This document shows positions 1-64,000 of a stretch of DNA of 64,000 bases, one piece after another. Origin of the DNA: Desulfuromonas sp. AOP6. Lineage in GTDB: Bacteria; Desulfobacterota; Desulfuromonadia; Desulfuromonadales; SZUA-540. Within the stretch, counting starts at the first letter, position 1. The number at the start of each line of letters is the position of its first letter. The position numbers and the translations under genes were made by a program. The stretch covers positions 3,066,001 to 3,130,000 of the forward strand of contig NZ_AP022810.1 in NCBI RefSeq assembly GCF_009731355.2, read 5' to 3'. Below the pieces are notes generated by a model that was given only the letters and a program-made list of their open reading frames with translations, did not search any database and was not told the DNA's origin.

Positions 1-702
1 CATCTGCACCAGGATCACTTCGACCAAATCGGCGGGCAGAAGTTCACGCAAAGGCCGGGGCGAGCTGAGCAGTCGCTCGCTGCGGCTGTCAACGAAATGC
101 CCGACGGCGCGACCGACAGCAGGGGAAGTCAGCAGCGCGGTGAAACGATCGTCAAGGTGGCCACGCAGATCACTGTACCGCTCCGGCGTCAAAAAGCTCT
201 CGAGATCGCGGGCCAGCAGCTCGTCCCCCTTGCGCTGCAGGTAACCACGCAAAGCCTCCTCGAAGGCCTCGGAGTCGGCATAGGCGAAAACCGACTTGAC
301 CACCTTGTAGCGCAGCAGGTCGACCAGGTCGCGAAAGCGCCCCCGGAAATTGGCGGGCACCAGCGACTCGAAGGTGCCGAGATCGCGGTCGAGGAAGCTG
401 CCGAGCTTGTCGGCAACCGCCCCCTTGAGCTCACGGCGGAAGCCTTCCTTTTCCAGCGCCCGGCCGACATCTTCGGAGGTCAGCAGGTGACTGCCCACCA
501 TCTCTCCCATCTTCTCCGCCAGCTCGCCGCGTTTGGCCGGGATGATCCCCGGCGTCAACGGCAGGCGAACCCCGAGGATACGCCAGGGGTGCAGGGGACG
601 GAAGAGCATGCGGATGGCGATGTAGTTGGTCACATAGCCGATCAAAGCCCCGAGCAGGGGCGGCAGCAGATAAGGCAGGAACTGTTCGTAGGATGTCATC
701 AT
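1..702 (-). CDS. DUF445 family membrane protein (3' end outside window)
   Basis: This open frame runs leftward off the window edge; 234 residues are visible. The N-terminus has a hydrophobic stretch, then the family-typical GYVTNYIAIRMLFRP and a TPGIIPAKRGELA segment, followed by a long amphipathic, charged region. This pattern fits DUF445 (YheB-like) proteins, membrane-anchored with a long soluble part and no established biochemical role. Two ATGs are adjacent (702 and 699); neither has a strong ribosome binding site. The gene lies 35 bases upstream of, and on the same strand as, the end of the nucleotidyltransferase start region's operon neighbour. The missing C-terminus cannot be judged. 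Confidence 0.8.
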   Translation of the reverse strand, partial: MMTSYEQFLPYLLPPLLGALIGYVTNYIAIRMLFRPLHPWRILGVRLPLTPGIIPAKRGELAEKMGEMVGSHLLTSEDVGRALEKEGFRRELKGAVADKLGSFLDRDLGTFESLVPANFRGRFRDLVDLLRYKVVKSVFAYADSEAFEEALRGYLQRKGDELLARDLESFLTPERYSDLRGHLDDRFTALLTSPAVGRAVGHFVDSRSERLLSSPRPLRELLPADLVEVILVQM

Positions 703-737
703 GGTCAACCGGTCAGAGCAGGCTCAAACACAAGCGC

Positions 738-1733
738 TCAGCCCTCCATCTCGATAAGGGAGTGGTCGCCGATATTCATGCGGCGGGGATTTCCCAGGAG
801 GGCGACGGCGTCGCCGAGAATCGAATCACGCAGCACCATGCCGCGCACCTGGGAGTCGGTGTTGATAATGGAGTCGCGGATAACGCTCCCCTCGATATGA
901 CAGCCGGCCGCCACCGACACGTTGGGGCCGATGACGCTGTTGCGCACCACCGCCCCCTTGCCGATATGCACCGGCTCGATGAGCACGGCGTTGTCCGCCT
1001 CGCCGTGGCAGTGATGGCGGCCCTTGAGCAGATAGCGGTTGGTCTCCAGCAGAGTTTCGGGCTTGCCGCAGTCGAGCCAGGCATCGATTTCCGGAGCCCG
1101 GAACTTCAGGCCGTCACGGATCATATTCATGAAAACGGCGGGCAGATAGTATTCCCCCTTGACCGTCTCGCCGGCCGCGATGGTCCGATTCAGGTAATCC
1201 ATGAAGCGGCTGCCGTCCTTGAGGTAATAGAGACCGACCTGGGCCAGTCGCGAGATGGGAGTTTCGGGCTTCTCCACCATGTCAACAATGTAATCACCAC
1301 GCAGCACGTTGACGCCGAAGCGCTGGTAGTCTTCGACCTCCTTGGAATAGATGAGGCCGTCGCAGTCGCCGCACAGTTCCTGCAACCGGTTCAGATCGGT
1401 CACGAAAATGGTGTCGTTGAACACCACCAGCACATCGTCTCCAGGGCGTAGGCGCGGCGCTGCCAGGGCGACGGCATGGGCGGGGCCGAGGCGCTCTTTC
1501 TGCACGATGTAGCTGCAGGACAGGGCCGGGAAGGTCTTGGCCATGAAGCGCTCGATCTGGCCGCCGTTTTCGTCGGTGATGAAGATGTACTCCTCGGCCT
1601 GCAGGGGCGCCAGACGACTGACGATGTGTTCGAGCACCGTCTTGCCGGCGACATGGACGAGGGACTTGGCTTTGGTATGGGTATGGGGCCGCAGGCGCGT
1701 GCCTTTGCCGGCCACCGGCAGAACAATCTTCAT
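738..1733 (-). CDS. Sugar-phosphate nucleotidyltransferase with left-handed beta-helix tail
   Basis: A 331-residue NDP-sugar pyrophosphorylase of the RmlA/GlmU fold. The nucleotide-binding signature VAGKGTRLRPHTHTKAKSL opens the protein (about residues 7-25), VFNDTIF matches the metal-binding region, and VEKPE is the conserved sugar-nucleotide loop. From about residue 245, hexapeptide-like repeats (HIGKGAVVRNSVIGPNVSVA) indicate a C-terminal left-handed beta helix. It probably makes a dTDP-, UDP- or GDP-activated sugar for cell-surface polysaccharide. The exact nucleotide and sugar cannot be read from sequence. It diverges from hslO, with a roughly 110-base shared intergenic region. Confidence 0.88.
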   Translation of the reverse strand: MKIVLPVAGKGTRLRPHTHTKAKSLVHVAGKTVLEHIVSRLAPLQAEEYIFITDENGGQIERFMAKTFPALSCSYIVQKERLGPAHAVALAAPRLRPGDDVLVVFNDTIFVTDLNRLQELCGDCDGLIYSKEVEDYQRFGVNVLRGDYIVDMVEKPETPISRLAQVGLYYLKDGSRFMDYLNRTIAAGETVKGEYYLPAVFMNMIRDGLKFRAPEIDAWLDCGKPETLLETNRYLLKGRHHCHGEADNAVLIEPVHIGKGAVVRNSVIGPNVSVAAGCHIEGSVIRDSIINTDSQVRGMVLRDSILGDAVALLGNPRRMNIGDHSLIEMEG

Positions 1734-1752
1734 AATACCTCCAGGGAAGGGA

Positions 1753-1781
1753 TTGTCATCTTCGCCGAGCTTGCGTAAGAT
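1753..1781 (+). promoter_or_regulatory. Candidate sigma-70 promoter for hslO
   Basis: TTGTCA (1753-1758) and TAAGAT (1776-1781) are separated by exactly 17 bases and lie about 60 bases upstream of the hslO start, in the gap between divergent genes. The match was made by eye; transcription start is unknown. Confidence 0.45.
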
Positions 1782-1842
1782 GCATTCTTTTCAGTGATAT
1801 TCCAGCCGCGCCGTGGGGGCGCCGCCGTGAAAAGGATAAAAG

Positions 1843-2712
1843 ATGAAAGACCATCTGGTACGTATCGTCAGTCGCGACGGCTCATTGCGCGCCGTCGCCG
1901 CCACCACCACCATACTGGCCGAGGCCATCTGCTCGCGCCAGGGGACCGACGCTACCGCCGCTGTCGCCCTCGGCCGTCTGGTCACAGGGACGGCGCTGCT
2001 GGGTAGCCTGCTCAAGGGGGATCAGCGCCTGGCCCTGATGATTGAGGGCAACGGTCCTTTGCAGAAACTGCACGCCGAAACCGACGCCTACGGGCATGTG
2101 CGGGGCTCCATCAAGAATCCCATTGCCGGTCTGCCCCTGCATGAGGGCCGCTTCGACGTGGCTGGCGCCATCGGCCGTGCCGGCTTTCTCCACGTGATCA
2201 AGGACCTGGGCCTCAAGGAGCCCTACCGCGGCATGGTGCAGCTCTACACCAGCGAGATCGCCGAAGACCTCGCCTACTATCTAACCACTTCCGAGCAGGT
2301 ACCGTCGTCGGTGGGGCTCGGCGTCTATATCGAAGCGGACGGCACCATCTCCGGCGCCGGAGGCTTTCTCGTGCAGTCCCTGCCGGACGCCAGCGAGGAG
2401 ACCCTTGGCCAGCTCGAAAAGCGCCTCACTGATCTGCCGCCGCTGACCAGCCTCCTGCGCCAGGGACTGACCCCCGTGCAGGTCCTGGAGAACCTCTTTG
2501 AGGGCATCCCCTTTGATATCCTGACGCAGACCGAGCTGGAATTCCGCTGCAACTGCCGTCGGGACCAGGTCAGCCAAGTTCTGCTCTCCCTGGGGCGTGA
2601 GGAGTTACAAGAGCTCATCGAGCGCGACGAAGCTACAACCGTGACCTGTGAATTCTGCAAGGAAGTCTACACCTTCCACCGGGAGGATCTGCAGGAGCTG
2701 CTTGACGCCTGA
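1843..2712 (+). CDS. hslO: Redox-regulated molecular chaperone Hsp33
   Basis: A 289-residue cytoplasmic holdase chaperone activated by oxidation. The C-terminal zinc-binding redox switch is visible as C236-x-C238 and C269-x-x-C272, the canonical CXC plus CXXC arrangement of Hsp33. The N-terminal part carries the family pattern LGRLVTGTALLGSLLKG and GYVRGS-like GHVRGSIKNP. The length is normal for the family. An AAAGGA ribosome binding site precedes the ATG. In family members, disulfide formation at these cysteines releases zinc and unfolds the linker, exposing the client-binding surface. The gene converges on rimO; both stop codons sit in one shared hairpin. Confidence 0.96.
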   Translation: MKDHLVRIVSRDGSLRAVAATTTILAEAICSRQGTDATAAVALGRLVTGTALLGSLLKGDQRLALMIEGNGPLQKLHAETDAYGHVRGSIKNPIAGLPLHEGRFDVAGAIGRAGFLHVIKDLGLKEPYRGMVQLYTSEIAEDLAYYLTTSEQVPSSVGLGVYIEADGTISGAGGFLVQSLPDASEETLGQLEKRLTDLPPLTSLLRQGLTPVQVLENLFEGIPFDILTQTELEFRCNCRRDQVSQVLLSLGREELQELIERDEATTVTCEFCKEVYTFHREDLQELLDA

Positions 2713-2722
2713 GCGGCGTCAA
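2702..2722. terminator. Bidirectional hairpin shared by hslO and rimO
   Basis: An 8-bp perfect inverted repeat (TTGACGCC at 2702-2709 and GGCGTCAA at 2715-2722) spans both convergent stop codons. The T-run is poor on either side, so it may act mainly as a transcript-end stabiliser. Confidence 0.5.
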
Positions 2723-4062
2723 TCCTCCTCGACGATCTCGCCGATCAGGTCGTATTCGGAAGAGTCGGTGATGCGCAGGGCGACGATGTCGCCGACCTCG
2801 GCATAGCCGGCCGTGATATACACCTGCCCGTCGATATCGGGGGCCTGCCGAATGGAGCGACCGCGCAGGAGCAGCTCCGTCTCTTCACTGTAGCCCTCCA
2901 CCAGTACCGGCTCGACCCTGCCCTTAAGCTCACGGTTCTTGCGAAAGGAGACGCGGCTCTGCGCCTTCATCAGCTTGTTGTAGCGCGCGTTTTTGGTGCG
3001 CTCCGGCACCTGCTCCTCCATGGCGGCCGCCGCCGTCCCTTCCTCCCGCGAATAACGGAAGACCCCCACCCGTTCAAAGTGCCCTTCATTGACGAAATCG
3101 AGCAGGCGCTGGAACTGCGCTTCTGTCTCGCCGGGAAAACCGACAATAAACGAGGTGCGCAAAGTAAGCTCGGGAATGCGCTGGCGCAAGCGCTCGACCA
3201 GACGACGGATGCCGGCAGAATCGAGACGACGGTTCATCTGAGCCAGAATATGGTCGTCGAAATGCTGCAGAGGAATATCGAGGTAGTTGCAGATTTTTTC
3301 CTCGGCGGCAATGATATCGATAAGTTCGTCGCTCACCCCGTCAGGGTAGGCATAGAGCAGGCGCAGCCAGGGCAGCTCCTCGATCTTGACCAGTTCCCGC
3401 AGCAGGTCCTCCAGACGGGCGCCGTCGTCACGATCGGCACCGTAGGCGGTGATATCCTGGGCAATGAGATTGATCTCCTTGACCCCGGCGTCCACCAGGC
3501 GGCGTACCTCACTGACCACCGAATCGATGCTGCGGGAGCGCAGGGTGCCGCGAAGCTGGGGGATAACGCAGTAGGAGCAGTAGTTGGCGCAGCCCTCGGC
3601 GATCTTGACATAGGTCGAGTAAAAAGGGGAGGAGGTCACCCGGGGGGTCAGGTGGTCGTAGAGAAAATCCGGCGGGCTGACGGCGTACAGGGTCTCCTGG
3701 GCCGCCGAACGTGCCTCCAGAAGTTCGACGATGCGGGCGGCATCGGCCGTCCCCATGAAGAGGTCGACTTCGGGAAGTTCGGCTGCCAGCTCCTCCTGAT
3801 AGCGCTGGGGCAGACAGCCGCTCACCACCAGCAGGCGGCAGCGCCCCTCCTTCTTGTAATCGGCCACTTCCAGGATCGTCTCGATAGACTCTTCCTTGGC
3901 GTCGTGGATGAAGGCGCAGGTGTTGACGATGATGATGTCCGCCTGGGATTCGTCGGTAACAATCTCGAAGCGGTCGGCGGGGAGATGGCCGAGCATGACC
4001 TCGGCATCGACCAGATTTTTCGGGCAACCCAGGCTGACCAGACTGACTTTCTCTTTTTTCAA
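2719..4062 (-). CDS. rimO: Ribosomal protein S12 methylthiotransferase RimO
   Basis: A 447-residue radical-SAM methylthiotransferase that modifies an aspartate of ribosomal protein S12. The N-terminal UPF0004 domain contains three cysteines for the auxiliary 4Fe-4S cluster (C13, C49, C83). The radical-SAM cluster motif is C158-x3-C162-x2-C165 (CANYCSYC). The C-terminal TRAM domain follows ([10 protein letters not shown] to the end). The [11 protein letters not shown] opening distinguishes RimO from MiaB. The family uses SAM and two 4Fe-4S clusters. It lies upstream of nothing else on its strand before hslO. Confidence 0.96.
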
Positions 4063-4128
4063 GGCGTGTATCCCGTCTTCATGTAAAAGCTGTGCCGTTT
4101 TATTTTCTGCCCTGAAAAGACCGCAGCC

Positions 4129-4614
4129 CTAAGAGCGCATGTTGATGAACTGCAGTTCGACGTCGAGCTCCTGCCCTTTGAGGAGCTGGATGACTTCCTG
4201 CAGGTCGTCGATCTTCTTGCCGACAACCCGCACCTGATCTTCCATGATCTGCGGCTGTACCTTGAGCTTGCTGTCCTTGATGAGCTTGATGATGTCCTTG
4301 CCCTTTTCCTTGGATATTCCCTGCACGAGGCCTACGCGCTGCCGCACAGCGCCGGCGGAAGCCGGCTCTTTCTTGCCGAAATCGAGGCATTTGGGCGACA
4401 CCTGGCGACGCACCAGCTTACCCTTGAGGATGTCGACGATGGCTTGCAGCTTGTAGTCGTCAGCGGCCAGAATAACGATGGCGTCCTTCTCCAGGGTCAC
4501 CTCGTTGACCGAACCCTTGAAGTCGAAACGCTGACTGATTTCCTTCACTGTCTGATTGACCGCGTTATCCACTTCCTGCATATCGACTTTGGATACGATG
4601 TCAAAACTCGGCAT
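4129..4614 (-). CDS. yajQ: YajQ family nucleotide (cyclic di-GMP) binding protein
   Basis: A 161-residue protein with the [21 protein letters not shown] start and SQRFDFKGS motif diagnostic of YajQ/UPF0234. In some bacteria the family binds cyclic di-GMP and acts as a transcriptional co-regulator; other members bind tRNA or GTP, so the role here is open. A strong GGAGGG ribosome binding site sits 7-8 bases before the ATG. It lies between rimO and lolA on the same strand, separated by gaps of 66 and 108 bases. A link to the chemotaxis genes further upstream is not shown. Confidence 0.93.
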
Positions 4615-4722
4615 GTGACCCTCCTTGTAGCAATGGAATAAACGTTGAAAATAACGTCATTTAATCAGGTACTTATAGCACGTATCGTCACGGTTGAAAA
4701 GTCTCTTTCGGAGGGATATCCC

Positions 4723-5496
4723 CTAGAAAGCCGGCCCAAACTGATCCGGTGTCACCACCTCGACACCGGCGGGAACCTGGAAATCAAAACGACTGTCCGC
4801 CAGCGGCGGATTGATCCGCACATCACCGAAGGACAGCTGGGTCCGGTTGTCGTTCGTATCGATGATCTCCACCTTCCGCAGAGGAAAGACGGGTTCTTTG
4901 CCCTGGTTCAGCACCGCTTCTTTCGCCACGGCGAGGCGCAGGCTCAGTACCATAGCGGATGGTTTTTTCGGCTCCAGGGCCAGCAGGTAGTTACCATCCG
5001 CGTCCTGGCGTGGACTGGCCCAGGACAGTTTGAAATTTTCCGACAGATTACCAAGCCCGGTTATAAAAACCAGAGGATTTTCCTGGGCCTGATCGGCGCC
5101 GACTTCCGCCAGAGAACTCTGCAGAACCTGCTGGTTTTCGGGCAGGTAGACCCAGACCGTCTCCCCATCGGAGACAATCTCCTGACTGGAGGGGATTGTG
5201 TAGATCCAGCGGAACCTGACCTGGGCCGGCTTTTCTTTTCCCGGAGGAACGAACTTCACCTGCATGATACCGCTGCCCTCTTGGCTCTGCTCAAGCGAGG
5301 CAATCATCGACTCCTGCGCAAAAGCGGCCTCGAAGGAGGCAATGGCCTGTCGGCCGTTTTTGTCAGGCCGGAAAGGAGCCTCCACTGCATCTATCACACG
5401 CGTTAGGTCCGGTCCCTGCGCGGGAGTTTCCCCGGGCACCAGCAGCAAAAGAGAACAAAAAACCGTTAAAAAAACCTTCAGGCTATGCCATGGCAT
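4723..5496 (-). CDS. lolA: Outer-membrane lipoprotein carrier protein LolA
   Basis: A 257-residue periplasmic protein. Residues 1-26 form a signal peptide (hydrophobic VFLTVFCSLLLLV, cleavage likely after the PAQ region). The mature part has the LolA-like beta strands: QVRFRWIYTIPSSQEIVSDGETVWVYLPENQQV is the typical phospholipid-like hydrophobic-cavity segment. LolA shuttles lipoproteins from LolCDE to LolB or the outer membrane. A GGAGG site lies 8 bases before the ATG. It sits just downstream of cheD on the same strand, so it may be co-transcribed with the chemotaxis operon, though it has no evident role there. Confidence 0.82.
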   Translation of the reverse strand: MPWHSLKVFLTVFCSLLLLVPGETPAQGPDLTRVIDAVEAPFRPDKNGRQAIASFEAAFAQESMIASLEQSQEGSGIMQVKFVPPGKEKPAQVRFRWIYTIPSSQEIVSDGETVWVYLPENQQVLQSSLAEVGADQAQENPLVFITGLGNLSENFKLSWASPRQDADGNYLLALEPKKPSAMVLSLRLAVAKEAVLNQGKEPVFPLRKVEIIDTNDNRTQLSFGDVRINPPLADSRFDFQVPAGVEVVTPDQFGPAF

Positions 5497-5515
5497 CTTA
5501 TCAACCTCCGTTTTG

Positions 5516-6013
5516 TCAAATCAGATAATCGGACTGCGGTCCGCAGACCGTTCTCACCCGAACCTGACCCGTGGCCAGATCGAATTCCAGCGTGCGTCCA
5601 AAATCCCCACCCACATCCTCACCCAGCAGGGGAATGTTCAAGGACTCCAGAGTCTCACGGGCCCGGCGGACGTTGCGAGCCCCGACCCTGTCTTCAGCTG
5701 GTCCCGGCAGCGAGGCAAACATGTTGGCGCCGCCGGCGATCCTGGACCAGATCCGTTGCCGATCAGCCCCCAGGGCTGTCATCTCCGCAACCATGCCGAT
5801 GATGGCTCCGTCGACAAATTTGCCCGTCGTTTCGCTTTCCCTCCCCACCGGAGCAGCCGGCAGCAGTGAGTGCGCCAGACCCCCTATTTTACTCGCCGGG
5901 TCGTAAAGCACGATCCCCAGGCAGGAGCCGAGCCCGGGGGCTACCAGCAGCAGTGGAGCTCTGGCCACGCGGTGGACGGCGATGCCCACCTTCTCCCTGG
6001 CCGGTTCAGTCAT
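5516..6013 (-). CDS. cheD: Chemoreceptor glutamine deamidase CheD
   Basis: A 165-residue cysteine-hydrolase-like protein. The catalytic cysteine is C31 in GLGSCLGI and the partner histidine is H48 in GGLAHSLLP, as in CheD. Family members deamidate glutamines in the signalling domain of methyl-accepting receptors, and also bind CheC and stimulate its phosphatase activity. The ATG overlaps the stop of cheC by four bases (ATGA), so the two partners are translationally coupled. It closes the chemotaxis run. Confidence 0.93.
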   Translation of the reverse strand: MTEPAREKVGIAVHRVARAPLLLVAPGLGSCLGIVLYDPASKIGGLAHSLLPAAPVGRESETTGKFVDGAIIGMVAEMTALGADRQRIWSRIAGGANMFASLPGPAEDRVGARNVRRARETLESLNIPLLGEDVGGDFGRTLEFDLATGQVRVRTVCGPQSDYLI

Positions 6014-6630
6014 GCGCCCTCCAGCCGACGACCGAGCACAGCCAGCAAAGAGGGGTCGGGGATCAGAAACAGGTGACCGACAATGGACTCTGCCGCCATG
6101 GGCGCGCTGACAAACTCGGTTTCCACCATCAGGGCCGTATTGCCGCCAAGGCTCAGGGCAATGAGGATATCGTCGACAATGGCCCCCAGCATATCGGCCG
6201 CCAGCAGGGGCGGTGAAGGCAACAGCGATATCCCCAGCAGGTCTCCGAGAGCGCCAAGGTAGGCCGAGGCCAGAATGTTGGCAAGCTCCCGCAGCGCCGA
6301 GGCTCCGAGCTCGTCCAAAAGCAGTGCTGAGCCAGGAGTCTTCCCTAGCAGCCTTATCAGCAGCCGGTGGGCGCTCTCTTGGGGCAGGATCAGCAAAAGA
6401 TCGCCCCTGGCGTCGCCAAGGATCTGCAGCGCCACACCGACGACAGGGGTCTCGGCACCACCAAGCAATTCCGGTACCTGCGCAATATCGACCCTCGATA
6501 CGCGGGGCACCCGGAGCTCAATCCGGGCAGAAAGCAGCTGCGAGAGAGCCGTAGCCCCCTGCCCCATGCCGATATGGCTGATTTCCCGCAGCGCGTCGAG
6601 CTGGAGGGCGGAGAGGTCCTGGCTGTTCAT
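6010..6630 (-). CDS. cheC: CheY-P phosphatase CheC-like protein
   Basis: A 206-residue CheC/CheX/FliY-type protein. It has the expected two related helical active-site segments. The second, LRELANILASAYLGAL, keeps the catalytic E-x-x-N pattern. The first, LREISHIGMGQGATALS, has histidine where asparagine is expected and Q for the later N. The protein therefore probably carries one working phosphatase centre. It lies between cheA and cheD with four-base overlaps at both ends, fitting a CheC-CheD adaptation module acting on the CheY encoded upstream. Confidence 0.88.
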   Translation of the reverse strand: MNSQDLSALQLDALREISHIGMGQGATALSQLLSARIELRVPRVSRVDIAQVPELLGGAETPVVGVALQILGDARGDLLLILPQESAHRLLIRLLGKTPGSALLLDELGASALRELANILASAYLGALGDLLGISLLPSPPLLAADMLGAIVDDILIALSLGGNTALMVETEFVSAPMAAESIVGHLFLIPDPSLLAVLGRRLEGA

Positions 6631-8537
6631 CGGAAGCCTCCTGGTGGCGGGGCAGTCAGGGGCTTGTAGCGTTCATCGAGCATGGCCGATGGGTCGACGA
6701 TAAAGACAAGGTGGCCATCACCCAAAACGGTGGCCCCACTGACACCGGCAAGATTGTCGAGGGGGAAGGCGAGACTCTGTACGAACACCTGGCGGTGGCC
6801 GGCCAGCTTGTCCACCACCAAACCTACCCGTCTACCGCGAATCTCTGTCAGCACCACGGGAATGGATCCCGAGAAGGGACGGGCGGGTAACCCGAGCATC
6901 TTGCGCAGTGACAGCAGGGGAATGTCTACCTCAACCGGCTCTTCTTCCCCATAATTCTCGACCAGGCGAATGACTTTTTGGCGGCCGGAGGAAAGGATCT
7001 CCTCTGGAGTGACCTCCACGGAGCGCTGCACCCGGGTCACTGGAATACCAATGAGCTGTTCATGGCAGCGGACGAGAAGGATATGAATGATGGCGACCGA
7101 CAGCGGCAGTTTGAGCAGGAAGCGCGTCCCCTGGCCGTGGGAGCTGAAAATTTCCAGGGTACCGCCAAGGCTTTCCACCGCCGACTTGACCACATCCATG
7201 CCGACGCCTCGCCCCGAGGTCTCTGTTACCGTAGGGGCCGTGGAAAATCCCGGATAGCAGATAAGCTGCAAGGCATCGGCATCCCGCATACTCCGGGCCT
7301 GAGCTGAGGAAAGAAGACCCTTTTCCACCGCCCGGCGCCTTAAGTTCTCAGGGTCCATGCCACGCCCATTGTCGGCAATCTCCACCAAGGCCAGATCTTT
7401 TTCCCGCCAGGCCGCCACCCTGACTTCTCCGGCTTTTTCGATGCCATGGTCCACGGCATTGCGTACCATGTGCACCAGGGGATCGGCCAGTTCTTCCAGA
7501 ATGGCTCTATCCAACTCGATATTTTCGCCGGCCAACTGCAGGGACACCTTCTTTCCCGTACTGCGCGCCAGATCTCTGACCAGGCGTGGCAGCCGTCCCG
7601 TAATGCTTTCCAGCGGCATCATGCGTACCTGCAGCACGTCATGGTAAAGCTCGGAGATCAGCCGATTGAGCTCGTCCAGTCCGTCCCTGAGTCCGTCCCA
7701 GCTTTCTACCTGGGAGGCGGAAAAAAGCTGATACCGGTTGGTAATCAGCTCTCCCGTCAGTTGGATAAAACGATCGAGAAGATCCGTGCGTACACGGACG
7801 GAGCGAACCGCTTCCTGCTTTTGCCTTGCCCGAGCCGGCACCTGTGGCGACGATCCGGGTGCAGAAGGCTCTTTGGGAGAAACCTTGGCTGCCGTCTGCC
7901 TTATGGCGACGCGGCTGACATCCCTGTTGCGCAGCAGGGCGGCGCGCAAATCATCAGCCGCCAGTTCCGTGTCAAGCAGCACATGCAACCGCCGCAACGC
8001 CCCTCCCTGTCGCAGAGTGGCGGCGGTTGGTTTGCTGGCCAGCACGGTACCGACGCTGGCGAGTTCCTTCAGCAGCAACATCGCCCGGATAGCCGGCATT
8101 TCCGTATTTTCGGCAAACTCGATAGCGACCTGAATCCCCTGCAGAGGCACAGAGGGTCCGCCGCCGGGGCCGGCAGGGGCCAGCGGGGAGGCCAGAAAAT
8201 CCGCCACCTCCCGCTCGGGCTGGGAGGCCTTCAGGTCCTCCAGCAGCTTCTCCAGCAGGTCCAGCCCGGCCATCAGGCGATCGACGGCTTCGACGGGCAC
8301 CCGGCCACTCTGACGGAAACCCGCCATGTAGTCTTCCAGGTGGTGAGACAGCTTGGCCGTCTGCTCGTACCCCATGGAAGCGGCCATCCCTTTGATGGAA
8401 TGGGCCTCCCGGAAAAGAGCGTCGATGCCCGCCTTGTCGGCAGGGTCCGCCTCCAGAGCGACAATCAGCTGTCCCATTTTCTCGAGATGCTCGGCGGTTT
8501 CGCTCAGAAACATCTCTTTGTATTTCGACATATCCAT
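6627..8537 (-). CDS. cheA: Chemotaxis histidine kinase CheA
   Basis: A 636-residue sensor kinase. Domain order: an HPt domain with the phospho-accepting histidine H47 in EAHSIKGMAASMGY; an intermediate P2-like region (about 150-215); a dimerisation helix pair (about 245-310); an HATPase_c domain with N-box VRNAVDHGIE and G1/G2 boxes DNGRGMD and GRGVGMDVV; and a C-terminal CheW-like regulatory domain. It autophosphorylates using ATP under control of the receptor and CheW and passes phosphate to CheY. A second in-frame ATG occurs at 8531. Overlapping junctions with cheC place it firmly in the operon. Confidence 0.96.
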   Translation of the reverse strand: MDMSKYKEMFLSETAEHLEKMGQLIVALEADPADKAGIDALFREAHSIKGMAASMGYEQTAKLSHHLEDYMAGFRQSGRVPVEAVDRLMAGLDLLEKLLEDLKASQPEREVADFLASPLAPAGPGGGPSVPLQGIQVAIEFAENTEMPAIRAMLLLKELASVGTVLASKPTAATLRQGGALRRLHVLLDTELAADDLRAALLRNRDVSRVAIRQTAAKVSPKEPSAPGSSPQVPARARQKQEAVRSVRVRTDLLDRFIQLTGELITNRYQLFSASQVESWDGLRDGLDELNRLISELYHDVLQVRMMPLESITGRLPRLVRDLARSTGKKVSLQLAGENIELDRAILEELADPLVHMVRNAVDHGIEKAGEVRVAAWREKDLALVEIADNGRGMDPENLRRRAVEKGLLSSAQARSMRDADALQLICYPGFSTAPTVTETSGRGVGMDVVKSAVESLGGTLEIFSSHGQGTRFLLKLPLSVAIIHILLVRCHEQLIGIPVTRVQRSVEVTPEEILSSGRQKVIRLVENYGEEEPVEVDIPLLSLRKMLGLPARPFSGSIPVVLTEIRGRRVGLVVDKLAGHRQVFVQSLAFPLDNLAGVSGATVLGDGHLVFIVDPSAMLDERYKPLTAPPPGGFR

Positions 8538-8560
8538 GGCAGTACCCAGGAAAGACGCAG

Positions 8561-8929
8561 TTAGCCGGCGGCGGTCATCCGGTTCGCGACCTCAAGCACC
8601 CGCTCGGCCTTGAATGGCTTGACGATAAAATCCCTGGCCCCCGCCTCCACGGCTTCGGCCATCAGGGTCTCCTGGCCGAGGGCGCTGCACATGACGACCT
8701 GCGCCTGGGGATGAAAACGCAGGATATCCTTCAGCGCCTCAATGCCGCTGCGCTCGGGCATGACGATATCCATGGTCACCAGGTCGGGACGAAGTGTGCG
8801 ATATCGTTCCACCGCCTCCTCGCCATTACCGGCTTCGCCGACCACCTCATGGCCAGCCGCCGTGAATATTTCCCGCAACATGTTGCGCATGAACAGGGCA
8901 TCGTCGACAATCAGGATCTTCAGCCCCAT
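8561..8929 (-). CDS. cheY: CheY-type response regulator
   Basis: A 122-residue single receiver domain. Acidic pocket D9-D10, phospho-acceptor D54 in VTMDIVMPER, switch residue serine in VMCSALGQ and lysine in IVKPFKAE are all present. The start at 8929 is chosen because an AGGAGG site lies 6 bases upstream. A longer frame to 8998 would read through the cheW tail. No output domain is present, so it acts by protein binding (motor or another partner). It lies between cheW and cheA and is their natural phosphate acceptor. Confidence 0.93.
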   Translation of the reverse strand: MGLKILIVDDALFMRNMLREIFTAAGHEVVGEAGNGEEAVERYRTLRPDLVTMDIVMPERSGIEALKDILRFHPQAQVVMCSALGQETLMAEAVEAGARDFIVKPFKAERVLEVANRMTAAG

Positions 8930-9381
8930 GATTTCCTCCTGTCTGGCTCCCTGGATTCGCCCAGAGTACTTACCAGTTTTTCCACATCGAGCAGGCACAG
9001 CTCTCTGTTTTCATGATCCACCCGGCAGCGAATATAGGTCTCTTCTTCGCCGGACGCCTTGTCCCCCGGAATAGTGTCGGCTTCAAGCAGAACGAGTCCG
9101 TCGATACTTTCCACCCTAAAACCCAGTACGCACAAATCAGGATGAAGAACGACAACCCGCTTGTCGCGCCTTTTGCTGGCGGGGTCGATCATGGCCGGCA
9201 GATCCAGGACGGGAACAACTTTGCCATGAAAGTTAATGGCGCCGGCATAAGGGAAACCAGCCCGGGGGATAAAATAAAACTCGGGGGCCTTGACCACTTC
9301 CTGAATTCTGGCCACCTCCACCCCGTACAGCCGGCCGCAGAGGGCAAAGGTGAGTATCTGTTCGTAATTCCCTTCGCTCAT
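8920..9381 (-). CDS. cheW: Chemotaxis adaptor protein CheW
   Basis: A 153-residue CheW-like SH3-type double-barrel protein, from [24 protein letters not shown] to the C-terminus. The conserved [16 protein letters not shown] segment is typical. It links CheA to the chemoreceptor. The ATG overlaps the stop of the receptor gene upstream by four bases, and its own 3' end overlaps the cheY start by ten, so the receptor, adaptor and regulator are translated as one coupled unit. Confidence 0.94.
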
Positions 9382-10649
9382 TCGCGTTCCGCCCCAATGT
9401 GAAATTGATCCACGGCCCGCATCAAAGTGTCGGCCAGCGCCGACAGCTCCTGGGCCGCATGGGACATTTCCTCCATGGCGGCCGACTGCTCCTGGGTCAC
9501 GGCGGATACTTCCTCGGTGGAGGCGGCGTTGTCTGTCACGACCCGCGAAATTTCGTCAATGGTACGCACGATACTGCTGGCTCCTTCCGACTGCTTCACC
9601 GCCAGCTCAGCAATGCTCGTCGCCTTGGTTTTGGTCCCTAGTGCTGTCTCGATGATTTCCTCGAAGGCGCTACCCGTCACGTCAACGGCTTCATGACCGG
9701 CGGCCATTTCGCGGATCGTCTCCTTCATGGCGCCCTGTACTTTTTCACTTTCGGCCTGAATCCCCTCGACCAGGGCGGTAATCTCCCCCGCCGAGCGTGC
9801 CGAAGAATCGGCCAGTTTGCTGATTTCCTGGGCTACAACCGCAAAGCCCCTGCCCGACTCACCTGCCCGCGCGGCCTCTATGGAGGCGTTCAGAGCCAGG
9901 AGATTGGTCTTTTCGGCAATGCCGGTGATAACCTCGACAATCTTTTCGATCTTCTGCAGCCGCAACCCGAAAGAAAAGAGCTGATCCCCGCCTTTTTCCA
10001 CATCACCCAGGACCTTCTTCATCCTCTCCATGGTCGAGCGCGCCGTCTGGCCGCCTTTTTGCGCCGTGGTCGCCGTTTCAGTGGCGGAGGAGGCGACCTT
10101 CTGGGCCGAAGCAGCCACCAGGTCGATGGACAGGGCCACCTCGCGAATGAGCTTCGAGGCCTTTTCCACCATCTCGGCCTGAGTCTCGGCGCCACCGCTG
10201 ATCTGCTCCACGGCATTAGCGACTTCATGAGCGGACGCCGTCATTTCCTCGGAGGTCGCCGTCAGTCCCTGGGCCGCATCGTTGACCTGCAGGGAGGTCG
10301 CCCGAATCTGTGTCACCAGTTGACGCAGGCTCTCACCCACCCGGTTCAGCGAGGCCGCCAGATCTGCCGTTTCATCTTCCAGAAAGCTCGGCGGCACCTT
10401 CACGGCCCGTGAAAAATCCCCCTTACTGAAACGTTCAGCCCCCGCATTGAGAATGCGGATGTTGGTGCTGAACGCCTTGGAAAAAAACCAGCCAATCACC
10501 AGACCGACCAACAGGGCGAATACCGTGGTGAAAAGTTGCTGCCACTGGGGGTCCACCCCCAGATAGGGGACGACATAGGGAACAGCCACCGTCGAGGCAA
10601 TGACGATGATGAACCCGATGACGAACTTGTAGGTGATCTCTACCCGCAT
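9378..10649 (-). CDS. Methyl-accepting chemotaxis protein without ligand domain
   Basis: A 423-residue receptor. Two transmembrane helices (about residues 8-27 and 38-56) are separated by only about ten residues, so there is essentially no periplasmic sensor domain. A HAMP-like linker ([17 protein letters not shown]) and a long cytoplasmic four-helix signalling domain follow. The hairpin tip is [21 protein letters not shown], the conserved CheA/CheW contact. Signals may come from the membrane, the cytoplasm or a partner protein. The start at 10649 is preferred (AAGGAG 7 bases upstream); a TTG 18 bases earlier is possible. No CheR-docking pentapeptide is seen at the C-terminus. Confidence 0.93.
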
Positions 10650-10683
10650 CGATGCGCTCCTTTGCAAAAACAGACACTGTTCT

Positions 10684-11610
10684 TCATATCAAAGACGCTT
10701 TACGCCTGTAAATACGTTCGCTTAAACTTTCCGGTTCGAACCGGTCGCGACTCTGTCCCAGCAGGGTCTCGGATTTTCCCAGCACCAGAACCCCGCCCGG
10801 TGGCAGAATCTCGGCAAAGCGCAGGATAATTTTCTCCTGTTCCTCGCGGGAGAAGTAAATGAGAACATTGCGGCACATGACCAGATCGACCTTGGGATAA
10901 GAGGAATCGGCCATGATGTTGTGATGGCGGAAGGAAACCATCTGTCGGAAGGATTCGCGCAGACGGTATTGTCCCTCTGACTGCTCGAAGCATTGCCGGC
11001 GCAGGTCCATGGGAACCTCCGCCAACCTCTGGGCGTCGAAGAGCCCCTGACGAGCCCGCTCGAGAACAGCATCACTGACATCGGTACCGAGTATCCGCGC
11101 CGTCATTCCTTCCTTGAGGAGTCCGGCCAACAGAATGGCCAGCGAATAGGGTTCCTCACCACCAGCACACCCCACGCTCCACAGGCGCAGGGTCCGGCGC
11201 CCTTGTGCGGCAGCAAGCGCCAGGAGGTCGGGCAGCACCTTCTCTTCCAGCAGGAGGAAGGTGCTGGGATTGCGAAAAAATTGCGAGACATGAATAGTCA
11301 GGGCAGCCAGCAGGGTGTCCGCCTCTGCCGGCTGGCGGCGCAACACGGCGAGGTAATCTGCCGCGTTATCAAACCCCAGGGCCCGTACCCGGGTGGCAAT
11401 CCGCCGCTTGATGCAGCGGTCCTTGTACATCTCCAGGTTAAAGCCCCGAGTTTCCCGCAAAAAATCCGTCAGCTCGGTAAATTCCCTGTCCGGAAATTCA
11501 CTACCGACAAATGGGGTTTTTCGCGTGGAGAGCCCTTCTTTCACAGAGGTCCTTGCCTGGTCCGTCAGCTCCGAACCTTCAGGAAAAGTGATTATAGCCT
11601 TTTCGGCCAC
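10684..11610 (-). CDS. cheR: Chemotaxis protein methyltransferase CheR
   Basis: A 308-residue SAM-dependent enzyme methylating receptor glutamates. The N-terminal alpha-helical CheR_N domain (about 45-105) precedes the Rossmann methyltransferase domain with [17 protein letters not shown] (motif I), [14 protein letters not shown] and [12 protein letters not shown]. The proposed start is GTG at 11610, which overlaps the end of thiL by 32 bases. The first about 25 residues are poorly conserved in character, so an internal start is possible. There is no cheB methylesterase in this cluster; adaptation may rely on CheC/CheD or a cheB elsewhere. Confidence 0.92.
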
Positions 11611-12562
11611 TGGCCGCCATCTCGTCGGAACCCCTCCGGATTTTCAGGCCATCCTCCAGCGGACCAATGTAGCCGATACGAGTCAGGTCCAGTTTGAACT
11701 GGCGCGAAAGCTCGGCCAGCCGATCTTCCCGGCTGGCCGGAACCGTGAAGAGAAGTTCGTAATCCTCGCCACCGGCCAGGGCCAGGTCAAGAGAGGCCTG
11801 CCCATGGGACAGGGCCGCCTGAAAATCGACAGAAAGGGGCAAAGCCTCCGCATCGATGTGAGCACCGGCACCGGAAGCCGTCAGAACATGGCCAAGATCG
11901 GCCAGCAAACCATCGGAAAGATCGATCATGGCCGAGGGTATGTGGGCGGCGGCGAGAGCCCGTCCCAATTCAGTGCGGGCCCGGGGGTCGTGATGGCGCG
12001 CCGACAGCTGAGACGAAAGCGGTTGTCCCGCCTGCAGAAGCTGCAGGGCGAGGCCGCTGTCGCCCAGAGTGCCGGAGACATAGACGGCATCACCGGGCCG
12101 GGCACCGCTGCGGCAGATCATCTGCTCAGCGGGCACACTCCCCTGCACCGTCACTGAAATAATCAGCGGCCCGGGGGAGCGACAGGTATCGCCGCCGATG
12201 AGCCGAACCCCGTAATCCTGTGCCGCCGCCAGGAAACCGTCGACAAAGGTATCAAGGTCTTCCACGGTCAGGGTGGACGCCATCGCCAGACCGAGAAAGA
12301 GATATTCTGGATTGCCTCCCATGGCGGCCACATCGCTGACATTGACAGAGACACTCTTGCGTCCCAGGCGGTAGAGATCCGTCCAGTCCCGCCGAAAGTG
12401 AACCCCTTCGATGAGCAGGTCCTTGCTGGTGAGTTGAAGGTGACTGTCGCGCACCTCCACGGCCGCACAATCGTCACCGATGGCCAGGCGCACCCCCGCA
12501 CCGCCGGCCCGTTGCCGGATACGTTCGATGAAACCGAATTCGCCGATCTCAGCCAGCTTCAT
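11579..12562 (-). CDS. thiL: Thiamine-monophosphate kinase
   Basis: A 327-residue enzyme of the PurM/ThiL ATP-grasp-like family that phosphorylates thiamine phosphate to thiamine diphosphate. Conserved features: [10 protein letters not shown] (metal and ATP binding), [45 protein letters not shown] and the C-terminal [10 protein letters not shown]. Its ATG overlaps the lon stop by 14 bases and its 3' end overlaps the cheR start. Coupling to lon and to chemotaxis genes is unusual as a functional grouping but is directly visible in the reading frames. Confidence 0.95.
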
Positions 12563-14906
12563 GGCGCCCTTCTAAAGCAGCCTTCAGCACCTCGTCCATG
12601 GTTGCGGCCAGGACAAAGTCCACCTTTTTACGCAAATGGGGGGGGATATCCACCAGATCCTTTTCATTGCGCCGGGGAATGATCACCGTCTTGATGCCGG
12701 CACGCACCGCCGCCAGGGCCTTTTCCTTCAAACCGCCGATGGGCAGAACATGGCCGCGCAGCGTCAGTTCCCCGGTCATGGCCACATCCTGCCGCACGGG
12801 AATTCCCGCGAGAGTCGAGATAAGGGCGGTGGCCATGGTGATACCGGCGCTGGGGCCGTCCTTGGGAATGGCGCCGGCGGGGACGTGAACGTGAATATCC
12901 ATCTTGTCCAGAAAATCCTCTTCGATCCCGAGGGCGGCGGCGCGGGTACGGGTGTAGGACAGGGCCGCCTGGGCGCTCTCCTTCATGACCTCGCCGAGCT
13001 GCCCGGTCAGGGACAGCTTCCCCTTTCCTTTCATGGTACTGGCCTCGACACTGAGAATCTCCCCCCCGACCTGGGTCCAGGCCAGGCCGGTCGCCACGCC
13101 GACTTCGCTCTCACCTCGCTTCTCCTCCGGCAGGAATTTAGGCGGGCCCAGAAAACCGCTGACGGTACCGGCGGTGACCTTCACCGCTTTCTTGCGCCCC
13201 CCTTCGGCGAAGCGCCGGGCAATCTTGCGGCAGATGCTGCCCAGCTCCCGCTCGAGGTTACGCAGACCCGCCTCGGCCGTGTACTCGGCAATGACCTTGT
13301 GCAGGGCCTGGCGGGTAAAGTCAGCGTCGCCCTTGCGCAGACCGTTGGCTTCAAGCTGCCGGGGCACCAGATACTTCTCGGCGATGAAGAGCTTCTCCTC
13401 CAGGTCGTATCCGGCCAGGCGGATAACCTCCATGCGGTCCTTGAGGGCCGAAGGGATGGGATCCATCACATTGGCCGTGGCAATGAACATGACGTTGGAA
13501 AGGTCGAAGGGCAGATTGATATAGTGATCAGAAAAAGCATGGTTCTGTTCGGGATCGAGCAGTTCCAGCAGGGCTGAGGAAGGATCCCCTCGAAAATCGG
13601 CGCCCAGCTTGTCCAGTTCATCGAGCATGAAGACCGGGTTATTGGTGCCGGCCTGCTTGATCCCCTGAATGATACGACCGGGCAAGGCGCCGACGTAGGT
13701 GCGCCGATGACCACGGATTTCCGCCTCATCCCGTACACCCCCCAGGGAGATGCGCACAAACTGGCGGCCGAGGGCTCTGGCAATGGACTTGCCCAGACTG
13801 GTCTTGCCGACGCCGGGAGGGCCGACAAAGCAGAGCACAGGCCCCTTCAGGTTCCGGTTGAGCTTGCGTACGGCCAGAAATTCCAGAATCCTGTCCTTGA
13901 CTTTTTCCAGGTCATAATGGTCTTCATCCAGAATCTTTCTGGCCCGCTTCAAATCGAGTTTGTCACGGGTGCCGTTACTCCAGGGCAGATCGGCGAGCCA
14001 CTCCAGGTACGTCAGCAGCATCGAGTACTCAGCGGCTTCGGGATGCATGGTCTCCAGGCGGCGCAGCTGTTTTTCCGCTTCGGCCATGGACTCGGCCGGC
14101 AGACCGGCCTCGGCCAGACGAGCACGCAACTCGGCCACATCCTCCGAGCGCTGATCGCTCTCGCCAAGCTCGGCCTGGATGGCACGCATCTGTTCCCGCA
14201 GATAATATTCCCGCTGCGACTTGCTGACCTCCTCCTTGACCTGGCTCTGGATACGCTCCTGCATGGTCAATAGCTCCAACTCCCGGTCGAGGAGGGACTT
14301 GACCTTTTCAAGCCGTTCGAGCGGCTCGAGTATCTCCAGGGTCTGTTGGGTTTCGGTGACCTTCAACCCCAGATTGCTGACGACGAGATCAGCGAGATTG
14401 CCCGGGTCTTCCACGTTCTCCAGCACTACCTGGATTTCTGGCGGCAGACTTTTGCCCAGGGTCATGGCCCGAGTCAGAGAATCGCGCACCGTACGCATCA
14501 GGGCTTCAACCTCGAGGTTCACCTGGACCGCCGGCTCAGGCACCCTGTGCACCTTGGCCATAATAAAGGGCTCTTCCTGCAGGACATCGAGAGCCCGGGC
14601 GCGAGAAACCCCCTGCACGAGCACCTTGACGCGGCCATCCGGCAGTTTGAGCATACGCATGATCATCGCTACCGTACCCACGTCGTAGATGTCCTCGGCC
14701 GCAGGATCTTCGGCATCGACATCCTTCTGCGTCGCCAGAAAAATCAGGCGGTCGCCTTCAAGGGAGGCATCCACCGCCGCAATGGACTTGGGGCGGCCAA
14801 CGAAGAGGGGGACAACCATATAGGGGAAGACCACCACATCACGCACCGGCAACAATGGCAATTCTTCTGAGATGACTTTATCTTTCTTTTTTTCTTTTTT
14901 TACCAA
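12549..14906 (-). CDS. lon: ATP-dependent Lon protease
   Basis: A Lon-A type AAA+ serine protease. An N-terminal LON substrate domain starts at [19 protein letters not shown], then a helical region, the AAA+ module with Walker [14 protein letters not shown] and Walker [10 protein letters not shown], and the peptidase domain with catalytic serine in [14 protein letters not shown] and a lysine about 40 residues later. The preferred start is TTG at 14906, about 785 residues, with GGAGGT just upstream. The frame stays open to 14978 and a GTG there is also possible. It degrades misfolded and regulatory proteins in the cytoplasm and heads the lon-thiL-che run. Confidence 0.94.
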
Positions 14907-15060
14907 CAGGACCTCCGCGGTCTCACACCGTTTCACCAGGCTTTTCAACAGGAAACGCCCTGATGGGCCAAGATACAAAATCCACCGGGTAAAGTCCAGA
15001 AACTAACCACCAGAGAAGACCCGTGAAGAAAGGCGCCAAATGCGGCCCCCCTGAAAAGAC

Positions 15061-15089
15061 AAAGGGCGACCCCTTAAGGATCGCCCTTT
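15061..15089 (-). terminator. Rho-independent terminator of pckA
   Basis: A 9-bp perfect stem (AAAGGGCGA 15061-15069; TCGCCCTTT 15081-15089) 28 bases past the pckA stop, followed on the minus strand by a T-rich tail (TTTGTCTTTT). Confidence 0.75.
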
Positions 15090-15116
15090 GCAACATGAAC
15101 TTGCTCTCAACCTGGC

Positions 15117-16706
15117 CTAGAGTTGCGGTCCGGCCTTGGTGAAATCGAAGTCATCGCCATCCTTTACGTATTTTTTAAAGTTCTCGATGAACATGCCGGC
15201 GAGTTTGTTGGCGGTGGCGTCGAAGGCCTCCTTGTCAGCCCAGGCGTTGCGGGGGTTGAGCAAGGCGCTGTCCACACCCGGCAGGGCTTTGGGAATATGC
15301 AGGCGGAACCAGCGGGTCTGGTCGAATTCGGCCGTTTCAATGCTGCCGTCAAGAATGGCGTTAATGCAGGCGCGAGTAGCCTTGATGCTCATGCGCTGGC
15401 CGACTCCGTAGCCGCCGCCAGCCCAGCCGGTGTTGACCAGGTAGGCCTTGACGCCGTGCTTTTCCATCTTCTCCCCCAGGAGTTTGGCGTAGGCCGTCGG
15501 GTGCAGAGGCAGAAACGCTTCACCGAAGCAGGCCGAGAAGGTCGCCGAAGGCTCGGTGACGCCACGCTCGGTACCCGCGACCTTGGCGGTATAGCCAGAG
15601 AGAAAGTAATACATGGCCTGCTCTTTTGTCAGCTTGGAAACAGGCGGCAGCACGCCAAAGGCGTCGCAGGTAAGGAAGATGATGTTCTTCGGATGGGCGG
15701 CCTTGAGGCTGGCCTCATGGTTCTCGATGTGCTCGATCGGGTAGGAGACGCGGGTGTTTTCGGTTTTGGCGCGGCTGTCGAAGTTAATGACCCCGTCATC
15801 GTCAGCGACGACGTTTTCGAGCAGAGCATTGCGCTGGATGGCGTTGTAGATTTCCGGCTCGCTCTCCTGCGACAGGTTGATCACCTTGGCGTAGCAGCCG
15901 CCCTCAAAGTTGAAAATGCCGTCGTCGTCCCAACCGTGCTCGTCGTCGCCGATGAGCTTGCGGGAAGCGTCAGTGGACAGGGTGGTCTTCCCCGTCCCGG
16001 AGAGTCCGAAGAAGAGGGCGACGTCACCCTTCTTGCCGACATTGGCCGAGCAGTGCATGGAGAGGATCCCCTGCAGCGGCAGCCAGTAGTTCATCATGGT
16101 GAAGATGCCCTTCTTCATCTCGCCGCCGTACCAGGTGCCCCCGATGATGGCGACGTTCTTCTCGATATTGAAGACGATGAAGACCTCCGAGTTGAGGCCA
16201 TGGCGCTCCCAGTCCTTGTTCACCAGGTTGCTGGCGTTATAGACCGTAAAGTTGGGGGCAAAGTCCTGCAGATCTTCGGCGCCGGGGCGAATAAACATGT
16301 TCCTGACGAAGTGAGACTGCCAGGCGAACTCGGTAACGAAGCGCACGGATTTGCGCGTCTTCTCGTTGGAGCCGCAGAAGCCGTCGGTGACGTAAAGATC
16401 CTTGCCTGAGAGGTAGTCAATGACTTCGGTGTAGAGCTCGTCGAAGACTTCGGGAGCCATGGCCACGTTGACCTTGCCCCAGGCGATGTTTTCGAAGGAC
16501 GGCTTCTGGTGAACAAAGTATTTGTCCTTGGGAGAGCGTCCGGTGAACTTGCCCGTATCCACCATCATGGTGCCGTTGGAAGAAACGCGGCCTTCCTTGT
16601 TGGCGACTTCTGCCTCAAAAAGCTGGTCGTAACCCAGATTATGATAAATCTTGCCAATCTGCTTCAGCCCCAGATCCCGTGCGGTAATTGCCGCCGACTT
16701 TTCCAT
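15117..16706 (-). CDS. pckA: Phosphoenolpyruvate carboxykinase (ATP)
   Basis: A 529-residue ATP-type PEPCK, interconverting oxaloacetate and PEP with CO2. Visible are the P-loop G234-LSGTGKTT-242 (kinase-1a), the metal-binding GDDEHGWDD-type kinase-2 region, the TGRSPKDK oxaloacetate-binding motif and IEHIENHEA nearby. Length is normal. In acetate- or lactate-oxidising anaerobes it feeds gluconeogenesis from the TCA cycle. A GGGAGA site precedes the ATG. It is monocistronic: a terminator follows it and the hydrogenase operon terminator lies upstream. Promoter elements upstream are weak by eye. Confidence 0.97.
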
Positions 16707-16902
16707 GGTTCTGTTCTCCCATCACCCTGGTTCAAAAGGTTTGAAAAGAAAATCCAACGATTCCAGACGCGTCGCACCTTGTGGTTTGCCCAAAGGCCAG
16801 TCGGAAAGGGGCACGGCGCCTTCCCATATTTTTTCGAAATTCCCACAAAAGGGACAAGGTTATCCCCTTAAAATCCCGGTTCTTTTATCAAATTTAGCTC
16901 AA

Positions 16903-16944
16903 ATAAAAAAGAAAAAATTGCCTTTTACCCTAAATAAAAAGGCA
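16903..16944 (-). terminator. Rho-independent terminator of the hydrogenase operon
   Basis: Stem TGCCTTTT (16919-16926) with AAAAGGCA (16937-16944). On the minus strand it is followed by a run reading TTTTTTCTTTTTT. It lies 57 bases beyond the last gene of the hya operon and upstream of pckA, isolating the two units. Confidence 0.8.
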
Positions 16945-17001
16945 GATGGCGGGAGACACCGGTCCGCCAACCCATCTTCAGCGATTTCTGCTCTCATTTT
17001 T

Positions 17002-17418
17002 TCAGTCTGATGAAATTCCTGAGCGTACCCGGAGGTAGGCGACGAGGGCCCAGATCTCCTCCTCGCTGAAATGGGAACCGTAGGCGGGCATCACCGAGCC
17101 GAGAGAGAGGTAGGGATCGACCGTCTTCCCCTGGCTGATCCTCCAGAACAGATAGGCCGGATCGGCCTGACGGTAGAGAGGCGAGGTGAATTGGGGGGCG
17201 GGAGGATGAAAAAAATTGGCTCTTTGGCTGCGCCCTTCCGCTGGCCTGCCATGGCATTCCGCACAAAGCTTCAGAAAAAGGCGCTTGCCTGCCTGCTGAT
17301 TTTCAGCTCGCTGCAGATAGCCGTCGGGAGGCGTCACTTTGGGGTAGGACGGTCCTCGGTCACCACAGGCGACAACCAGCAGAAGAAGGAGCAATGAAAC
17401 AGCTACGCGGCTAAACAT
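17002..17418 (-). CDS. Monoheme c-type cytochrome lipoprotein
   Basis: About 138 residues. A lipoprotein signal (LLLLLVVAC, lipid-modified cysteine C18) anchors it to a membrane on the periplasmic side. A single heme-attachment site C52-A-E-C55-H56 and a probable methionine axial ligand in VMPAYGSHF define a small class-I cytochrome c. The start at 17418 follows AAAGGA with good spacing; ATG 17424 is an alternative. It is the last gene of the hydrogenase operon, so it probably takes electrons from hydrogen oxidation or from the quinone side towards periplasmic carriers; this role is inferred. Confidence 0.85.
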   Translation of the reverse strand: MFSRVAVSLLLLLLVVACGDRGPSYPKVTPPDGYLQRAENQQAGKRLFLKLCAECHGRPAEGRSQRANFFHPPAPQFTSPLYRQADPAYLFWRISQGKTVDPYLSLGSVMPAYGSHFSEEEIWALVAYLRVRSGISSD

Positions 17419-17435
17419 GGACATCCTTTCCACCT

Positions 17436-17933
17436 TCAGGCGGCCGCCAGAGAGACCCCCCAGGCCTCCAGCTCGGAGGCGACCGCGGCCACCACCTGCT
17501 CCAAGGCCTGGGCGACCGCCGGACTCAACTGGAGCCCAGGCTCGATGACTGCAATCTGTACCCCCCACACCACGACCTCTGGCGGCAGGTTTCCCTGCAA
17601 CTCGGCCACAACGAGCAGATCCTGCAGTCCCATCTGATGCACGGACAGTTTGCCGGCAAAGGCGCGCGGCACCTCTTCGCCGGTCAGACGCACGATCGTT
17701 CCCGCCGCCGTCTGCATGTCAAGGGCGTCAACAATCAGCAGGCGTTCCACCCCTTCGAGCCGGGGGAGCAGGTCGAGACCCAGGGTCCCGCCATCAACCA
17801 ACTGAACCTCCTCCGGAAAGACGAAGCGCTCCTGTAGCCGCCGCACCACATGCACCCCCAGGGCATCGTCCCCCATCAGCAGGTTGCCCAGGCCCATCAC
17901 CAGAATGGCCACCTCAGAGTTCTCCCCGGTCAA
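17436..17933 (-). CDS. hyaD: [NiFe] hydrogenase maturation endopeptidase
   Basis: A 165-residue HyaD/HupD/HybD-type protease. The family signature GLGNLLMGDDALGVHVVRRL contains the metal-sensing acidic residue, and LLIVDALDM carries the second ligand. It removes the C-terminal extension of the large subunit after the Ni-Fe centre is inserted; the HyaB here ends in the expected DPCLACAVH plus a 15-residue tail. The start overlaps the hyaC end by 20 bases. No hypABCDEF genes are in this window, so the rest of maturation is encoded elsewhere. Confidence 0.92.
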   Translation of the reverse strand: MTGENSEVAILVMGLGNLLMGDDALGVHVVRRLQERFVFPEEVQLVDGGTLGLDLLPRLEGVERLLIVDALDMQTAAGTIVRLTGEEVPRAFAGKLSVHQMGLQDLLVVAELQGNLPPEVVVWGVQIAVIEPGLQLSPAVAQALEQVVAAVASELEAWGVSLAAA

Positions 17934-18567
17934 TGTACTTGTAGCCGCCGAAGATGCTGCTCATGGTGCCGTTCATCTCCTTCATGTCCATGAGCCAGGC
18001 ACTGTAGATATGGTTGATGACGAAACCGGCCAACAGCCACATCACCAGATGATGAACGAGGCGCAGGGACTGATTGTCGATGAGCAGCCAGACCCAACCG
18101 AACAGGGAATCATACAGACCGCCGGGCGCGTACTGGCCATAAAGAGCGAAGCCGCTGATAATCTGCACAACAAAAAGGACGAAAACGCCGGCGTAGGCCA
18201 GAGTGGCCAGGGCGTTGTGGCCAATCTCGTAGGGGATGCGCGAGCCAGTGAAGCTGTAATAACGGAAGAATTCGAGGCCGTTTTTCTGCCCCTTGCGGGT
18301 GACCAGTGGCAGAAACATACGCCAGGACGACCATTCGTTGCCCAGGAAAAACCAGATCATACGGGCCAGCACGGAGAAGGCGAAGAGATAGGCAAAGACA
18401 AAATGCATAAAGCGCACCCAACCCATGATGTATGCGGACGAAGAATGAGCACTGATAAACGGATGACCAATGTAGAGCCCGGTGACGGCAAGAACCACCA
18501 CAGACACCGCGTTGATCCAGTGTGTCAGCCGGACCGGCAACTCCCAAACATAAAGGATGCGGATCAT
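17914..18567 (-). CDS. hyaC: Hydrogenase b-type cytochrome subunit
   Basis: A 217-residue integral membrane di-heme cytochrome b with four predicted helices. Histidines in LPVRLTHWINAVSV, IGHPFISAH, RFMHFVFAY and RLVHHLVMWLLAGFVINHIYSAWL are at positions expected for heme ligation in HyaC/HupC proteins. It anchors the HyaAB dimer to the cytoplasmic membrane and passes electrons from its distal cluster to menaquinone. It lies 15 bases after hyaB in the standard A-B-C-D order. Confidence 0.94.
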   Translation of the reverse strand: MIRILYVWELPVRLTHWINAVSVVVLAVTGLYIGHPFISAHSSSAYIMGWVRFMHFVFAYLFAFSVLARMIWFFLGNEWSSWRMFLPLVTRKGQKNGLEFFRYYSFTGSRIPYEIGHNALATLAYAGVFVLFVVQIISGFALYGQYAPGGLYDSLFGWVWLLIDNQSLRLVHHLVMWLLAGFVINHIYSAWLMDMKEMNGTMSSIFGGYKYIDRGEL

Positions 18568-18582
18568 GAGCGGACCTCCTTG

Positions 18583-20295
18583 TCAGAGAACTTTCACCTT
18601 GACGATCTCACTGCCGCTTCCATCCAGCACGTGGACCGCGCAGGCCAGGCAGGGATCGAAGGAGTGGATGGTGCGCAGGATTTCCAGGGGCTGCTCCGGA
18701 TTGGCGATGGGCGTACCGATAAGAGCCGCCTCGTAAGGTCCCATCTGTCCGAGGGGATCGCGCGGGCCGGCGTTCCAGGTGGAAGGCACCACCGCCTGAA
18801 AATTGGCAATGGCGCCGTTTTCAATGCGAATCCAGTGGCCCAGGGCCCCGCGAGGCGCTTCATGGTAACCGAAGCCCGCCGCTTCTTTCGGCCAGGTCGA
18901 GGGATCCCACTTTTCGCCGTTATGCACCTCAAGGATGCCCCGCCCCATGTTGTCGGCAAGCTGGTTGAGCCAGGTTTCGTTCTTCTGGGCCAGCAGCAGG
19001 GTCTCGATCCCGCGGGCGGCCGTGCGGCCCAGGGTTGAAAAGAGCGCTTCCGGCCCCACATTCAGCTTGCCGAGTACAAAGTCGACCACCTGCTTCACCT
19101 CGGGATGGCCCTTGGCGTAGGCGATGACCATGCGCGCCAGCGGTCCGACCTCCATGGGCTGATCGAGATAGCGAGGGGACTTGACCCAGGAATACTTGGA
19201 CTCCGTGTCGAGAAAATCATAAGGGGGCTTTGGTCCCGTGTACTTGTGTGAGGTTTCCCCGTCGTAGGGGTGAAGTCCCTTGTCATCGCCGGCCTGGTAA
19301 CTGTACCAGGAATGGGTGACGTATTCGGCAATCTTGGCCTGGTCCATCTCCAGTACATTGGCCAGATCTTTACCTAACACGACGCCGCGCGGGAACCAGT
19401 TGGCCTCCGTGCCGCCACTATTGTCGAGAGGAAAATCCCCATAGGTGAGGAAGTTGCCCACGCCGCCGCCAATACCCGCCCAATCCTTGTAAAAGGAAGC
19501 CACGGCCAGCAGATCGGGGATGTAGACCTGCTCGACAAAAGCTCTGGCCTTGCGCAGCAGCTTGCGGATGAAGGCGATCTTGTCGGCATTGAGGGCGTTC
19601 TGGCTGTCGGGATCGACGGGAATGGACATGCCACCCACCAGGAACGTCTGCGGATGGGGGTTTTTCGAGCCGAGAATGGCGTGGATCTTGATGATGTCCT
19701 TCTGCCACTCCAACGCTTCGAGATAGTGGGCCACGGCCATGAGGTTGGCTTCCGGCGGCAGCCGGTAGGCACTGTGCCCCCAGTAGGCATTGGCGAAGGG
19801 CCCCAGACGGCCGGTGCCGACGAAAGCGGCGATGCGCTCCTGGATCGCCTTGAAGTAGGCGGTCCCCGATACCGGCCAATCGGAGAGGGATTGGGCCAGC
19901 CTAGCGGTAGCGGCGGGATCAGCCTTGAGCGCCCCGGTGATATCGACCCAGTCGAGGGCATGCAGGTGATAAAAATGGATAACATGATCCTGGATGTTCT
20001 GGATACCCATGATCAGGTTGCGGATAAGTCGGGCGTTATCGGGGATCTGAATCCCCAGGGCATCCTCCACGCAGCGGATGCTGGCCATGGAATGCACGGT
20101 GGTGCAGACGCCGCAAAAACGTTGCGTGAAATGATGTGCGTCCCGGGGGTCACGCCCCTTAAGGATGGTCTCAATGCCACGAAAGGCCGTGGAGGAACTC
20201 CAGGCATTGGCAATGCGGCCATCCTCCAGCTGGGCCTCGATGCGCAGGTGCCCTTCGATGCGGGTGATCGGATCGACAACGATCTTCTTGGCCAT
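18583..20295 (-). CDS. hyaB: [NiFe] hydrogenase large subunit
   Basis: A 570-residue catalytic subunit. The nickel-iron ligands are C61-x2-C64 in RFCGVCTTVH (L1) and C549-x2-C552 in DPCLACAVH (L2). Proteolytic maturation is expected after H555. All four cysteines are present, so this is not a selenium form. It also has the N-terminal DPITRIEGHLRIE motif. Together with HyaA it oxidises H2 at the periplasmic face. It carries no own export signal and should travel with the Tat-targeted small subunit. Confidence 0.97.
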   Translation of the reverse strand: MAKKIVVDPITRIEGHLRIEAQLEDGRIANAWSSSTAFRGIETILKGRDPRDAHHFTQRFCGVCTTVHSMASIRCVEDALGIQIPDNARLIRNLIMGIQNIQDHVIHFYHLHALDWVDITGALKADPAATARLAQSLSDWPVSGTAYFKAIQERIAAFVGTGRLGPFANAYWGHSAYRLPPEANLMAVAHYLEALEWQKDIIKIHAILGSKNPHPQTFLVGGMSIPVDPDSQNALNADKIAFIRKLLRKARAFVEQVYIPDLLAVASFYKDWAGIGGGVGNFLTYGDFPLDNSGGTEANWFPRGVVLGKDLANVLEMDQAKIAEYVTHSWYSYQAGDDKGLHPYDGETSHKYTGPKPPYDFLDTESKYSWVKSPRYLDQPMEVGPLARMVIAYAKGHPEVKQVVDFVLGKLNVGPEALFSTLGRTAARGIETLLLAQKNETWLNQLADNMGRGILEVHNGEKWDPSTWPKEAAGFGYHEAPRGALGHWIRIENGAIANFQAVVPSTWNAGPRDPLGQMGPYEAALIGTPIANPEQPLEILRTIHSFDPCLACAVHVLDGSGSEIVKVKVL

Positions 20296-20298
20296 GGC

Positions 20299-21426
20299 CT
20301 ACTCCTCCTTGTCCTTTTGCACGAGGTTGTCCGATTTGAATGCATGTCCCTTGCGGAAGGCGCTGGCCACGCCATGGGCGGCAAAGGCCGCCGCCGTTCC
20401 CACTGCCAGGCCGACACCGATCTGATCGGCCGTCACCTCAACCCCGAAGCCCGGCACCTGCGGCAGACGACGGTAGAAGGGGGTCATGGTATCCCAGAAA
20501 CCGGGCTCTGCACAGCCGATGCACCCGTGACCGGCCATGACCGGCCAGCTGGTGCCCTCGTTGTAGCGCACCGACGGGCAATTATGGAAAGTCTCGGGCC
20601 CCTTGCACCCGAGCTTGTAGAGACAGAACCCCTTGCGATGGCCCTCGTCGCCGAAGGCCTCGGCATACTGACCAGCATCGAAATGGCTGCGACGCTCACA
20701 GTTGTCGTGAATGCGCTTACCGTAGGCAAAGAGGGGACGCCCGAGGCGATCGGTGGCCGGGAGGCGATTAAAGGTGAGGAAATGGACAATGGTGGCAGTG
20801 AGGTTGTCGGCATTCAGGGGGCAGCCCGGCAGGTTGATGACCGTGGCGCCGGGAACGGCCTCCTGCACCGAGATGGCGCCGGTGGGATTGGGGGCAGCGG
20901 CGGGCAGGCCCCCAAAGGTGGCGCAGTTGCCTACGGCAATGGTGGCCGCGGCATTGCCGCATACCTTGCGGGCGATATTGAGGGCGCTGTCGCCGGCAAT
21001 GGTGCAGTAGACACCGTCATCCCCGGCGGGGATAGACCCTTCAACCACGGCAATATATTTGCCCTTGTATTTTTCCATGGCCTGATGCTTGGCTTCTTCT
21101 GCCTGCTGGCCGGCGGCCGCCATGATGGTTTCGTGATATTCCACGGAGAGCAGGTCGAGCAGGATCTCCGCCACGGTTGGCTGATTGGCCCGCAGCAGGG
21201 CCTCCGTATCCCCGGTGCACCCCTGGAATTCCACCCAGATCAAAGGCACACGCAGATCTTCCAGGGCCGCGGCCACCCTGGGGACAAAGGACAAAGGAAG
21301 AGCCAGTGTGGCCGTTATCCCGGTGCAGAACTTGATAAAATCACGGCGACTGACGCCACGCGTTTCCCATTTCTGCAGGATCTCCTCCGGCAGAACAACA
21401 GCTTCAGAGGAAAAGTCTTCTTTCAT
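20299..21426 (-). CDS. hyaA: [NiFe] hydrogenase small subunit, Tat-exported
   Basis: A 375-residue Fe-S subunit. The twin-arginine signal is S26-R-R-D-F-I-K-F followed by a hydrophobic stretch (TATLALPLSFVP). Cluster-binding motifs follow: EFQGCTGDTEALL for the proximal cluster, NLPGCPLNADN, then CERRSHFDAGQYAEAFGDEGHRKG- and CLYKLGCKG-type ligands for the distal and medial clusters. A C-terminal hydrophobic helix (AVGTAAAFAAHGVA) anchors the complex in the membrane, typical of group 1 uptake enzymes. An AAAGGAGG site precedes the ATG. It is the first gene of the operon. Confidence 0.97.
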   Translation of the reverse strand: MKEDFSSEAVVLPEEILQKWETRGVSRRDFIKFCTGITATLALPLSFVPRVAAALEDLRVPLIWVEFQGCTGDTEALLRANQPTVAEILLDLLSVEYHETIMAAAGQQAEEAKHQAMEKYKGKYIAVVEGSIPAGDDGVYCTIAGDSALNIARKVCGNAAATIAVGNCATFGGLPAAAPNPTGAISVQEAVPGATVINLPGCPLNADNLTATIVHFLTFNRLPATDRLGRPLFAYGKRIHDNCERRSHFDAGQYAEAFGDEGHRKGFCLYKLGCKGPETFHNCPSVRYNEGTSWPVMAGHGCIGCAEPGFWDTMTPFYRRLPQVPGFGVEVTADQIGVGLAVGTAAAFAAHGVASAFRKGHAFKSDNLVQKDKEE

Positions 21427-21518
21427 CAGCCCAGCCTCCTTTATTCAGGTAAAAAAGCAGTGTTCCCATCACCCGTGCTTTCAACCAGCATACCTTAATT
21501 AATTTTACTAACTCTCCA

Positions 21519-21545
21519 ATTATAACCACCCAGTATTCATGTCAA
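21519..21545 (-). promoter_or_regulatory. Candidate hya operon promoter
   Basis: On the minus strand TTGACA (21540-21545) and TATAAT (21519-21524) both match sigma-70 consensus perfectly, about 95 bases upstream of hyaA. The spacer is 15 bases, two short of the optimum, which could make the promoter dependent on an activator. The rest of the 301-base gap between hyaA and the next gene is AT-rich and shows no further gene. Confidence 0.5.
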
Positions 21546-21727
21546 GCGTTCACTAAGCATTTGTATCCATTCTTTTTATTTTCACCAAGCTGTTGATCTT
21601 AAATGGTTATTTTTCCCACTTACGATCCCTTCGGGGTCAGGGTAGCGTCTGCGTCAATCTATACAAGGAAGCCTTAGCTGGTATACTGAAGAGAGCTTTC
21701 ACAAACGTAGCAGAAAGGGGAGCGACC

Positions 21728-22246
21728 ATGCAAAAAGACGTGGGAAAATTTGGCATCAGTGATAAGCGCGGCAGGGTAAAAACGAGTTCGGATCCTTACA
21801 TCCCCGAAGAGGGGCGCAAAGAACCATCGCTCTGCAGTGGCTGCAAGGCCGTGTATAAAAACAAGCGCTGGTATTTTGACCCCGACTTTTACGAGGAGGC
21901 CAGCAAAGACTCCGGATCTCATTGGGTCACCTGTCCCGCCTGCCAGAAAATCGAACAGAACTACCCGGAAGGCATCGTGACCCTGCGCGGCAATTACCTA
22001 TGGAAGCATGAAGAGGAAATCCGCAACATTCTCAAGAATGAAGAAACCAGGGCGATGGCCAAAAACCCACTGGAGCGCATTATCCAGATCAACCGACAGG
22101 ACGATGCCCTGGTCGTGGAGACCACCGAGGAGAAGCTGGCGGAGCATCTGGGCAGGGCTCTACACAAAGCCCACCAGGGAGACCTGAATGTCACCTGGAC
22201 GGAAGATCACGCCAGGTGCCGCGTTACCTGGGAACGGATAGAATAA
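21728..22246 (+). CDS. BCAM0308-like zinc-ribbon protein
   Basis: A 172-residue soluble protein. Two CxxC pairs (CSGCKAVY and CPACQKIE, about 55 residues apart in the N-terminal half) suggest one zinc ribbon. A mixed alpha/beta C-terminal part follows, with ERIIQINRQDDALVVETTEEKLAEHLGRALHKA. The layout resembles the BCAM0308 family, reminiscent of the archaeal/eukaryotic NMD3 ribosome-export zinc domain; the biochemical function is not known to me. The ATG at 21728 has an AAGGGGAG site; an open frame further upstream lacks one. It diverges from the hydrogenase operon and precedes archease/rtcB. Confidence 0.72.
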   Translation: MQKDVGKFGISDKRGRVKTSSDPYIPEEGRKEPSLCSGCKAVYKNKRWYFDPDFYEEASKDSGSHWVTCPACQKIEQNYPEGIVTLRGNYLWKHEEEIRNILKNEETRAMAKNPLERIIQINRQDDALVVETTEEKLAEHLGRALHKAHQGDLNVTWTEDHARCRVTWERIE

Positions 22247-22331
22247 AGACAATTTCAACAGAAACGCGCGAAGGATCCGCTCTCTCTTCCTCGACCATTC
22301 TTTGCGTTTCGGGGCCACCTGATGGCCAGGG

Positions 22332-22754
22332 ATGAGCATGGCCTCCTACCGTCTCTTGGAACATACGGCCGACATGGGCATCGAGGCGACCGCCGCGACC
22401 CTTGAGGAGCTCTACACGCAGGCCGCCAAAGGGCTCATCGCCATCATTTTCGAGGACGCCGGCGGAACGGCGCTGAGCGACCGCGCCATTGAACTTGACG
22501 GCAGTGACCTCGCCGATCTTCTTGTCCGCTGGCTCAATGAGATTCTCTATCTAATCGAAGTGGAACACTTTCTACCCTGCCGTTTCACTCTCGAACCTAT
22601 CCAGGACCATCACCTGCGGGGTATTGTCGGCGGATTTCACTTCGATGTGGAAAATGTGCGGGCCGAAAGAGAGATCAAGGCCGTCACCTACCACCGGCTT
22701 GAGGTCATCCGTCAGGGCTCTGACTGGTTGGCCCGGGTCTACGTCGACCTGTGA
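22332..22754 (+). CDS. Archease
   Basis: A 140-residue protein with the archease signature YRLLEHTADMGIEATAATLEELYTQAAKGL, the acidic cluster DLADLLVRWLNEILYLIE, and the C-terminal VTYHRLEV segment preceding a final acidic VDL. Archease activates RtcB by promoting guanylylation and multiple turnover. The stop overlaps a GTG that could start rtcB, and the two genes are effectively adjacent, matching their functional partnership. Two ATGs (22332 and 22338) compete as starts; neither has a strong site. Confidence 0.93.
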   Translation: MSMASYRLLEHTADMGIEATAATLEELYTQAAKGLIAIIFEDAGGTALSDRAIELDGSDLADLLVRWLNEILYLIEVEHFLPCRFTLEPIQDHHLRGIVGGFHFDVENVRAEREIKAVTYHRLEVIRQGSDWLARVYVDL

Positions 22755-22765
22755 GAGATGGAAAG

Positions 22766-24208
22766 ATGAGCGTTAAGATCGAGCGTATCGACGCCTGCCG
22801 CTGGCGTATCCCCCGGGAGGGGGACATGCGCACCGAGGGGCTGGTCTTTGCCAGCGAAAAGATGATCGATTTCCTGCGTCAGGAGCAGGCCCTCGAACAG
22901 GTGCGCAACGTCGCCACCCTGCCTGGCATCGTCGGACCTTCCATCGCCATGCCGGACATTCACTGGGGCTACGGTTTTCCTATCGGCGGCGTCGCCGCCT
23001 TTTCTGAAGACGAGGGAGTCGTTTCTCCCGGCGGGGTCGGCTACGATATCAACTGCGGCGTGCGCCTGTTACGCAGCGCCCTCACCGTGGCGGAGATCAG
23101 ACCCTTCGTCCAGCAGCTCGCTGACACGCTCTTTCGCAACATCCCCTCCGGAGTCGGTTCCTGCCGCCAGGATCTTAAACTCAGTTCAACCCAGGAGCTC
23201 AAGGTTCTACGCCAGGGGGCCCGCTGGGCCGTGGAGCACGGCTTCGGCAATGAAGAGGATCTGCTCCACATCGAAGAGGGCGGCACCATCGCAGGCGCCG
23301 ACCCCGATCTGATTTCCGACCGGGCCCTCGAACGCGGCCGCGCCCAACTCGGTACCCTGGGCAGCGGCAACCACTTTCTGGAGGTACAGGAAGTAGAGAC
23401 CATCCATGACCCGGCGGCTGCGGAGGTGCTGGGCCTCTTTCCGGGCCAGATGACCGTCACCATCCATACGGGCAGTCGAGGTCTGGGCTACCAGGTATGC
23501 GACGACTACCTGCGCCTCATGCAGAAAGCCAGCCAGAAATACGGCATCCATCTCCCCGACCGCCAGCTCTGCTGTGCCCCCCTGTCCAGCCCTGAAGGCA
23601 AGCAGTACCTGGCCGCCATGGCCTGCGCCGCCAATTTCGCCTTCGCCAACCGGCAGCTGATTACCGCCTGGGTGCGGGAATCTTTCGAGCAGGTGACCGG
23701 CAAGGGACCGGGCGACCTGCGCCTCTCCGTTATCTATGATGTCTGCCACAACATTGCCAAGTGGGAGAAACATCCCGTCAAGGGCCGGGAGATGACCCTG
23801 TGCGTCCACCGCAAGGGGGCCACCCGCGCCTTTCCGCCCGGCCATCCCGACACCCCGGCGCTCTACCGGCAGATCGGTCAGCCGGTGCTGATACCCGGCG
23901 ACATGGGCCGCTATTCCTATGTTCTGGTGGGGACGCAGGCGGGCTACGAGGAGACCTTCGGCTCCACCTGTCACGGCGCCGGCCGCCTCATGTCGCGGCA
24001 CGCCGCCAAACGCGCCGCCCGTGGGCGCAACATCGAGGCGGAACTGGCCAGACAAGGCATTGTCATCCGCGCCGCCGGACGGGCCACCGTGGCCGAGGAA
24101 ATTCCCGAAGCCTACAAGGATGTCATGGAAGTGGTCGATGTGGTACAACAGGCAGGTATCGGCAAAATTGTGGCCCGACTGCGACCTGTCGTCGTTATAA
24201 AAGGGTAA
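22766..24208 (+). CDS. rtcB: RNA-splicing/repair ligase RtcB
   Basis: A 480-residue GTP- and manganese-dependent ligase joining 2',3'-cyclic-phosphate (or 3'-phosphate) and 5'-OH RNA ends. Metal-binding residues are visible in VSPGGVGYDINCGVRLL (Asp, Cys), in LGSGNHFLEVQ and in IHTGSRGLGYQVC (His). The guanylylated histidine lies in CVHRKGATRAFPPG. The start at 22766 is an ATG; a GTG at 22751 overlapping archease is an alternative. There is no rtcA or sigma-54 regulator rtcR next to it, so it is not the E. coli-type rtcBA operon. Confidence 0.95.
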   Translation: MSVKIERIDACRWRIPREGDMRTEGLVFASEKMIDFLRQEQALEQVRNVATLPGIVGPSIAMPDIHWGYGFPIGGVAAFSEDEGVVSPGGVGYDINCGVRLLRSALTVAEIRPFVQQLADTLFRNIPSGVGSCRQDLKLSSTQELKVLRQGARWAVEHGFGNEEDLLHIEEGGTIAGADPDLISDRALERGRAQLGTLGSGNHFLEVQEVETIHDPAAAEVLGLFPGQMTVTIHTGSRGLGYQVCDDYLRLMQKASQKYGIHLPDRQLCCAPLSSPEGKQYLAAMACAANFAFANRQLITAWVRESFEQVTGKGPGDLRLSVIYDVCHNIAKWEKHPVKGREMTLCVHRKGATRAFPPGHPDTPALYRQIGQPVLIPGDMGRYSYVLVGTQAGYEETFGSTCHGAGRLMSRHAAKRAARGRNIEAELARQGIVIRAAGRATVAEEIPEAYKDVMEVVDVVQQAGIGKIVARLRPVVVIKG

Positions 24209-24240
24209 ACTCTGTATTGAAGGAGAATGGAGGAAATTCC

Positions 24241-25137
24241 ATGAAAGTATTCGTCACCGGAGCAACGGGTTTTGTCGGTTCCGAGATCATCCGCCAGCTC
24301 ACCGTTGCCGGGTATACGGCCCGCTGTCTGGTCCGACCCGGCTCGGAACACAAGATGGAGATTCTGAAAGGAGTGGAAATCCGGCACGGCGACGCCGGCG
24401 AACCGGAAACGCTGGTGGATGCCTTAAAAGGCTGCGAGGCGGTGATCCACCTCATCGGCATCATTCGCGAATTTCCTCACAAGGGGATTACTTTTAAAAA
24501 GCTGCACGTCGACGCCACCCGTAACATCCTGCAGGCGGCCAGGGATCAGGGCGTCGGACGTTTCGTGCATATGAGTTCCAACGGTACGCGGGAGGGGGCG
24601 ACCAGCGCCTATCACCAAAGCAAATGGGCGGCCGAAGAACTGGTGCGGGATTCCGACCTCGACTGGACCATTTTCCGCCCCTCGGTCATCTTCGGTCCCG
24701 GCGACCAGTTTATCAACATGCTTGCCGACATGATGCACAAGCTCCCCGTCATGCCCGTTATCGGCGACGGCACCTACCGCATGTCTCCCGTGGCCGTCGA
24801 GGATGTGGCCAAGGGTTTCATCAAAAGCCTCAAACAGCAAGAAGCCAGTGGCCAGGTCTACCATTGCTGCGGCCCGCAGGCCCTTACCTACGATGAGATT
24901 CTCGACGAGATCGGGCGAGCTCTTGGCAAAACGTCCGTAGCCAAGCTCCACCATCCCCTCTGTCTCATGAAACCGGTGATCGGCCTGCTGGACGGCTTTT
25001 CCTGGTTCCCTCTCACCCGCAACCAGTTGGCCATGATGCTTGAGGGCAATGTCTGCGATCCGGAACCTTGGGCCCAAACCTTCGGAATCACACCGACCCC
25101 CCTACCTGAAGGCATCAGCCACTACCTGTCATCCTGA
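24241..25137 (+). CDS. NDUFA9-like NAD(P)-binding epimerase/reductase
   Basis: A 298-residue short-chain dehydrogenase of the atypical, NmrA/NDUFA9-like type. An N-terminal Rossmann motif G-x-T-G-x-x-G (VTGATGFVGSEI) is followed by the HLIGIIREFP segment and YHQSKWAAEELVR, which holds the YxxxK-like pair. RPSVIFGPGDQFINMLA is typical of complex I NDUFA9-like and other nucleotide-binding sugar-epimerase-related proteins. The substrate is unknown. It follows rtcB by 32 bases with a GGAGAATGGAGG region before the ATG, so it may be co-transcribed. Confidence 0.85.
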   Translation: MKVFVTGATGFVGSEIIRQLTVAGYTARCLVRPGSEHKMEILKGVEIRHGDAGEPETLVDALKGCEAVIHLIGIIREFPHKGITFKKLHVDATRNILQAARDQGVGRFVHMSSNGTREGATSAYHQSKWAAEELVRDSDLDWTIFRPSVIFGPGDQFINMLADMMHKLPVMPVIGDGTYRMSPVAVEDVAKGFIKSLKQQEASGQVYHCCGPQALTYDEILDEIGRALGKTSVAKLHHPLCLMKPVIGLLDGFSWFPLTRNQLAMMLEGNVCDPEPWAQTFGITPTPLPEGISHYLSS

Positions 25138-25143
25138 GCCACT

Positions 25144-25527
25144 TTATTTCGCCTCTTCCTGCCGCCGGGAGTCCAGGTACTGACGGATGCCGGCCTGCAG
25201 GGCACTGGCGATCAGGTTGGAACAGTGCTCTTTCTCCTCCGGCAGCCCGCCGAGGGCAGCGGCAACCTCTGCATTCCCCACCGTTAGGGCCTCGGCCAGG
25301 GTTTTCCCCTTGGCCAGCTCGCTCCCCATGGAAGAGGTGGCGATGGCCGCCCCGCAGCCGTAGATCTTGTAGCGGATATCGACCAGGCGGTCATCCTCGA
25401 TTTTGAGCGTCAGCAGCAGCGAGTCCCCACACCCTGGATCACCCACCTGCACCAGCACGGTGGGGTCGTCGATAATCCCCACGTTGCGTGGGTTGTTGAA
25501 ATGGTCCAGCACTGTTTCGGTATACAT
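25144..25527 (-). CDS. IscU/NifU-N-like Fe-S cluster scaffold
   Basis: A 127-residue scaffold protein. The three cluster-ligand cysteines of the family are present: in GDPGCGDSLLLTL, in YGCGAAIATSS and in EKEHCSNLIA. MYTETVLDHFNNPRNVG is the classic IscU opening. The start at 25527 has GGAGAG 7 bases upstream; the frame extends to 25542. No iscS, iscA or hscAB lies beside it, so it works with partners encoded elsewhere. It is the last gene of a minus-strand cluster whose other members handle metal or cofactor functions. Confidence 0.88.
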   Translation of the reverse strand: MYTETVLDHFNNPRNVGIIDDPTVLVQVGDPGCGDSLLLTLKIEDDRLVDIRYKIYGCGAAIATSSMGSELAKGKTLAEALTVGNAEVAAALGGLPEEKEHCSNLIASALQAGIRQYLDSRRQEEAK

Positions 25528-25564
25528 ATTCCGACTCTCCAAAATTTCCAGAGATTGGCCCCTA

Positions 25565-25876
25565 TCAAGGAGCCTCTTCTTCAGAAGGCTCTTCGCCGAT
25601 AATCAGGGCATACCCTTCAATCAGGGCCTGGGCGGTTTTTTGGCGTCCGCTCGTCACCAGGCGCTGCACGGTGCCGCGGGAGATACCCATGCGCCCTCCG
25701 GCATCCTCCTGTGTCAGACCGAGCCCGTCACAAAGGTGGAGAGCTTCCAACTCGTCGTGGTAAAGGCTGATCCGCTCCAGCTCCTTCAACGGGGTTCCGG
25801 CTGGCTTGAAAACCTGGCGTTCTTCACTTTGCAAAGGGCAGCTGCAGGTTCTCGGCTTTTTGCTGCGTGGCGACAT
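25565..25876 (-). CDS. DUF134 (UPF0251) HTH DNA-binding protein
   Basis: A 103-residue protein. The middle contains a sigma-70 region-4-like helix-turn-helix (DELEALHLCDGLGLTQEDAGGRMGISRGTVQRLV), preceded by the ELERISLYHDELEA segment typical of DUF134. Such proteins are thought to be DNA-binding and often lie next to NifX/NafY-like genes, as here (three genes upstream). It is a plausible local regulator of the cluster, but the target is not known. An N-terminal CSCPL pair is present. Confidence 0.85.
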   Translation of the reverse strand: MSPRSKKPRTCSCPLQSEERQVFKPAGTPLKELERISLYHDELEALHLCDGLGLTQEDAGGRMGISRGTVQRLVTSGRQKTAQALIEGYALIIGEEPSEEEAP

Positions 25877-25892
25877 GCGGTATCCTTTCCCC

Positions 25893-26888
25893 TTAGCCGG
25901 CGCACTTCTGTGGCTGGCTCTTCGCTGGGACCGGGCCGAAAACCTTGTCGGTATATTTCACGTACCAGGCCGCCGATTTAACCTGCACCACATAGGCCAG
26001 ACTGATGACCAGAGCAGCCTCCGAGCCGGCCGCACCAAAGGCGTTGATGGCCACGGCCAGAGCGATGGAGAGGTTGCGCATGACCGTGCCGTAGACCATG
26101 GCAATGGCATCTTCACGGGGGAGCAGCATTTTACCCACCACCGTGCTGAGCCCATAATTGAACAGATACAGCAGCAGCAAGGGAATAAAGATAGTCAGCA
26201 ACTGCTCAGGATTGGCCGCTACCGCCCTGGCTTTGAGGGCAAGGGCGATAAAAACGATCCCCAACACCCCCAGCACGGACAGGGAAGGAAAGAGCGGCGC
26301 CCAGGTGTTCTGGAAACGCTCCTGACCGTAACGCCGGACGAGGGCACGCTGGGTGAAGTAACCGGCGACCATGGGCAGAAAAACCATGAGCACGATCTGC
26401 TTGAGAATACTCAGCAGTTCGACATCGACCTGCGCTCCCATGAGGCCACGCACGTAAAAAGGCGTGGCCAGGGAACCGACGATCAGCCCGACTACGGTCA
26501 TCTTCACCGCCGCGGCCAAATTCCCCTTCGCCAGACCGGTCCAGGAAATGGTCATGCCACTGGTCGGCACCAGGGCCGCCAGCAGCAAACCAAGGGCCAG
26601 GTAGGGACTATTCGGAAAGAAAAGCTTGCCGAACCCGAAGGCCACAAAAGGGATTATGGCGAAATTGACCACCTGGGTCAGCACCTGCGCCTTGGTATCC
26701 CCCCCTTCGAGCACCTTGCGGATCTTCAGGGTCACCATCATGGGGTAGACCATGAGGAAGGTGAAGGGCAGAATCAGCGCCTTCAGCGGTGCCGCCTCCG
26801 TCAGCAGGCCATAGACGAAACCGGCGACCATCATCACCGGAATGGCGATAACCAGATTTTTACTGATTTTGTTCAACAGACTCCACAT
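25893..26888 (-). CDS. BASS/ACR3-family transporter
   Basis: A 331-residue integral membrane protein with about ten hydrophobic helices. ALVPTSGMTISWTGLAKGNLAAAVKMTVVGL resembles the conserved crossover region of the bile-acid:sodium symporter superfamily, and MVYGTVMRNLSIALAVAINAFG matches the second repeat. The sequence is closest in style to arsenite/anion efflux (ACR3-like) proteins annotated as arsenic resistance, but no arsR, arsC or arsA gene is beside it, so the substrate is uncertain. It sits between the DUF134 regulator and a DUF302-like gene. Confidence 0.75.
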   Translation of the reverse strand: MWSLLNKISKNLVIAIPVMMVAGFVYGLLTEAAPLKALILPFTFLMVYPMMVTLKIRKVLEGGDTKAQVLTQVVNFAIIPFVAFGFGKLFFPNSPYLALGLLLAALVPTSGMTISWTGLAKGNLAAAVKMTVVGLIVGSLATPFYVRGLMGAQVDVELLSILKQIVLMVFLPMVAGYFTQRALVRRYGQERFQNTWAPLFPSLSVLGVLGIVFIALALKARAVAANPEQLLTIFIPLLLLYLFNYGLSTVVGKMLLPREDAIAMVYGTVMRNLSIALAVAINAFGAAGSEAALVISLAYVVQVKSAAWYVKYTDKVFGPVPAKSQPQKCAG

Positions 26889-26917
26889 AGATTGCGACTG
26901 TTCCTTCCCTTAATTTT

Positions 26918-27331
26918 CTACAGGCGAGCCTCTTCCAGAATTTCCCGTATCTCCGCAAAGCTCCGATCGAGGGAATCCGAAAACTCTTCATCCTCGACGA
27001 GGGACTCCACCAGCTCCCTGGCGTAACTCAGAAAACGAATCTGGGTTTTGCCCTCTTTGGTGAAGGTGATGATGAACTTGGGCATCAGCACCGCCCGTTC
27101 CGGGTTTTTCAGCAGGCTCTGCGAAGCCCGCTCCGGCTTGCAGATCTGGATCATGTGCAGATCAAACCCCTGGCCTACCTCCAGACCATGCGCGCTGAAG
27201 GTATGGGCCATGGCCATTTTGTCTTCATTGTGGATGGTGAAGCCCCGCCGTCCGGCGGCCAGCGCCAGATCCTCCACAAAAAGGGGGAGCCTCTTGTCCG
27301 TCTCTGCTTTGTATAGTTCTGCCTGGATCAT
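26918..27331 (-). CDS. DUF302-like protein
   Basis: A 137-residue soluble protein without signal peptide. The segment HMIQICKPERASQSLLKNPERAVLMPKFIITF resembles the core of DUF302 proteins, where a product-binding pocket is formed by related residues, and the C-terminal half is strongly acidic and helical (LVESLVEDEEFSDSLDRSFAEIREILEEARL). The function is unknown. The ATG at 27331 is preferred (AAGGTGA 8 bases upstream); a GTG at 27343 is in frame. It lies between the transporter and the NifX-like gene in one operon. Confidence 0.6.
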   Translation of the reverse strand: MIQAELYKAETDKRLPLFVEDLALAAGRRGFTIHNEDKMAMAHTFSAHGLEVGQGFDLHMIQICKPERASQSLLKNPERAVLMPKFIITFTKEGKTQIRFLSYARELVESLVEDEEFSDSLDRSFAEIREILEEARL

Positions 27332-27358
27332 GGTTCCCGTCACCTTTTTTAATCGATT

Positions 27359-27745
27359 CTAGTGGTCATGTCCACAGCCATGTCCGTGGCCATGACCACC
27401 GCAGGTTCCCTGCTGGGTTAATTCGGGCAGGCTGTCCTCGCGCAGACAGGCAAGGTTGTCGGCCACCGTCACCCCTTGCGCCTGAAAAACCTTGAGGCCG
27501 GCCTGGTTCAAGCCCAGAAGAGCACCGCTGCCGATGCCGCCGACGACAATGGCGTCTACCTGCTGCCCACCAAGGGCGCGCAGGGGCTTGCACTGCCCGT
27601 GGGCATGATCCTTGTCGCCGTTACCCACGGCCTGCACGTCGCGGCTCTCCGTATCGACAACCACAAACAGCGGCGCTGAACCGAAATGACCAAAGACCAC
27701 ACTTTCCATCCCTTCATTACTCTCTACCGGAAAACAGATTTTCAT
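27359..27745 (-). CDS. NifX/NafY-like dinitrogenase cofactor-binding domain protein
   Basis: A 128-residue single-domain protein of the dinitrogenase iron-molybdenum cofactor biosynthesis family: MKICFPVESNEGMESVVFGHFGSAPLFVVVD, then ALGGQQVDAIVVGGIGSGALLGLNQAGLKVFQA. The tail GGHGHGHGCGHDH is histidine-rich and likely binds metal. Such small members are found outside nitrogenase clusters and may bind an Fe-S or Mo-containing cofactor. The AAGGAGGT site fixes the start at 27745. It is the first gene of the minus-strand cluster and lies just downstream of a perfect palindrome. Confidence 0.88.
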   Translation of the reverse strand: MKICFPVESNEGMESVVFGHFGSAPLFVVVDTESRDVQAVGNGDKDHAHGQCKPLRALGGQQVDAIVVGGIGSGALLGLNQAGLKVFQAQGVTVADNLACLREDSLPELTQQGTCGGHGHGHGCGHDH

Positions 27746-27767
27746 GGCGTACCTCCTTGAGTTGTTT

Positions 27768-27781
27768 TGTGCATATGCACA
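27768..27781. promoter_or_regulatory. 14-bp perfect palindrome, candidate operator
   Basis: TGTGCATATGCACA, a perfect dyad 22 bases upstream of the NifX-like gene's ATG. Its TGTG/CACA arms resemble CRP/FNR-type or ArsR-type half-sites. The position fits an operator or activator site for the NifX-like to IscU-like operon. Confidence 0.5.
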
Positions 27782-28113
27782 TTTAAACCCGGTCGCCACA
27801 ATTGTCAACAGCTTTTTCACCCAAAAGCGTGTATTTTGCCATTAAGGAATTGTTACATCTTCTACCGTGCTTTACCTTCTGGGTTGACATTCATTATTAA
27901 AACTTGTCCTCTGACCCCTAAAAAGTTTTTATATCATAGGCTTAGACTTGTCCACCTCTTGCTTTGCATAGACTTTATCTATGAGTGGCATTGCCGAACA
28001 CCTATACTTTTCCTTGACGGGCGATAACTTTCATGCCAGGATGTGCCGTCGCTCACATTCCATATCACTACGGGCCTGGCCCGACCTGTCTCATTGACGA
28101 AAGGAGTGTTCTC
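27782..28113. other. Intergenic region, no gene recognised
   Basis: This AT-richer stretch lies between divergent operons. TTGACA occurs at about 27892 and TATACT at 28003-28008, but they are too far apart to be one promoter. A small hairpin (CATAGA 27967-27972, TCTATG 27978-27983) lacks a T-run. An open frame extending the rhodanese upstream to 28033 lacks a ribosome binding site and looks spurious. Confidence 0.5.
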
Positions 28114-28530
28114 ATGTTCAAACGGTTCGCCATGGTACTTGTTTTCACCCTGTCCCTGTCCAGCGCCGCGCTGGCCGCCAACATGATGGAAGAGGACGCT
28201 GTGAAAAACCTGCTGGAGCAGGATAATGCCCTGATCCTGGTCGACATCCAGCCAGCGGACGCCTTTGCCAAGGCGCATATTCGCGGCTCGCTGGAAACCA
28301 ATGCCTTCCCTGCCAAAACCGCTGAAGAAAAGGCCCGCCTTGACCAGGTTCTGCCGGCGATCCAGGCATCCGACCTGCCCGTCGTGATCGTCTGCCCGCG
28401 GGGGAAAAGCGGTGCCAGGAACAGCTATGACTATCTGCTCTCCAAAGGAGTGTCGGAAGACCGCTTGTACATTCTGGAAGGCGGCATGGCCGACTGGCCC
28501 TTTGACGAACTGCTGGTGGAAGGCCGCTAG
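28114..28530 (+). CDS. Exported rhodanese-like sulfurtransferase
   Basis: A 138-residue periplasmic protein. Residues 1-21 are a signal peptide (FAMVLVFTLSLSSAALAA). The rest is a single rhodanese domain with catalytic loop VCPRGKSGA, so the active-site cysteine is present, followed by the YILEGGMADWP motif typical of rhodaneses. It may move sulfane sulfur or bind redox partners in the periplasm. The start at 28114 has AAAGGAG at good spacing. It is followed 5 bases later by the Fe-S reductase, suggesting an operon of four plus-strand genes. Confidence 0.88.
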   Translation: MFKRFAMVLVFTLSLSSAALAANMMEEDAVKNLLEQDNALILVDIQPADAFAKAHIRGSLETNAFPAKTAEEKARLDQVLPAIQASDLPVVIVCPRGKSGARNSYDYLLSKGVSEDRLYILEGGMADWPFDELLVEGR

Positions 28531-28535
28531 CCTTC

Positions 28536-29618
28536 ATGCGTCTGGATCAACCCGATAATCTGGGGCGGCTGTGGAAAGACATGGCCGCCCTCTGTACGTC
28601 CTGCGGGGCCTGCGTCACCCCCTGCGCTTTTCTGCGGCGCGAAGGGTCGCCGGCGGCAATCTGTCGACGGCAGCCGGCGGCTCAGCAGCTGGACAAGGCC
28701 TACGACTGCTCCCTGTGTGGCCAGTGTGATGCCCTCTGCCCGGAAGGGCTGCGTCCCTCGACCCTCTTTCTCGCCATGCGCCAGACCCTGGTACGGCGCG
28801 GCGGCTTTGACGCCAGAGCGTACTCCGGCTGGCTGCGCTACGAAAAGCTGGGAAACCACCCCCTCTTTCGCCGCCATCTCATTCCAAGGGGATGCACGAC
28901 CGTCTTCTTTCCCGGCTGTTCACTCCCCGGATCGCGCCCCGAAGGGGTGCGCGACCTCTTTCGTCGTCTGCGCCAGCAGGACGGGTCCATCGGCCTCGTC
29001 CTCGACTGCTGCGGCAAGATTTCTCACGACCTCGGTCGCGAAGAGCCCTTCACGGCCCTGTTCAACCGTCTTGCCGACCGTCTACTGTCTCGAGGTGTCC
29101 ACCGCGTCCTCACCGCCTGTCCCGGCTGCAGCAAAATATTCCGGCAAGCCGGATCACCCTTCGAGGTAAAGAGTGTGTACGAAGTGCTGGTAGAAGGATT
29201 GGGGGAATCGAGACCCGGGGATACGGCGCCGACGGTGGCCATTCACGACCCCTGTCCGGCCCGCTTTGACGCTGCCCAGCAGCAGGCGGTGCGCACCCTG
29301 GTAAGCCAAGCCGGCTGGCGCATCGAGGAACTGCCGGAGAGCGGCCCCACCACCCGCTGCTGCGGGCAGGGGGGCATGGTGGAGGGCAAGCGAGCCGGCA
29401 CGGTCAGCAGCGAGGCTCACCTCATCGCCGCCCAGGCACAGGGACGCCCGCTGGTCACGTCCTGCGCCGCCTGCGCCCACGCCCTCGAACAGGCCGGCCC
29501 CGTCGCCCATGTCGCCGATCTCATGGCCGGCGGAGGCGCCGACTTTACCACCAAGGCGCCGCCCTCGGCCGTTCGCTGGCTGAACCGCCTCGGCCTGCGC
29601 CTGCGGAGGACGCTATGA
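28536..29618 (+). CDS. HdrD/GlpC-like Fe-S reductase with two CCG domains
   Basis: A 360-residue protein. Two 4Fe-4S motifs open it: CTSCGACVTPC (about residue 23) and CSLCGQCDALCPEG (about 60). The C-terminal half has two cysteine-rich CCG segments (LVLDCCGKISHDLG and TTRCCGQGGMVEG), with further cysteines in ACPGCSKIF and SCAACAHALE. This is the heterodisulfide-reductase D/glycolate-oxidase F architecture. It probably transfers electrons between a quinone or soluble donor and a thiol/disulfide pair; the partner is unknown. Its stop overlaps the next ATG (ATGA). Confidence 0.85.
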   Translation: MRLDQPDNLGRLWKDMAALCTSCGACVTPCAFLRREGSPAAICRRQPAAQQLDKAYDCSLCGQCDALCPEGLRPSTLFLAMRQTLVRRGGFDARAYSGWLRYEKLGNHPLFRRHLIPRGCTTVFFPGCSLPGSRPEGVRDLFRRLRQQDGSIGLVLDCCGKISHDLGREEPFTALFNRLADRLLSRGVHRVLTACPGCSKIFRQAGSPFEVKSVYEVLVEGLGESRPGDTAPTVAIHDPCPARFDAAQQQAVRTLVSQAGWRIEELPESGPTTRCCGQGGMVEGKRAGTVSSEAHLIAAQAQGRPLVTSCAACAHALEQAGPVAHVADLMAGGGADFTTKAPPSAVRWLNRLGLRLRRTL

Positions 29619-30265
29619 ATCGTCTTTCCCTGCGCCTGTTTTTGCCTCTCCTGCTCATGCTGAGTGTTGCCGGTGCGGCCCTGGCGGCAGACGGATTCTA
29701 TCGGTTCAGCGTTGAAGAGATGACCGGCTGGGAAGTTAAAACCTTCAAGGGGCACACGGATTATCGGCTGGTGGAGCAAGAGGGTCGCCAGGTTCTACAG
29801 GCGAAAGCCCGGGGTACCGCTTCCGGCCTGGTCCGGAAGATCACCTTCGACCCCCATGAATACCGCTACCTGCGCTGGTCCTGGAAAATCGAGAGCCCCG
29901 TCACCGGCGGCGACGCCCGCATCAAAAAAGGGGATGACTATGCCGCCCGGGTCTACGTGGTCTTTCCCGGCCGTTTCTTCTGGCAGACCAGGGCTCTCAA
30001 CTACGTCTGGGCCAACCGGCTGCCCCAGGGCGACTTCCTCCCCAACGCCTTCACCGCCAACGCCCGCCTGCTGGCCGCGCAGTCCGGTGCCGCCAAGGCG
30101 GGACAGTGGCTCAGCGAACAGCGGGATCTTATAGCCGACTACCGTCGCCTTTTCGGGGAAGAACCCCCCATGGCTGGAGCACTGGCCATCATGACCGACG
30201 CCGACAATACCGGCGCCACCGCCATCGCTTGGTATGGCGACATCATTCTGTCGAAGAGCCCATGA
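29615..30265 (+). CDS. DUF3047 exported protein
   Basis: A 216-residue protein with an N-terminal signal peptide (LFLPLLLMLSVAGAALAA). The mature part carries the DUF3047 pattern: LRWSWKIESPVTGGDARIKKGDDYAARVYVVF, FWQTRALNYVWANRLPQG and ALAIMTDADNTGATAIAWYGDIIL. These proteins are predicted beta-sandwich folds of unknown function in the periplasm. It overlaps both neighbours by four bases, so it is translationally coupled to the Fe-S reductase and the TVP38 protein. Confidence 0.85.
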   Translation: MNRLSLRLFLPLLLMLSVAGAALAADGFYRFSVEEMTGWEVKTFKGHTDYRLVEQEGRQVLQAKARGTASGLVRKITFDPHEYRYLRWSWKIESPVTGGDARIKKGDDYAARVYVVFPGRFFWQTRALNYVWANRLPQGDFLPNAFTANARLLAAQSGAAKAGQWLSEQRDLIADYRRLFGEEPPMAGALAIMTDADNTGATAIAWYGDIILSKSP

Positions 30266-30954
30266 AAACCAAGCATCTTCTCCTGCTATTGACTGCCGCC
30301 CTCCTCGTCGGCCTCTTTTTCGCCCTGGACCTGGGATGCTTTCTTACCCTGGAAACCCTACAGGAAAACCGGCAGCGACTGCTCGCTGTGTACCGGGAGC
30401 ATCCGCTGCTGATCGTCGCTGCCTTCATGGCCCTCTATATCGTGCAGAGCGCCCTCTCTCTACCCGGCGCCGTCATTTTTGCCCTGTCGGCAGGGGCCAT
30501 CTTCGGACCCTGGTGGGGGACGGTCACCGCCGTCACCGCCGCGACCGTTGGCGCCGTTCTCTGCTTTCTTGCCGTCCGCACCCTCTGGCACCAGCAGGTG
30601 AGCGAACGCTTCGGAACCCGCCTGGAAGGCCTCAACCGCGAACTGGAAGCGCGCGGTCTGGGCTATCTGCTCTTTGTGCGCCTCGTCCCCGTTTTTCCCT
30701 TCTTCCTCATCAACCTGGCGGCTGGGCTCACCCGCTTGCCCCTGCGTACCTTTACGCTCGGCACGCTGGTAGGGATGCTTCCCGGCGGCTTTGTCTACGT
30801 CAACGCCGGCGCCGGTCTGGCCTCTGTCACCCGTGTCAGCGACGTCGCCTCCCCCCGCGTCCTGGTTTCCCTCGCCCTCCTGGGCCTGCTCGCCCTTGTC
30901 CCCACTCTCTATACCCGCCTGAAAAAAAACCGTCACAAATCCACGACAGTCTAA
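30262..30954 (+). CDS. TVP38/TMEM64 (VTT/DedA-type) membrane protein
   Basis: A 230-residue polytopic membrane protein. GAVIFALSAGAIFGPWWGTVTAVTAATVG and FVRLVPVFPFFLINLAAGLTRLPLRTFTLGTLVGMLPG are the two conserved blocks of the SNARE-associated/VTT domain, including the re-entrant loop arginine and proline pattern. Family members are proposed lipid scramblases or undecaprenyl phosphate flippases. It ends the rhodanese/Fe-S/DUF3047 group. Confidence 0.88.
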   Translation: MKTKHLLLLLTAALLVGLFFALDLGCFLTLETLQENRQRLLAVYREHPLLIVAAFMALYIVQSALSLPGAVIFALSAGAIFGPWWGTVTAVTAATVGAVLCFLAVRTLWHQQVSERFGTRLEGLNRELEARGLGYLLFVRLVPVFPFFLINLAAGLTRLPLRTFTLGTLVGMLPGGFVYVNAGAGLASVTRVSDVASPRVLVSLALLGLLALVPTLYTRLKKNRHKSTTV

Positions 30955-30982
30955 GTCACCCGCACAACCTCGCCGTCATCAG

Positions 30983-31768
30983 TTAATCGAATCGCCGGGA
31001 AACCAGCGCGAAAGCGGCGAGGTATCCCGTGGCCGCCCCAAAGGAGAGCAGCGTGCCGAGGGCGACACCGAAGAGGGGATAGGTGAAGGACACGGAGAGG
31101 GCGTAGGTGATAAGGGCGCCCAGGCCGAAGGGATAATTTTTGATGACCGTATGAACCGGTTCTTTGCCATAGGTGAGGTGAAGGATGAGCAGAAAGGGAA
31201 AGAGAGTGATGGGAAAGGCCGAGAGGATACCGGCGCCGTCGGGGCCGATGATTGTGGCCAGGCCGGTGATCAGCAGGACGATGGAGGCCGCCGCCAGCCC
31301 GCGCAGCACCAGCACCCAGCGGGTAAAGCGCACCGCCGTGGCCACGCGCACGTTGTCAAGGCGCCGGAAGCGCCAGGCATAAAATGCCGTCACCGCCAGA
31401 GTGAAGGACAGGCCCGTCCCCAGGGAGAAGTCCACCTGGTGCAGCAGCGCCGCCGCCAACAGAAAGGCCGCCACGGCACCGGCCGCCGAACAGACCAGGG
31501 CATGGCGCTGCAGGATTGAGGACATAACATAGTAGACATGAACCAGCACGAGGGAGGCGCTGAGCCCCGCCACCGTATAGACGGCTCCCTGCGCCGCGAA
31601 GTCGTGGCCGTTTTCCAGCCCGATAAAGAAGAGGGCGATAGCCGTGCCAAGGGGATAGCCGGAGAGCACTCCCGCCACTCGCGGGCTGACCCGTTCCGCC
31701 ACCAGGGACAGGCCGACCACGGCGAGGATCGATACCAGGATCTTGGCGAGAATGAGTAGTGTGGACAA
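30983..31768 (-). CDS. Duplicated small-membrane-domain protein (GlpM-like)
   Basis: A 261-residue membrane protein with about eight hydrophobic helices. The two halves look like repeats: SPRVAGVLSGYPLGTAIALFFIG near residue 28 and GPDGAGILSAFPITLFPFLLILHL near 180, each followed by similar helices. This suggests an internal duplication of a four-helix unit like GlpM-type proteins. No catalytic or binding residues stand out and I do not assign a function. It is monocistronic between converging and diverging neighbours. Confidence 0.65.
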   Translation of the reverse strand: MSTLLILAKILVSILAVVGLSLVAERVSPRVAGVLSGYPLGTAIALFFIGLENGHDFAAQGAVYTVAGLSASLVLVHVYYVMSSILQRHALVCSAAGAVAAFLLAAALLHQVDFSLGTGLSFTLAVTAFYAWRFRRLDNVRVATAVRFTRWVLVLRGLAAASIVLLITGLATIIGPDGAGILSAFPITLFPFLLILHLTYGKEPVHTVIKNYPFGLGALITYALSVSFTYPLFGVALGTLLSFGAATGYLAAFALVSRRFD

Positions 31769-31931
31769 AGCCGTCTCCGTTTTTGGTTTGCAGGTGCCGT
31801 CATGGCCGCAAAGGTGAGGGGGGCGAATCTGGCGCCCTGCCTTGAGCCCGGTTCGACTCTAGCAAATTTGCTCCTTTCTGCCTAGCCGCCCCCAGCCGGG
31901 GGAGGTGCTTCCCTTTTCGCTCCCCTTTGCC

Positions 31932-31937
31932 TATAAT
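31932..31937 (+). promoter_or_regulatory. -10 element upstream of dinG
   Basis: A perfect TATAAT 24 bases before the ATG of the helicase gene. No convincing -35 hexamer is found at 16-18 bases upstream, so the element is suggestive only; if used, the leader is very short. Confidence 0.3.
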
Positions 31938-31961
31938 GCCCCCTTCCCTAAAGGACACCCC

Positions 31962-34514
31962 ATGAAACACACGTTTTCCCCTGAAGTCCGCCTGCTACTG
32001 CGGCAGGCCATTGACGACGCGCGCGGCAACGAAGTCTTCTTTCTCGGCCGCACCGATGCCGACCGGCTGGTCGTCAGTGTCGAAGTCCTGGCCCGGGGCA
32101 ACAGCGAAGCGGTCCCTGCCATTCTGCAGGAGTGCGCCTACGGCGACGTGGTCATCCACAACCACCCCTCCGGACACCTGCAGCCCTCTGGGGCGGATGT
32201 GGAAATCGCCTCGCGGCTTGGGTCACTGGGGGTCGGTTTCTACATTGTGGATAACCCTGTGGACAATGTGTATAAGGTAGTGGAAGCCTTTAACTCGAAG
32301 GACGTGCAGCCGGTTGAACCGCAGCGTGTTGACGACCTGCTCGGTCCCGACGGGATTATTGCCCGTACCCTGCCGGGCTACGAAGACCGCCCGGAACAAC
32401 TGCGCATGGCCTTTGCCGTCGCCGAGGCTTTCAACAAGGGGCGCCTGACGGTCATCGAAGCGGGGACAGGCACCGGCAAAAGTCTGGCCTACCTGACCCC
32501 GGCCATTCTCTGGTCCCTGGGCAACGAAGAGCGGGTGGTGATCAGCACCAACACCATCAATCTGCAGGAACAGCTCATCCGCAAGGATATCCCCTTTCTG
32601 CAGCGGGTCAGCAACCTGGAATTCCGCGCCGTGCTGGTGAAGGGGCGCGCCAACTATCTCTGTTTGCGCCGCAGTGAAAACATCCGACAGGAGCCGGGGC
32701 TCTTCGAAGACGAGCTGGCCGGCGAGCTCACCAGCATCCTCGAATGGGCCGGACGCACCAGTGACGGCTCCAAGGAGGAGCTCCCTTTCATCCCCCGTGA
32801 ACAGGTATGGGAAGAGGTGCGCTGCGAAATTGACCAGTGCTCGCGGGTGCGGTGCGCCCACTACAACCGCTGTTTTTTCCACAAGGCCCGCCGCCAGGCG
32901 GCCCAGGCCGATGTGCTGGTGGTCAATCACGCCCTGCTGCTGTCGGACCTGGCCCTGCGCCAGCAGACGGACAACTACACCGCCGCCGCCGTGCTACCCC
33001 CCTTCGACCGCATCATTCTCGACGAGGCGCACCACCTGGAGGATGTGGCCACCCATTTCTTCGCCAGTCAGGTCACCCGTTTCTCCTTCGCCCGCGTGCT
33101 CAACAAGCTGCGCCATCCGCGCAAACCCGAGAAGGGCTTGCTCCCCCGCTTCCTCAACACCCTGGCCGCCAAGCTGCCCGACAGCCTGGACGAGCTCTAC
33201 CGGGCCCTGCACGGCCGCGTCGAAAACCTCCTCATCGACCGCCAGACCCTCTTCGACCGCTCGGTGCAGGATCTGGAGGGGATCGGCCAGGATCTCGCCG
33301 CCGCTCTCGGCCGCCCTATCCGCGAACGGGAGGAAATCAAGCAGCGGGTGGTGGCCGACTTCGCCGCCGGCGAGGTCTGGGAAGCTCTCTGCGAGCGGGT
33401 GCGCGACCTCGCCAAAGAGACGGATCGCCTCGGCAAGGGCGTCCGCGCCCTGCTCAAGGACTGCGGACGCCTGCCCGACGACGTGCATGAACACCTCGGC
33501 TCCAGCCTCACCGACCTGCGCGGCATCGCCGGCCGCCTGGAAAGTATTGCCGACGACCTGCGCTTCTTTGCCGCCGCCGAAGAGGGCACCTGCGCCTGGT
33601 TCGAGATCGCCGAGGGGCGCATCGGCCGGGGCACTGGCGTCGTCACCCGCCTGTGCACGGCCCCTCTGGAGGTGGCCGGCAACCTCAAGGCCGCCGTCTA
33701 CGACCGCTTCCGCTCAGTAGTCATGACCAGCGCCACCCTCTCCGTCGGCGGCCAGTTCAGCTACTTCAAGCACCGGGTCGGCCTCGACCGGGCTGAATCG
33801 GCGCGGGTAAGCGAACTGCTGCTGGCCAGCCCCTTCAATTTCGCGCAACAGGCCCTGGTCGCCATTCCCACCGACATTCCCGAGCCGGGGCGGCCCGATT
33901 ACCCGGCCACCGTGCGCGACCTAGCCGAACGGGCCATCCTCGCCGCCGACGGCCGCACCTTTGTCCTCTTTACGGCCTACAGTCTGCTGCGCCAGGTCTA
34001 TGGCGAAGTCGCCCCCATTCTCAGCGCTCGCGGTTATCACTGTCTGCGCCAGGGGGAGGAAAACCGCCATCGCCTGCTGAAAAAATTTTCCGGCGACCCC
34101 ACCAGCGTCCTCTTTGCCACCGATTCCTTCTGGGAAGGGGTCGACGTGCCGGGGCGGGCCCTCGAACAGGTCATCATCACCCGACTCCCCTTCAAGGTGC
34201 CCACCGAGCCCGTGCTGGAGGCCCGCGCCGAGGCCATCGAGCTGGCCGGCGGCGATCCTTTCATGGAATACACGGTGCCGCAGGCCGTCATCAAGTTCAA
34301 GCAGGGCTTCGGCCGTCTCATCCGCCACCGCGAAGACCGCGGCGTCGTGCTTATTCTCGATGCCCGCGTCGTCAAAAAGGGCTACGGCCGCATCTTTCTG
34401 CGCTCCCTGCCCGAGGCCCGCGTGGTGGCCGCCCCCACGGCGGAGGTCTTTGCCGCCATGACCGACTTCTTCACGGTGAGCGAAACTGTGCCCCCGGCAG
34501 AGGACGAACCATGA
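31962..34514 (+). CDS. DinG-family helicase with N-terminal JAMM metalloprotease domain
   Basis: An 850-residue fusion. Residues 1-110 form a JAB/JAMM domain with the full motif: E24, then H66-x-H68-x7-S76-x2-D79 (HNHPSG segment), the arrangement of metal-dependent isopeptidases and RadC. The rest is an XPD/DinG superfamily 2 helicase: Walker A AGTGTGKS (K173), iron-sulfur cysteines at C234, C293, C298 and C304, and the DEAH box D354-EAHH. Motifs V/VI are in FATDSFWEGVDVPG and QGFGRLIRHREDRG. It should unwind DNA or RNA-DNA hybrids 5' to 3'. Its Nudix partner overlaps by four bases. The start at 31962 has an AAAGGA site. Confidence 0.9.
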   Translation: MKHTFSPEVRLLLRQAIDDARGNEVFFLGRTDADRLVVSVEVLARGNSEAVPAILQECAYGDVVIHNHPSGHLQPSGADVEIASRLGSLGVGFYIVDNPVDNVYKVVEAFNSKDVQPVEPQRVDDLLGPDGIIARTLPGYEDRPEQLRMAFAVAEAFNKGRLTVIEAGTGTGKSLAYLTPAILWSLGNEERVVISTNTINLQEQLIRKDIPFLQRVSNLEFRAVLVKGRANYLCLRRSENIRQEPGLFEDELAGELTSILEWAGRTSDGSKEELPFIPREQVWEEVRCEIDQCSRVRCAHYNRCFFHKARRQAAQADVLVVNHALLLSDLALRQQTDNYTAAAVLPPFDRIILDEAHHLEDVATHFFASQVTRFSFARVLNKLRHPRKPEKGLLPRFLNTLAAKLPDSLDELYRALHGRVENLLIDRQTLFDRSVQDLEGIGQDLAAALGRPIREREEIKQRVVADFAAGEVWEALCERVRDLAKETDRLGKGVRALLKDCGRLPDDVHEHLGSSLTDLRGIAGRLESIADDLRFFAAAEEGTCAWFEIAEGRIGRGTGVVTRLCTAPLEVAGNLKAAVYDRFRSVVMTSATLSVGGQFSYFKHRVGLDRAESARVSELLLASPFNFAQQALVAIPTDIPEPGRPDYPATVRDLAERAILAADGRTFVLFTAYSLLRQVYGEVAPILSARGYHCLRQGEENRHRLLKKFSGDPTSVLFATDSFWEGVDVPGRALEQVIITRLPFKVPTEPVLEARAEAIELAGGDPFMEYTVPQAVIKFKQGFGRLIRHREDRGVVLILDARVVKKGYGRIFLRSLPEARVVAAPTAEVFAAMTDFFTVSETVPPAEDEP

Positions 34515-34954
34515 ATGAGCGGTCTCTGCGCAACCGTCACGTCGTCACCGCTTTTTTACGGCATCAAGGTAAGATCCTGCTGCTGCAGCGCAGCGAGCGG
34601 GTACGCACCTACCCAGGCTCTTGGGCGGCGGTTAGCGGTTCTCTTGAGGAATCGACCCCACTGGCGCAGGCGCTACGAGAGATTCGGGAGGAGACCAGCC
34701 TGGGTGAAGCCGACCTCTGCCTGGTCGCCACCGCCCCTTGCCTCGAGGTGGCCGATACGGAACTGGCAACGCGATGGCTTATCCACCCTTTTCTTTTTGA
34801 GGTGATCGACTCGCCCGGCATTCGCCTGGACTGGGAGCATGAGAAGAGCCGCTGGGTCGAAGCGGCGGAGCTGGCCCGTTACCGGACCGTTCCTGCCCTG
34901 ACCCAGGCCCTCGCCGCCTGCCTGCAAACGGAAAGCGGCAGTAAGGTCGATTGA
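34511..34954 (+). CDS. Nudix hydrolase
   Basis: A 147-residue Nudix protein. The box is GSLEEST...REIREETSL (G-x5-E-x7-REUxEExGU with a small variation: GSLEESTPLAQALREIREE), so the catalytic glutamates are present. VVTAFLRHQGKILLLQRSERVRTYPGSWAAVSG precedes it as in nucleotide-pyrophosphate hydrolases. The substrate may be an oxidised or aberrant NTP, but this is not readable. It overlaps the helicase stop by four bases (ATGA), so the two are translated together, consistent with a nucleic-acid or nucleotide housekeeping role. Confidence 0.9.
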   Translation: MNERSLRNRHVVTAFLRHQGKILLLQRSERVRTYPGSWAAVSGSLEESTPLAQALREIREETSLGEADLCLVATAPCLEVADTELATRWLIHPFLFEVIDSPGIRLDWEHEKSRWVEAAELARYRTVPALTQALAACLQTESGSKVD

Positions 34955-34986
34955 ATTCTTTTCTTTCACGTTGGGCAAGTCCTGCT

Positions 34987-34992
34987 ATAATC
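34987..34992 (+). promoter_or_regulatory. -10 element upstream of the four-helix protein gene
   Basis: A perfect TATAAT about 48 bases before the ATG at 35040. The 16-base-upstream hexamer is TTTCAC, a weak -35. Confidence 0.35.
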
Positions 34993-35039
34993 CAGAAAGT
35001 TGTGCATACTGCCCCCTAAAATGAGGAAGGAGTCCCGCC

Positions 35040-35642
35040 ATGACCCGTCTCAAGAAGTGCAGATCCCTTATACTTTTTTTCAGCCTCTTTTACCTTCTCA
35101 GCTCCGCAGCGACTGCTTTTGCCGGCACCGTTTCTATCACCAAAGCCGCCCAAGACGACGCCTTCCTCACCGACCTGGCCTATGACAACTTCTATCTCTC
35201 CGAAAACCAGTTGGCGCAGAAATATCCCACCTATCAGATGGCGGCCAATCAGGCCACCGACGGTACCCTGGCTCCGGATAGAGTGGAAAAGAAATGTCGC
35301 CTGAGCCTGCACAAGGTACTCGGTTACAGCACCGTGTTGCTGGCCGCGGCTGCTGGTGTGGCCAACTCGGATGAGGACACCCACCATGCCCTCGCTTACA
35401 CGGCATCGGCGGCGGCGGCAGGCACCGTTCTGAGCGGCTACATGCAGTACGGCGACCAACTCGGCGGCGGACAGGGATTCTTCAGCGATCCCAACCTGCA
35501 TGCGATTCTCGGAACCCTCGGCGCCGCCGCCCTCATCGCCGGCAGCGCCATGGCCGATGGCGGCGGCGAGTCGAGCCACAGCGGCATCGCCGTCACCGGC
35601 GCCGGCCTTATGTTTCTCTCCATCATCGACATCAAGTGGTAA
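35040..35642 (+). CDS. Exported four-helix membrane protein, cytochrome b561-like histidine pattern
   Basis: A 200-residue protein with an N-terminal signal (to about AFA-28), a polar region of about 60 residues, then four predicted transmembrane helices (about 90-108, 115-135, 153-172, 180-197). Each helix begins with histidine: H91 (LSLHKVLGY), H115-H116, H154 (NLHAILGTL) and H180 (SHSGIAV). Helices 1 and 3 would place H91 and H154 on one membrane face and 2 and 4 would place H116 and H180 on the other, the pattern expected for two bis-histidine hemes in b561-like proteins. No homology search was possible. It precedes a receiver-domain gene by 18 bases. Confidence 0.6.
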   Translation: MTRLKKCRSLILFFSLFYLLSSAATAFAGTVSITKAAQDDAFLTDLAYDNFYLSENQLAQKYPTYQMAANQATDGTLAPDRVEKKCRLSLHKVLGYSTVLLAAAAGVANSDEDTHHALAYTASAAAAGTVLSGYMQYGDQLGGGQGFFSDPNLHAILGTLGAAALIAGSAMADGGGESSHSGIAVTGAGLMFLSIIDIKW

Positions 35643-35660
35643 AAGGTTCAGATCAGCGGC

Positions 35661-36041
35661 ATGGCAAAGATCCTGATTATCGACGATGACAAAACTTTTC
35701 TGACCTTTCTCAAAGAGTATGTGGCCGAGCGCTACCCCTGCCTGGAGGTCGAAACCCGTGTCGACCCTCTGCAGGGGCTGGCCGCCATCACCGCGGACCT
35801 CAGCCTGCTGCTGCTCGACCTTGAAATGCCGGGGATGGACGGCGGCAAAATTCTGGCCTACGCCACCGCCAAGGGTGTGAGCAAGAACCGCATTATCATC
35901 CTGTCGGGGCGCGATGCCGATTATCTGCACGAACGTTTTCCCATGGGCTGCTGCCTAGCCGTGCTCAACAAGCACGAAGCCCGGCAGAAAGTCGTGCTCG
36001 ACATGATCTTCAGTTCCCTGCAGCAAAAGGGCCCGTCGTAA
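35661..36041 (+). CDS. Single-domain response regulator
   Basis: A 126-residue receiver domain: acidic residues D8-D9-D10, phospho-acceptor D53 in LLLLDLEMPGMDGG, and ILSGRD for the T/S position. The C-terminal switch lysine is in LNKHEARQK instead of the usual KP motif, so the geometry after phosphorylation may differ. There is no output domain and no kinase nearby. It lies between the four-helix protein and an Fe-S protein on the same strand. Confidence 0.85.
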   Translation: MAKILIIDDDKTFLTFLKEYVAERYPCLEVETRVDPLQGLAAITADLSLLLLDLEMPGMDGGKILAYATAKGVSKNRIIILSGRDADYLHERFPMGCCLAVLNKHEARQKVVLDMIFSSLQQKGPS

Positions 36042-36096
36042 AAATCAGGCCCTGCAGGCCATCGGCTCGAGGTCCTGCGCGGCGCGAGAGGCGACC

Positions 36097-37371
36097 ATGT
36101 CCCACCACACCCTCAAATCCGGCTTCACCAACCTGAGCGAACGGCTCAACCGCTTTCCCCAGGGGGCGCCCCCCTCCCAGCTTCTCTACGACATTCTCGC
36201 CCTGCTGTTCAGTGAAAAAGAGGCCGACCTCGTCGCCCGCCTGCCGATCCGACCCTTCCCGGCCGAGAAGGCGGCCAAGGCCTGGGGGGTTGGACTGGCC
36301 GAAGCCGAAACCACCCTGCAGCGCCTGGCGGACCGCGCCCTGCTCGTCGACATGCAGGTCAACGGCCGCATGGAATACGTGCTGCCGCCGCCCATGGCCG
36401 GCTTCTTCGAGTTCGCCCTCATGCGTCTGCGCGACGACATCGACCAGAAGCTCCTCTCCCGGCTCTACGAGCAGTACATCAGCATAGAAGAGGATTTCAT
36501 CAAGGCCCTCTTCGTCAGCGGCGACACTCAGCTCGGCCGCGTGCTGGTGCAGGAAGGCGCCCTCTCCCCCGAGAACACCCTCTATGTGCTCGACTACGAG
36601 CGCGCCACCGAGGTCATCGAGACGGCCACCGACATCGGCATCGGCCTCTGCTACTGCCGCCACAAGCGCTCCCACCTGGGCACCGCCTGCGACGCCGAGA
36701 TGGATATCTGCATGACCTTCAACACCGTGGCCGCTTCCCTTGTCCGTCACGGCTATGCCCGCCGGGTGGGGCGCAGCGAGTGCAAGGAACTGCTGCACAA
36801 GGCCTGGGAGCAGAACCTGGCCCAGTTCGGCGAAAACGTGCAGCAGGGGATGAACTTCATCTGCAACTGCTGTCCCTGCTGCTGCGAGGCCATGCTCGCC
36901 GCCCAGCGCTTTGGGCACATGAACCCGGTGCATACCAGCAACTTCATCGTTCACATCGAAGATAACTGTACCGGCTGCGGCCGCTGCCTGCCGACCTGTC
37001 CGGTCAAAATCATCCGTCTGGAAACGGAAAAAGAAGGAGGCCGCGGCCGCAAGACGGCGGTCATCGATGAGACACTCTGCCTCGGTTGCGGTGTCTGCGT
37101 GCGCAACTGCCCCCGCGGCGCCCTCAGTCTTAAGCCGCGCGCACAGCGGGTCATCACGCCGGTCAACAGCGTCCACAAGGTCGTACTCATGGCCATCGAG
37201 CGCGGCACCCTGTCCCATCTGCTCTTCGACAACCAGGTATTGTGGAGCCACCGCGCTCTCGCCGCCGTCCTCGGCGTCATCCTCAAGCTGCCGCCGGTCA
37301 AGCAGCTGCTGGCCAGCGAGCAGGTGCGTTCCCGCTACCTGGCTTCCCTGTGCCAGCGCTTCCCCCTATGA
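36097..37371 (+). CDS. Ferredoxin-like Fe-S protein with cysteine-dense motif and winged-helix-like N-terminus
   Basis: A 424-residue protein. The N-terminal about 100 residues look like a winged-helix (FPAEKAAKAWGVGLAEAETTLQRLADRALLVD). The middle contains CYCRHKRSHLGTAC, then an unusual cluster CNCCPCCCE, and the C-terminal part has two classical 4Fe-4S motifs: CTGCGRCLPTCPV and CLGCGVCVRNCPRG. No membrane anchor is seen, so a cytoplasmic electron carrier or redox-sensing regulator is plausible. Related proteins occur in many anaerobes but I know no proven reaction. The next gene overlaps its stop. Confidence 0.75.
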   Translation: MSHHTLKSGFTNLSERLNRFPQGAPPSQLLYDILALLFSEKEADLVARLPIRPFPAEKAAKAWGVGLAEAETTLQRLADRALLVDMQVNGRMEYVLPPPMAGFFEFALMRLRDDIDQKLLSRLYEQYISIEEDFIKALFVSGDTQLGRVLVQEGALSPENTLYVLDYERATEVIETATDIGIGLCYCRHKRSHLGTACDAEMDICMTFNTVAASLVRHGYARRVGRSECKELLHKAWEQNLAQFGENVQQGMNFICNCCPCCCEAMLAAQRFGHMNPVHTSNFIVHIEDNCTGCGRCLPTCPVKIIRLETEKEGGRGRKTAVIDETLCLGCGVCVRNCPRGALSLKPRAQRVITPVNSVHKVVLMAIERGTLSHLLFDNQVLWSHRALAAVLGVILKLPPVKQLLASEQVRSRYLASLCQRFPL

Positions 37372-38081
37372 ACACCACCCTGAGAGCAGACTTGCCTCGT
37401 ATCCTTCTTATGTTGCTGGTCGGGGCCGCTTGGCTTACAGCCCCAACCCGATGGGCAGCAGCCTACGAGCCGCCGCCTACTGCCATCCAGGCCCTCTTCG
37501 GCGCCGCTGTTTTCCACAACGACAGCTTGACCTTTCGGGAAGAGTCCACCGTCGACCCGGGCATCCCGAAAGAAACGGACCTGTCGCAGCTGCCGATGCT
37601 CGGTTTCGCCGCCCAGTACGCTCTGGCCGGTCAGAACAGCCAAGCCGGCTTCGAGGGGGGACTGCTCTTCGGCTGGCGTTCGCGCAACACGTCCCTCTAT
37701 AGCAACCTGGAGCAGACCAGTGTGCGCATCGAAACCTCCCTGTGGCTGCTCGACCTCTCCATGGGGCTCTACGCCAGCCACGTGGCGGCCAACCGCTGGC
37801 GTTTCTCCGTTGGGGCCGGCCCTCTGCTCCTCTTCGCCTCCTATAACGGCGAGAAGGAAGAGACCAACGCCCTCGCTGAGACAGCCACCACCGACACCGG
37901 CGAAAATGCCTTCGGCGTCGGCGGCTACGCTCGCGCCGCCATCGAATATCGCCTGCCGGACGGCGCCTTCATGGGCGTCGGTGTACGCGGCGTCACCAGC
38001 AAACTCGAATTTGAAAATGCAGTTGACACGGGTGGGCTGAAAGGGGTACAGGGTTTCATCAGTTATACACGGCCGTTTTGA
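37368..38081 (+). CDS. Outer-membrane beta-barrel protein (237 residues)
   Basis: A secreted beta-barrel-type protein. A signal peptide occupies about residues 1-33 (ILLMLLVGAAWLTAPTRWAAA). The remainder alternates hydrophobic residues with glycine and aromatic residues (GLLFGWRSRNTSLYSNLEQ, GLYASHVAANRWRFSVGAGPLLLFASYNG) and ends in phenylalanine (YTRPF), as in outer-membrane barrels. The ATG overlaps the upstream Fe-S gene (ATGA), so the two are coupled. The function is unknown. Confidence 0.72.
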   Translation: MNTTLRADLPRILLMLLVGAAWLTAPTRWAAAYEPPPTAIQALFGAAVFHNDSLTFREESTVDPGIPKETDLSQLPMLGFAAQYALAGQNSQAGFEGGLLFGWRSRNTSLYSNLEQTSVRIETSLWLLDLSMGLYASHVAANRWRFSVGAGPLLLFASYNGEKEETNALAETATTDTGENAFGVGGYARAAIEYRLPDGAFMGVGVRGVTSKLEFENAVDTGGLKGVQGFISYTRPF

Positions 38082-38100
38082 ATAAACGGCCCTTTCATTT
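38071..38100 (+). terminator. Weak Rho-independent terminator
   Basis: Stem GGCCGTTT (38071-38078) with AAACGGCC (38084-38091), overlapping the barrel gene stop, then CTTTCATTT. The T-run is interrupted. Confidence 0.45.
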
Positions 38101-38145
38101 CTCTCCGGCGCGGCCCGGAACAATATCCAAGGAGGTAAGTTCACC

Positions 38146-38667
38146 ATGAAGAAACTCGCAACCTGTCTGGCTCTTTTCATCCTCGCCCTGGCGACGGCCC
38201 TGCCGGCCTATTCGGCCGAATATATCAGCGGTCGCGCCGGCCTCTACTTTCCCGATGAAAGCGCCCTTGACACCGGCTACAACTTTGGTATCGCCTACGG
38301 CTTCAATTTCACCCAAAATCCCCAGGTCTATGCTGAATTCGCCACCGGCTTCTACGGAGCCGAACTTGAGGGCAACAGCAGCTTCGATCTGACCGTCATC
38401 CCCTTTACCGCTTCTCTCATCCTCAATCACGCCATTGCCGGCACCCCCTTTGACCTCTACGCCGGGGCCGGACCCGGCCTGTACCTGGCCATGATTGACA
38501 CCCCCTGGGGCGACGACTCCGAACTCGAGCTCGGCGTGCACCTGGTGGGTGGCGGCACTTTCAACGTCGACAGCCAGTTCGCTCTCTTCGCTGAGCTGCG
38601 CGGCGATCTGGTGACGGATGACGTCGGCGGCGCCTTCCTCAACTTCGGTCTGAAATATAAATTCTAG
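38146..38667 (+). CDS. Small outer-membrane beta-barrel protein (173 residues)
   Basis: A signal peptide (LALFILALATALPAYSA) is followed by a barrel of about eight strands, with glycine-flanked alternation (YISGRAGLYFPDESALDTGYNFGIAYGFNF) and a C-terminal KYKF ending in phenylalanine, as in OmpX/OmpA-type small barrels. A strong AAGGAGGT site lies before the ATG. It is unrelated in sequence to the upstream barrel beyond general composition, and its role is unknown. Confidence 0.8.
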   Translation: MKKLATCLALFILALATALPAYSAEYISGRAGLYFPDESALDTGYNFGIAYGFNFTQNPQVYAEFATGFYGAELEGNSSFDLTVIPFTASLILNHAIAGTPFDLYAGAGPGLYLAMIDTPWGDDSELELGVHLVGGGTFNVDSQFALFAELRGDLVTDDVGGAFLNFGLKYKF

Positions 38668-38757
38668 GGCTCACAGACAACACAGCTCTGGACCTGGAAG
38701 CCAGGTTGAGGCATGGCCTTGACCTGGCTTCGCCATGAAGGGTGGCACAGCAGAGAT

Positions 38758-39825
38758 ATGGATATCGTACTGGGAATATTGGGAGAATGCTGGGAGATCC
38801 TGGTGGAATCGGCTGTCTATGTGCTCTTCGGCTTCTTTGCCGCCGGTGTGCTCAAGGCCCTGATTCCGACGGAGGTCGTGGCTCGGCACCTGGGCAAAAG
38901 CAGCGCCGGTTCGGTACTCAAAGCCTCGCTGTTCGGCGTCCCCCTGCCCCTGTGTTCCTGCGGCGTCATCCCGGCCGCCATCGGCCTGCGCCAGCAGGGG
39001 GCGAGCAAAGGGGCCTCGGCCGCCTTTCTCGTCTCCGTACCGGAGACGGGGGTCGACTCCATGGCCATCACCTGGGCGCTGCTCGATCCCCTCATGACTC
39101 TCATCCGCCCCCTCGCCGCCTTTGTCACCGCCACAGTGACGGGATTGGCCATCAATCGGCTACCTGATAAAACGCCTCCCGCCGAGGACAAGGCAGCTGC
39201 TTCGCTGATGGCCGGACAAGATGCCGCAGAGCGCCACCCTCTGTCCCGACGCCTGCGCGAGGGGATCGCCTACGCCTTCGGCGACCTGCTGGGCGATATC
39301 GGCAAGTGGCTGCTGCTGGGCATCGGCCTGGCCGGCATCATCGCCTATTTCGTTCCGGACGATTTCTTCGTCCGTTATCTGCACAGCGAACTGCTCTCTT
39401 TACTGATCATGCTGGCCGTGGGCATTCCCCTCTATATCTGCGCCAGCGCCTCCACCCCCATCGCCGCCGCCCTGGTGCTCAAAGGTCTCTCCCCCGGGGC
39501 CGCCCTCGTCTTTCTGCTGGCCGGGCCGGCCACCAATGCCGCCACCATCACCGTGGTCTTCCGCTATTTCGGCCGCGCCGCCACCCTGACCTATCTGGCC
39601 TCCATCGCCCTGTGCTCCCTCGTCCTCGGCTGGCTGACCAATCGCCTCTACGCCTTCAGCGGCCTCGATATCAGCCGCTGGGTCAGCGAAGCGGGCGCCG
39701 CCACCGAATCTCCGCTGATGGTGGCCGCCGCCGTTGTACTTCTGCTACTGCTGGGTCGCTGCTCCCTTCAGAGCCGCAAAAAGGATAACTGCAGCTGTCC
39801 CGACGGACCCCCTGGCAGCACCTGA
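38758..39825 (+). CDS. SO_0444-family Cu/Zn efflux permease
   Basis: A 355-residue permease with about eight to ten transmembrane helices. The hallmark SLFGVPLPLCSCGVIPAAIGLRQQGASKGAS contains the CSC motif of DUF318/permease family members linked to copper and zinc export (and arsenic in related groups). A second conserved motif is AVGIPLYICASASTPIAAALVLKGLSPG. The C-terminus has a short cysteine-containing tail (CSCPDG). The start at 38758 is chosen; an upstream open frame lacks support. It is the last gene before a bidirectional terminator. The metal is inferred from the family. Confidence 0.88.
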   Translation: MDIVLGILGECWEILVESAVYVLFGFFAAGVLKALIPTEVVARHLGKSSAGSVLKASLFGVPLPLCSCGVIPAAIGLRQQGASKGASAAFLVSVPETGVDSMAITWALLDPLMTLIRPLAAFVTATVTGLAINRLPDKTPPAEDKAAASLMAGQDAAERHPLSRRLREGIAYAFGDLLGDIGKWLLLGIGLAGIIAYFVPDDFFVRYLHSELLSLLIMLAVGIPLYICASASTPIAAALVLKGLSPGAALVFLLAGPATNAATITVVFRYFGRAATLTYLASIALCSLVLGWLTNRLYAFSGLDISRWVSEAGAATESPLMVAAAVVLLLLLGRCSLQSRKKDNCSCPDGPPGST

Positions 39826-39876
39826 GGGCCTTCCTGCTGACCGGCGGTGCGCCGGCCACAATATTCTGGGTGTGAA

Positions 39877-39909
39877 AAAGGGGGAGCTGCACAAGGCAGC
39901 CCCCCCTTT
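39877..39909. terminator. Bidirectional terminator between permease and peroxiredoxin genes
   Basis: A 14-bp stem with one mismatch (AAAGGGGGAGCTGC at 39877-39890; GCAGCCCCCCCTTT at 39896-39909). The minus strand continues with a short T-run. It separates two convergent genes. Confidence 0.75.
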
Positions 39910-39939
39910 CGTATCAAGAACAGTCTGTTGGTCTGAATC

Positions 39940-40653
39940 CTAAAAAGCCATATCCGGCTTCCATTCTTTCCACACCTTCCCAGCCAGTTCAGGGCCGGGC
40001 TTCAGGGTGGGCTTGCCCGGCTGCCAGCCGGAGGGGGTGACTTCGCCGGTCTTGCGCACATGCTGGAAGGCCTGGACCTGGCGCATCAGTTCGGAGACGT
40101 TGCGGCCGACCTCGGGGGTCAGCACTTCGGAGGCGCGGATGACGAAATCGGGGTCGATGAGGAAGCGTCCACGGATATCGACGCCGGCCAGTTCTTCATA
40201 GACGCCGTAGGCCCGGCCGATAAGACCGCCGGCGTCGGCAATGAGGGGGAAGGGCACGCCGCCGGGGACCATCTTGCTGAGCTCTTCTTCCTGCCAGATT
40301 TTGTGGCTGAAGCGGCTGTCGGTGCTGGCCGCGAAGACTTCGACGCCCAGCTTTTTCAGTTCGGGATATTTGACGGCAACTGCCGTCAGCTCTGTTGGTC
40401 AGACAAAGGTGAAGTCGCCGGGATAAAAGCAGAGGACAATCCACTTGCCCCGGGAATCGGACAGCTTCATGTTCTTGAAGCCGCCATCCTGAAATACGGT
40501 TGCCTCAAAATCCGGGGCCTCCCGGCCTACACGTGCGGTCATGACGGCTTCCTCCTTTTCCATAGGTTGGGCCGACGGGGTACCTGCTTCAGGCTTCGCG
40601 CCTGCGACAGGGCCTCCGGCTGGCTTGACACAGGACTCTTGCTGTTTGGGCAT
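39940..40653 (-). CDS. Selenocysteine-containing peroxiredoxin
   Basis: A 237-residue AhpC/Prx1-type peroxiredoxin read through an in-frame TGA. The segment FYPGDFTFV-(TGA)-PTEL is the canonical FTFVCPTE peroxidatic loop, with TGA (40399-40401) exactly at the catalytic cysteine (codon 85). Downstream reading stays in frame and matches the family ([24 protein letters not shown]). A hairpin follows at SECIS distance. The resolving position has Thr206 (GEVTPSGW) where 2-Cys enzymes have cysteine. The N-terminus carries a Pro/Ala-rich extension. The ATG at 40653 has GGAGG upstream. It should reduce peroxides using a thiol or thioredoxin-like partner, assuming Sec insertion. Confidence 0.9.
40371..40401 (-). 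promoter_or_regulatory. Candidate bacterial SECIS hairpin with UGA
   Basis: Ten bases after UGA (40399-40401) an 18-base dyad TGACGGCAGTTGCCGTCA (40371-40388, minus strand) can form a 7-bp stem with loop AGUU. The distance from UGA to the apical loop is about 17 bases and a G lies in the loop, matching the general bacterial SECIS layout. It is within the coding sequence. Confidence 0.75.
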
Positions 40654-40781
40654 GATGAACCTCCTTATCGTCTTGTTCACTCCCTAAGAAAAATCTTAGA
40701 CTCCGGCGGCGACATTGCAAGGCGGAAACTGATTTTCCCTTGCAGGGTGCATCCTGACCGTTCAGCGCTATAGTTGAGGAT

Positions 40782-41513
40782 ATGGACCCAACGCTACGGG
40801 AGAAGCCCTTGCCTGCTGTTTTTCAGGCCCGCGACCTGACCAAAGTCTATGCCATGGGCGAGATGGAGGTGCAGGCGCTGCGCGGTGTCGACTTTGATCT
40901 GCACGAAGGGGAGTTCGTGGTACTGCTCGGCCCGTCGGGCAGCGGCAAATCGACCCTGCTCAACATCCTGGGCGGCCTCGATGTGCCGACGAGCGGGCAG
41001 GTGCGCTACCGCGACCATGACCTTACCACCTACGACGATGGGGCTCTCACCCGCTACCGGCGCGATCACGTCGGTTTCGTCTTCCAGTTCTACAATCTCA
41101 TCCCCAGTCTGACCGCGCGGGAAAACGTGGCTCTCATCACCGAAATCGCGGCGAATCCCATGTCGCCCGAAGAAGCCTTGAAGCTGGTGAACCTGGGGGA
41201 GCGCATGGATCACTTTCCGTCTCAGATGTCTGGCGGCGAACAGCAGCGTGTCGCCATCGCACGGGCTATCGCCAAGCGGCCGGAGGTGCTGCTGTGTGAC
41301 GAGCCGACGGGAGCCCTCGATGTACAAACGGGCATCCTGGTGCTGGAGGTGATCGAAAAGGTCAATCGGGAACTCGGCACCACCACCGCCGTCATTACCC
41401 ACAACGCCGTCATCGCGTCCATGGCCGACCGCATCGTTCACCTCTCCGACGGCCGTATTGTCCGGGAAGAGCACAACCGGGAGCGCGTCGCGGCCCAGCG
41501 CCTGCAATGGTGA
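40782..41513 (+). CDS. MacB/LolD-type ABC transporter ATP-binding protein
   Basis: A 243-residue ABC ATPase. Walker [11 protein letters not shown]-loop, signature [14 protein letters not shown], Walker [12 protein letters not shown] and the H-loop ITHN are all present. The sequence is in the LolD/MacB/FtsE class that pairs with FtsX-type permeases. It overlaps the permease gene by 7 bases and is followed by an HlyD-type adaptor, giving a tripartite exporter lacking only an outer-membrane channel here. Confidence 0.93.
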
Positions 41514-43882
41514 TCGTCATGGGGATTCTGCAGACAAAACTACGCCGCGATCTGCTGCAGATGAAAAGTCAGGCCCTGGCCATCGCCCTGGTCATGGCCT
41601 GCGGCATTGCCACCTTCGTCATGTCTCTGTCGACCCTGCAATCGCTGGAACGCACCCTGGACTCTTATTATGAGCAGTATGGCTTCGCCCAGGTTTTCAC
41701 TCATCTCAAGCGCGCCCCACAGGCCCTGGCCTCACGTCTGGCCCATATCCCGGGAGTGGCCCGGCTGGAGACCCGGGTCGTCGCCCAGGTGACCCTCGAC
41801 ATCGCCGGTCTGAGCGAACCGGCGACCGGACGGCTGACTTCCCTTCCCGAAGGCAGACAACCCCAGCTCAACCGTCTGCACCTGCGGGAAGGACGGCTGC
41901 CCACGCCCCAGCGACGGGGGGAAGTGCTGGTCAACCAGCGCTTTGCCGAGGCCCATGGACTCCATCCCGGCGACAGGGTGCAGGCGATCCTCAACGGCCG
42001 CCGCCAGGCCTTGGTCATCGTGGGAGTCGCCCTCTCGCCCGAATACGTCTATCAGATCCGCCCGGGGGAACTCATCCCCGACGATCGGCGCTTTGGTGTC
42101 TTCTGGATGGGCTACGATGACCTGGCCGCCGCCTTTGACCTGGAAGGGGCCTTCAACGACGTCAGTCTCACCCTGGAGCCGGGAACCATGGCAGCGGAGG
42201 TGCGGCAGCGGTTGGATGAGGCGACGGCGGAATACGGGGGGCAGGGGGCTTACAGCCGGGAGGACCAGATGTCCCACAAATTGGTCTCCAACGAGATGAC
42301 CCAGCTACGTGGCATGGCCCTGATTCCACCCACCATTTTCCTGACGGTGGCGGCTTTCCTCCTCAACGTGGTGCTTAGCCGCCTGATCAGCATCCAAAGG
42401 GAACAGATCGCCGCCCTGAAAGCCTTCGGCTACAGTCGTCTGGAGGTCGGTCTGCACTACCTGCGCTTCGGCCTGGCCATTTCCGTGGCCGGGGCCGTCC
42501 TGGGAACGGCGGCAGGGGCCTGGTTCGGGCGGGGGATGACACGGATGTATGCCCGCTTTTTCAGTTTCCCCGTTTTCGACTACCACCTGGGACTCGAGGT
42601 GGCCCTGATCGCCCTGCTGGTGAGCGGCGGCACCGCCGCCCTCGGCGTTTACGGCTCAGTGCGAAAGGCGGTGGAACTTCCTCCGGCCGAGGCTATGCGC
42701 CCTGAGCCGCCGGCCGCCTTCCGTCCCACCGTCGTCGAGCGCCTGGGCTTGCAGCGATTTCTGACTCAGGGCGCCCGGATGATTCTGAGACAACTCGAAC
42801 GCCGGCCTTTCAAGGCCCTGTTTTCCTGTTTGGGCATCGCTCTGGCCGTGGCCGTCATGATCCTTGGCAGCTTTTCGGAAGATATTATTGAGCACCTCAT
42901 CGATTTTCAGTTCTTTCAGGCGCAGAGGCAGGACATGACGGTCACCCTGGTGGAACCCGCCGACGGTCGCGCCCTGACGGCTCTCGCCCACCTGCCCGGT
43001 GTACGCCGGGCCGAACCGGTGCGCACCGTCCCCGTGCGCCTGATCTTCGGCCATCGTTCGCGTCTGCTGGCCATCACCGGATTGCCCCCCGACGCCACCC
43101 TGCTGCGGCCTCTCAACCGCGATGGTCAGCCTGTCTTCCTGCCGGAACAGGGTCTGGTCCTCTCAGCGGCCCTGGCCGAATTGCTGGGGGTGAATCCCGG
43201 GCAGAACGTGCAGGTCGAAGTGCTGGAAGGGAACAGGCCGGTGCGGCAGCTCATGGTTGCGGCCCTGGTCGAGGACTATACCGGCACCTCGGCCTATATG
43301 CGCCTGCGCACTCTCCAGCAGCTGATGGGGGAGGAAGATTCCATCTCCGGTGCCAATCTCCTGGTCGACAGCCGTTTCGAAGAGGAGCTGTACCATCGCC
43401 TCAAAAACACCCCGGCGGTGGCCGGAGTCACCCTGAAGCGGGGCGCCCTGGAGAGTTTCCGGAAAACCATGGCGGAAAACCTGCTCCGCATGCGCCTATT
43501 CAACATGATTTTCGCCAGCATTATCGCCTTCGGAGTGGTATACAATAGTATGCGTGTCGCTCTATCCGAACGCAGCCGTGAGCTCGCCACCTTACGGGTG
43601 ATCGGATTTACCCGGACGGAGATTTCCTGGCTGCTGCTGGGAGAGGCAGGTTTGCTGACCCTGCTTGCCATCCCCCTGGGACTGGTGATCGGCACTGGGT
43701 TCGCCGCCCTGGCCACCTGGGCTCTGCAGACGGAGGTCCTGCGGTTTTCCCTCGTGGTCGATCCGTCCACCTACGGCACGGCCGCCCTCGTGATTCTCCT
43801 TGCGGCTGTGGCTTCGGGACTGGTCGTGCGGCGCAGACTGGACCGGCTCGACCTCATTGCCGTCCTCAAAGCCAGGGAGTAA
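41507..43882 (+). CDS. FtsX-domain ABC transporter permease (two modules)
   Basis: A 791-residue permease with two MacB-periplasmic-core/FtsX modules: an N-terminal helix, a soluble periplasmic region, then three helices ([22 protein letters not shown] to [18 protein letters not shown]), and the same again with a C-terminal FtsX domain ([40 protein letters not shown]). This eight-helix duplicated form resembles lipoprotein or peptide exporters and LolCE-like proteins. Starts at 41507 and 41519 are both possible. It is paired with the ATPase upstream and the HlyD adaptor four bases downstream. Confidence 0.9.
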
Positions 43883-43886
43883 GCTC

Positions 43887-45092
43887 ATGACCCCGACCAT
43901 CCGCCGGCGCCTTTGGCTGGCCCTCCTTATCCTGATTCTCGGCGGGCTTTTCGCCTATGCCTTTGTACCCCGTCCCGTCGAGGTTGAAGTCGTTGAGGCC
44001 AAAGAGGGTGCCCTGCAGATCAGCATCGACGAGGATGGCAAGACCCGTGTCAAAGAGCGCTACACCCTGGCCGCCCCCCTGGCCGGGCGTCTTCTCCGTA
44101 TCGATCTCGATCCCGGCGATCAGGTTGAGGCCGGCAAGACGATGCTGGCCCTGATTGAACCCGCTGTTCCCGCCCTGCTCGATGAGCGGACCCTCGCCCA
44201 GAGTGAGGCCCGGGTCAAAGCAGCGGAAGCGGCCTTGAACCGCAGCCTGGCCAACCAGAACAGTGCGGATCAACACCGCCGGCAGGCTGAGGCCATAGCC
44301 CAGCGCCTCCAGAAACTCTTCGACCAGCAGATGATCTCCTGCCAGGAGTTCGATGACGCCTCCTATGCCTGGCAGACGGCCCGCGAGGATCACAGGGCGG
44401 CTCTTTTTGCCGTGCAGATCGCTGGGGCCGAACTGACCCAGGCCAAAGCGGCCCTGCTGCGCCTGCGTGAACTCACGCCGGGCGAACCGCAGAACGCCTT
44501 CCCGCTGCTGGCGCCCGCCGACGGGCAGGTCCTGAGGGTTCTGCAGGAAAGTGCCACAATCGTGACTCCCAGTACGCCCCTGGTGGAAGTGGGAAACGCC
44601 GAAGATCTTGAAGTCGTCATCGATGTTCTCTCCAGCGATGCCGTCCGCATCCGACCGGGTCAGCGCGTCTTGTTCGAACAGTGGGGGGGAGGCGAGGCCC
44701 TGACTGGACGCGTGCGCCTGGTGGAACCGGCGGCCTATACCAAGGTTTCGGCCCTGGGCGTGGAGGAGCAGCGGGTCGACATCGTGGTCGATCTGGAGAC
44801 GCCACCTGAGAGCCGACCCACCCTGGGAGACGGCTATCGGGTCGAGGCCCGCATCATGGTCTGGGAAGGGGATAAAGTGCTGAAGGTGCCTTCCGGCGCC
44901 CTCTTCCGCCGCGACGGCCAGTGGTCCGTCTTCGTCGTCGACGGCAAACGCGCCCACCTGCGCACCCTCAGGGCCGGCCAGAGCAACGGCCTGGAGACGG
45001 AAATCCTGGCCGGACTGGAGGCTGCCGAGAAGATGATCCTGCACCCCGGCGACAAGGTCACCGACGGGGTTCGTGTGCAGATGCGACGCTGA
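43887..45092 (+). CDS. HlyD-family periplasmic adaptor
   Basis: A 401-residue membrane-fusion protein: an N-terminal transmembrane anchor (LWLALLILILGGLFAYAFV), a lipoyl/barrel segment (TLAAPLAGRLLRIDLDPGDQVEAGKTMLALI), a coiled-coil hairpin (about 95-190), the second lipoyl half (LLAPADGQVLRVLQESATIV) and a C-terminal beta-barrel domain. It follows the permease by four bases and completes an efflux or lipoprotein-type exporter. The substrate is unknown. No TolC-like gene is adjacent. Confidence 0.92.
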   Translation: MTPTIRRRLWLALLILILGGLFAYAFVPRPVEVEVVEAKEGALQISIDEDGKTRVKERYTLAAPLAGRLLRIDLDPGDQVEAGKTMLALIEPAVPALLDERTLAQSEARVKAAEAALNRSLANQNSADQHRRQAEAIAQRLQKLFDQQMISCQEFDDASYAWQTAREDHRAALFAVQIAGAELTQAKAALLRLRELTPGEPQNAFPLLAPADGQVLRVLQESATIVTPSTPLVEVGNAEDLEVVIDVLSSDAVRIRPGQRVLFEQWGGGEALTGRVRLVEPAAYTKVSALGVEEQRVDIVVDLETPPESRPTLGDGYRVEARIMVWEGDKVLKVPSGALFRRDGQWSVFVVDGKRAHLRTLRAGQSNGLETEILAGLEAAEKMILHPGDKVTDGVRVQMRR

Positions 45093-45181
45093 CGGTATCC
45101 CTGGCCGCGCTGTCCGCTGCCGCTGTTGGAAACAATAAAAAAGAGAGCACGCATGCACCCTCTTGCATTGGAGAGACCTTT

Positions 45182-46639
45182 ATGACCGAGCCCCTGCAGT
45201 TCACCATCGGCGCCGCCGCCGGCGCACCTGTCAACCAGCTGGCCGCCATGTGCAATCGGCACGGCCTCATTACCGGGGCCACCGGCACCGGCAAAACCGT
45301 CACCCTGCAGATTCTGGCCGAGAGCTTCTCCCGCCTGGGAGTGCCCGTCTTCGCCGCCGACATCAAGGGCGACCTCTCCGGCCTGGCTGCCGCCGGCAAA
45401 CCCCACCCGAAAATCGACGAGCGACTGGCCCAGATTCCCCTCGACAGTTTCCAGCTGCGCCCCTGTCCCACCCTCTTCTGGGATATTCACGGCGACAAGG
45501 GGCAGCCGGTGCGCACCACCCTCAGCGAGATGGGGCCGTTGCTGCTGAGCAATCTGCTCGAGCTGAACGATACCCAGGCCGGCGTCCTCTATGCCGGCTT
45601 CAAGATTGCCGACGACGAAGGGCTGCTTTTGCTCGACCTCAAGGATCTGCGCGCCCTGCTCAGCTGGATGGCCGAGAACGCCGGCACCCTGCGCCAGGAA
45701 TACGGCAATCTCTCGCCCGCCAGCATCGGCGCCATCCAGCGCAAGCTCCTCGTCCTGGAAAGCCAGGGAGCCGACCTCTTCTTCGGTGAACCGGCCCTGG
45801 TCCTCGGGGACCTCATGCAGACCGATTTTTCCGGGCAGGGCGTCATCAGCCTGCTTGACGCCACCCGCCTCTACGCCCAGGCGCCGCGCGTCTACACCAC
45901 CTTTCTGCTCTGGCTGCTCTCTGAACTCTTTGAAAATCTCCCTGAGGTGGGCGATGCCGACAAGCCGAAGATGGTCTTCTTCTTTGATGAAGCCCACCTG
46001 CTCTTCGACCAGGCCCCCAAGGTCCTGCTCGACAAAATCGAACAGGTCGTCCGTCTCATCCGCTCCAAGGGGGTCGGCATTTTCTTCATTACCCAAAGCC
46101 CCCTCGATATCCCCGAGGACATTCTGGGCCAGCTGGGCCTGAAAATTCAGCACGCCCTGCGCGCCTTCACCCCGCGCGACCGCAAGGTCATCCGCGCCGT
46201 AGCTCAGACCTTTGCCGATAATCCGGCCTTCGATACCGAAGAAGCCATTACCGACCTCAGCACCGGCGAAGCCCTGGTCTCCACCCTCAGCGCCAAGGGG
46301 GCACCGTTGCCGGTACAGCGCACCCTCATCCGTCCGCCCGAATCGCGCATCGGTCCCTTGAGCGAGGAGGAACGCCGCGAGCGCCTCGAGCGCTCCCCCC
46401 TCAAGGGACGTTACGATGCGCCGGTCGATCGCGAGTCGGCCTACGAAATTCTCAAGCAGCGCGCCGAAAGACAGCAGGTGGAGACCCCGGCGACACCACC
46501 GTCCAAACCGGCAGGGCGTTCCCGCCAGAGTCTGGGCGAAGCCTTTATGAAAAGCGCCGCCCGCACCATCGGCAATCAGGTGGGCCGACAGATCATGCGC
46601 GGCGTTCTCGGCACGCTTTTTGGTGGAGGAAAGCGCTGA
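45182..46639 (+). CDS. HerA-like ATPase (DUF853)
   Basis: A 485-residue P-loop ATPase of the FtsK-HerA superfamily. Walker A is GATGTGKTV, Walker B is VFFFDEAHLLF, a sensor region lies in GIFFITQSPLDIP and an arginine-finger-like RAFTPRDRKVIRAVAQTF follows. The C-terminus is a short Gly-rich amphipathic tail (RQIMRGVLGTLFGGGKR). Such proteins are helicase/translocase-like but have no established DNA substrate. The ATG at 45182 follows GGAGAGACC. The gene is independent of the ABC operon by a 90-base gap. Confidence 0.87.
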   Translation: MTEPLQFTIGAAAGAPVNQLAAMCNRHGLITGATGTGKTVTLQILAESFSRLGVPVFAADIKGDLSGLAAAGKPHPKIDERLAQIPLDSFQLRPCPTLFWDIHGDKGQPVRTTLSEMGPLLLSNLLELNDTQAGVLYAGFKIADDEGLLLLDLKDLRALLSWMAENAGTLRQEYGNLSPASIGAIQRKLLVLESQGADLFFGEPALVLGDLMQTDFSGQGVISLLDATRLYAQAPRVYTTFLLWLLSELFENLPEVGDADKPKMVFFFDEAHLLFDQAPKVLLDKIEQVVRLIRSKGVGIFFITQSPLDIPEDILGQLGLKIQHALRAFTPRDRKVIRAVAQTFADNPAFDTEEAITDLSTGEALVSTLSAKGAPLPVQRTLIRPPESRIGPLSEEERRERLERSPLKGRYDAPVDRESAYEILKQRAERQQVETPATPPSKPAGRSRQSLGEAFMKSAARTIGNQVGRQIMRGVLGTLFGGGKR

Positions 46640-46750
46640 GAATGTCGATATCCTTTAACTAAAAGCTTTTTTTGCTTCTATCGCTGTGATAAAAAGCACA
46701 CATTACCCTTTCAGGAAGCGCATGAAGAATTGTGGTCCAAGAGGCGAGTT

Positions 46751-47752
46751 ATGACCCATATCGGTCTCGACTATCAATCCATTTTCGACCATCTGTATGA
46801 CGGGGTCTACTTTGTCGACCACGATCGCCGTATCACCTACTGGAACCCGGCCGCCGAATTGATTACCGGCTTCACGGCCGCCGAGGTTGTGGGCAAGCAC
46901 TGCTCCGACAACATTCTCATGCATGTCGATGAGAAGGGTGTCAACCTCTGTGAAAATGGCTGTCCCCTGGCCCTGACCCTGCAAGACTCCAACTACAGGG
47001 AAGCCGAGTTTTTTCTTCACCACAAAAAAGGTCACCGGGTTCCCGTGGCCATCCGCATCTCGCCCCTCAAAGATCTGGACGGTAAGCTCGTCGGAGCGGT
47101 GGAACTTTTTTCCGACTCCAGTCCGAAAAAGGCGATCATGCAGCAGGTCACCGAGCTGACCAAGCTGGCCATGCTCGACAACCTGACCCAGTTGGCCAAC
47201 CGTCGCTACCTCGAGATGGAACTGCAAGCCCGCCTGGACGAGTTCAAGCGCTACCACATGCCGTTCGCCCTGGTCTTTATGGATATCGATCACTTCAAGA
47301 AACTCAATGATACTCACGGACACAACGCCGGGGACCAGGTCCTGCAGATGGTGGCCAAGACCCTGAGCATAAACGCCCGCTCTTTCGACCTGGTTGGCCG
47401 CTGGGGTGGCGAGGAGTTTGTCGCCATTCTGCGCAATGTTGACCGTGAGGCCATGCAGCAGATCGCCGACCGCTTCCGCAACCTGGTCGCCAAAGCCAGC
47501 CTGCAGTACGGTGGGGAAAACCTGCAGATCACTATTTCCCTCGGCGGCACGCTGGCCATCCCCGGGGATACGATGGAAAGTCTGGTTCAGCGTGCCGACG
47601 CGCTCATGTATCACAGCAAAAATCATGGACGAAACCGACTGAGCATCGACATGGACAAGGAGGGCATCGTTCCTTGCCATGGGGGCTCAGACGACTGCCA
47701 GAAGCCACCTTGTGGCGACCATCCAGACAATAGCAAGGGGTCAAGCCGATGA
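46751..47752 (+). CDS. PAS-GGDEF diguanylate cyclase
   Basis: A 333-residue signalling enzyme. A PAS domain at about 10-130 contains cysteines C51, C67 and C71 in KHCSDN and LCENGCPL, then a linker helix (AIMQQVTELTKLAML), and a GGDEF domain (about 165-300) with the active-site GGEEF in LVGRWGGEEFVAI, so it can make cyclic di-GMP. The N-terminal D-H-F-K-x-L-N-D-T-H-G-H-N segment is the metal-binding region. There is no RxxD inhibitory site in the expected place. The stop overlaps the PilZ gene's ATG by four bases. The start at 46751 follows GAGGCGAG. Confidence 0.92.
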   Translation: MTHIGLDYQSIFDHLYDGVYFVDHDRRITYWNPAAELITGFTAAEVVGKHCSDNILMHVDEKGVNLCENGCPLALTLQDSNYREAEFFLHHKKGHRVPVAIRISPLKDLDGKLVGAVELFSDSSPKKAIMQQVTELTKLAMLDNLTQLANRRYLEMELQARLDEFKRYHMPFALVFMDIDHFKKLNDTHGHNAGDQVLQMVAKTLSINARSFDLVGRWGGEEFVAILRNVDREAMQQIADRFRNLVAKASLQYGGENLQITISLGGTLAIPGDTMESLVQRADALMYHSKNHGRNRLSIDMDKEGIVPCHGGSDDCQKPPCGDHPDNSKGSSR

Positions 47753-48018
47753 GCGAGCGACGTAACCACGAGCGTTTTGATGTGAGCATCGATATCAAGG
47801 TCATGGAAGAGGATGGGCGCACGGCCATCGGCGTCACCCAGAATTTCAGTGACGGCGGCGCTTTGGTCCGCGTCGACCTTGAGCCGCCCCCGGCTGTCGG
47901 TGCCATCATGAAGCTGCAGATCCACGACCCGGGCAGCGCCTTTGAGCGGCCTGTACTCAAGGCGCGCGTCATCCGGGTTTCCTCCGAAGGCATTGCCTTC
48001 GAAGTGCTGCAGGGCTGA
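47749..48018 (+). CDS. PilZ-domain cyclic di-GMP receptor
   Basis: An 89-residue single PilZ domain. The RxxxR motif (R5-NHE-R9) and the NFSDGG motif (D/N-x-S-x-x-G) that bind cyclic di-GMP are intact. It has no other domain, so it must act on a partner protein. Overlap of its ATG with the upstream cyclase stop ties synthesis and sensing of the same messenger together, suggesting a local signalling unit whose target is not visible. Confidence 0.9.
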   Translation: MSERRNHERFDVSIDIKVMEEDGRTAIGVTQNFSDGGALVRVDLEPPPAVGAIMKLQIHDPGSAFERPVLKARVIRVSSEGIAFEVLQG

Positions 48019-48086
48019 CATTGTTCGCCCACACCGTGCTGGCACCCTGCTGATATGCCCCTGTTGTCGCCGCGGAGAAGGACCGG

Positions 48087-48698
48087 ATGCTGACTCATCT
48101 GACCCTTGGCACCCTGCTGGGGCTTGCCGCCGGATTCGCCCCCGGACCTCTGCTTTTTCTCGTGCTGCGCGAAAGCCTGCATCACGGTAGCCCAGCCGGT
48201 GTTCGCACAGCCCTGGCTCCCCTGATTTCCGACCCTCCCATCATTCTGCTCAGCTTTTTTCTCGTTGCCGAAATCGCCCGTTACGACTTTCTCCTGGGCA
48301 TCATCTCTCTCGCCGGCGCCGCCCTGGTAGGCCATCTCGGTTGGGACAGCCTCAAAACCGCCGGCGTCCAGGTCGACCTTAACCAGCCGGCCTCCTCCTC
48401 CCTGCGCAAGGGGGTTCTCATCAACATTCTCAGCCCGCACCCCTATCTTTTCTGGTTCACCGTCGGTGCCCCCATCATTTTGCAGGCCCTCGACGAAGGC
48501 CCTCTGGCCACGGCGCTGTTTCTCGGCGGTTTTTATTTTTTTCTGGTCGGTTCCAAGATCTTTCTGGCCGTTCTGGTCGGCCGTTCCCGCGACTTTCTTG
48601 GAAGCCGCGCCTACCTGGCCATCATGCGCCTGCTCGGCGTCCTTCTGCTTCTTTTCGCCGGCAGGCTGCTGCTGGACGCCGGCGGTTTTTTTCTCTGA
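48087..48698 (+). CDS. LysE-family translocator
   Basis: A 203-residue inner-membrane exporter with about six helices. LGLAAGFAPGPLLFLVLRESLHHG is the typical LysE/RhtB opening, and LINILSPHPYLFWFTVGAPIILQA the conserved second block. Such proteins export amino acids or small metabolites; the substrate is not predictable. It starts 69 bases after the PilZ gene with GGAGAAGGA near the ATG. The following 216-base gap holds no confident gene. Confidence 0.85.
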   Translation: MLTHLTLGTLLGLAAGFAPGPLLFLVLRESLHHGSPAGVRTALAPLISDPPIILLSFFLVAEIARYDFLLGIISLAGAALVGHLGWDSLKTAGVQVDLNQPASSSLRKGVLINILSPHPYLFWFTVGAPIILQALDEGPLATALFLGGFYFFLVGSKIFLAVLVGRSRDFLGSRAYLAIMRLLGVLLLLFAGRLLLDAGGFFL

Positions 48699-48914
48699 GA
48701 TTTTCTTCCCTCCCGTCCTGGACCTTTTGACGCTTTTTTAATAAACTCTTATCTGCTATGTTGCTGAGGTTGGTGATCTGCTGCTTGTTCTGCCCAAGCC
48801 CCTCACCCATGCACAGAACAAGATGCTGCCTTACGAAATCATGACGGAGGAAGTCCACCGCTACGCCGTCCATAAAACCCAGTTCCCACTGCCGATACCG
48901 AAAAGGATGAGCTG

Positions 48915-49115
48915 ATGACGCTGGGACACAAGCACCGCCTTCGTATCCGCACCCTGGATCGCCAGAAAATTGAAGCCGATATCTACGTCGACATGCCCAC
49001 CGGTTTCGGCCGGGTCATGGACTGCCTCAACCAGCCCATGAAGTATTACACCTTCTTCGTGCCGGATTACGTGCTCTATATCCACCCGCAATTCATTCTC
49101 TCGGTTCAGGACTGA
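48915..49115 (+). CDS. Small conserved-looking protein (66 residues)
   Basis: A short soluble protein, MTLGHKHRLRIRTLDRQK then IEADIYVDMPTGFGRVMDCLNQPMKYYTFFVPDYVLYIHP. Its codon use is like the neighbours. The sequence suggests a small beta-rich domain with acidic and aromatic residues. I do not recognise it. A possible 30-codon frame just upstream (48823-48914) ends in a TGATG overlap with its ATG, which could mean coupling, but it is too short to trust. Confidence 0.55.
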   Translation: MTLGHKHRLRIRTLDRQKIEADIYVDMPTGFGRVMDCLNQPMKYYTFFVPDYVLYIHPQFILSVQD

Positions 49116-49148
49116 GTCAGCAAGATGTCTCCATCTTCAGGAGGTCTT

Positions 49149-49970
49149 ATGAAAAGCCGCATCGCCCAGGCCATTGACATGCAGCACCAACCCGTCGCCC
49201 TGCTCTGGAGCGACAGCAAGCCCGAAGGGGCTGTGCAGTTCAGCCCTGGCAAGTGGGGCTGTGTCATGTGGCTGGCCGCCGGTGCGGCCAAAGGCAAAGC
49301 CGGGGCCTGCGACCGCCAGACCTTCGGTTGCGTCGGCGGTGGCGTCGGCCTGGGTTTCGGCGACCAGTACGTCACCTTTCCCGGCGGCAAAGACTGCTTC
49401 TGCCACTTCCTCTCCTCGGGCAACGCCAACTGGGAGCAGGGGAGGCAGGCCGCCGAACAGCTCAAACCCTTCATGCGCCCCGAAGCCCATGACAACTTCC
49501 TGCACGGCGAACGCTACCTCAAAACCCCGGAGCTCGTGGAAAACTTCATTCACAACCTCCCCATGACCGAAGTCCCCAAATTCTACGTGCTCTTCAAGCC
49601 TCTGAGCAGCGTCGACGAAAAGATCGAAACTCCGGAAGTTGTCATCTTCTTCGTCAACCCCGACCAGTTTGCCGCCCTGACGGTACTCGCCAATTACGGC
49701 CGCCCTGACAATGAAAATGTCATCATTCCCTTTGCTGCCGGCTGTCAGGCCCTTGGTATTTACCCTTACCGCGAAGCAAAGCGGAAACATCCCCGGGCCG
49801 TGGCCGGCCTCATCGACCTGTCGGCCCGCCTGCAGGTACGCAGCCAGTTGGGGGACAACATGCTCAGCATGGCGCTCCCGTACCCTCTCTACCGCGAAAT
49901 GGAAGCCAATGTTGCAGGCTCCTTCCTGCAGCGCCACACCTGGAAGGCCCTGGTGAAGGAAGACTCCTAA
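49149..49970 (+). CDS. DUF169 family protein
   Basis: A 273-residue soluble protein matching DUF169: KSRIAQAIDMQHQPVALLWSD and GKWGCVMWLAAGAAKGKAGACDRQTFGCVGGGVGLGF. Several cysteines in the first 110 residues (in GCVMW, ACDRQTFGC and CFCHF) could bind metal or a cluster. Related proteins are common in methanogens and anaerobic bacteria without known reaction. The ATG follows AGGAGG. It lies upstream of the cyd operon but separated by a promoter, so no link is implied. Confidence 0.87.
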   Translation: MKSRIAQAIDMQHQPVALLWSDSKPEGAVQFSPGKWGCVMWLAAGAAKGKAGACDRQTFGCVGGGVGLGFGDQYVTFPGGKDCFCHFLSSGNANWEQGRQAAEQLKPFMRPEAHDNFLHGERYLKTPELVENFIHNLPMTEVPKFYVLFKPLSSVDEKIETPEVVIFFVNPDQFAALTVLANYGRPDNENVIIPFAAGCQALGIYPYREAKRKHPRAVAGLIDLSARLQVRSQLGDNMLSMALPYPLYREMEANVAGSFLQRHTWKALVKEDS

Positions 49971-50023
49971 TCCAAGTTTCAACCTCTTCCTTTCTCCGCA
50001 AGGCAGATTTCTAAAAATCAATC

Positions 50024-50051
50024 TTGACAAATCATTTCAGCCGTCTAGAAT
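50024..50051 (+). promoter_or_regulatory. Promoter of the cyd operon
   Basis: TTGACA (50024-50029) and TAGAAT (50046-50051) with a 16-base spacer, about 130 bases before the DUF4492 gene. Confidence 0.65.
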
Positions 50052-50052
50052 T

Positions 50053-50069
50053 ATGACCAATTTGGTTAT
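50053..50069. promoter_or_regulatory. Operator-like palindrome at cyd promoter
   Basis: ATGACCAATTTGGTTAT has a perfect ACCAA-T-TTGGT core and starts two bases past the -10 element, in the expected position for a repressor that blocks initiation. The regulator is not identified. Confidence 0.5.
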
Positions 50070-50179
50070 GTTTCGACGAGGGGGCAAGCCGCTGCCTCTT
50101 CAATCCCGCTGGCAATATGCCGAGAACCCGTTAAAATTATTCGGGCGCTCTAACGACAGCAACAGAGGAGAAAGTTTTC

Positions 50180-50395
50180 ATGGTCATCACACGCGTCTAT
50201 GAATTCTACCGGGACGGCTTTCGCTCCATGGTGCTGGGTAAAACCCTATGGAAACTCATGCTTTTCAAGCTTTTCATCATGTTCGCCATCGTCAAATGGC
50301 TCTTTTTCCCCAATTATCTCAACACCCGCTTCGACACCGATGTCGAGCGGGCCAACCATGTCCTGGAAAATCTCACTCGCAGCCAGGACCATTAA
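50180..50395 (+). CDS. DUF4492 small membrane protein
   Basis: A 71-residue protein with the DUF4492 pattern YEFYRDGFRSMVLGKTLWKLMLFKLFIMFAIVKWLFFP, one transmembrane helix and a charged C-terminus. This family is usually found immediately upstream of cydA in organisms with a bd oxidase, as here (21 bases upstream of cydA), so it is probably an accessory subunit or assembly factor of the oxidase. A GGAGA site precedes the ATG. Confidence 0.9.
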   Translation: MVITRVYEFYRDGFRSMVLGKTLWKLMLFKLFIMFAIVKWLFFPNYLNTRFDTDVERANHVLENLTRSQDH

Positions 50396-50416
50396 TTTCA
50401 CTTCAGGGAGGTTACC

Positions 50417-51952
50417 GTGCTGGAACAAATCGACATGTCCATGGTGAACTGGGCGCGCGGGCAGTTTGCCTTGACCGCCATGTTCCACTGGATCTTCGTC
50501 CCCTTGACATTGGGGCTCTCTTTTCTGCTGGCTTTTTTTGAGAGCTTCTATGTCAAGACCGGCGATGAACAGTGGAAACGCATCACAAAATTCTGGATGA
50601 GGCTTTTCGCTGTCAATTTTGCCATCGGCATCGCCACCGGCATCATCCTCGAATTCCAGTTCGGGACCAATTGGTCCAACTATTCCTGGATGGTCGGCGA
50701 CATCTTCGGCGCACCGCTGGCCATTGAAGGAATTTTCGCCTTCTTCATCGAGGCGACCTTTTTTGCCGTCATGTTTTTCGGCTGGGATCGGGTTTCGAAA
50801 AAATTTCACCTTTTCTCCACCTGGATGGTGGCCGTCGGCGCCAACCTGTCGGCTCTGTGGATTCTTGTCGCCAACGGCTGGATGCAGAATCCCGTCGGCA
50901 TGAAGTTCAACCCCGACACCGCCCGTTTCGAAATGGAGAACTTCTGGGAAGTCCTCGGTTCCCCCGTCGCCATCGGCCACTTTACTCACGCCACCAGCTC
51001 CGGTTTCCTTCTGGCCTCCCTCTTTGTGGTGAGTATTTCCAGCTGGTTCCTGCTCAAAAAACGGCATGTCGAAATGGCCAGACGCAGCATCATGGTCGCG
51101 GCAGTCTTCGGGCTTGTTTCATCGGCCTATGTCGCCTTCACCGGCGATGAAACCGCCTATACCGCCGCCCAGGTGCAGCCCATGAAACTCGCCGCTATCG
51201 AAGGCCTTTACCAGGGCGAGGAGGGGAGTTCTCTGGCGGCGGTCGGCCTGCTGCGGCCGGACATGAAACCGGGGGACAAGGAAGATCCCTACATCTTCGC
51301 CATCAAGATCCCCTATCTCCTCTCGCTGCTGGCCAACCGCGACCCCCACAGCTTTGTGCCCGGCATCAACGACCTCGTTTATGGCAACCCGGAACAGAAC
51401 ATCATCGGTGTTAATGACCGCATGATCGAGGGCAAAACCGCTATCGAGCAGCTGGCTCTTTACAAAGAAGCCAGGGCCAGCGGTGACGAGGCGGTGGCCT
51501 CCGCGGCACTGGCGCGCTTTGAGGCGACCAGCCAGAGCCTCGGCTACGGCTATCTCAGCAGTCCTGAGCAGGCCGTCCCCCCCGTGGCCCTCAATTTCTA
51601 CAGTTTCCGGATCATGGTAGCGCTGGGCACCTTCTTCCCCCTGCTCTTTCTGGCCTACCTCTTCTTCACGTTCCGTGGCACCATCGCCAACCAGAAGTGG
51701 CTGCTGATGGTGGGTGTCGTCTCCCTCTTCCTCGGCTACATCGCCCAGGAAGCCGGCTGGATCGTGGCAGAAGTCGGTCGCCAGCCCTGGGCCATTCAGG
51801 GACTGCTGCCGGTACATGTTGCCACCTCCAATCTCACCACCGCGACAGTTCAGACCACCTTCTTCATGTTCCTGGGACTTTTCACCCTGTTGCTGATTGC
51901 AGAAATCCGCATCATGCTGAAGCAGATTCACATCGGACCGGAGGGGAAATAA
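50417..51952 (+). CDS. cydA: Cytochrome bd oxidase subunit I
   Basis: A 511-residue quinol oxidase subunit with nine to ten helices. It begins with GTG (GGGAGG upstream). The heme b595 histidine lies in the first helix (AMFHWIFVPLTLG), the quinol-oxidising Q-loop region is about 230-320, and the conserved EVGRQPWAIQGLLP motif near the C-terminus is present. The Q-loop is of intermediate length. It oxidises menaquinol and reduces O2 to water. In an anaerobe it probably serves oxygen detoxification and microaerobic survival. Confidence 0.96.
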   Translation: MLEQIDMSMVNWARGQFALTAMFHWIFVPLTLGLSFLLAFFESFYVKTGDEQWKRITKFWMRLFAVNFAIGIATGIILEFQFGTNWSNYSWMVGDIFGAPLAIEGIFAFFIEATFFAVMFFGWDRVSKKFHLFSTWMVAVGANLSALWILVANGWMQNPVGMKFNPDTARFEMENFWEVLGSPVAIGHFTHATSSGFLLASLFVVSISSWFLLKKRHVEMARRSIMVAAVFGLVSSAYVAFTGDETAYTAAQVQPMKLAAIEGLYQGEEGSSLAAVGLLRPDMKPGDKEDPYIFAIKIPYLLSLLANRDPHSFVPGINDLVYGNPEQNIIGVNDRMIEGKTAIEQLALYKEARASGDEAVASAALARFEATSQSLGYGYLSSPEQAVPPVALNFYSFRIMVALGTFFPLLFLAYLFFTFRGTIANQKWLLMVGVVSLFLGYIAQEAGWIVAEVGRQPWAIQGLLPVHVATSNLTTATVQTTFFMFLGLFTLLLIAEIRIMLKQIHIGPEGK

Positions 51953-51954
51953 TT

Positions 51955-53091
51955 ATGTTCGGAAATCTTGCGCACAGCCAACTGCAACAGCTCTGGTGGA
52001 TTATCGTGGCCACCGTGGGCGCCCTCTTTTTGTTCATGACCTTCGTACAGGGCGGCCAAACCCTGCTCGCCACCGCCGCCAGGACACCGGAGGAGAAATC
52101 CCTGGTCATCAACTCCATCGGCCGCAAATGGGAACTCACCTTTACCACCCTGGTGCTCTTTGGGGGGGCCTTTTTCGCCGCCTTTCCCCTTTTCTACGCC
52201 ACCAGCTTCGGCGGAGCCTACTGGGTGTGGATGCTTATCCTCTTTACCTTCATTGTGCAGGCGGTCAGCTTTGAGTACCGTCGCAAGCCGGGCAACCTGT
52301 TGGGTACCAGAACTTACGACGCCTTTCTCTTCATCAACGGCAGTGTCGGCCTGCTGCTGATCGGGGCCGCCGTCGCCACCTTTTTCAGCGGCTCCAACTT
52401 CCAGCTCAGCTCCTACAACTCGGTTACCTGGCAGCATCCCCTGCGCGGCCTGGAAGCGGCCTTCAGTCTTTTCAACCTTTCGCTCGGCCTTTTTCTGGTT
52501 TTTCTGGCCCGCATTCTCGGCGCCATGTATCTGCTCAACCACATCCACCATGACCCCCTGGAGGAGCGTCTGCGCAAAGCAGCCTTCAATAATCTGTTGT
52601 GCGCCCTGCCTTTCCTCCTTTATTTCCTGGCTCGGCTCCTCACGATCGACGGCTATGCCGCTGAGCCGCAGACGGGGGCAATCACTCTCGTGGCCGGTAA
52701 GTATCTCCACAACCTGCTGGCCATGCCCCTGGTAATGACCCTGCTGGTGGCCGGGTTGGTTCTGGTGGTGGCCGCCGTGGTCCTCACCCGTTTCACCGCA
52801 CGGCGCGGCGGCATCTGGCTCGCCGGCCCCGGAACGGTTTTTGTCGGCCTTTCCCTCTTTTTTCTGGCTGGCTTCAACCACACGGCCTTCTATCCTTCCA
52901 AGTTCGACCTGCAAAGCAGCCTGACCATCGCCAACGCTTCGAGCAGCCACTACACCCTGACGGCCATGAGTTATGTGGCCATCGCCGTCCCCTTCGTACT
53001 GGCCTACATTGCCTATGTCTGGCGACTGATGGACGCCCGAAAGCTCACGGTCGAAGATCTGCAGGGCGAAGAAGCCGAAGACCTTTACTAG
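51955..53091 (+). CDS. cydB: Cytochrome bd oxidase subunit II
   Basis: A 378-residue membrane subunit with eight helices. LQQLWWIIVATVGALFLFMTFVQGGQTLL is the family opening, and the WELTFTTLVLFGGAFFAAFPLFYATSFGGAYW motif follows. It pairs with CydA and stabilises the heme centre. It starts two bases after the cydA stop, so the two are translationally coupled. No cydC or cydD is in this window. Confidence 0.95.
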   Translation: MFGNLAHSQLQQLWWIIVATVGALFLFMTFVQGGQTLLATAARTPEEKSLVINSIGRKWELTFTTLVLFGGAFFAAFPLFYATSFGGAYWVWMLILFTFIVQAVSFEYRRKPGNLLGTRTYDAFLFINGSVGLLLIGAAVATFFSGSNFQLSSYNSVTWQHPLRGLEAAFSLFNLSLGLFLVFLARILGAMYLLNHIHHDPLEERLRKAAFNNLLCALPFLLYFLARLLTIDGYAAEPQTGAITLVAGKYLHNLLAMPLVMTLLVAGLVLVVAAVVLTRFTARRGGIWLAGPGTVFVGLSLFFLAGFNHTAFYPSKFDLQSSLTIANASSSHYTLTAMSYVAIAVPFVLAYIAYVWRLMDARKLTVEDLQGEEAEDLY

Positions 53092-53103
53092 GAGGATATA
53101 TCC

Positions 53104-53196
53104 ATGATTGCTGCACTCATTATTGGCTGGTTTGCCGTTATTCTTGTCTCCTACAAGGGGGCTGAATGGCTGCTGAAGAAGGCCGACCTGCTGTAA
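53104..53196 (+). CDS. CydX-like 30-residue membrane peptide
   Basis: A 30-residue single-helix peptide, MIAALIIGWFAVILVSYKG then AEWLLKKADLL, with AGGAGG 9 bases before its ATG. It lies 12 bases after cydB, the position of CydX/CydS-type accessory subunits that stabilise the bd oxidase. Sequence similarity to E. coli CydX is limited, so the call rests on size, topology and position. A strong terminator follows. Confidence 0.75.
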   Translation: MIAALIIGWFAVILVSYKGAEWLLKKADLL

Positions 53197-53204
53197 GTTG
53201 TCTC

Positions 53205-53239
53205 GGTGAAGAGGAGCGGACAGCTCCTCTTCACCTTTT
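53205..53239 (+). terminator. Rho-independent terminator of the cyd operon
   Basis: A 13-bp perfect stem (GGTGAAGAGGAGC 53205-53217; GCTCCTCTTCACC 53223-53235) with loop GGACA and TTTT after it. Confidence 0.92.
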
Positions 53240-53396
53240 CCTGCCCAGAAATTCTCCCCCCTGCCCAAAACAACCCTCCCATCCTCTTATTCACTGTAAT
53301 TTAAAATGTTACTTAGAAAATTTCCTTGCCATTCCCCACCTGCGATGGCATTTTGTTGAAATTTTTTAACCTGAAATGACTAATAAGAGGTTGGGG

Positions 53397-55562
53397 ATGA
53401 CCAGCAGGTGGGCAAGGGACAGTCGTTCTTGGGGACAACCAGACAATTTCGGCCGATGGGATGATCCAGGGAAACCGCGCAAGTTCGACCTGTACGGCTT
53501 CGATGAAGAAGGTTTCGACCCATTCGGCCGCGACAGATTCGGCCGCACCAACGCCCAGCGTGATCCGTGGTCCGACGACACCCTTTCCGATCCAACTCCC
53601 TGGCGCGGCATCGCTATCGAGACCCTTTCCATTGAGTTGACCCGTCAGCTTCATCCCCACTACCGCGACTGGATCGTCATTGATCCGGAAAAAATCCGTT
53701 ACCAGCGCCTTGGTGAGAATACCCGGCTCTTTGTCGAAGGGAAAAAAGGCTGGGAGTCCGTTGATTCTTTCCGTTGTCTCGGTATTGGCCAGAAGCATTA
53801 CGCCGTCACCCGCCGTCTGACCCGGCGCACCTTCGGAGGCGGCGGTTCCTTTGGCTCCAACTCCTGTCTCAATTTCTCTTACGCAGAGCCGCCAGCGCCG
53901 CCCGTGAGCTTTGCGCCCATCACGGATACCGGCGCGGTCGCCCGCCACAGCCTCGATGTGGAGATCCTACCCGGCGTACAGGCCACAGAAGGGCGACTGA
54001 TTCTCTCCGGCAGTCAGAACTACCACATCCAGCGTGCGGTGAGCGCGGCTACGGCAGGGATTCAAAACACCCGTTTCGGCAACCTGGCCGAGAAGGGTTC
54101 CTATTCCCTCAAAGCCGCCTGGGGTGCAAATAAAAAGACACTGTTCGAGAGCGTGCCTTTCGACACCCTGATCACGCCGGGTAGGCTACGCGATCGGCTT
54201 TCCCCGGATGTCGACGAGGGCGCCAGGCTTTACCTTCTTGATCATCGCCTAAGAGGCGAGCGCCCGCTCCTTAGGGCCGGCTGGGAGGCGCCGCAGTTCG
54301 GCATTTTCGCCGATGGCACCGGTAACAACGGGCACAACGACATGGCAAGCGAGACCAAGGCGCCGACCAATGTGACCAAGCTACATGATTTGTATCCGCA
54401 TATTGATGGAGGCCTGGTCAATCGGTACTACCTCGATGGCATCGGCACCCGCACGGGGGAGGAGGCCGGTTTTTTCGACCTGCTTGATCAGGGGATCGCC
54501 TACAGTTTTGGCAAGCGGGTTGCTGAGGCGCTTGAGGCAATGCGCCTGTTCTTTTTTAATTTCCCTCTGGCCTCCTTCGGGTACGTGGACCTGTTCGGTT
54601 TCAGCCGGGGCAGTGCCATCACCCGTGCCCTGGTCAATTGCATCCACCACCTCAATGACACCGATCCCGCCTATTGGGGAGGCCTACGGGTGGTAGTGCG
54701 TTTTGTCGGGCTCTTCGACACCGTCGGTTCCGTGGGATTGCCGGGCAACAACATCAACGACAATCCCATCTCCAACGCGGGCATGCCCTGTTCGATCAAC
54801 CTCGACCTTCATCCTCAGACGGCACGCGCCGTCTATCATCTCACCGCCCAGGACGAGCAGCGCCGGAATTTCCCCCTCTCCTCGCTTCGCAGTGCCGACG
54901 GCAGCCTGCCGACGCACTTTGTCGAAGAAGCCATGCCCGGCGCTCACGCCGATGTAGGCGGCGGCTATCGAAACGGAGAAGAGGTCCTCTATCTTCCTTC
55001 CCAGCAGTTTACCTGGCTGCGTCCGGAAGAGCGCGATCGACAGATGGCTCAGACCCTGAAGGCATACCGCCAGCAGTATCCGGTGCCGGGTCTGGAGATC
55101 GAGGCTCGGATTCAATGGGAAGGCGCCCATCATTCCCCTTGGCGGCGCAGCATCGTCACCTTTTGCGGCAGGCGCATGGTACGCGACGAACTGGCCCATG
55201 TCGCCCTGGAACGGATGCATGCGGCCGCATTAAACCACGGGGTGCCGCTGCTGCCATTGGCGAAACTACCCAGCAAAAGCCACGCCTACCGCGTGCCGGT
55301 TGAGCTGAGCGCGATGGTAAAGCAGGCTGAACAGGCCGGCCCGGGCAGCGCCCCTTACGATGCACTCTACAGGGATTATATCCACCACTCGCATAGATAT
55401 CGAAGCGGCGGCGAAGGTGGCGAGGGCCTGGCGAATCAGATCAACGCTCACGATTCCAACCCCGGCGGCCGCACGGTCTTTGCCAACGAGCCGGAACGTG
55501 GAAACTTCCAGAAAGATCCCTGGCAGGAAGCCAGCCAAAATCAACAAGGGGTGTGTATATGA
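53397..55562 (+). CDS. Tle1-type (DUF2235) phospholipase, T6SS effector-like
   Basis: About 721 residues. The DUF2235 alpha/beta-hydrolase core is clear: FADGTGNN, the nucleophile motif GFSRGS, the aspartate in VGLFDTVGS and the histidine in PGAHADVGGGY. A T6SS Tle1 lipase would attack phospholipids of rival cells. The N-terminus has a FDEEGFDPFGRDRFGRT segment of GF/YD repeat style. The ATG at 53397 has AGAGG upstream; 53376 is an alternative. The stop overlaps the immunity ATG (ATGA). No VgrG, Hcp, PAAR or adaptor lies in the window, so delivery is inferred. Confidence 0.85.
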   Translation: MTSRWARDSRSWGQPDNFGRWDDPGKPRKFDLYGFDEEGFDPFGRDRFGRTNAQRDPWSDDTLSDPTPWRGIAIETLSIELTRQLHPHYRDWIVIDPEKIRYQRLGENTRLFVEGKKGWESVDSFRCLGIGQKHYAVTRRLTRRTFGGGGSFGSNSCLNFSYAEPPAPPVSFAPITDTGAVARHSLDVEILPGVQATEGRLILSGSQNYHIQRAVSAATAGIQNTRFGNLAEKGSYSLKAAWGANKKTLFESVPFDTLITPGRLRDRLSPDVDEGARLYLLDHRLRGERPLLRAGWEAPQFGIFADGTGNNGHNDMASETKAPTNVTKLHDLYPHIDGGLVNRYYLDGIGTRTGEEAGFFDLLDQGIAYSFGKRVAEALEAMRLFFFNFPLASFGYVDLFGFSRGSAITRALVNCIHHLNDTDPAYWGGLRVVVRFVGLFDTVGSVGLPGNNINDNPISNAGMPCSINLDLHPQTARAVYHLTAQDEQRRNFPLSSLRSADGSLPTHFVEEAMPGAHADVGGGYRNGEEVLYLPSQQFTWLRPEERDRQMAQTLKAYRQQYPVPGLEIEARIQWEGAHHSPWRRSIVTFCGRRMVRDELAHVALERMHAAALNHGVPLLPLAKLPSKSHAYRVPVELSAMVKQAEQAGPGSAPYDALYRDYIHHSHRYRSGGEGGEGLANQINAHDSNPGGRTVFANEPERGNFQKDPWQEASQNQQGVCI

Positions 55563-56095
55563 CGAGGCGCCGAATATTTTACCTTCTCGGAGCGGCCCTC
55601 ATCAGTGCCGCTCTTCTGGCTGTAGCGAGTAATCGCGCCACAGAGATCCGTTACTTCACCGTTGGTCTGTCAACCACAGCAGGCAACCGCATCCATGTTG
55701 AGAGAACTATTTTTGATAATGAATGGTGGGCTGCGGGTGGCGAGGTGCAGGGCTGTTGGCAAGAAGCTGGGCCTACCACCGGCATCTTTGATAAACGCAT
55801 GCCTCGGGTGGCACGGGTACGGTGGCATCAATTGAAGGAAGGGATGAGTTATGAGGCGACCGTTCAGTTGGATGAGGATTTGGCGCGACAGGCACAAAGG
55901 CTTCCAGCAGTAACTGCTCATCACGACAGCAGCACGATTAAAAAGATTTATCTCATTATCGGTATGGAACCCAATGGCAACGTGACGGTATGGCTATCAA
56001 ATGCTCCTCACGAAAACAATCTTCGCGGCCGTGTCCTGCATGTGGTGGGCGAAGCGCAGGCGGTGGCAGGTCCTCCAGGCGTGCCGGCGCAATAG
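55559..56095 (+). CDS. DUF2931-like immunity protein 1
   Basis: A 178-residue exported or membrane-anchored protein. An N-terminal hydrophobic helix (FYLLGAALISAALLAVA) is followed by a DUF2931-like domain: PRVARVRWHQLKEGMSYEATVQLDEDLARQA and LIIGMEPNGNVTVWLSNAP. In this position DUF2931 proteins are expected to neutralise the adjacent lipase in the periplasm. The first half of the mature part differs from copies 2 and 3, including a changed segment (AQRLPAVTAHHDSS). The ATG overlaps the effector stop by four bases. Confidence 0.78.
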   Translation: MTRRRIFYLLGAALISAALLAVASNRATEIRYFTVGLSTTAGNRIHVERTIFDNEWWAAGGEVQGCWQEAGPTTGIFDKRMPRVARVRWHQLKEGMSYEATVQLDEDLARQAQRLPAVTAHHDSSTIKKIYLIIGMEPNGNVTVWLSNAPHENNLRGRVLHVVGEAQAVAGPPGVPAQ

Positions 56096-56099
56096 TCGT

Positions 56100-56339
56100 G
56101 TGCTAAGCAATCACAATAAACCCTTGAGCGCCTACAACGGCCTGCCTCGGGACACCATCCACCACTCGCATAGATATCGGAGCGGCGGCGAAAGTAGCGA
56201 GGGCCTGGCGAATCAGATCAACGCTCACGATTCCAACCCTGGTGGCCGCACCGTCTTTGCTAACGAGCCGGAACGTGGAAACTTCCAGAAAGACCCCTGG
56301 CAGGAAGCCAGCCAAAATCAACGTGGGGTGTGTATATGA
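56100..56339 (+). pseudogene. Orphan effector C-terminal fragment (copy 2)
   Basis: A frame without stop of 79 codons that may start at GTG 56100. The last 60 codons (56158-56339, 182 bp) nearly duplicate the 3' end of the Tle1 gene: HHSHRYRSGGESSEGLANQ and FQKDPWQEASQNQRGVCI. Upstream it reads SAYNGLPRDTI where the intact effector has SAPYDALYRDYI, so it derives from a different effector allele. It lacks the catalytic domain. Its stop overlaps the next immunity ATG exactly as in the intact pair. Confidence 0.75.
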
Positions 56340-56878
56340 CTTTCAATAGAAACAGGTTCCTTTGTTTGGGGTTGTCTTTTGCCATGCTCGGCATGGTTGT
56401 CCTAGCCGGCTGTCGTGCTGAACTATTTCGATCGTTCACCGTTGGGTTGTCGACGCCATCCGGTAATCACATATATGTTGAACGGGTAGTTTTTGACAAT
56501 GAATGGTGGGCGGCCGGAGGAGACATTAATTGCTGTTGGGAGCAAGCAGGGTCAGCCACCGGCATCTTTGACAAACGCATGCCTCGGGTTGCGCGGGTAC
56601 GGTGGCATCAGTTGAAGGAAGGGATGAGTTATGAGGCGACCGTTCAGTTGGATGAGGATTTGGCGCGACAGGCGCGAAAAATGCCTGGTTACACCCGCAT
56701 CTCCGATGGCCGAAAGTTCAAAGATTCTCCTACCTTGGTTGTAGGGATGAGACCTGATGGGAAGGTGATCATTTGGTTGACGAATGCCCGATCTGAAAAC
56801 AACGTCCGCGGTCGAGTCCTGCATGTGGTAGGCGAAGCGCAGGCGGTGGCAGGTCCTCCAGGTGTGCCGCTGCAATAG
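56336..56878 (+). CDS. DUF2931-like immunity lipoprotein 2
   Basis: A 180-residue paralogue with a clear lipoprotein signal (LGMVVLAGC, lipidation at the cysteine) and the same DUF2931-like domain. From FDKRMPRVARVRWHQL to the C-terminus it is nearly identical to copy 3 (for example KMPGYTRISDGRKFKDSPTL), whereas the N-terminal region and the first mature part differ. The ATG overlaps the stop of the orphan effector tail. Codon use and lower GC set it off from core genes. Confidence 0.78.
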   Translation: MTFNRNRFLCLGLSFAMLGMVVLAGCRAELFRSFTVGLSTPSGNHIYVERVVFDNEWWAAGGDINCCWEQAGSATGIFDKRMPRVARVRWHQLKEGMSYEATVQLDEDLARQARKMPGYTRISDGRKFKDSPTLVVGMRPDGKVIIWLTNARSENNVRGRVLHVVGEAQAVAGPPGVPLQ

Positions 56879-56882
56879 TCGT

Positions 56883-57122
56883 GTGCAAAGCAATCACAAT
56901 AAACCCTTGAGCGCCTACAACGGCCTGCCTCGGGACACCATCCACCACTCGCATAGATATCGGAGCGGCGGCGAAGGTGGCGAGGCCCTGGCGAATCAGA
57001 TCAACGCTCACGATTCCAACCCTGGCGGCCGCACCGTCTTTGCCAACGAGCCGGAACGTGGAAACTTCCAGAAAGACCCCTGGCAGGAAGCCAGCCAAAA
57101 TCAACACGGGGTATGTATATGA
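56883..57122 (+). pseudogene. Orphan effector C-terminal fragment (copy 3)
   Basis: A second 79-codon fragment, possibly from GTG 56883. It shares the SAYNGLPRDTI junction with copy 2 and then repeats the 182-bp effector 3' end (56941-57122). The pair of orphan tails is more alike to each other than either is to the intact effector. Confidence 0.75.
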
Positions 57123-57655
57123 CTAAAAGGCGAATGGTTTACGCTCTCCTGATACTTCTTGTTTTTACTGTAATTATTGTTAAACGATACCCCAATGACA
57201 TGTTCGGGGCTCTCTCAATCGGGCTGTCGACCACAGCGGGCAACCAAATCTACGTCGAGAAAACAATCTTCGATAACGAATGGTGGGCCATGGGGGGTGA
57301 AATCCAGGGAGATTGGCAACATGCCGGATCAATCACCAGTGTCTTTGATAAACGCATGCCTCGGGTGGCGCGGGTACGGTGGCATCAGTTGAAGGAAGGG
57401 ATGAGCTATGAGGCGACCGTTCAGTTGGATGAGGATTTGGCGCGACAGGCGCGAAAAATGCCTGGTTACACCCGCATCTCCGATGGCCGAAAGTTCAAGG
57501 ATTCTCCTACCTTGGTTGTAGGGATGCGACCTGATGGGCAGGTTGTCGTTTGGTTGACTAATGCTCGCTCTGAAAACAACGTCCGCGGCCGAGTCCTGCA
57601 TGTGGTAGGCGAAGCGCAGGCGGTGGCAGGCCCTCCAGGCGTGCCGCAGCAATAA
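57119..57655 (+). CDS. DUF2931-like immunity protein 3
   Basis: A 178-residue paralogue with an N-terminal membrane anchor (VYALLILLVFTVIIV) rather than a lipobox. The C-terminal 120 residues match copy 2 almost exactly, while residues 1-60 are diverged. The ATG overlaps the stop of the second orphan tail. It ends the array and a hairpin with a T-run follows 150 bases later. The three copies may protect against different effector variants. Confidence 0.78.
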   Translation: MTKRRMVYALLILLVFTVIIVKRYPNDMFGALSIGLSTTAGNQIYVEKTIFDNEWWAMGGEIQGDWQHAGSITSVFDKRMPRVARVRWHQLKEGMSYEATVQLDEDLARQARKMPGYTRISDGRKFKDSPTLVVGMRPDGQVVVWLTNARSENNVRGRVLHVVGEAQAVAGPPGVPQQ

Positions 57656-57804
57656 TTCGTAAGTCTTCTTTTGCTCATGGCTGCGTCTTGCCCAACTGTA
57701 TTTAATTTTTCCATATCAATTATCCAGGCAATGGAGTGTCCTATTACCCCTATAGAACATTCGAAGGGGACTATCCCAAACTAATGCCGTGTTTTTAAGA
57801 GGTT

Positions 57805-57846
57805 GCAAAAAATCACCAAGACGGCTAGTCTATGGGGGTTTTTTGC
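57805..57846 (+). terminator. Terminator after immunity array
   Basis: GCAAAAAA (57805-57812) pairs with TTTTTTGC (57839-57846), with an inner GAC/GTC stem. The second arm is itself a T-run. It would work in either direction. Confidence 0.55.
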
Positions 57847-57895
57847 GTGCACCGGCTTCAAAGGTCGGTGATTCAGAACCAAGGAGGAAAGTTCT

Positions 57896-58600
57896 ATGCC
57901 GTATGTGCGTAATATGATCGCAATGGCTTTTCTTGTTCTGCTGACACTGCCCCTGGCGGCAGCAGCGGAAACCCGCTACGTCTCCGATCAACTCGTCGTT
58001 ACCATCCGCCAGCAGCCAGCCGATCAGGCCGAGGTAATCACCACGCTGCGCACGGATACGCCACTGGAAGTCCTGGCTGATCAGGGACGCTATCTTCTGG
58101 TTCAGACCCCTGCCGGGGAAAAAGGCTACGTGCAGAGCCAATACATTACCAGTGACCTGCCCAAACCCATTGTGATTGACCGGCTGCAAAAGGAAAGGGC
58201 GCAGCTCCAGCAAAAGCTGGCAGCGGCCGAAAAAGCCCGCGAGGCTGCCATAAGCGAGCTCCAAAAAATCAAGACAACCCTGGCGACGGAAAGCCAGACG
58301 ACCGAACAGCAGGTGACCGAGCTGAAGTCCGCCCTGGCCCAGGCTCGCAGCGAACTGCAGGAGGCCACCGAGCGCTACGATACTCTGCTGGCCAATTCGC
58401 GCGAAATCGTCAACATTACCAACGCCCGCAACCAGCTGGAAGAGGACAACGCCCGTCTTAGCGCCGAGATCGAGGCGATTCGCCAGGAGAATAAGTCGCT
58501 GCTGACCACCGGCATGATTCAGTGGTTCCTGGCCGGTGGTGGCGTTTTTCTGATTGGCTGGCTGGTTGGAAAACTCTCCCGCAAGAGAAGAAGCTTCTGA
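57896..58600 (+). CDS. TIGR04211-like SH3 and coiled-coil membrane protein
   Basis: A 234-residue exported protein. Residues 1-24 are a signal sequence (MAFLVLLTLPLAAAA). A bacterial SH3 domain (about 27-88) with VSDQLVVTIRQQPADQAEVI and GRYLLVQTPAGEKGYVQSQYI is followed by a coiled coil (about 100-200) and a C-terminal transmembrane helix (MIQWFLAGGGVFLIGWLVGKL) with a basic tail. The order SH3-coil-helix matches the TIGR04211 family, anchored so the SH3 domain faces the periplasm and may bind peptidoglycan. AAGGAGG precedes the ATG. Confidence 0.87.
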   Translation: MPYVRNMIAMAFLVLLTLPLAAAAETRYVSDQLVVTIRQQPADQAEVITTLRTDTPLEVLADQGRYLLVQTPAGEKGYVQSQYITSDLPKPIVIDRLQKERAQLQQKLAAAEKAREAAISELQKIKTTLATESQTTEQQVTELKSALAQARSELQEATERYDTLLANSREIVNITNARNQLEEDNARLSAEIEAIRQENKSLLTTGMIQWFLAGGGVFLIGWLVGKLSRKRRSF

Positions 58601-58700
58601 CGGCCGCATACGGCCGTCCTTCCAGTCTCGCGCAGGAAAGCATTGACTTTCTTCAAACGCTGTGTTAACCAAGCAATCCAATGTAAAAGGGGAGCTTCAA

Positions 58701-58799
58701 ATGATGTTTTCCGGCAAAGGGTATAACCTGGCAGCGGCGGCAGCCGCGGCGAAGGCGGCGGCAATTGGCCGCACGTGTGCCCCCCCCTTTGCTGGCTGA
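58701..58799 (+). CDS. Possible 32-residue Ala-rich small protein
   Basis: The frame starts at ATG 58701 with AAAAGGGGAG upstream: MMFSGKGYNLAAAAAAKAAA then IGRTCAPPFAG. The strong ribosome binding site is the main support; the Ala run may be amphipathic or merely reflect GC-rich sequence. It occupies the 315-base gap before the aminotransferase, which also holds a hairpin over the end of the previous gene. Confidence 0.3.
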   Translation: MMFSGKGYNLAAAAAAAKAAAIGRTCAPPFAG

Positions 58800-58826
58800 C
58801 CGCAAGCGGTCCTTGAAAAGCGAGCA

Positions 58827-58856
58827 GGCCATGGGCGCAGTCGTCCATGGCCTTTT
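58827..58856 (+). terminator. Rho-independent terminator
   Basis: An 8-bp perfect stem GGCCATGG (58827-58834) with CCATGGCC (58845-58852) followed by TTTT. It would end the transcript carrying the small Ala-rich frame, 60 bases before the aminotransferase ATG. Confidence 0.6.
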
Positions 58857-58915
58857 CATATTCAGCTGTATTTTCGCCGCAGGGCGACGCCACTACCAAG
58901 ACGGGGAGAAGGGTT

Positions 58916-60226
58916 ATGCGCAACAATATTGTGCACATCGGCGCCGGAGAACTGACCTACGAAATCCGGGCTATTGTCGAGATCGCCGAGAAACTGAACA
59001 AGCTCGGCATGAAAACGAACATGGAAAACATCGGCGACCCCATCGCCAAGGGTGAGAAGATCCCCGACTGGATGAAGAAGATCGTCGCCGACCTGGCCAT
59101 GAAAGACTGTTCTTACGGTTACTGCCCGACCCGGGGCGTGCTGGAGACTCGCGAATTTCTCGCCGAATTGACCAACAAGCGTGGTAAAACCCAGATCAGC
59201 GCCGACGATATCCTCTTCTTCAACGGACTCGGCGACGCTATTCAGAAGGTCTACGGTTTCCTGCGCCGCGAAGCCCGCGTCATCGGCCCGTCGCCGACCT
59301 ACTCCACCCACTCCTCCGGCGAAGCCGCCCATGCCGGGCAAAAGCCGGTCTCCTACAGACTTGATCCCGATAACAACTGGTACCCCGATCTTGACGATCT
59401 GCGCCTGTCGGTCAAATACAATCCGGCCATCTCCGGCATTCTCATCATCAACCCCGACAACCCCACGGGTGCGGTCTACCCGGAGCGCATCCTCAAGGAG
59501 ATGATCGCCATCGCCAAAGAGTATGACCTCTTCATCATCTGTGACGAGATCTACCACAACATCGTCTACAACGGCCAGTCGACCAAGCCTATCTCCGACC
59601 TCATCGGCGACGTCCCCGCTATCGCCATGAAAGGGATCAGCAAGGAAGCACCCTGGCCGGGGGCACGCTGCGGCTGGATCGAGGTCTATAACGCCGATAA
59701 GGATCCCGTCTTCAAACAGTACGTGCAGAGCATCGTCAATTCCAAAATGGTCGAGGTCTGCTCCACCACGTTGCCGCAGAAAGCCATTCCGCCCATCATG
59801 AGCCACCCCAAGTATCCGGCCTATCTCGAGGAACGCAAGGGCCGCTACGAGAGATACTCCAACATCGCCTACGACCTGCTCAAGGAGGTTCCCGGCATCA
59901 AGGTCAACCGCACCAACGGCGCCTTTTACATGAGTATCGTCTTTGAAAAAGGCAAACTCAACGACCGCCAGACCCTGCCTATCGAAATCCAGGACGTCAA
60001 AAGCCTGGTGGAAAATCTGGTCAACCAACCGGGCGTTTCTCTGGACAAACGCTTTGTCTATTACCTGCTGGCATCGACGGGCATCTGCGTCGTCCCCATC
60101 TCTTCCTTCTGCACACCGGAATTGGGATTCCGCATCACCCTGCTGGAACGTAATGAAAAGGAATTCGCCAGCATATTTGAACGCATCGGCGCCAGCATCA
60201 CCGCCTATCTGCAGTCCGCACCCTAA
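58916..60226 (+). CDS. PLP-dependent class I/II aminotransferase
   Basis: A 436-residue aminotransferase of fold type I. NPDNPTGAVYPERILKEMI is the cofactor-binding region, DEIYHNIVYNG follows, and the PLP-binding lysine is in KGISKEAPWPGARCGW. It is longer than a typical aspartate aminotransferase and has an N-terminal extension (VHIGAGELTYEIRAIVEIAEKLNKLG). The substrate could be aspartate or aromatic amino acids; I cannot decide. The ATG at 58916 follows GGGGAGAAGG. A strong terminator ends it. Confidence 0.9.
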   Translation: MRNNIVHIGAGELTYEIRAIVEIAEKLNKLGMKTNMENIGDPIAKGEKIPDWMKKIVADLAMKDCSYGYCPTRGVLETREFLAELTNKRGKTQISADDILFFNGLGDAIQKVYGFLRREARVIGPSPTYSTHSSGEAAHAGQKPVSYRLDPDNNWYPDLDDLRLSVKYNPAISGILIINPDNPTGAVYPERILKEMIAIAKEYDLFIICDEIYHNIVYNGQSTKPISDLIGDVPAIAMKGISKEAPWPGARCGWIEVYNADKDPVFKQYVQSIVNSKMVEVCSTTLPQKAIPPIMSHPKYPAYLEERKGRYERYSNIAYDLLKEVPGIKVNRTNGAFYMSIVFEKGKLNDRQTLPIEIQDVKSLVENLVNQPGVSLDKRFVYYLLASTGICVVPISSFCTPELGFRITLLERNEKEFASIFERIGASITAYLQSAP

Positions 60227-60230
60227 TCGC

Positions 60231-60255
60231 AAGCCGGCCCTCGGGCCGGCTTTTT
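60231..60255 (+). terminator. Rho-independent terminator of the aminotransferase gene
   Basis: An 8-bp GC-rich stem (GCCGGCCC at 60233-60240; GGGCCGGC at 60243-60250) with TC loop, then TTTTT. Confidence 0.92.
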
Positions 60256-60299
60256 CGTCGCCGCAGAGCCGCCATCTTTATTCGGCTGAAAGGGAGGCC

Positions 60300-61658
60300 A
60301 TGACGACCTTCATCAAACCCAACCTGGATCACCCCATTGACTCCCGGCAAGACCTCGTCGCCTACCTGTCCCGCGGCGTCAAGCCACGGAGGGACTGGGG
60401 CATCGGCGCCGAGATGGAAAAGCTGGTGGTTGATGCCGAAACGGGTCGGGCCGCCTCCTATCCCCGTATTCGCGCCCTGCTCGAATTATTGCTGGCCGAC
60501 GGTGCCTGGAGTGGCATTTACGAGGGGCCCAATCTCATCGCTCTGAAAGACGCTTCCTCATCGGTCACCCTGGAGCCGGGGGGTCAGCTGGAGCTTTCCG
60601 GCGCCCTCTGCGCCGATATCCACTGCTGCCAAAAAGGCTTTTCCCAGCATATCGACGGCATCATCCGCGCCGGTCGCACCCTCGGCCTGCGTTTTCTCGG
60701 ACTGGGAGTACAGCCCTTCAGTCGCCTGCAGGAGATCGGCTGGGTTCCCAAGGCCCGCTACGATATCATGGGGCCCTACATGCAGCACACAGGCGATATG
60801 GGTCAGCGGATGATGAAGCAGAGCGCCGGCCTGCAGGTCAATTTCGACTACAGCAGTGAAGAAGACTGCTTTCGCAAGCTGCGCCTGGCCTTTCACCTTT
60901 CCCCTCTGTTCTACGCTCTTTTCGCCAATTCCCCTCTCATGGACGGCATCCCCAGCGGTTTTCTCTCCACTCGGGGCGAAATATGGGCCCGTACCGACGC
61001 CGACCGCAGCGGCCTGGTACCCCGCCTGCTCCTGCCGGGAGCCACCTTCAACGATTATGCCGACTACGCCCTTGACGTGCCGATGTATTTCATCATCCGC
61101 GACGGCCAGTATGTCGATTTCACCAGGGAGCGGTTCACCTTTCGCCGCTACCTCGCCGACGGCTTCGGCCCGCACCGCGCCACCCTCGGCGACTGGGACC
61201 TGCATCTCTCCACCCTCTTTCCCGAAGCACGCCTGCGGCCGCACATCGAAATCCGCTCCGCCGACAGCCTCCCTTCCCGGGCGACCCTGGCGGTGGCAGC
61301 CCTGGTCAAAGGGATCTTTTACGACGAGCAAGCCCTCGCCGACAGCCTGGCCCTTTTTGAAACGGTGGATACCGAGACCTTTGCCATCCTCTACCGCCAG
61401 TCCTGGCGCCTCGGCCTGCAAACCCCCTTTGGCGCCGGCACCCTGCAGACCCTGGCCCTGGATATTCTTGCCATCGCTCGCGACAGCCTGCGGCGGCAAC
61501 GGGCTCTCGATGAGGAAGGCCAGGACGAAACCGTCTACCTGCAGGACGTCGAAGAGATCGCCGTTACGGGTAAAACCCTGGCAGAGCGCCTGCTGGAGCG
61601 CTGGCAGGGCTCCCACGAGGATAAGCTGAACGCGCTGTACGCCCATTGCGGCTTCTGA
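60300..61658 (+). CDS. gshA: Glutamate-cysteine ligase, plant/proteobacterial type
   Basis: A 452-residue enzyme making gamma-glutamylcysteine from Glu, Cys and ATP. WGIGAEMEKLVVD (glutamate and metal site), LEPGGQLELSGALC, and GPYMQHTGDMGQRMMKQSAGLQVNFDYSSEEDC are the plant-type GCS2 signatures, with HLSTLFPEARLRPHIEIRSADS in the C-terminal part. A GGGAGG site precedes the ATG. No gshB is adjacent, so either it lies elsewhere or gamma-glutamylcysteine itself is used. It is separated from transketolase by a 572-base gap. Confidence 0.94.
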   Translation: MTTFIKPNLDHPIDSRQDLVAYLSRGVKPRRDWGIGAEMEKLVVDAETGRAASYPRIRALLELLLADGAWSGIYEGPNLIALKDASSSVTLEPGGQLELSGALCADIHCCQKGFSQHIDGIIRAGRTLGLRFLGLGVQPFSRLQEIGWVPKARYDIMGPYMQHTGDMGQRMMKQSAGLQVNFDYSSEEDCFRKLRLAFHLSPLFYALFANSPLMDGIPSGFLSTRGEIWARTDADRSGLVPRLLLPGATFNDYADYALDVPMYFIIRDGQYVDFTRERFTFRRYLADGFGPHRATLGDWDLHLSTLFPEARLRPHIEIRSADSLPSRATLAVAALVKGIFYDEQALADSLALFETVDTETFAILYRQSWRLGLQTPFGAGTLQTLALDILAIARDSLRRQRALDEEGQDETVYLQDVEEIAVTGKTLAERLLERWQGSHEDKLNALYAHCGF

Positions 61659-61754
61659 GAAGTCCTTCCGACTGTCCATTTGCACAGTCCGCCACTGTTC
61701 CTCCGCAAGCCAATCTTTACGCATCGACACGTAGGCAGGCCTGGCCAAAAGGGA

Positions 61755-61880
61755 TATAGTCAGAACCATCAAAGGCTTGTTGTGGCAGGCGAGCCGGCGA
61801 TAAAAACCTCCTTTCGTTATCTTCGTTGGTTATCGGGCCGGTCAAAAGGGATGCCTCCCCCACTTGACCGGCCCGAAATC
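61755..61880 (+). ncRNA. Structured RNA candidate A (tandem pair)
   Basis: A conserved core at 61755-61803 (ATAGTCA...CATCAAAGG...GGCAGGCGAG) can form GGCUUG/CGAGCC. It is followed by single-stranded CCUCC (61807-61811) and a perfect 11-bp stem (GGGCCGGTCAA 61835-61845; TTGACCGGCCC 61864-61874) whose inner GGG/CCC stem closes an AUGCCUCC loop (61851-61858). A short T-rich stretch follows (ATCTTT). Length about 125 bases. It is not translated convincingly: no ribosome binding site fits the overlapping frames. Confidence 0.55.
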
Positions 61881-61937
61881 TTTGCAGCCGCAACCGCAGC
61901 ACTCTCCATCGACTGCACAAAAGCACAGTTCATCGGC

Positions 61938-61971
61938 GTGCCTTCTTATCCCGAGGTTTACGGGAAGGCAC
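61938..61971 (+). repeat. Inverted repeat between the two RNA candidates
   Basis: GTGCCTTC pairs with GAAGGCAC at its ends, with an inner CCCG/CGGG stem. There is no T-run. It could be part of the leader of RNA candidate B. Confidence 0.4.
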
Positions 61972-61995
61972 GTGGAAAAGCGTGACCCCGGCAGG

Positions 61996-62125
61996 TATAG
62001 TCAAAACCATCAAAGGCTTGTTGTGGCAGGCGAGCTGGCGATAACTTCTTCATTGCAAACCTCCCGAACAATCAAGGCCGAAAGCAGGGATGCCTCCCCC
62101 TGACTTCGGCCTTGAGTCTTTTTGG
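61996..62125 (+). ncRNA. Structured RNA candidate B (tandem pair)
   Basis: A second copy 241 bases downstream of A. Its core at 61996-62044 differs from A at only a few positions, including C to T at the end of the GGCUUG/CGAGC stem, which keeps a G-U pair. CCUCC is at 62060-62064. A 10-bp stem (CAAGGCCGAA 62073-62082; TTCGGCCTTG 62105-62114) encloses CAGGG/CCCUG and the same AUGCCUCC loop (62090-62097). It ends in GAGTCTTTTT, a real Rho-independent terminator on the plus strand, 105 bases before tkt. Confidence 0.6.
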
Positions 62126-62230
62126 CCCGGATAATTCTCAGCCAAGGCCCCTTATGACTTGCAGATTCCTTGAAATGGGATTGCTTTCCTGCTTCAATGG
62201 AGCAGAACCCGCACCCTGCAAGGAGATGCC

Positions 62231-64000
62231 ATGAAAAATCCTGACTTCAAGGTCCCTGCTGTCAAGGCTTCTATCGACACCCTGCGCCTGCTATCGGCCG
62301 ACATGGTGGAACAGGCCAACTCCGGCCATCCTGGCACCCCCATGGAGGCGGCGCCTCTGGCCTATCTCCTCTTTCAGCGCCACCTGCGGCATAACCCCGC
62401 GAATCCGGCCTGGCCGGGCCGGGACCGCTTCATCCTCTCCTGCGGGCACGCCTCCGCACTGCTCTACAGCCTGCTGCACCTGAGCGGCTACGACCTCTCT
62501 CTCGACGATCTCCAAAACTTCCGCCAACTCGACAGCCGCACCCCCGGCCACCCCGAATTCGGCCACACCCCCGGCGTCGAGACGACCACCGGACCCTTGG
62601 GGCAGGGCTTCGCCGTCGGCGTCGGCATGGCCATGGGAGCCCGCCACCTCGCGCAAACTATCGACACCCAGCTTTTCGATACCCGCGTCTACACCATCTG
62701 CTCCGACGGCGACCTTATGGAAGGGGTGGCGTCCGAGGCGGCGTCCCTGGCGGGGCATCTACGCCTGGGCAACCTCATCTCCCTCTACCTCGACAACCGC
62801 ATCACCATCGAGGGGGAAACCGACCTGGCTTTCAGCGAAGAGGTCGCCACGCGTTTTCTCGCCTACGGCTGGCAGGTACAGCGGGTGGAAGGGGAGAATC
62901 TGGCCGAAATCGACGCGGCTATCGAGGCGGCCAAGAAGGATCCGCGACCGTCCCTCATTATCGCCCGCACCCATATCGGCTTCGGCGCTCCCACCAAGCA
63001 GGACACCGCCGAGGCCCACGGCGCTCCCCTCGGCGCCAACGAACTGGCGCAGACCAAGCGGGCCTTCGGCCGCAAGCCCGACGGGCACTTTGTCATCCCC
63101 GCCAGTGTGCGCCAGCACATGGGCCAGGCCGTCCGCCGCGGCCGCGCCTGGGAGCTTCAATGGACACGCCGCTTTGATCGCCTGAACCAGTCCCTGCATT
63201 CACCCCTGACGGCCTGGCTGCAGATGCGCGAAGGTGGCCTGCCAGACGGTTGGGGGGAGGATCTGCCGACCTTCGACCCTGCCGACGGCCCCTTGGCCAC
63301 CCGCAAGGCTAGCGGCATCGTCCTTAACGCCCTGGCCGCCCGGCTCCCCCTGCTGTTAGGCGGCTCGGCCGACCTCGCCCCTTCCAACAACACCGAACTC
63401 AAGGGTGAGGCCGCCTTTCGCCCCGGTCACAGCGGCCGCAATATTCACTTCGGCGTGCGGGAACACGCCATGGGAGCCATTCTCAACGGCCTCGCCCACA
63501 CCGACGGCCTCATCCCCTTCGGCGGCACCTTTCTCATCTTCTCCGAATACATGCGACCGCCCATGCGCCTGGCCGCCATGATGGGGCTGGCCCCCATCTA
63601 CGTCTTTACCCACGACTCCATCGGCCTTGGCGAGGACGGTCCCACCCACCAACCGGTGGAACAGCTCGCCGCCCTGCGGGCCGTGCCTAACCTCCGCGTC
63701 ATCCGTCCCGGCGACGCCAACGAAACGGCGGTCGCCTGGCACGAGGCCATCGCGCACCGAAGTGGTCCCACCGCCCTTATTCTCTCCCGCCAGAACCTGC
63801 CCATCCTGGACCGCGGCAAACTCGCTTCGGCAGAGGGGCTGCGGCGCGGCGGCTATGTACTGGCCTCGGAGGAAGGCGATCTCGATATACTGCTGCTGGC
63901 CAGCGGCTCGGAAGTCTCCCTCGCCTTGAAGGCCCGGGACATGTTGCAGCAACAAGGGAAGGGGACCCGGGTCGTCTCCCTGCCTTGCTGGGAGCTCTTC
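62231..64000 (+). CDS. tkt: Transketolase (3' end outside window)
   Basis: 590 residues are visible of a roughly 660-residue thiamine-diphosphate enzyme. [18 protein letters not shown] and [26 protein letters not shown] open it. The diphosphate-metal motif is [30 protein letters not shown], and the pyrimidine domain includes [17 protein letters not shown] and [35 protein letters not shown]. It links the pentose phosphate pathway to glycolysis by moving two-carbon units. An AAGGAG site precedes the ATG. RNA candidate B ends 105 bases upstream. Confidence 0.96.

Follow-up and report, generated by a model that had tools for sequence, protein, structure and literature searches.

What does a RadC-type JAB domain do when it is built into a DNA helicase, and in which process would such a protein act? 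RadC is a widespread bacterial JAB protein for which roles in DNA repair, as a nuclease and as a peptidase have each been proposed, and in the literature searched we found no assay of any RadC-type JAB domain. We analyzed a gene that raises this question in a window of 64,000 nucleotides of Desulfuromonas sp. AOP6 (NZ_AP022810.1). The first-pass annotation of the window singled out the combination of the two domains; it is already in print, and its finding here is a rediscovery: Cheng 2025 (PMC11981726, section 3.8) named the subgroup "RadC-like DinG", with a protein from Desulfuromonas soudanensis as the example. The account given there lists E, H, H and D as a putative catalytic centre, finds the topology to match that of PfJAMM1 and CsRpn11, and calls the subgroup unstudied so far. 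What the present analysis adds is the conservation of the JAB domain together with its apparent secondary losses, the relation of the fusion to YoaA, and the presence of HolC.

A RadC-type JAB domain and a YoaA-like helicase in one polypeptide

The gene lies at 31962..34514 on the plus strand, as do its parts described below, and its stop-free translation is a protein of 850 aa (P0001). It consists of an N-terminal RadC-type JAB domain (residues 1-130, with the fold reaching to about residue 108; 31962..32351) and an Fe-S SF2 helicase of the YoaA/DinG family (residues 133-838; 32358..34475). The five JAB residues named in the first-pass annotation were found in place: E24 (32031..32033), the presumed general acid-base by analogy with the role of E22 in AfJAMM as described in PMC300881; the metal ligands H66 and H68 with the bracing N67 between them (32157..32165); and S76, the oxyanion-side serine, through to the third metal ligand D79 (32187..32198). 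The motif H-N-H-P-S-G-H-L-Q-P-S-G-A-D matches H-x-H-x7-S-x2-D and, together with E24, represents the JAMM/MPN+ motif EXnH(S/T)HX7SXXD in a variant with Asn in the middle of the HxH. According to the discussion of AfJAMM in PMC300881, Asn at this position is a variant of distant JAMM relatives and can brace the catalytic Glu like Ser/Thr. The helicase was likewise intact, as had been claimed, with the Walker A residue K173 (32478..32480), the DEAH box at residues 354-357 (33021..33032) and the Fe-S cluster ligands C234 (32661..32663) and C293, C298 and C304 (32838..32873). The model secondary structure and the alignments place a C-terminal helix, residues 826-838 (34437..34475), at the position of the HolC-binding segment of YoaA.

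Profile searches agreed with this division. Pfam RadC (PF04002) matched residues 13-89 with 29.5 bits when the whole protein was searched and 33.3 bits when residues 1-130 were searched (gathering cut-off 22.1), and the Pfam models DEAD and Helicase_C_2 (155.2 bits) matched the helicase. The full-length RadC models gave 25.6 bits for PRK00024 (cut-off 180) and 20.0 bits for TIGR00608 (cut-off 133.85), so far under the NCBIfam cut-offs that the N-terminus is a RadC-type domain and not a RadC protein. It shares with RadC the E-V-F and HNHPSG..PS..D motifs, and RadC is its best fold and profile match, but the N-terminal region that full-length RadC proteins possess is missing from the fusion, where the domain is joined to a helicase. 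The top-ranking NCBIfam model was YoaA (NF053712) with 600.6 bits, below its equivalog cut-off of 680, and the DinG equivalog NF008729 (PRK11747) gave 432.2 bits, below its cut-off of 598; P0001 is YoaA-like and falls short of an NCBIfam YoaA assignment. With a RadC-like domain containing E24, H66, H68 and D79 in front of a YoaA-like Fe-S helicase that ends in a C-terminal helix, the protein belongs to the RadC-like DinG subgroup.

An AlphaFold2 model of the JAB domain (pLDDT 86.5) was compared with solved structures, as the first-pass annotation had proposed, and its fold matched those of JAMM proteases. Foldseek ranked RadC first (2QLC, E 9.1e-7). VIA-align gave Z scores of 9.8 for BubCD, 9.7 for Rpn11 (4OCL; 2.9 A, 104 residues aligned), 9.2 for PfJAMM1 (5LD9; 3.2 A, 102 residues) and 8.8 for RadC (2QLC; 3.1 A, 102 residues), over 102-109 residues at 2.9-3.2 A, and BubCD, Rpn11, CSN5, PfJAMM1 and RadC were tied within about 1 Z unit. 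The predicted fold of the N-terminal domain is thus that of JAB/MPN proteins, and, as modelled, this fold is unable to separate a peptidase from a nuclease. The full-length model (pLDDT 87.6, pTM 0.82) had DinG as its closest solved structure (6FWS; Z 36.9, 637 residues aligned, rmsd 6.7). FANCJ and XPD, considered as the nearest solved relatives, were set aside because DinG ranked first.

The JAB active site is conserved among the relatives

A scan of 84,980 species yielded 582 relatives, the best 80 of which were used, a selection that favours close, full-length relatives. Most of these 80 came from Desulfuromonadales and Geobacteraceae, and others bore the labels KSB1, Calditrichota, Auribacterota, Planctomycetes and Acidimicrobiia. 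The Acidimicrobiia label possibly reflects mis-binning, and carriers outside the phylum are known solely from these best 80 of 582 loci. In frames scoring at least 350 bits with the family profile, 141 rows covered the five JAB sites and comprised 125 distinct sequences, that of the window included. All five residues (EHHSD) were kept in 124 of these, the remaining one reading GRREE, which argues that the motif is not a chance occurrence, and Asn stood between H66 and H68 in all 124 intact sequences. The claim that one chain combines a full JAMM-type metal site with a DNA helicase is thus supported for the relatives as well as for the window, almost without exception. On the helicase side, K173, C234, C298, C304 and the D and E of the DEAH box were kept in 125/125, and C293 and the H of the DEAH box in 124/125. 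E24, H66, N67, H68, S76 and D79 were among the invariant JAB positions in two alignments, A1 (62 loci plus the window, nine of the 71 usable loci being omitted by choice) and A2 (35 loci plus the window). L033, L055 and L070 were left out as their match extended past a stop, and L054, L057, L060 and L067, which are truncated or frameshifted, do not span the JAB sites, nor do L148 and L150. Over 105 rows the mean identity to the window was 64% for residues 5-100 of the JAB domain and 61% for residues 135-838 of the helicase, so that the JAB domain is about as conserved as the helicase.

Within the order of the window, 57 of 58 genomes matched P0001 at E <= 1e-3 and 56 of 58 contained the fusion or pieces of it; one genome (G002, 78% complete) matched solely through a separate RadC, and one (G053, 84% complete) had no match. 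A separate RadC gene was present in 38/38 relatives of the window. RadC-like JAB domains had been described in the first-pass annotation as usually inactive-looking in bacteria, a generalization at odds with what we found, because the separate RadC retained E, H, N, H, S and D at all 30 loci examined in the order; as these RadC frames had been selected with an HNHPS pattern, their H, N and H do not count as independent observations, although a frame with the pattern was present at 30/30 loci. Across 296 genomes of the phylum, matches to the JAB profile fell into two classes: 28 genomes had matches of 132-203 bits, located in long frames save at contig ends, versus RadC-like matches of at most 36 bits, nearly all of which lay in short frames.

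Two members have lost the JAB active site or the whole domain

The GRREE sequence belongs to G109 (L123:1489-5043), a full-length family member (779 bits) whose 1185-aa frame still matches the JAB profile with 31 bits. E24, H66, H68, S76 and D79 are all lost, and the helicase motifs are intact. A second genome, G347 (L148:1498-3837), encodes a full helicase (857 bits) with intact motifs, and no JAB domain was detected around it in six frames; the JAB-less state is represented by this single gene, from a genome that is 74% complete. Relatives lacking the metal ligands, which the first-pass annotation had named as the sign that the domain is merely structural, thus do exist, but they are rare, each of the two cases being confined to one genome among the genomes compared. 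In the tree, both members nested among the fusions, within a starred clade of five rows whose other three members are intact, and one branch (SH-aLRT 77.6, not starred) separated the fusions, these two included, from the YoaA-type rows and the remaining DinG rows. A clade of the intact members alone was rejected (p-AU 0.00076). Given this rejection and the branch that unites the fusion group, the two exceptions appear to be secondary losses of the JAB activity or domain. The helicase has been kept with a dead JAB in one lineage and without a JAB in another, indicating that JAB catalysis is dispensable there.

The fusion stands where YoaA stands in other genomes

The helicase of P0001 was 34% identical to E. 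coli YoaA (323 bits) and 26% identical to DinG (164 bits), and the YoaA-type rows formed the group neighbouring the fusions in the tree. When E. coli YoaA was used as the query against the 296 phylum genomes (E <= 1e-30), 143 genomes matched: 29 carriers of the fusion (counting the decayed member), 110 with a gene of YoaA type and four with a long DinG-type gene. In none of the 29 carriers was there a YoaA match better than the carrier's own fusion. Their best E-values, 1e-45 to 1e-58, were weaker than those of full-length YoaA genes; each carrier had one or two matches, and the match places listed, which are complete for a minority of the carriers, were halves of the fusion frame. Among the best 30 of the 110 YoaA-type loci, no room for a JAB domain was found, the N-terminal extensions measuring 5-87 residues. 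The hypergeometric values (5.8e-7 and 1.5e-14) are descriptive only because the 296 genomes are phylogenetically non-independent, and the first partly follows from the definition of the YoaA set, from which the carriers were removed. Since carriers show no separate YoaA and YoaA-type genes are found elsewhere, the distribution suggests that the fusion occupies the place of YoaA in its carriers. It differs from YoaA, to which it is close in sequence and in the tree, in the added JAB domain, in the non-conservation of R619/T620 and in not reaching the NCBIfam YoaA cut-off.

HolC is present in the order of the window

In its treatment of RadC-like DinG, Cheng 2025 (PMC11981726) argued that the C-terminal helix does not serve HolC, HolC being absent from such organisms. 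By contrast, of 38 relatives of the window, 36 had HolC (DNA polymerase III chi) above the Pfam cut-off, and the genome of the window itself encodes it outside the window at G000:C1:1355345-1355749 (102.2 bits; cut-off 25.4). This presence, together with the decayed and JAB-less members, is where our observations depart from the published description. In the phylum sample, HolC was found in 38 of 296 genomes, of which 31 had YoaA, seven had the fusion and none lacked both. The seven with the fusion were all seven sampled members of the window's order; the remaining 22 of the 29 phylum carriers gave no HolC match, among them the seven fusion-containing genomes of the same class that lie outside the order. 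HolC is therefore no general partner of the fusion.

In E. coli, W57 and F64 of HolC are required for YoaA binding (PMC8378479), and both residues were kept in 16/16. R619/T620 of YoaA, which are needed for HolC binding, were not conserved in the fusion, and the C-terminal helix was present in the model. Because R619 was also missing from five of six JAB-less YoaA proteins of HolC-containing genomes, the R619/T620 comparison does not discriminate, and we abandoned it as a predictor of HolC binding. Judged from these sequences, recruitment of the fusion by HolC is plausible in the order of the window, although not in general.

Neighboring genes and regulation

The stop codon of the helicase overlaps a Nudix hydrolase ORF (ATGA; 34511..34954, +; PF00293, 47.1 bits), and the first-pass annotation had described the two as coupled. 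The overlap is real, but functional coupling was rejected as the pairing is not conserved: among loci with at least 600 bp downstream, Nudix was a neighbour in 2/104 (BLASTP E 1e-8, at which very divergent Nudix genes could escape), namely in the window's own genome and in one congeneric genome. We consider it a genus-level neighbour outside the system. The same ORF showed a weak PADLOC match to PDC-S07 (35.8 bits). All-against-all clustering revealed no universal neighbour, the largest cluster comprising 28 loci. Eleven loci from the wider lineage around the window (L036:247-1695 and ten more) have an upstream ORF in the same direction that we take to be RtcB-like. Elsewhere in the window, a small ORF on the minus strand (27359-27820) ends in a His/Cys-rich tail (CGGHGHGHGCGHDH) and by eye has the look of a metal-cofactor protein. 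A role of the fusion in defence was also discarded, because its PADLOC matches were type IV CRISPR DinG models (442.7 bits) and reflect helicase likeness.

No known LexA box stood out upstream of the fusion when 107 regions were searched with five LexA-type patterns, allowing at most one mismatch. The Geobacter-type pattern occurred at six loci, versus an average of 2.8 in shuffles, which reached 5 at most; we judged this unconvincing, and SOS control was not retained, as the excess was slight and limited to one pattern. The fusion thus lacks an evident LexA box, whereas E. coli yoaA is SOS-controlled. In several loci, among them the window (31920-31961), L033 and L048, a TATAAT-like box precedes the ATG by no more than a few tens of bases, which suggests a short leader.

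Discussion

We propose, at what we would call an even chance, that RadC-like DinG is a YoaA-type fork-repair helicase carrying a working JAMM-like amide hydrolase in cis. The ATP-driven Fe-S helicase, 5'-3' by family, would be loaded onto single-stranded DNA where forks have stalled or gaps remain; in the order of the window, HolC and SSB would probably mediate this loading. The RadC-type JAB, as a metal-dependent hydrolase, would act in cis on whatever the helicase exposes. Its chemistry would most likely be JAMM-like amide (peptide) hydrolysis, which we favour because E24 and S76, catalytic residues outside the ligand set, vary no more than the ligands do; nuclease activity is the main rival. 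A helicase-nuclease would be the counterpart of ExoDinG (S. aureus, B. subtilis), described in PMC11981726 and PMC12345164 as an established subgroup that also has an extra N-terminal catalytic domain, but a DnaQ-type exonuclease at the place where a JAB stands here. Iyer 2017 mentioned fusions of RadC with DinG as hinting at a nuclease (PMC5512222), and the E24-to-H66 stretch is short, at 42 residues versus 50 in the RadC of the same genome. On the other hand, no nuclease is among the DALI matches that Cheng 2025 reports (PMC11981726), JAMM/MPN proteins fill the fold list here, and both the general base and the Ser to which stabilization of a tetrahedral peptide intermediate is ascribed (S77 in the AfJAMM account of PMC300881) are kept in 124/125 sequences. 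We therefore view a nuclease as less likely, though a serious contender.

The JAB domain might also be a docking or regulatory module, with zinc serving stability and the helicase as the sole activity. Many MPN- proteins are non-catalytic scaffolds, and the helicases of L123, with all five JAB residues lost, and of L148, without the domain, are intact. Both exceptions are, however, single genomes, and E24 and S76, whose counterparts in AfJAMM bind no metal according to PMC300881, are kept just as strictly as the ligands (124/125), and we regard this alternative as unlikely. Less probable still is an isopeptidase tied to the helicase in the manner of BRCC36/BRISC that would remove a ubiquitin-like protein (Ubl) from fork proteins. 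The structural matches that scored best do include BRISC, BRCC36, Rpn11 and bacterial BubCD, but the arguments on the RadC clade in PMC5512222 and PMC3482391 (Zhang 2012) describe it as nuclease-like and without the groove for the ubiquitin tail, and no universal neighbour was found at the loci; we consider such an activity very improbable. Returning to the amide-hydrolase proposal, its boldest form would be a one-polypeptide machine for DNA-protein crosslinks, in which a helicase recruited to stalled forks by HolC and SSB would run into and unfold the crosslinked protein and the JAB would cut it in cis. We consider this form quite unlikely. It leans on eukaryotic FANCJ and SPRTN, for which PMC12279946 reports that an Fe-S helicase of the XPD/DinG family and a metalloprotease cooperate on DNA. 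The parallel is an analogy only: SPRTN has an unrelated protease fold, and FANCJ and SPRTN are two proteins versus one chain here. Among the literature matches listed, no title pointed to a role of RadC in DNA-protein crosslink repair.

The presence of HolC corrects a statement in the sole description of RadC-like DinG that we found (Cheng 2025), and the members with a decayed JAB or none can serve as natural controls. If the crosslink proposal were true, the fusion would parallel the FANCJ and SPRTN pair while using a protease fold unrelated to that of SPRTN. More generally, the fusion of a RadC-type domain to a helicase of this kind offers a handle on the domain in cells, as the non-fused counterpart YoaA has a known partner in HolC and an azidothymidine-tolerance phenotype.

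Follow-up and report, generated by a model that had tools for sequence, protein, structure and literature searches.

Two copies of a structured element lie in the genome of Desulfuromonas sp. AOP6 between a gene of the glutamate-cysteine ligase family 2 (gshA-like) and the transketolase gene tkt (Table 1), near the end of the window, by which we mean the whole 64,000-nucleotide stretch of DNA that was analysed. They are found at about 61764-61885 and 62004-62122, with a start-to-start spacing of 241 nt. The initial annotation had described them as a tandem pair of homologous structured RNAs, and this description holds: they share a 49-nt core with 96% identity, and each has a better fold than any of 200 dinucleotide-shuffled sequences (z = -4.1 and -3.2). 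As the core includes the -10 hexamer TATAGT, it is partly promoter and not all RNA, and the similarity between the copies extends about 100 bp farther upstream, in a 135-nt repeat (70%) that corresponds to the conserved promoter. Transcription of copy 1 presumably starts near 61764-61767. The terminal stems, topped by an identical AGGGATGCCTCCCCC, differ in sequence between the copies yet pair perfectly in each, over 13 bp in copy 1 (TCGGGCCGGTCAA/TTGACCGGCCCGA) and 11 bp in copy 2 (TCAAGGCCGAA/TTCGGCCTTGA) rather than the 11 and 10 bp originally given, and CCTCC occurs twice per copy as claimed, once in the linker and once in the terminator loop. A third copy in the same genome (G000:C1:2666647-2666757, L063) is strongly diverged (35.7 bits) and has a new terminator stem, with its promoter elements intact and a linker that retains CUUCUUCAU...CUCC.

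Table 1. Positions of the two RNA copies, their predicted promoter elements and the neighbouring genes within the window
Feature	Position	Strand	Details
Glutamate-cysteine ligase family 2 (GCS2, gshA-like)	60300-61658	+	upstream neighbour; PF04107, E 9.4e-58
Copy 1 upstream palindrome	61672-61687	.	CTGTCCATTTGCACAG; about 79-94 bp before CCATC
Copy 1 dyad/-35 box	61714-61735	+	TCTTTACG-n6-CACGTAGG
Copy 1 -10 hexamer	61755-61760	+	TATAGT; information content
Predicted sRNA copy 1	61763-61884	+	covariance model R1, 105.0 bits, E 6.5e-27
Copy 1 hairpin 1	61774-61795	+	GGCUUG-UUGUGGCAGG-CGAGCC
Copy 1 linker	61796-61832	+	putative anti-SD ACCUCCUUU at 61806-61814, 16S 3' tail-like
Copy 1 terminator hairpin	61833-61876	+	loop AUGCCUCC at 61851-61858; weak U tract TCTTT
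Copy 2 upstream palindrome	61913-61928	.	CTGCACAAAAGCACAG
Copy 2 dyad/-35 box	61955-61977	+	GGTTTACG-n6-CACGTGGAA
Copy 2 -10 hexamer	61996-62001	+	TATAGT
Predicted sRNA copy 2	62004-62122	+	covariance model R1, 103.3 bits, E 2.2e-26
Copy 2 hairpin 1	62015-62036	+	GGCUUG-UUGUGGCAGG-CGAGCU
Copy 2 linker	62037-62066	+	CUUCUUCAU (62045-62053), n6, CCUCCC (62060-62065)
Copy 2 terminator hairpin	62067-62120	+	loop AUGCCUCC at 62090-62097; end TCTTTTT
Transketolase (tkt)	62231-64000	+	downstream neighbour; PF00456, E 7.4e-126; continues past window end

A multi-copy RNA family in the Desulfuromonadales

The two copies are members of a multi-copy RNA family that is new to Rfam and, as sampled, confined to the order Desulfuromonadales. 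An initial DNA search gave matches in 30 of 58 relatives, the named ones being MAGs of this order, with Geoalkalibacter and Desulfuromonas among them. With a covariance model (R1) built from 30 copies (alignment A2), matches were found in 96 of the order's 136 genomes, each of which has 1-9 copies; they cover 64 of 84 high-quality genomes and 44 of 53 genera. Since the copies are related by descent, copy counts overstate the number of independent events. In a class-wide search of 277 genomes, these 136 included, none of the approximately 141 genomes outside the Desulfuromonadales had a match. Three weak matches in the phylum outside the order (L070, L071, L072) were, on inspection, terminator-only or due to chance, and antisense matches of the model are palindromic terminators. 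The comparison with Rfam (release 15) that the initial annotation had proposed yielded no match at the gathering threshold in the window or in eight relatives; below the threshold only microRNA models appeared, which are look-alikes of the long stem. Neither the literature covered by our search, with subscription papers outside its scope, nor the main text of the motif surveys of 2010 and 2024 describes the family.

The RNA consists of a first hairpin with the consensus GGCYUG-UUGUGGCAGG-CRRGCC, a CU-rich linker and a second hairpin, the terminator. The loop region of hairpin 1, with its invariant UUGUGGCAGG, is the most conserved part. In a MAFFT alignment of 30 copies, fitted independently of structure, 88.9% of cells are paired and 16 of 22 pairs show double-sided changes; this pairing was reached by none of 500 shuffles, and it falls to 52-56% when the partner is slid by one column. 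The larger alignment A4 (53 copies) was aligned to the model and leans towards structure, with 93.4% of cells paired and double-sided changes in all 22 pairs; for hairpin 1 the values are 95.6% and six of six. RNAalifold, run independently, recovers the same two hairpins. Relatives in which stem pairing is lost, which the initial annotation had raised as a counterargument, were not seen. The terminator stem is followed by at least four T in 24 of 33 copies and by TTT in six more.

When 53 regions upstream of the RNAs were aligned without gaps on CCATC, three elements emerged at fixed positions: a 16-bp palindrome, CTGTGCA-ww-TGCACAG, from -94 to -79 (50 of 53 copies, at a lenient threshold), a dyad, TTTTTACG-n6-CACGTGG, over the -35 region from -52 to -32 (47 of 53), and TATAGT from -11 to -6 (42 of 53). 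From the sequence, TTTTTACG and CGTGGAAA read as inverted half-sites over -35. The palindrome fits CTGT-N8-ACAG, the spacing of the E. coli LexA box. In genome-wide searches with the palindrome and with the dyad, the best matches were the siblings themselves; a wider regulon or a regulator was not found by these searches, other matches being near control level. The fixed spacing of the elements, together with the siblings being their best genomic matches, suggests a dedicated activator, to which all siblings may answer. With multiple homologous RNA genes, each with its own predicted promoter and terminator, the family has the organization of a sibling sRNA class.

Sites complementary to the Shine-Dalgarno sequence

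What might such RNAs recognize? The terminator loop, typically (A)UGCCUCCCC or (A)UGCCUCCUCC, contains CCUCC in 44 of 53 copies; among other terminator-like hairpins from the window and the loci, one of 129 does. In predicted folds the loop motif is unpaired at a value of at least 0.76 in copies 1 and 2, as is CUCC in copy 3 (at least 0.89); of the CCUCC motifs in the linkers, that of copy 1 is open and that of copy 2 is paired in the minimum-energy fold. Across the family, the linkers are enriched in related motifs: CUCC is found in 41 of 53 copies against 22.0 in dinucleotide shuffles, CUCCUUU, which resembles the 3' tail of 16S rRNA, in 17 against 1.8, and CUUCAU-n-CUCC in 10 against 0.1. 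The last of these corresponds, as reverse complement, to SD-n-AUG-AAG; copy 2 (62045-62065) and the third copy show it most clearly. In some linkers the complementarity spans a whole SD-AUG-AAG-AAG start region; in copy 2, CUUCUUCAU-n6-CCUCCC has GGGAGG-n6-AUGAAGAAG as its reverse complement. Within the genus, the distinct linkers of the two siblings are kept in three genomes (G000, G001, G002), with ACCUCCUUUCG in copy 1 and CUUCUUCAU-n-CUCC in copy 2. The family thus carries conserved, exposed C/U-rich sites complementary to the Shine-Dalgarno sequence, as is the case in sibling anti-SD sRNAs.

Calculated duplex energies over 50 gene-start regions of the window show that the linkers pair better there than with coding sequence (p = 9.5e-05 for the copy 2 linker), part of this preference reflecting pyrimidine content, as a reversed-sequence control shows it too (p = 0.007). 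A search for the pattern GGGAG-n4-9-ATGAARAAG returned a few candidates in each genome, among them several exported or multihaem proteins, which is no evidence of targeting because the pattern itself favours signal peptides.

On the minus strand, the complement of the copy 2 linker (62036-62066) forms a perfect start region and opens a 31-aa frame (MKKLSPARLPQQAFDGFDYTCRGHAFPRAFP), whose stop codon is the TAA in the TTTACG promoter box; only a few relatives have a frame of equal length.

Proposed function of the sibling RNAs

We consider it likely, judging from sequence comparison, that the copies are independently transcribed, terminator-ended, trans-acting anti-SD sibling sRNAs of about 120 nt, probably assisted by Hfq. 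The trans-acting reading builds on the compensatory changes, the retained CCUCC of the loop, the separate promoters and terminators, and the many unrelated loci. Each sibling would be transcribed from a promoter of the shared type, under one common activator binding the palindrome near -85 and the dyad over -35, and would end at its own terminator. Hairpin 1 would then form a conserved 5' module, perhaps serving stability or as a protein or secondary pairing site, and the CU-rich linker and the CCUCC of the terminator loop would be anti-Shine-Dalgarno seeds that pair with the ribosome-binding sites of mRNAs, in some copies extending over the start codon and the first Lys codons. Such pairing would repress translation, probably with the help of Hfq. 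The hfq gene was found in 54 of 56 relatives searched, this genome included, and together with the U-tailed 3' terminator this is consistent with an Hfq-dependent sRNA, the U tract of copy 1 being weak.

The alternative that fares best, though we regard it as unlikely, is that the sRNAs act mainly as a protein sponge, for instance via the invariant UUGUGGCAGG hairpin, and that CCUCC is secondary. The strong conservation of the hairpin 1 loop region would agree with this, RNAs that sequester CsrA typically also come as multi-copy siblings, and CsrA is active in Geobacter (PMC11934962). However, the repeated GGA motifs that a sponge of the CsrB/RsmY type carries in several hairpin loops are absent from the alignment, the GGGA at the terminator loop varies among copies, and sequestration would leave the preserved CCUCC and the pyrimidine linkers unexplained.

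The initial annotation had offered two readings, sRNAs that block ribosome-binding sites or a tandem leader element of tkt. Comparative anatomy favours the former, and a cis-regulatory leader, be it a riboswitch or an attenuator, now appears highly improbable. Both copies of the window do lie between gshA and tkt, an arrangement that recurs in about 15-18 of the 40 loci and spans several families. However, each copy has its own predicted promoter and a terminal terminator, and in relatives the last sibling precedes tkt by 87, 109, 223, 305, 588, 613 or about 750 bp, rather than holding a constant 5' UTR position before the same gene. In 22 of the 40 loci examined, a gshA or tkt match is absent beside the copy and the siblings adjoin unrelated genes, where most genomes carry further copies. 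It is this variable gap, together with the many copies at unrelated loci, that makes a leader function unlikely; in addition, the conserved loop resembles an anti-SD seed, unlike an aptamer-like core. At one locus (L021:498-1624) of a genome with eight copies (G051), a gene similar to that of peptide methionine sulfoxide reductase (msrA) has a sibling on either side; along with gshA, the usual neighbour elsewhere, this hints at a redox theme.

Protein coding was considered on both strands. A match of one frame to a known protein family, which the initial annotation would have taken as an argument against RNAs, was not seen, and sense-strand frames are not conserved. It is also hardly credible that the conservation stems from a minus-strand small protein (MKKLSPARLPQQAFDG...) of about 31 aa that has an SD of its own. 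On the opposite strand of copy 2, GGGAGG-TTTGCA-ATGAAGAAG leads into a frame that runs uninterrupted to a TAA, 31-aa frames resembling it are present in L037, L011, L016 and L039, and three variable hairpin positions coincide with third codon positions; but an in-frame ATG is present in only about 10 of 51 copies, a start codon is absent in 27 of 51, and a 1-nt deletion shifts the frame in the g32 clade. Moreover, changes on one side of the hairpin 1 stem are compensated on the other (at one pair, CG in 25 and UA in 24), and promoter and terminator are both oriented along the plus strand. Finally, a mobile or repetitive DNA element of the MITE/REP type, as might be suspected from the multiple intergenic copies and palindromic segments, is extremely improbable given the gshA/tkt synteny that is stable across families, the fixed promoter spacing, the divergence with compensatory changes, the low copy number (1-9) and the lack of any visible unit-spanning terminal repeats.

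Among known systems, the proposed anti-SD sRNAs resemble several in what appears to be their working principle only; Rfam searches found no homology. Neisseria NmsRA and NmsRB (NgncR_162/163) are likewise tandem, structurally near-identical sRNAs within one intergenic region, and their topology of a stem-loop, a UC-rich linker and a stem-loop with a UC-rich loop matches that of the family (PMC5362039). However, they have three stem-loops, whereas here the second is the terminator, and they are betaproteobacterial, exist in two copies only and have a different promoter, with targets in the TCA and methylcitrate cycles; no sequence relation was found through Rfam. The multi-copy LhrC1-5 of Listeria bind the SD region of lapB through CU-rich UCCC sites that are present redundantly, in loop A, the linker and the terminator loop (PMC4132741), a redundancy that the present family shares, but its hairpin 1 lacks UCCC and has the invariant UUGUGGCAGG instead, and the regulator of LhrC is LisR. 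The pneumococcal csRNAs, several similar sRNAs controlled by one regulator, CiaR (in the present family, a putative one), show complementarity that reaches the start codon, as in some family linkers (PMC4507080); their hosts are Gram-positive, and the likeness is one of principle. A CU-rich anti-SD seed in homologous multi-copy sRNAs also characterizes the alphaproteobacterial AbcR1/2 (PMC8844928). In contrast to these CUCCUCCC-type RNAs, the motif here is CCUCC, hairpin 1 is different, the host group is distant, and there is no Rfam match; the CUCCUCCC octamer, found in an exposed loop in the alphaproteobacterial type, is not conserved in the family.

A more daring extension, which we put forward as doubtful, is a division of labour between the tandem siblings: one class would read the whole initiation region GGGAG(G)-n(4-9)-AUG-AAG-AAG, next to a companion with the 16S-tail-like ACCUCCUUU, and the pair would target the exported proteins and cytochromes of these metal- and sulfur-respiring bacteria. 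Starts with an SD followed by Met-Lys-Lys are typical of exported proteins, lipoproteins and c-type cytochromes, and if the proposal is true, a class of mRNAs would be recognized by the start that its members share. For the family as a whole, our literature searches found no trans-acting sRNA of its kind described in the Desulfuromonadales. Present in most genera of the order, in as many as nine copies per genome and with an unusual shared promoter, the family is a candidate global regulator, and its order-wide promoter regulon provides a handle for finding the putative activator. The design of sibling RNAs with anti-Shine-Dalgarno sites, known from Neisseria, Listeria and streptococci, would also appear to have arisen here independently.
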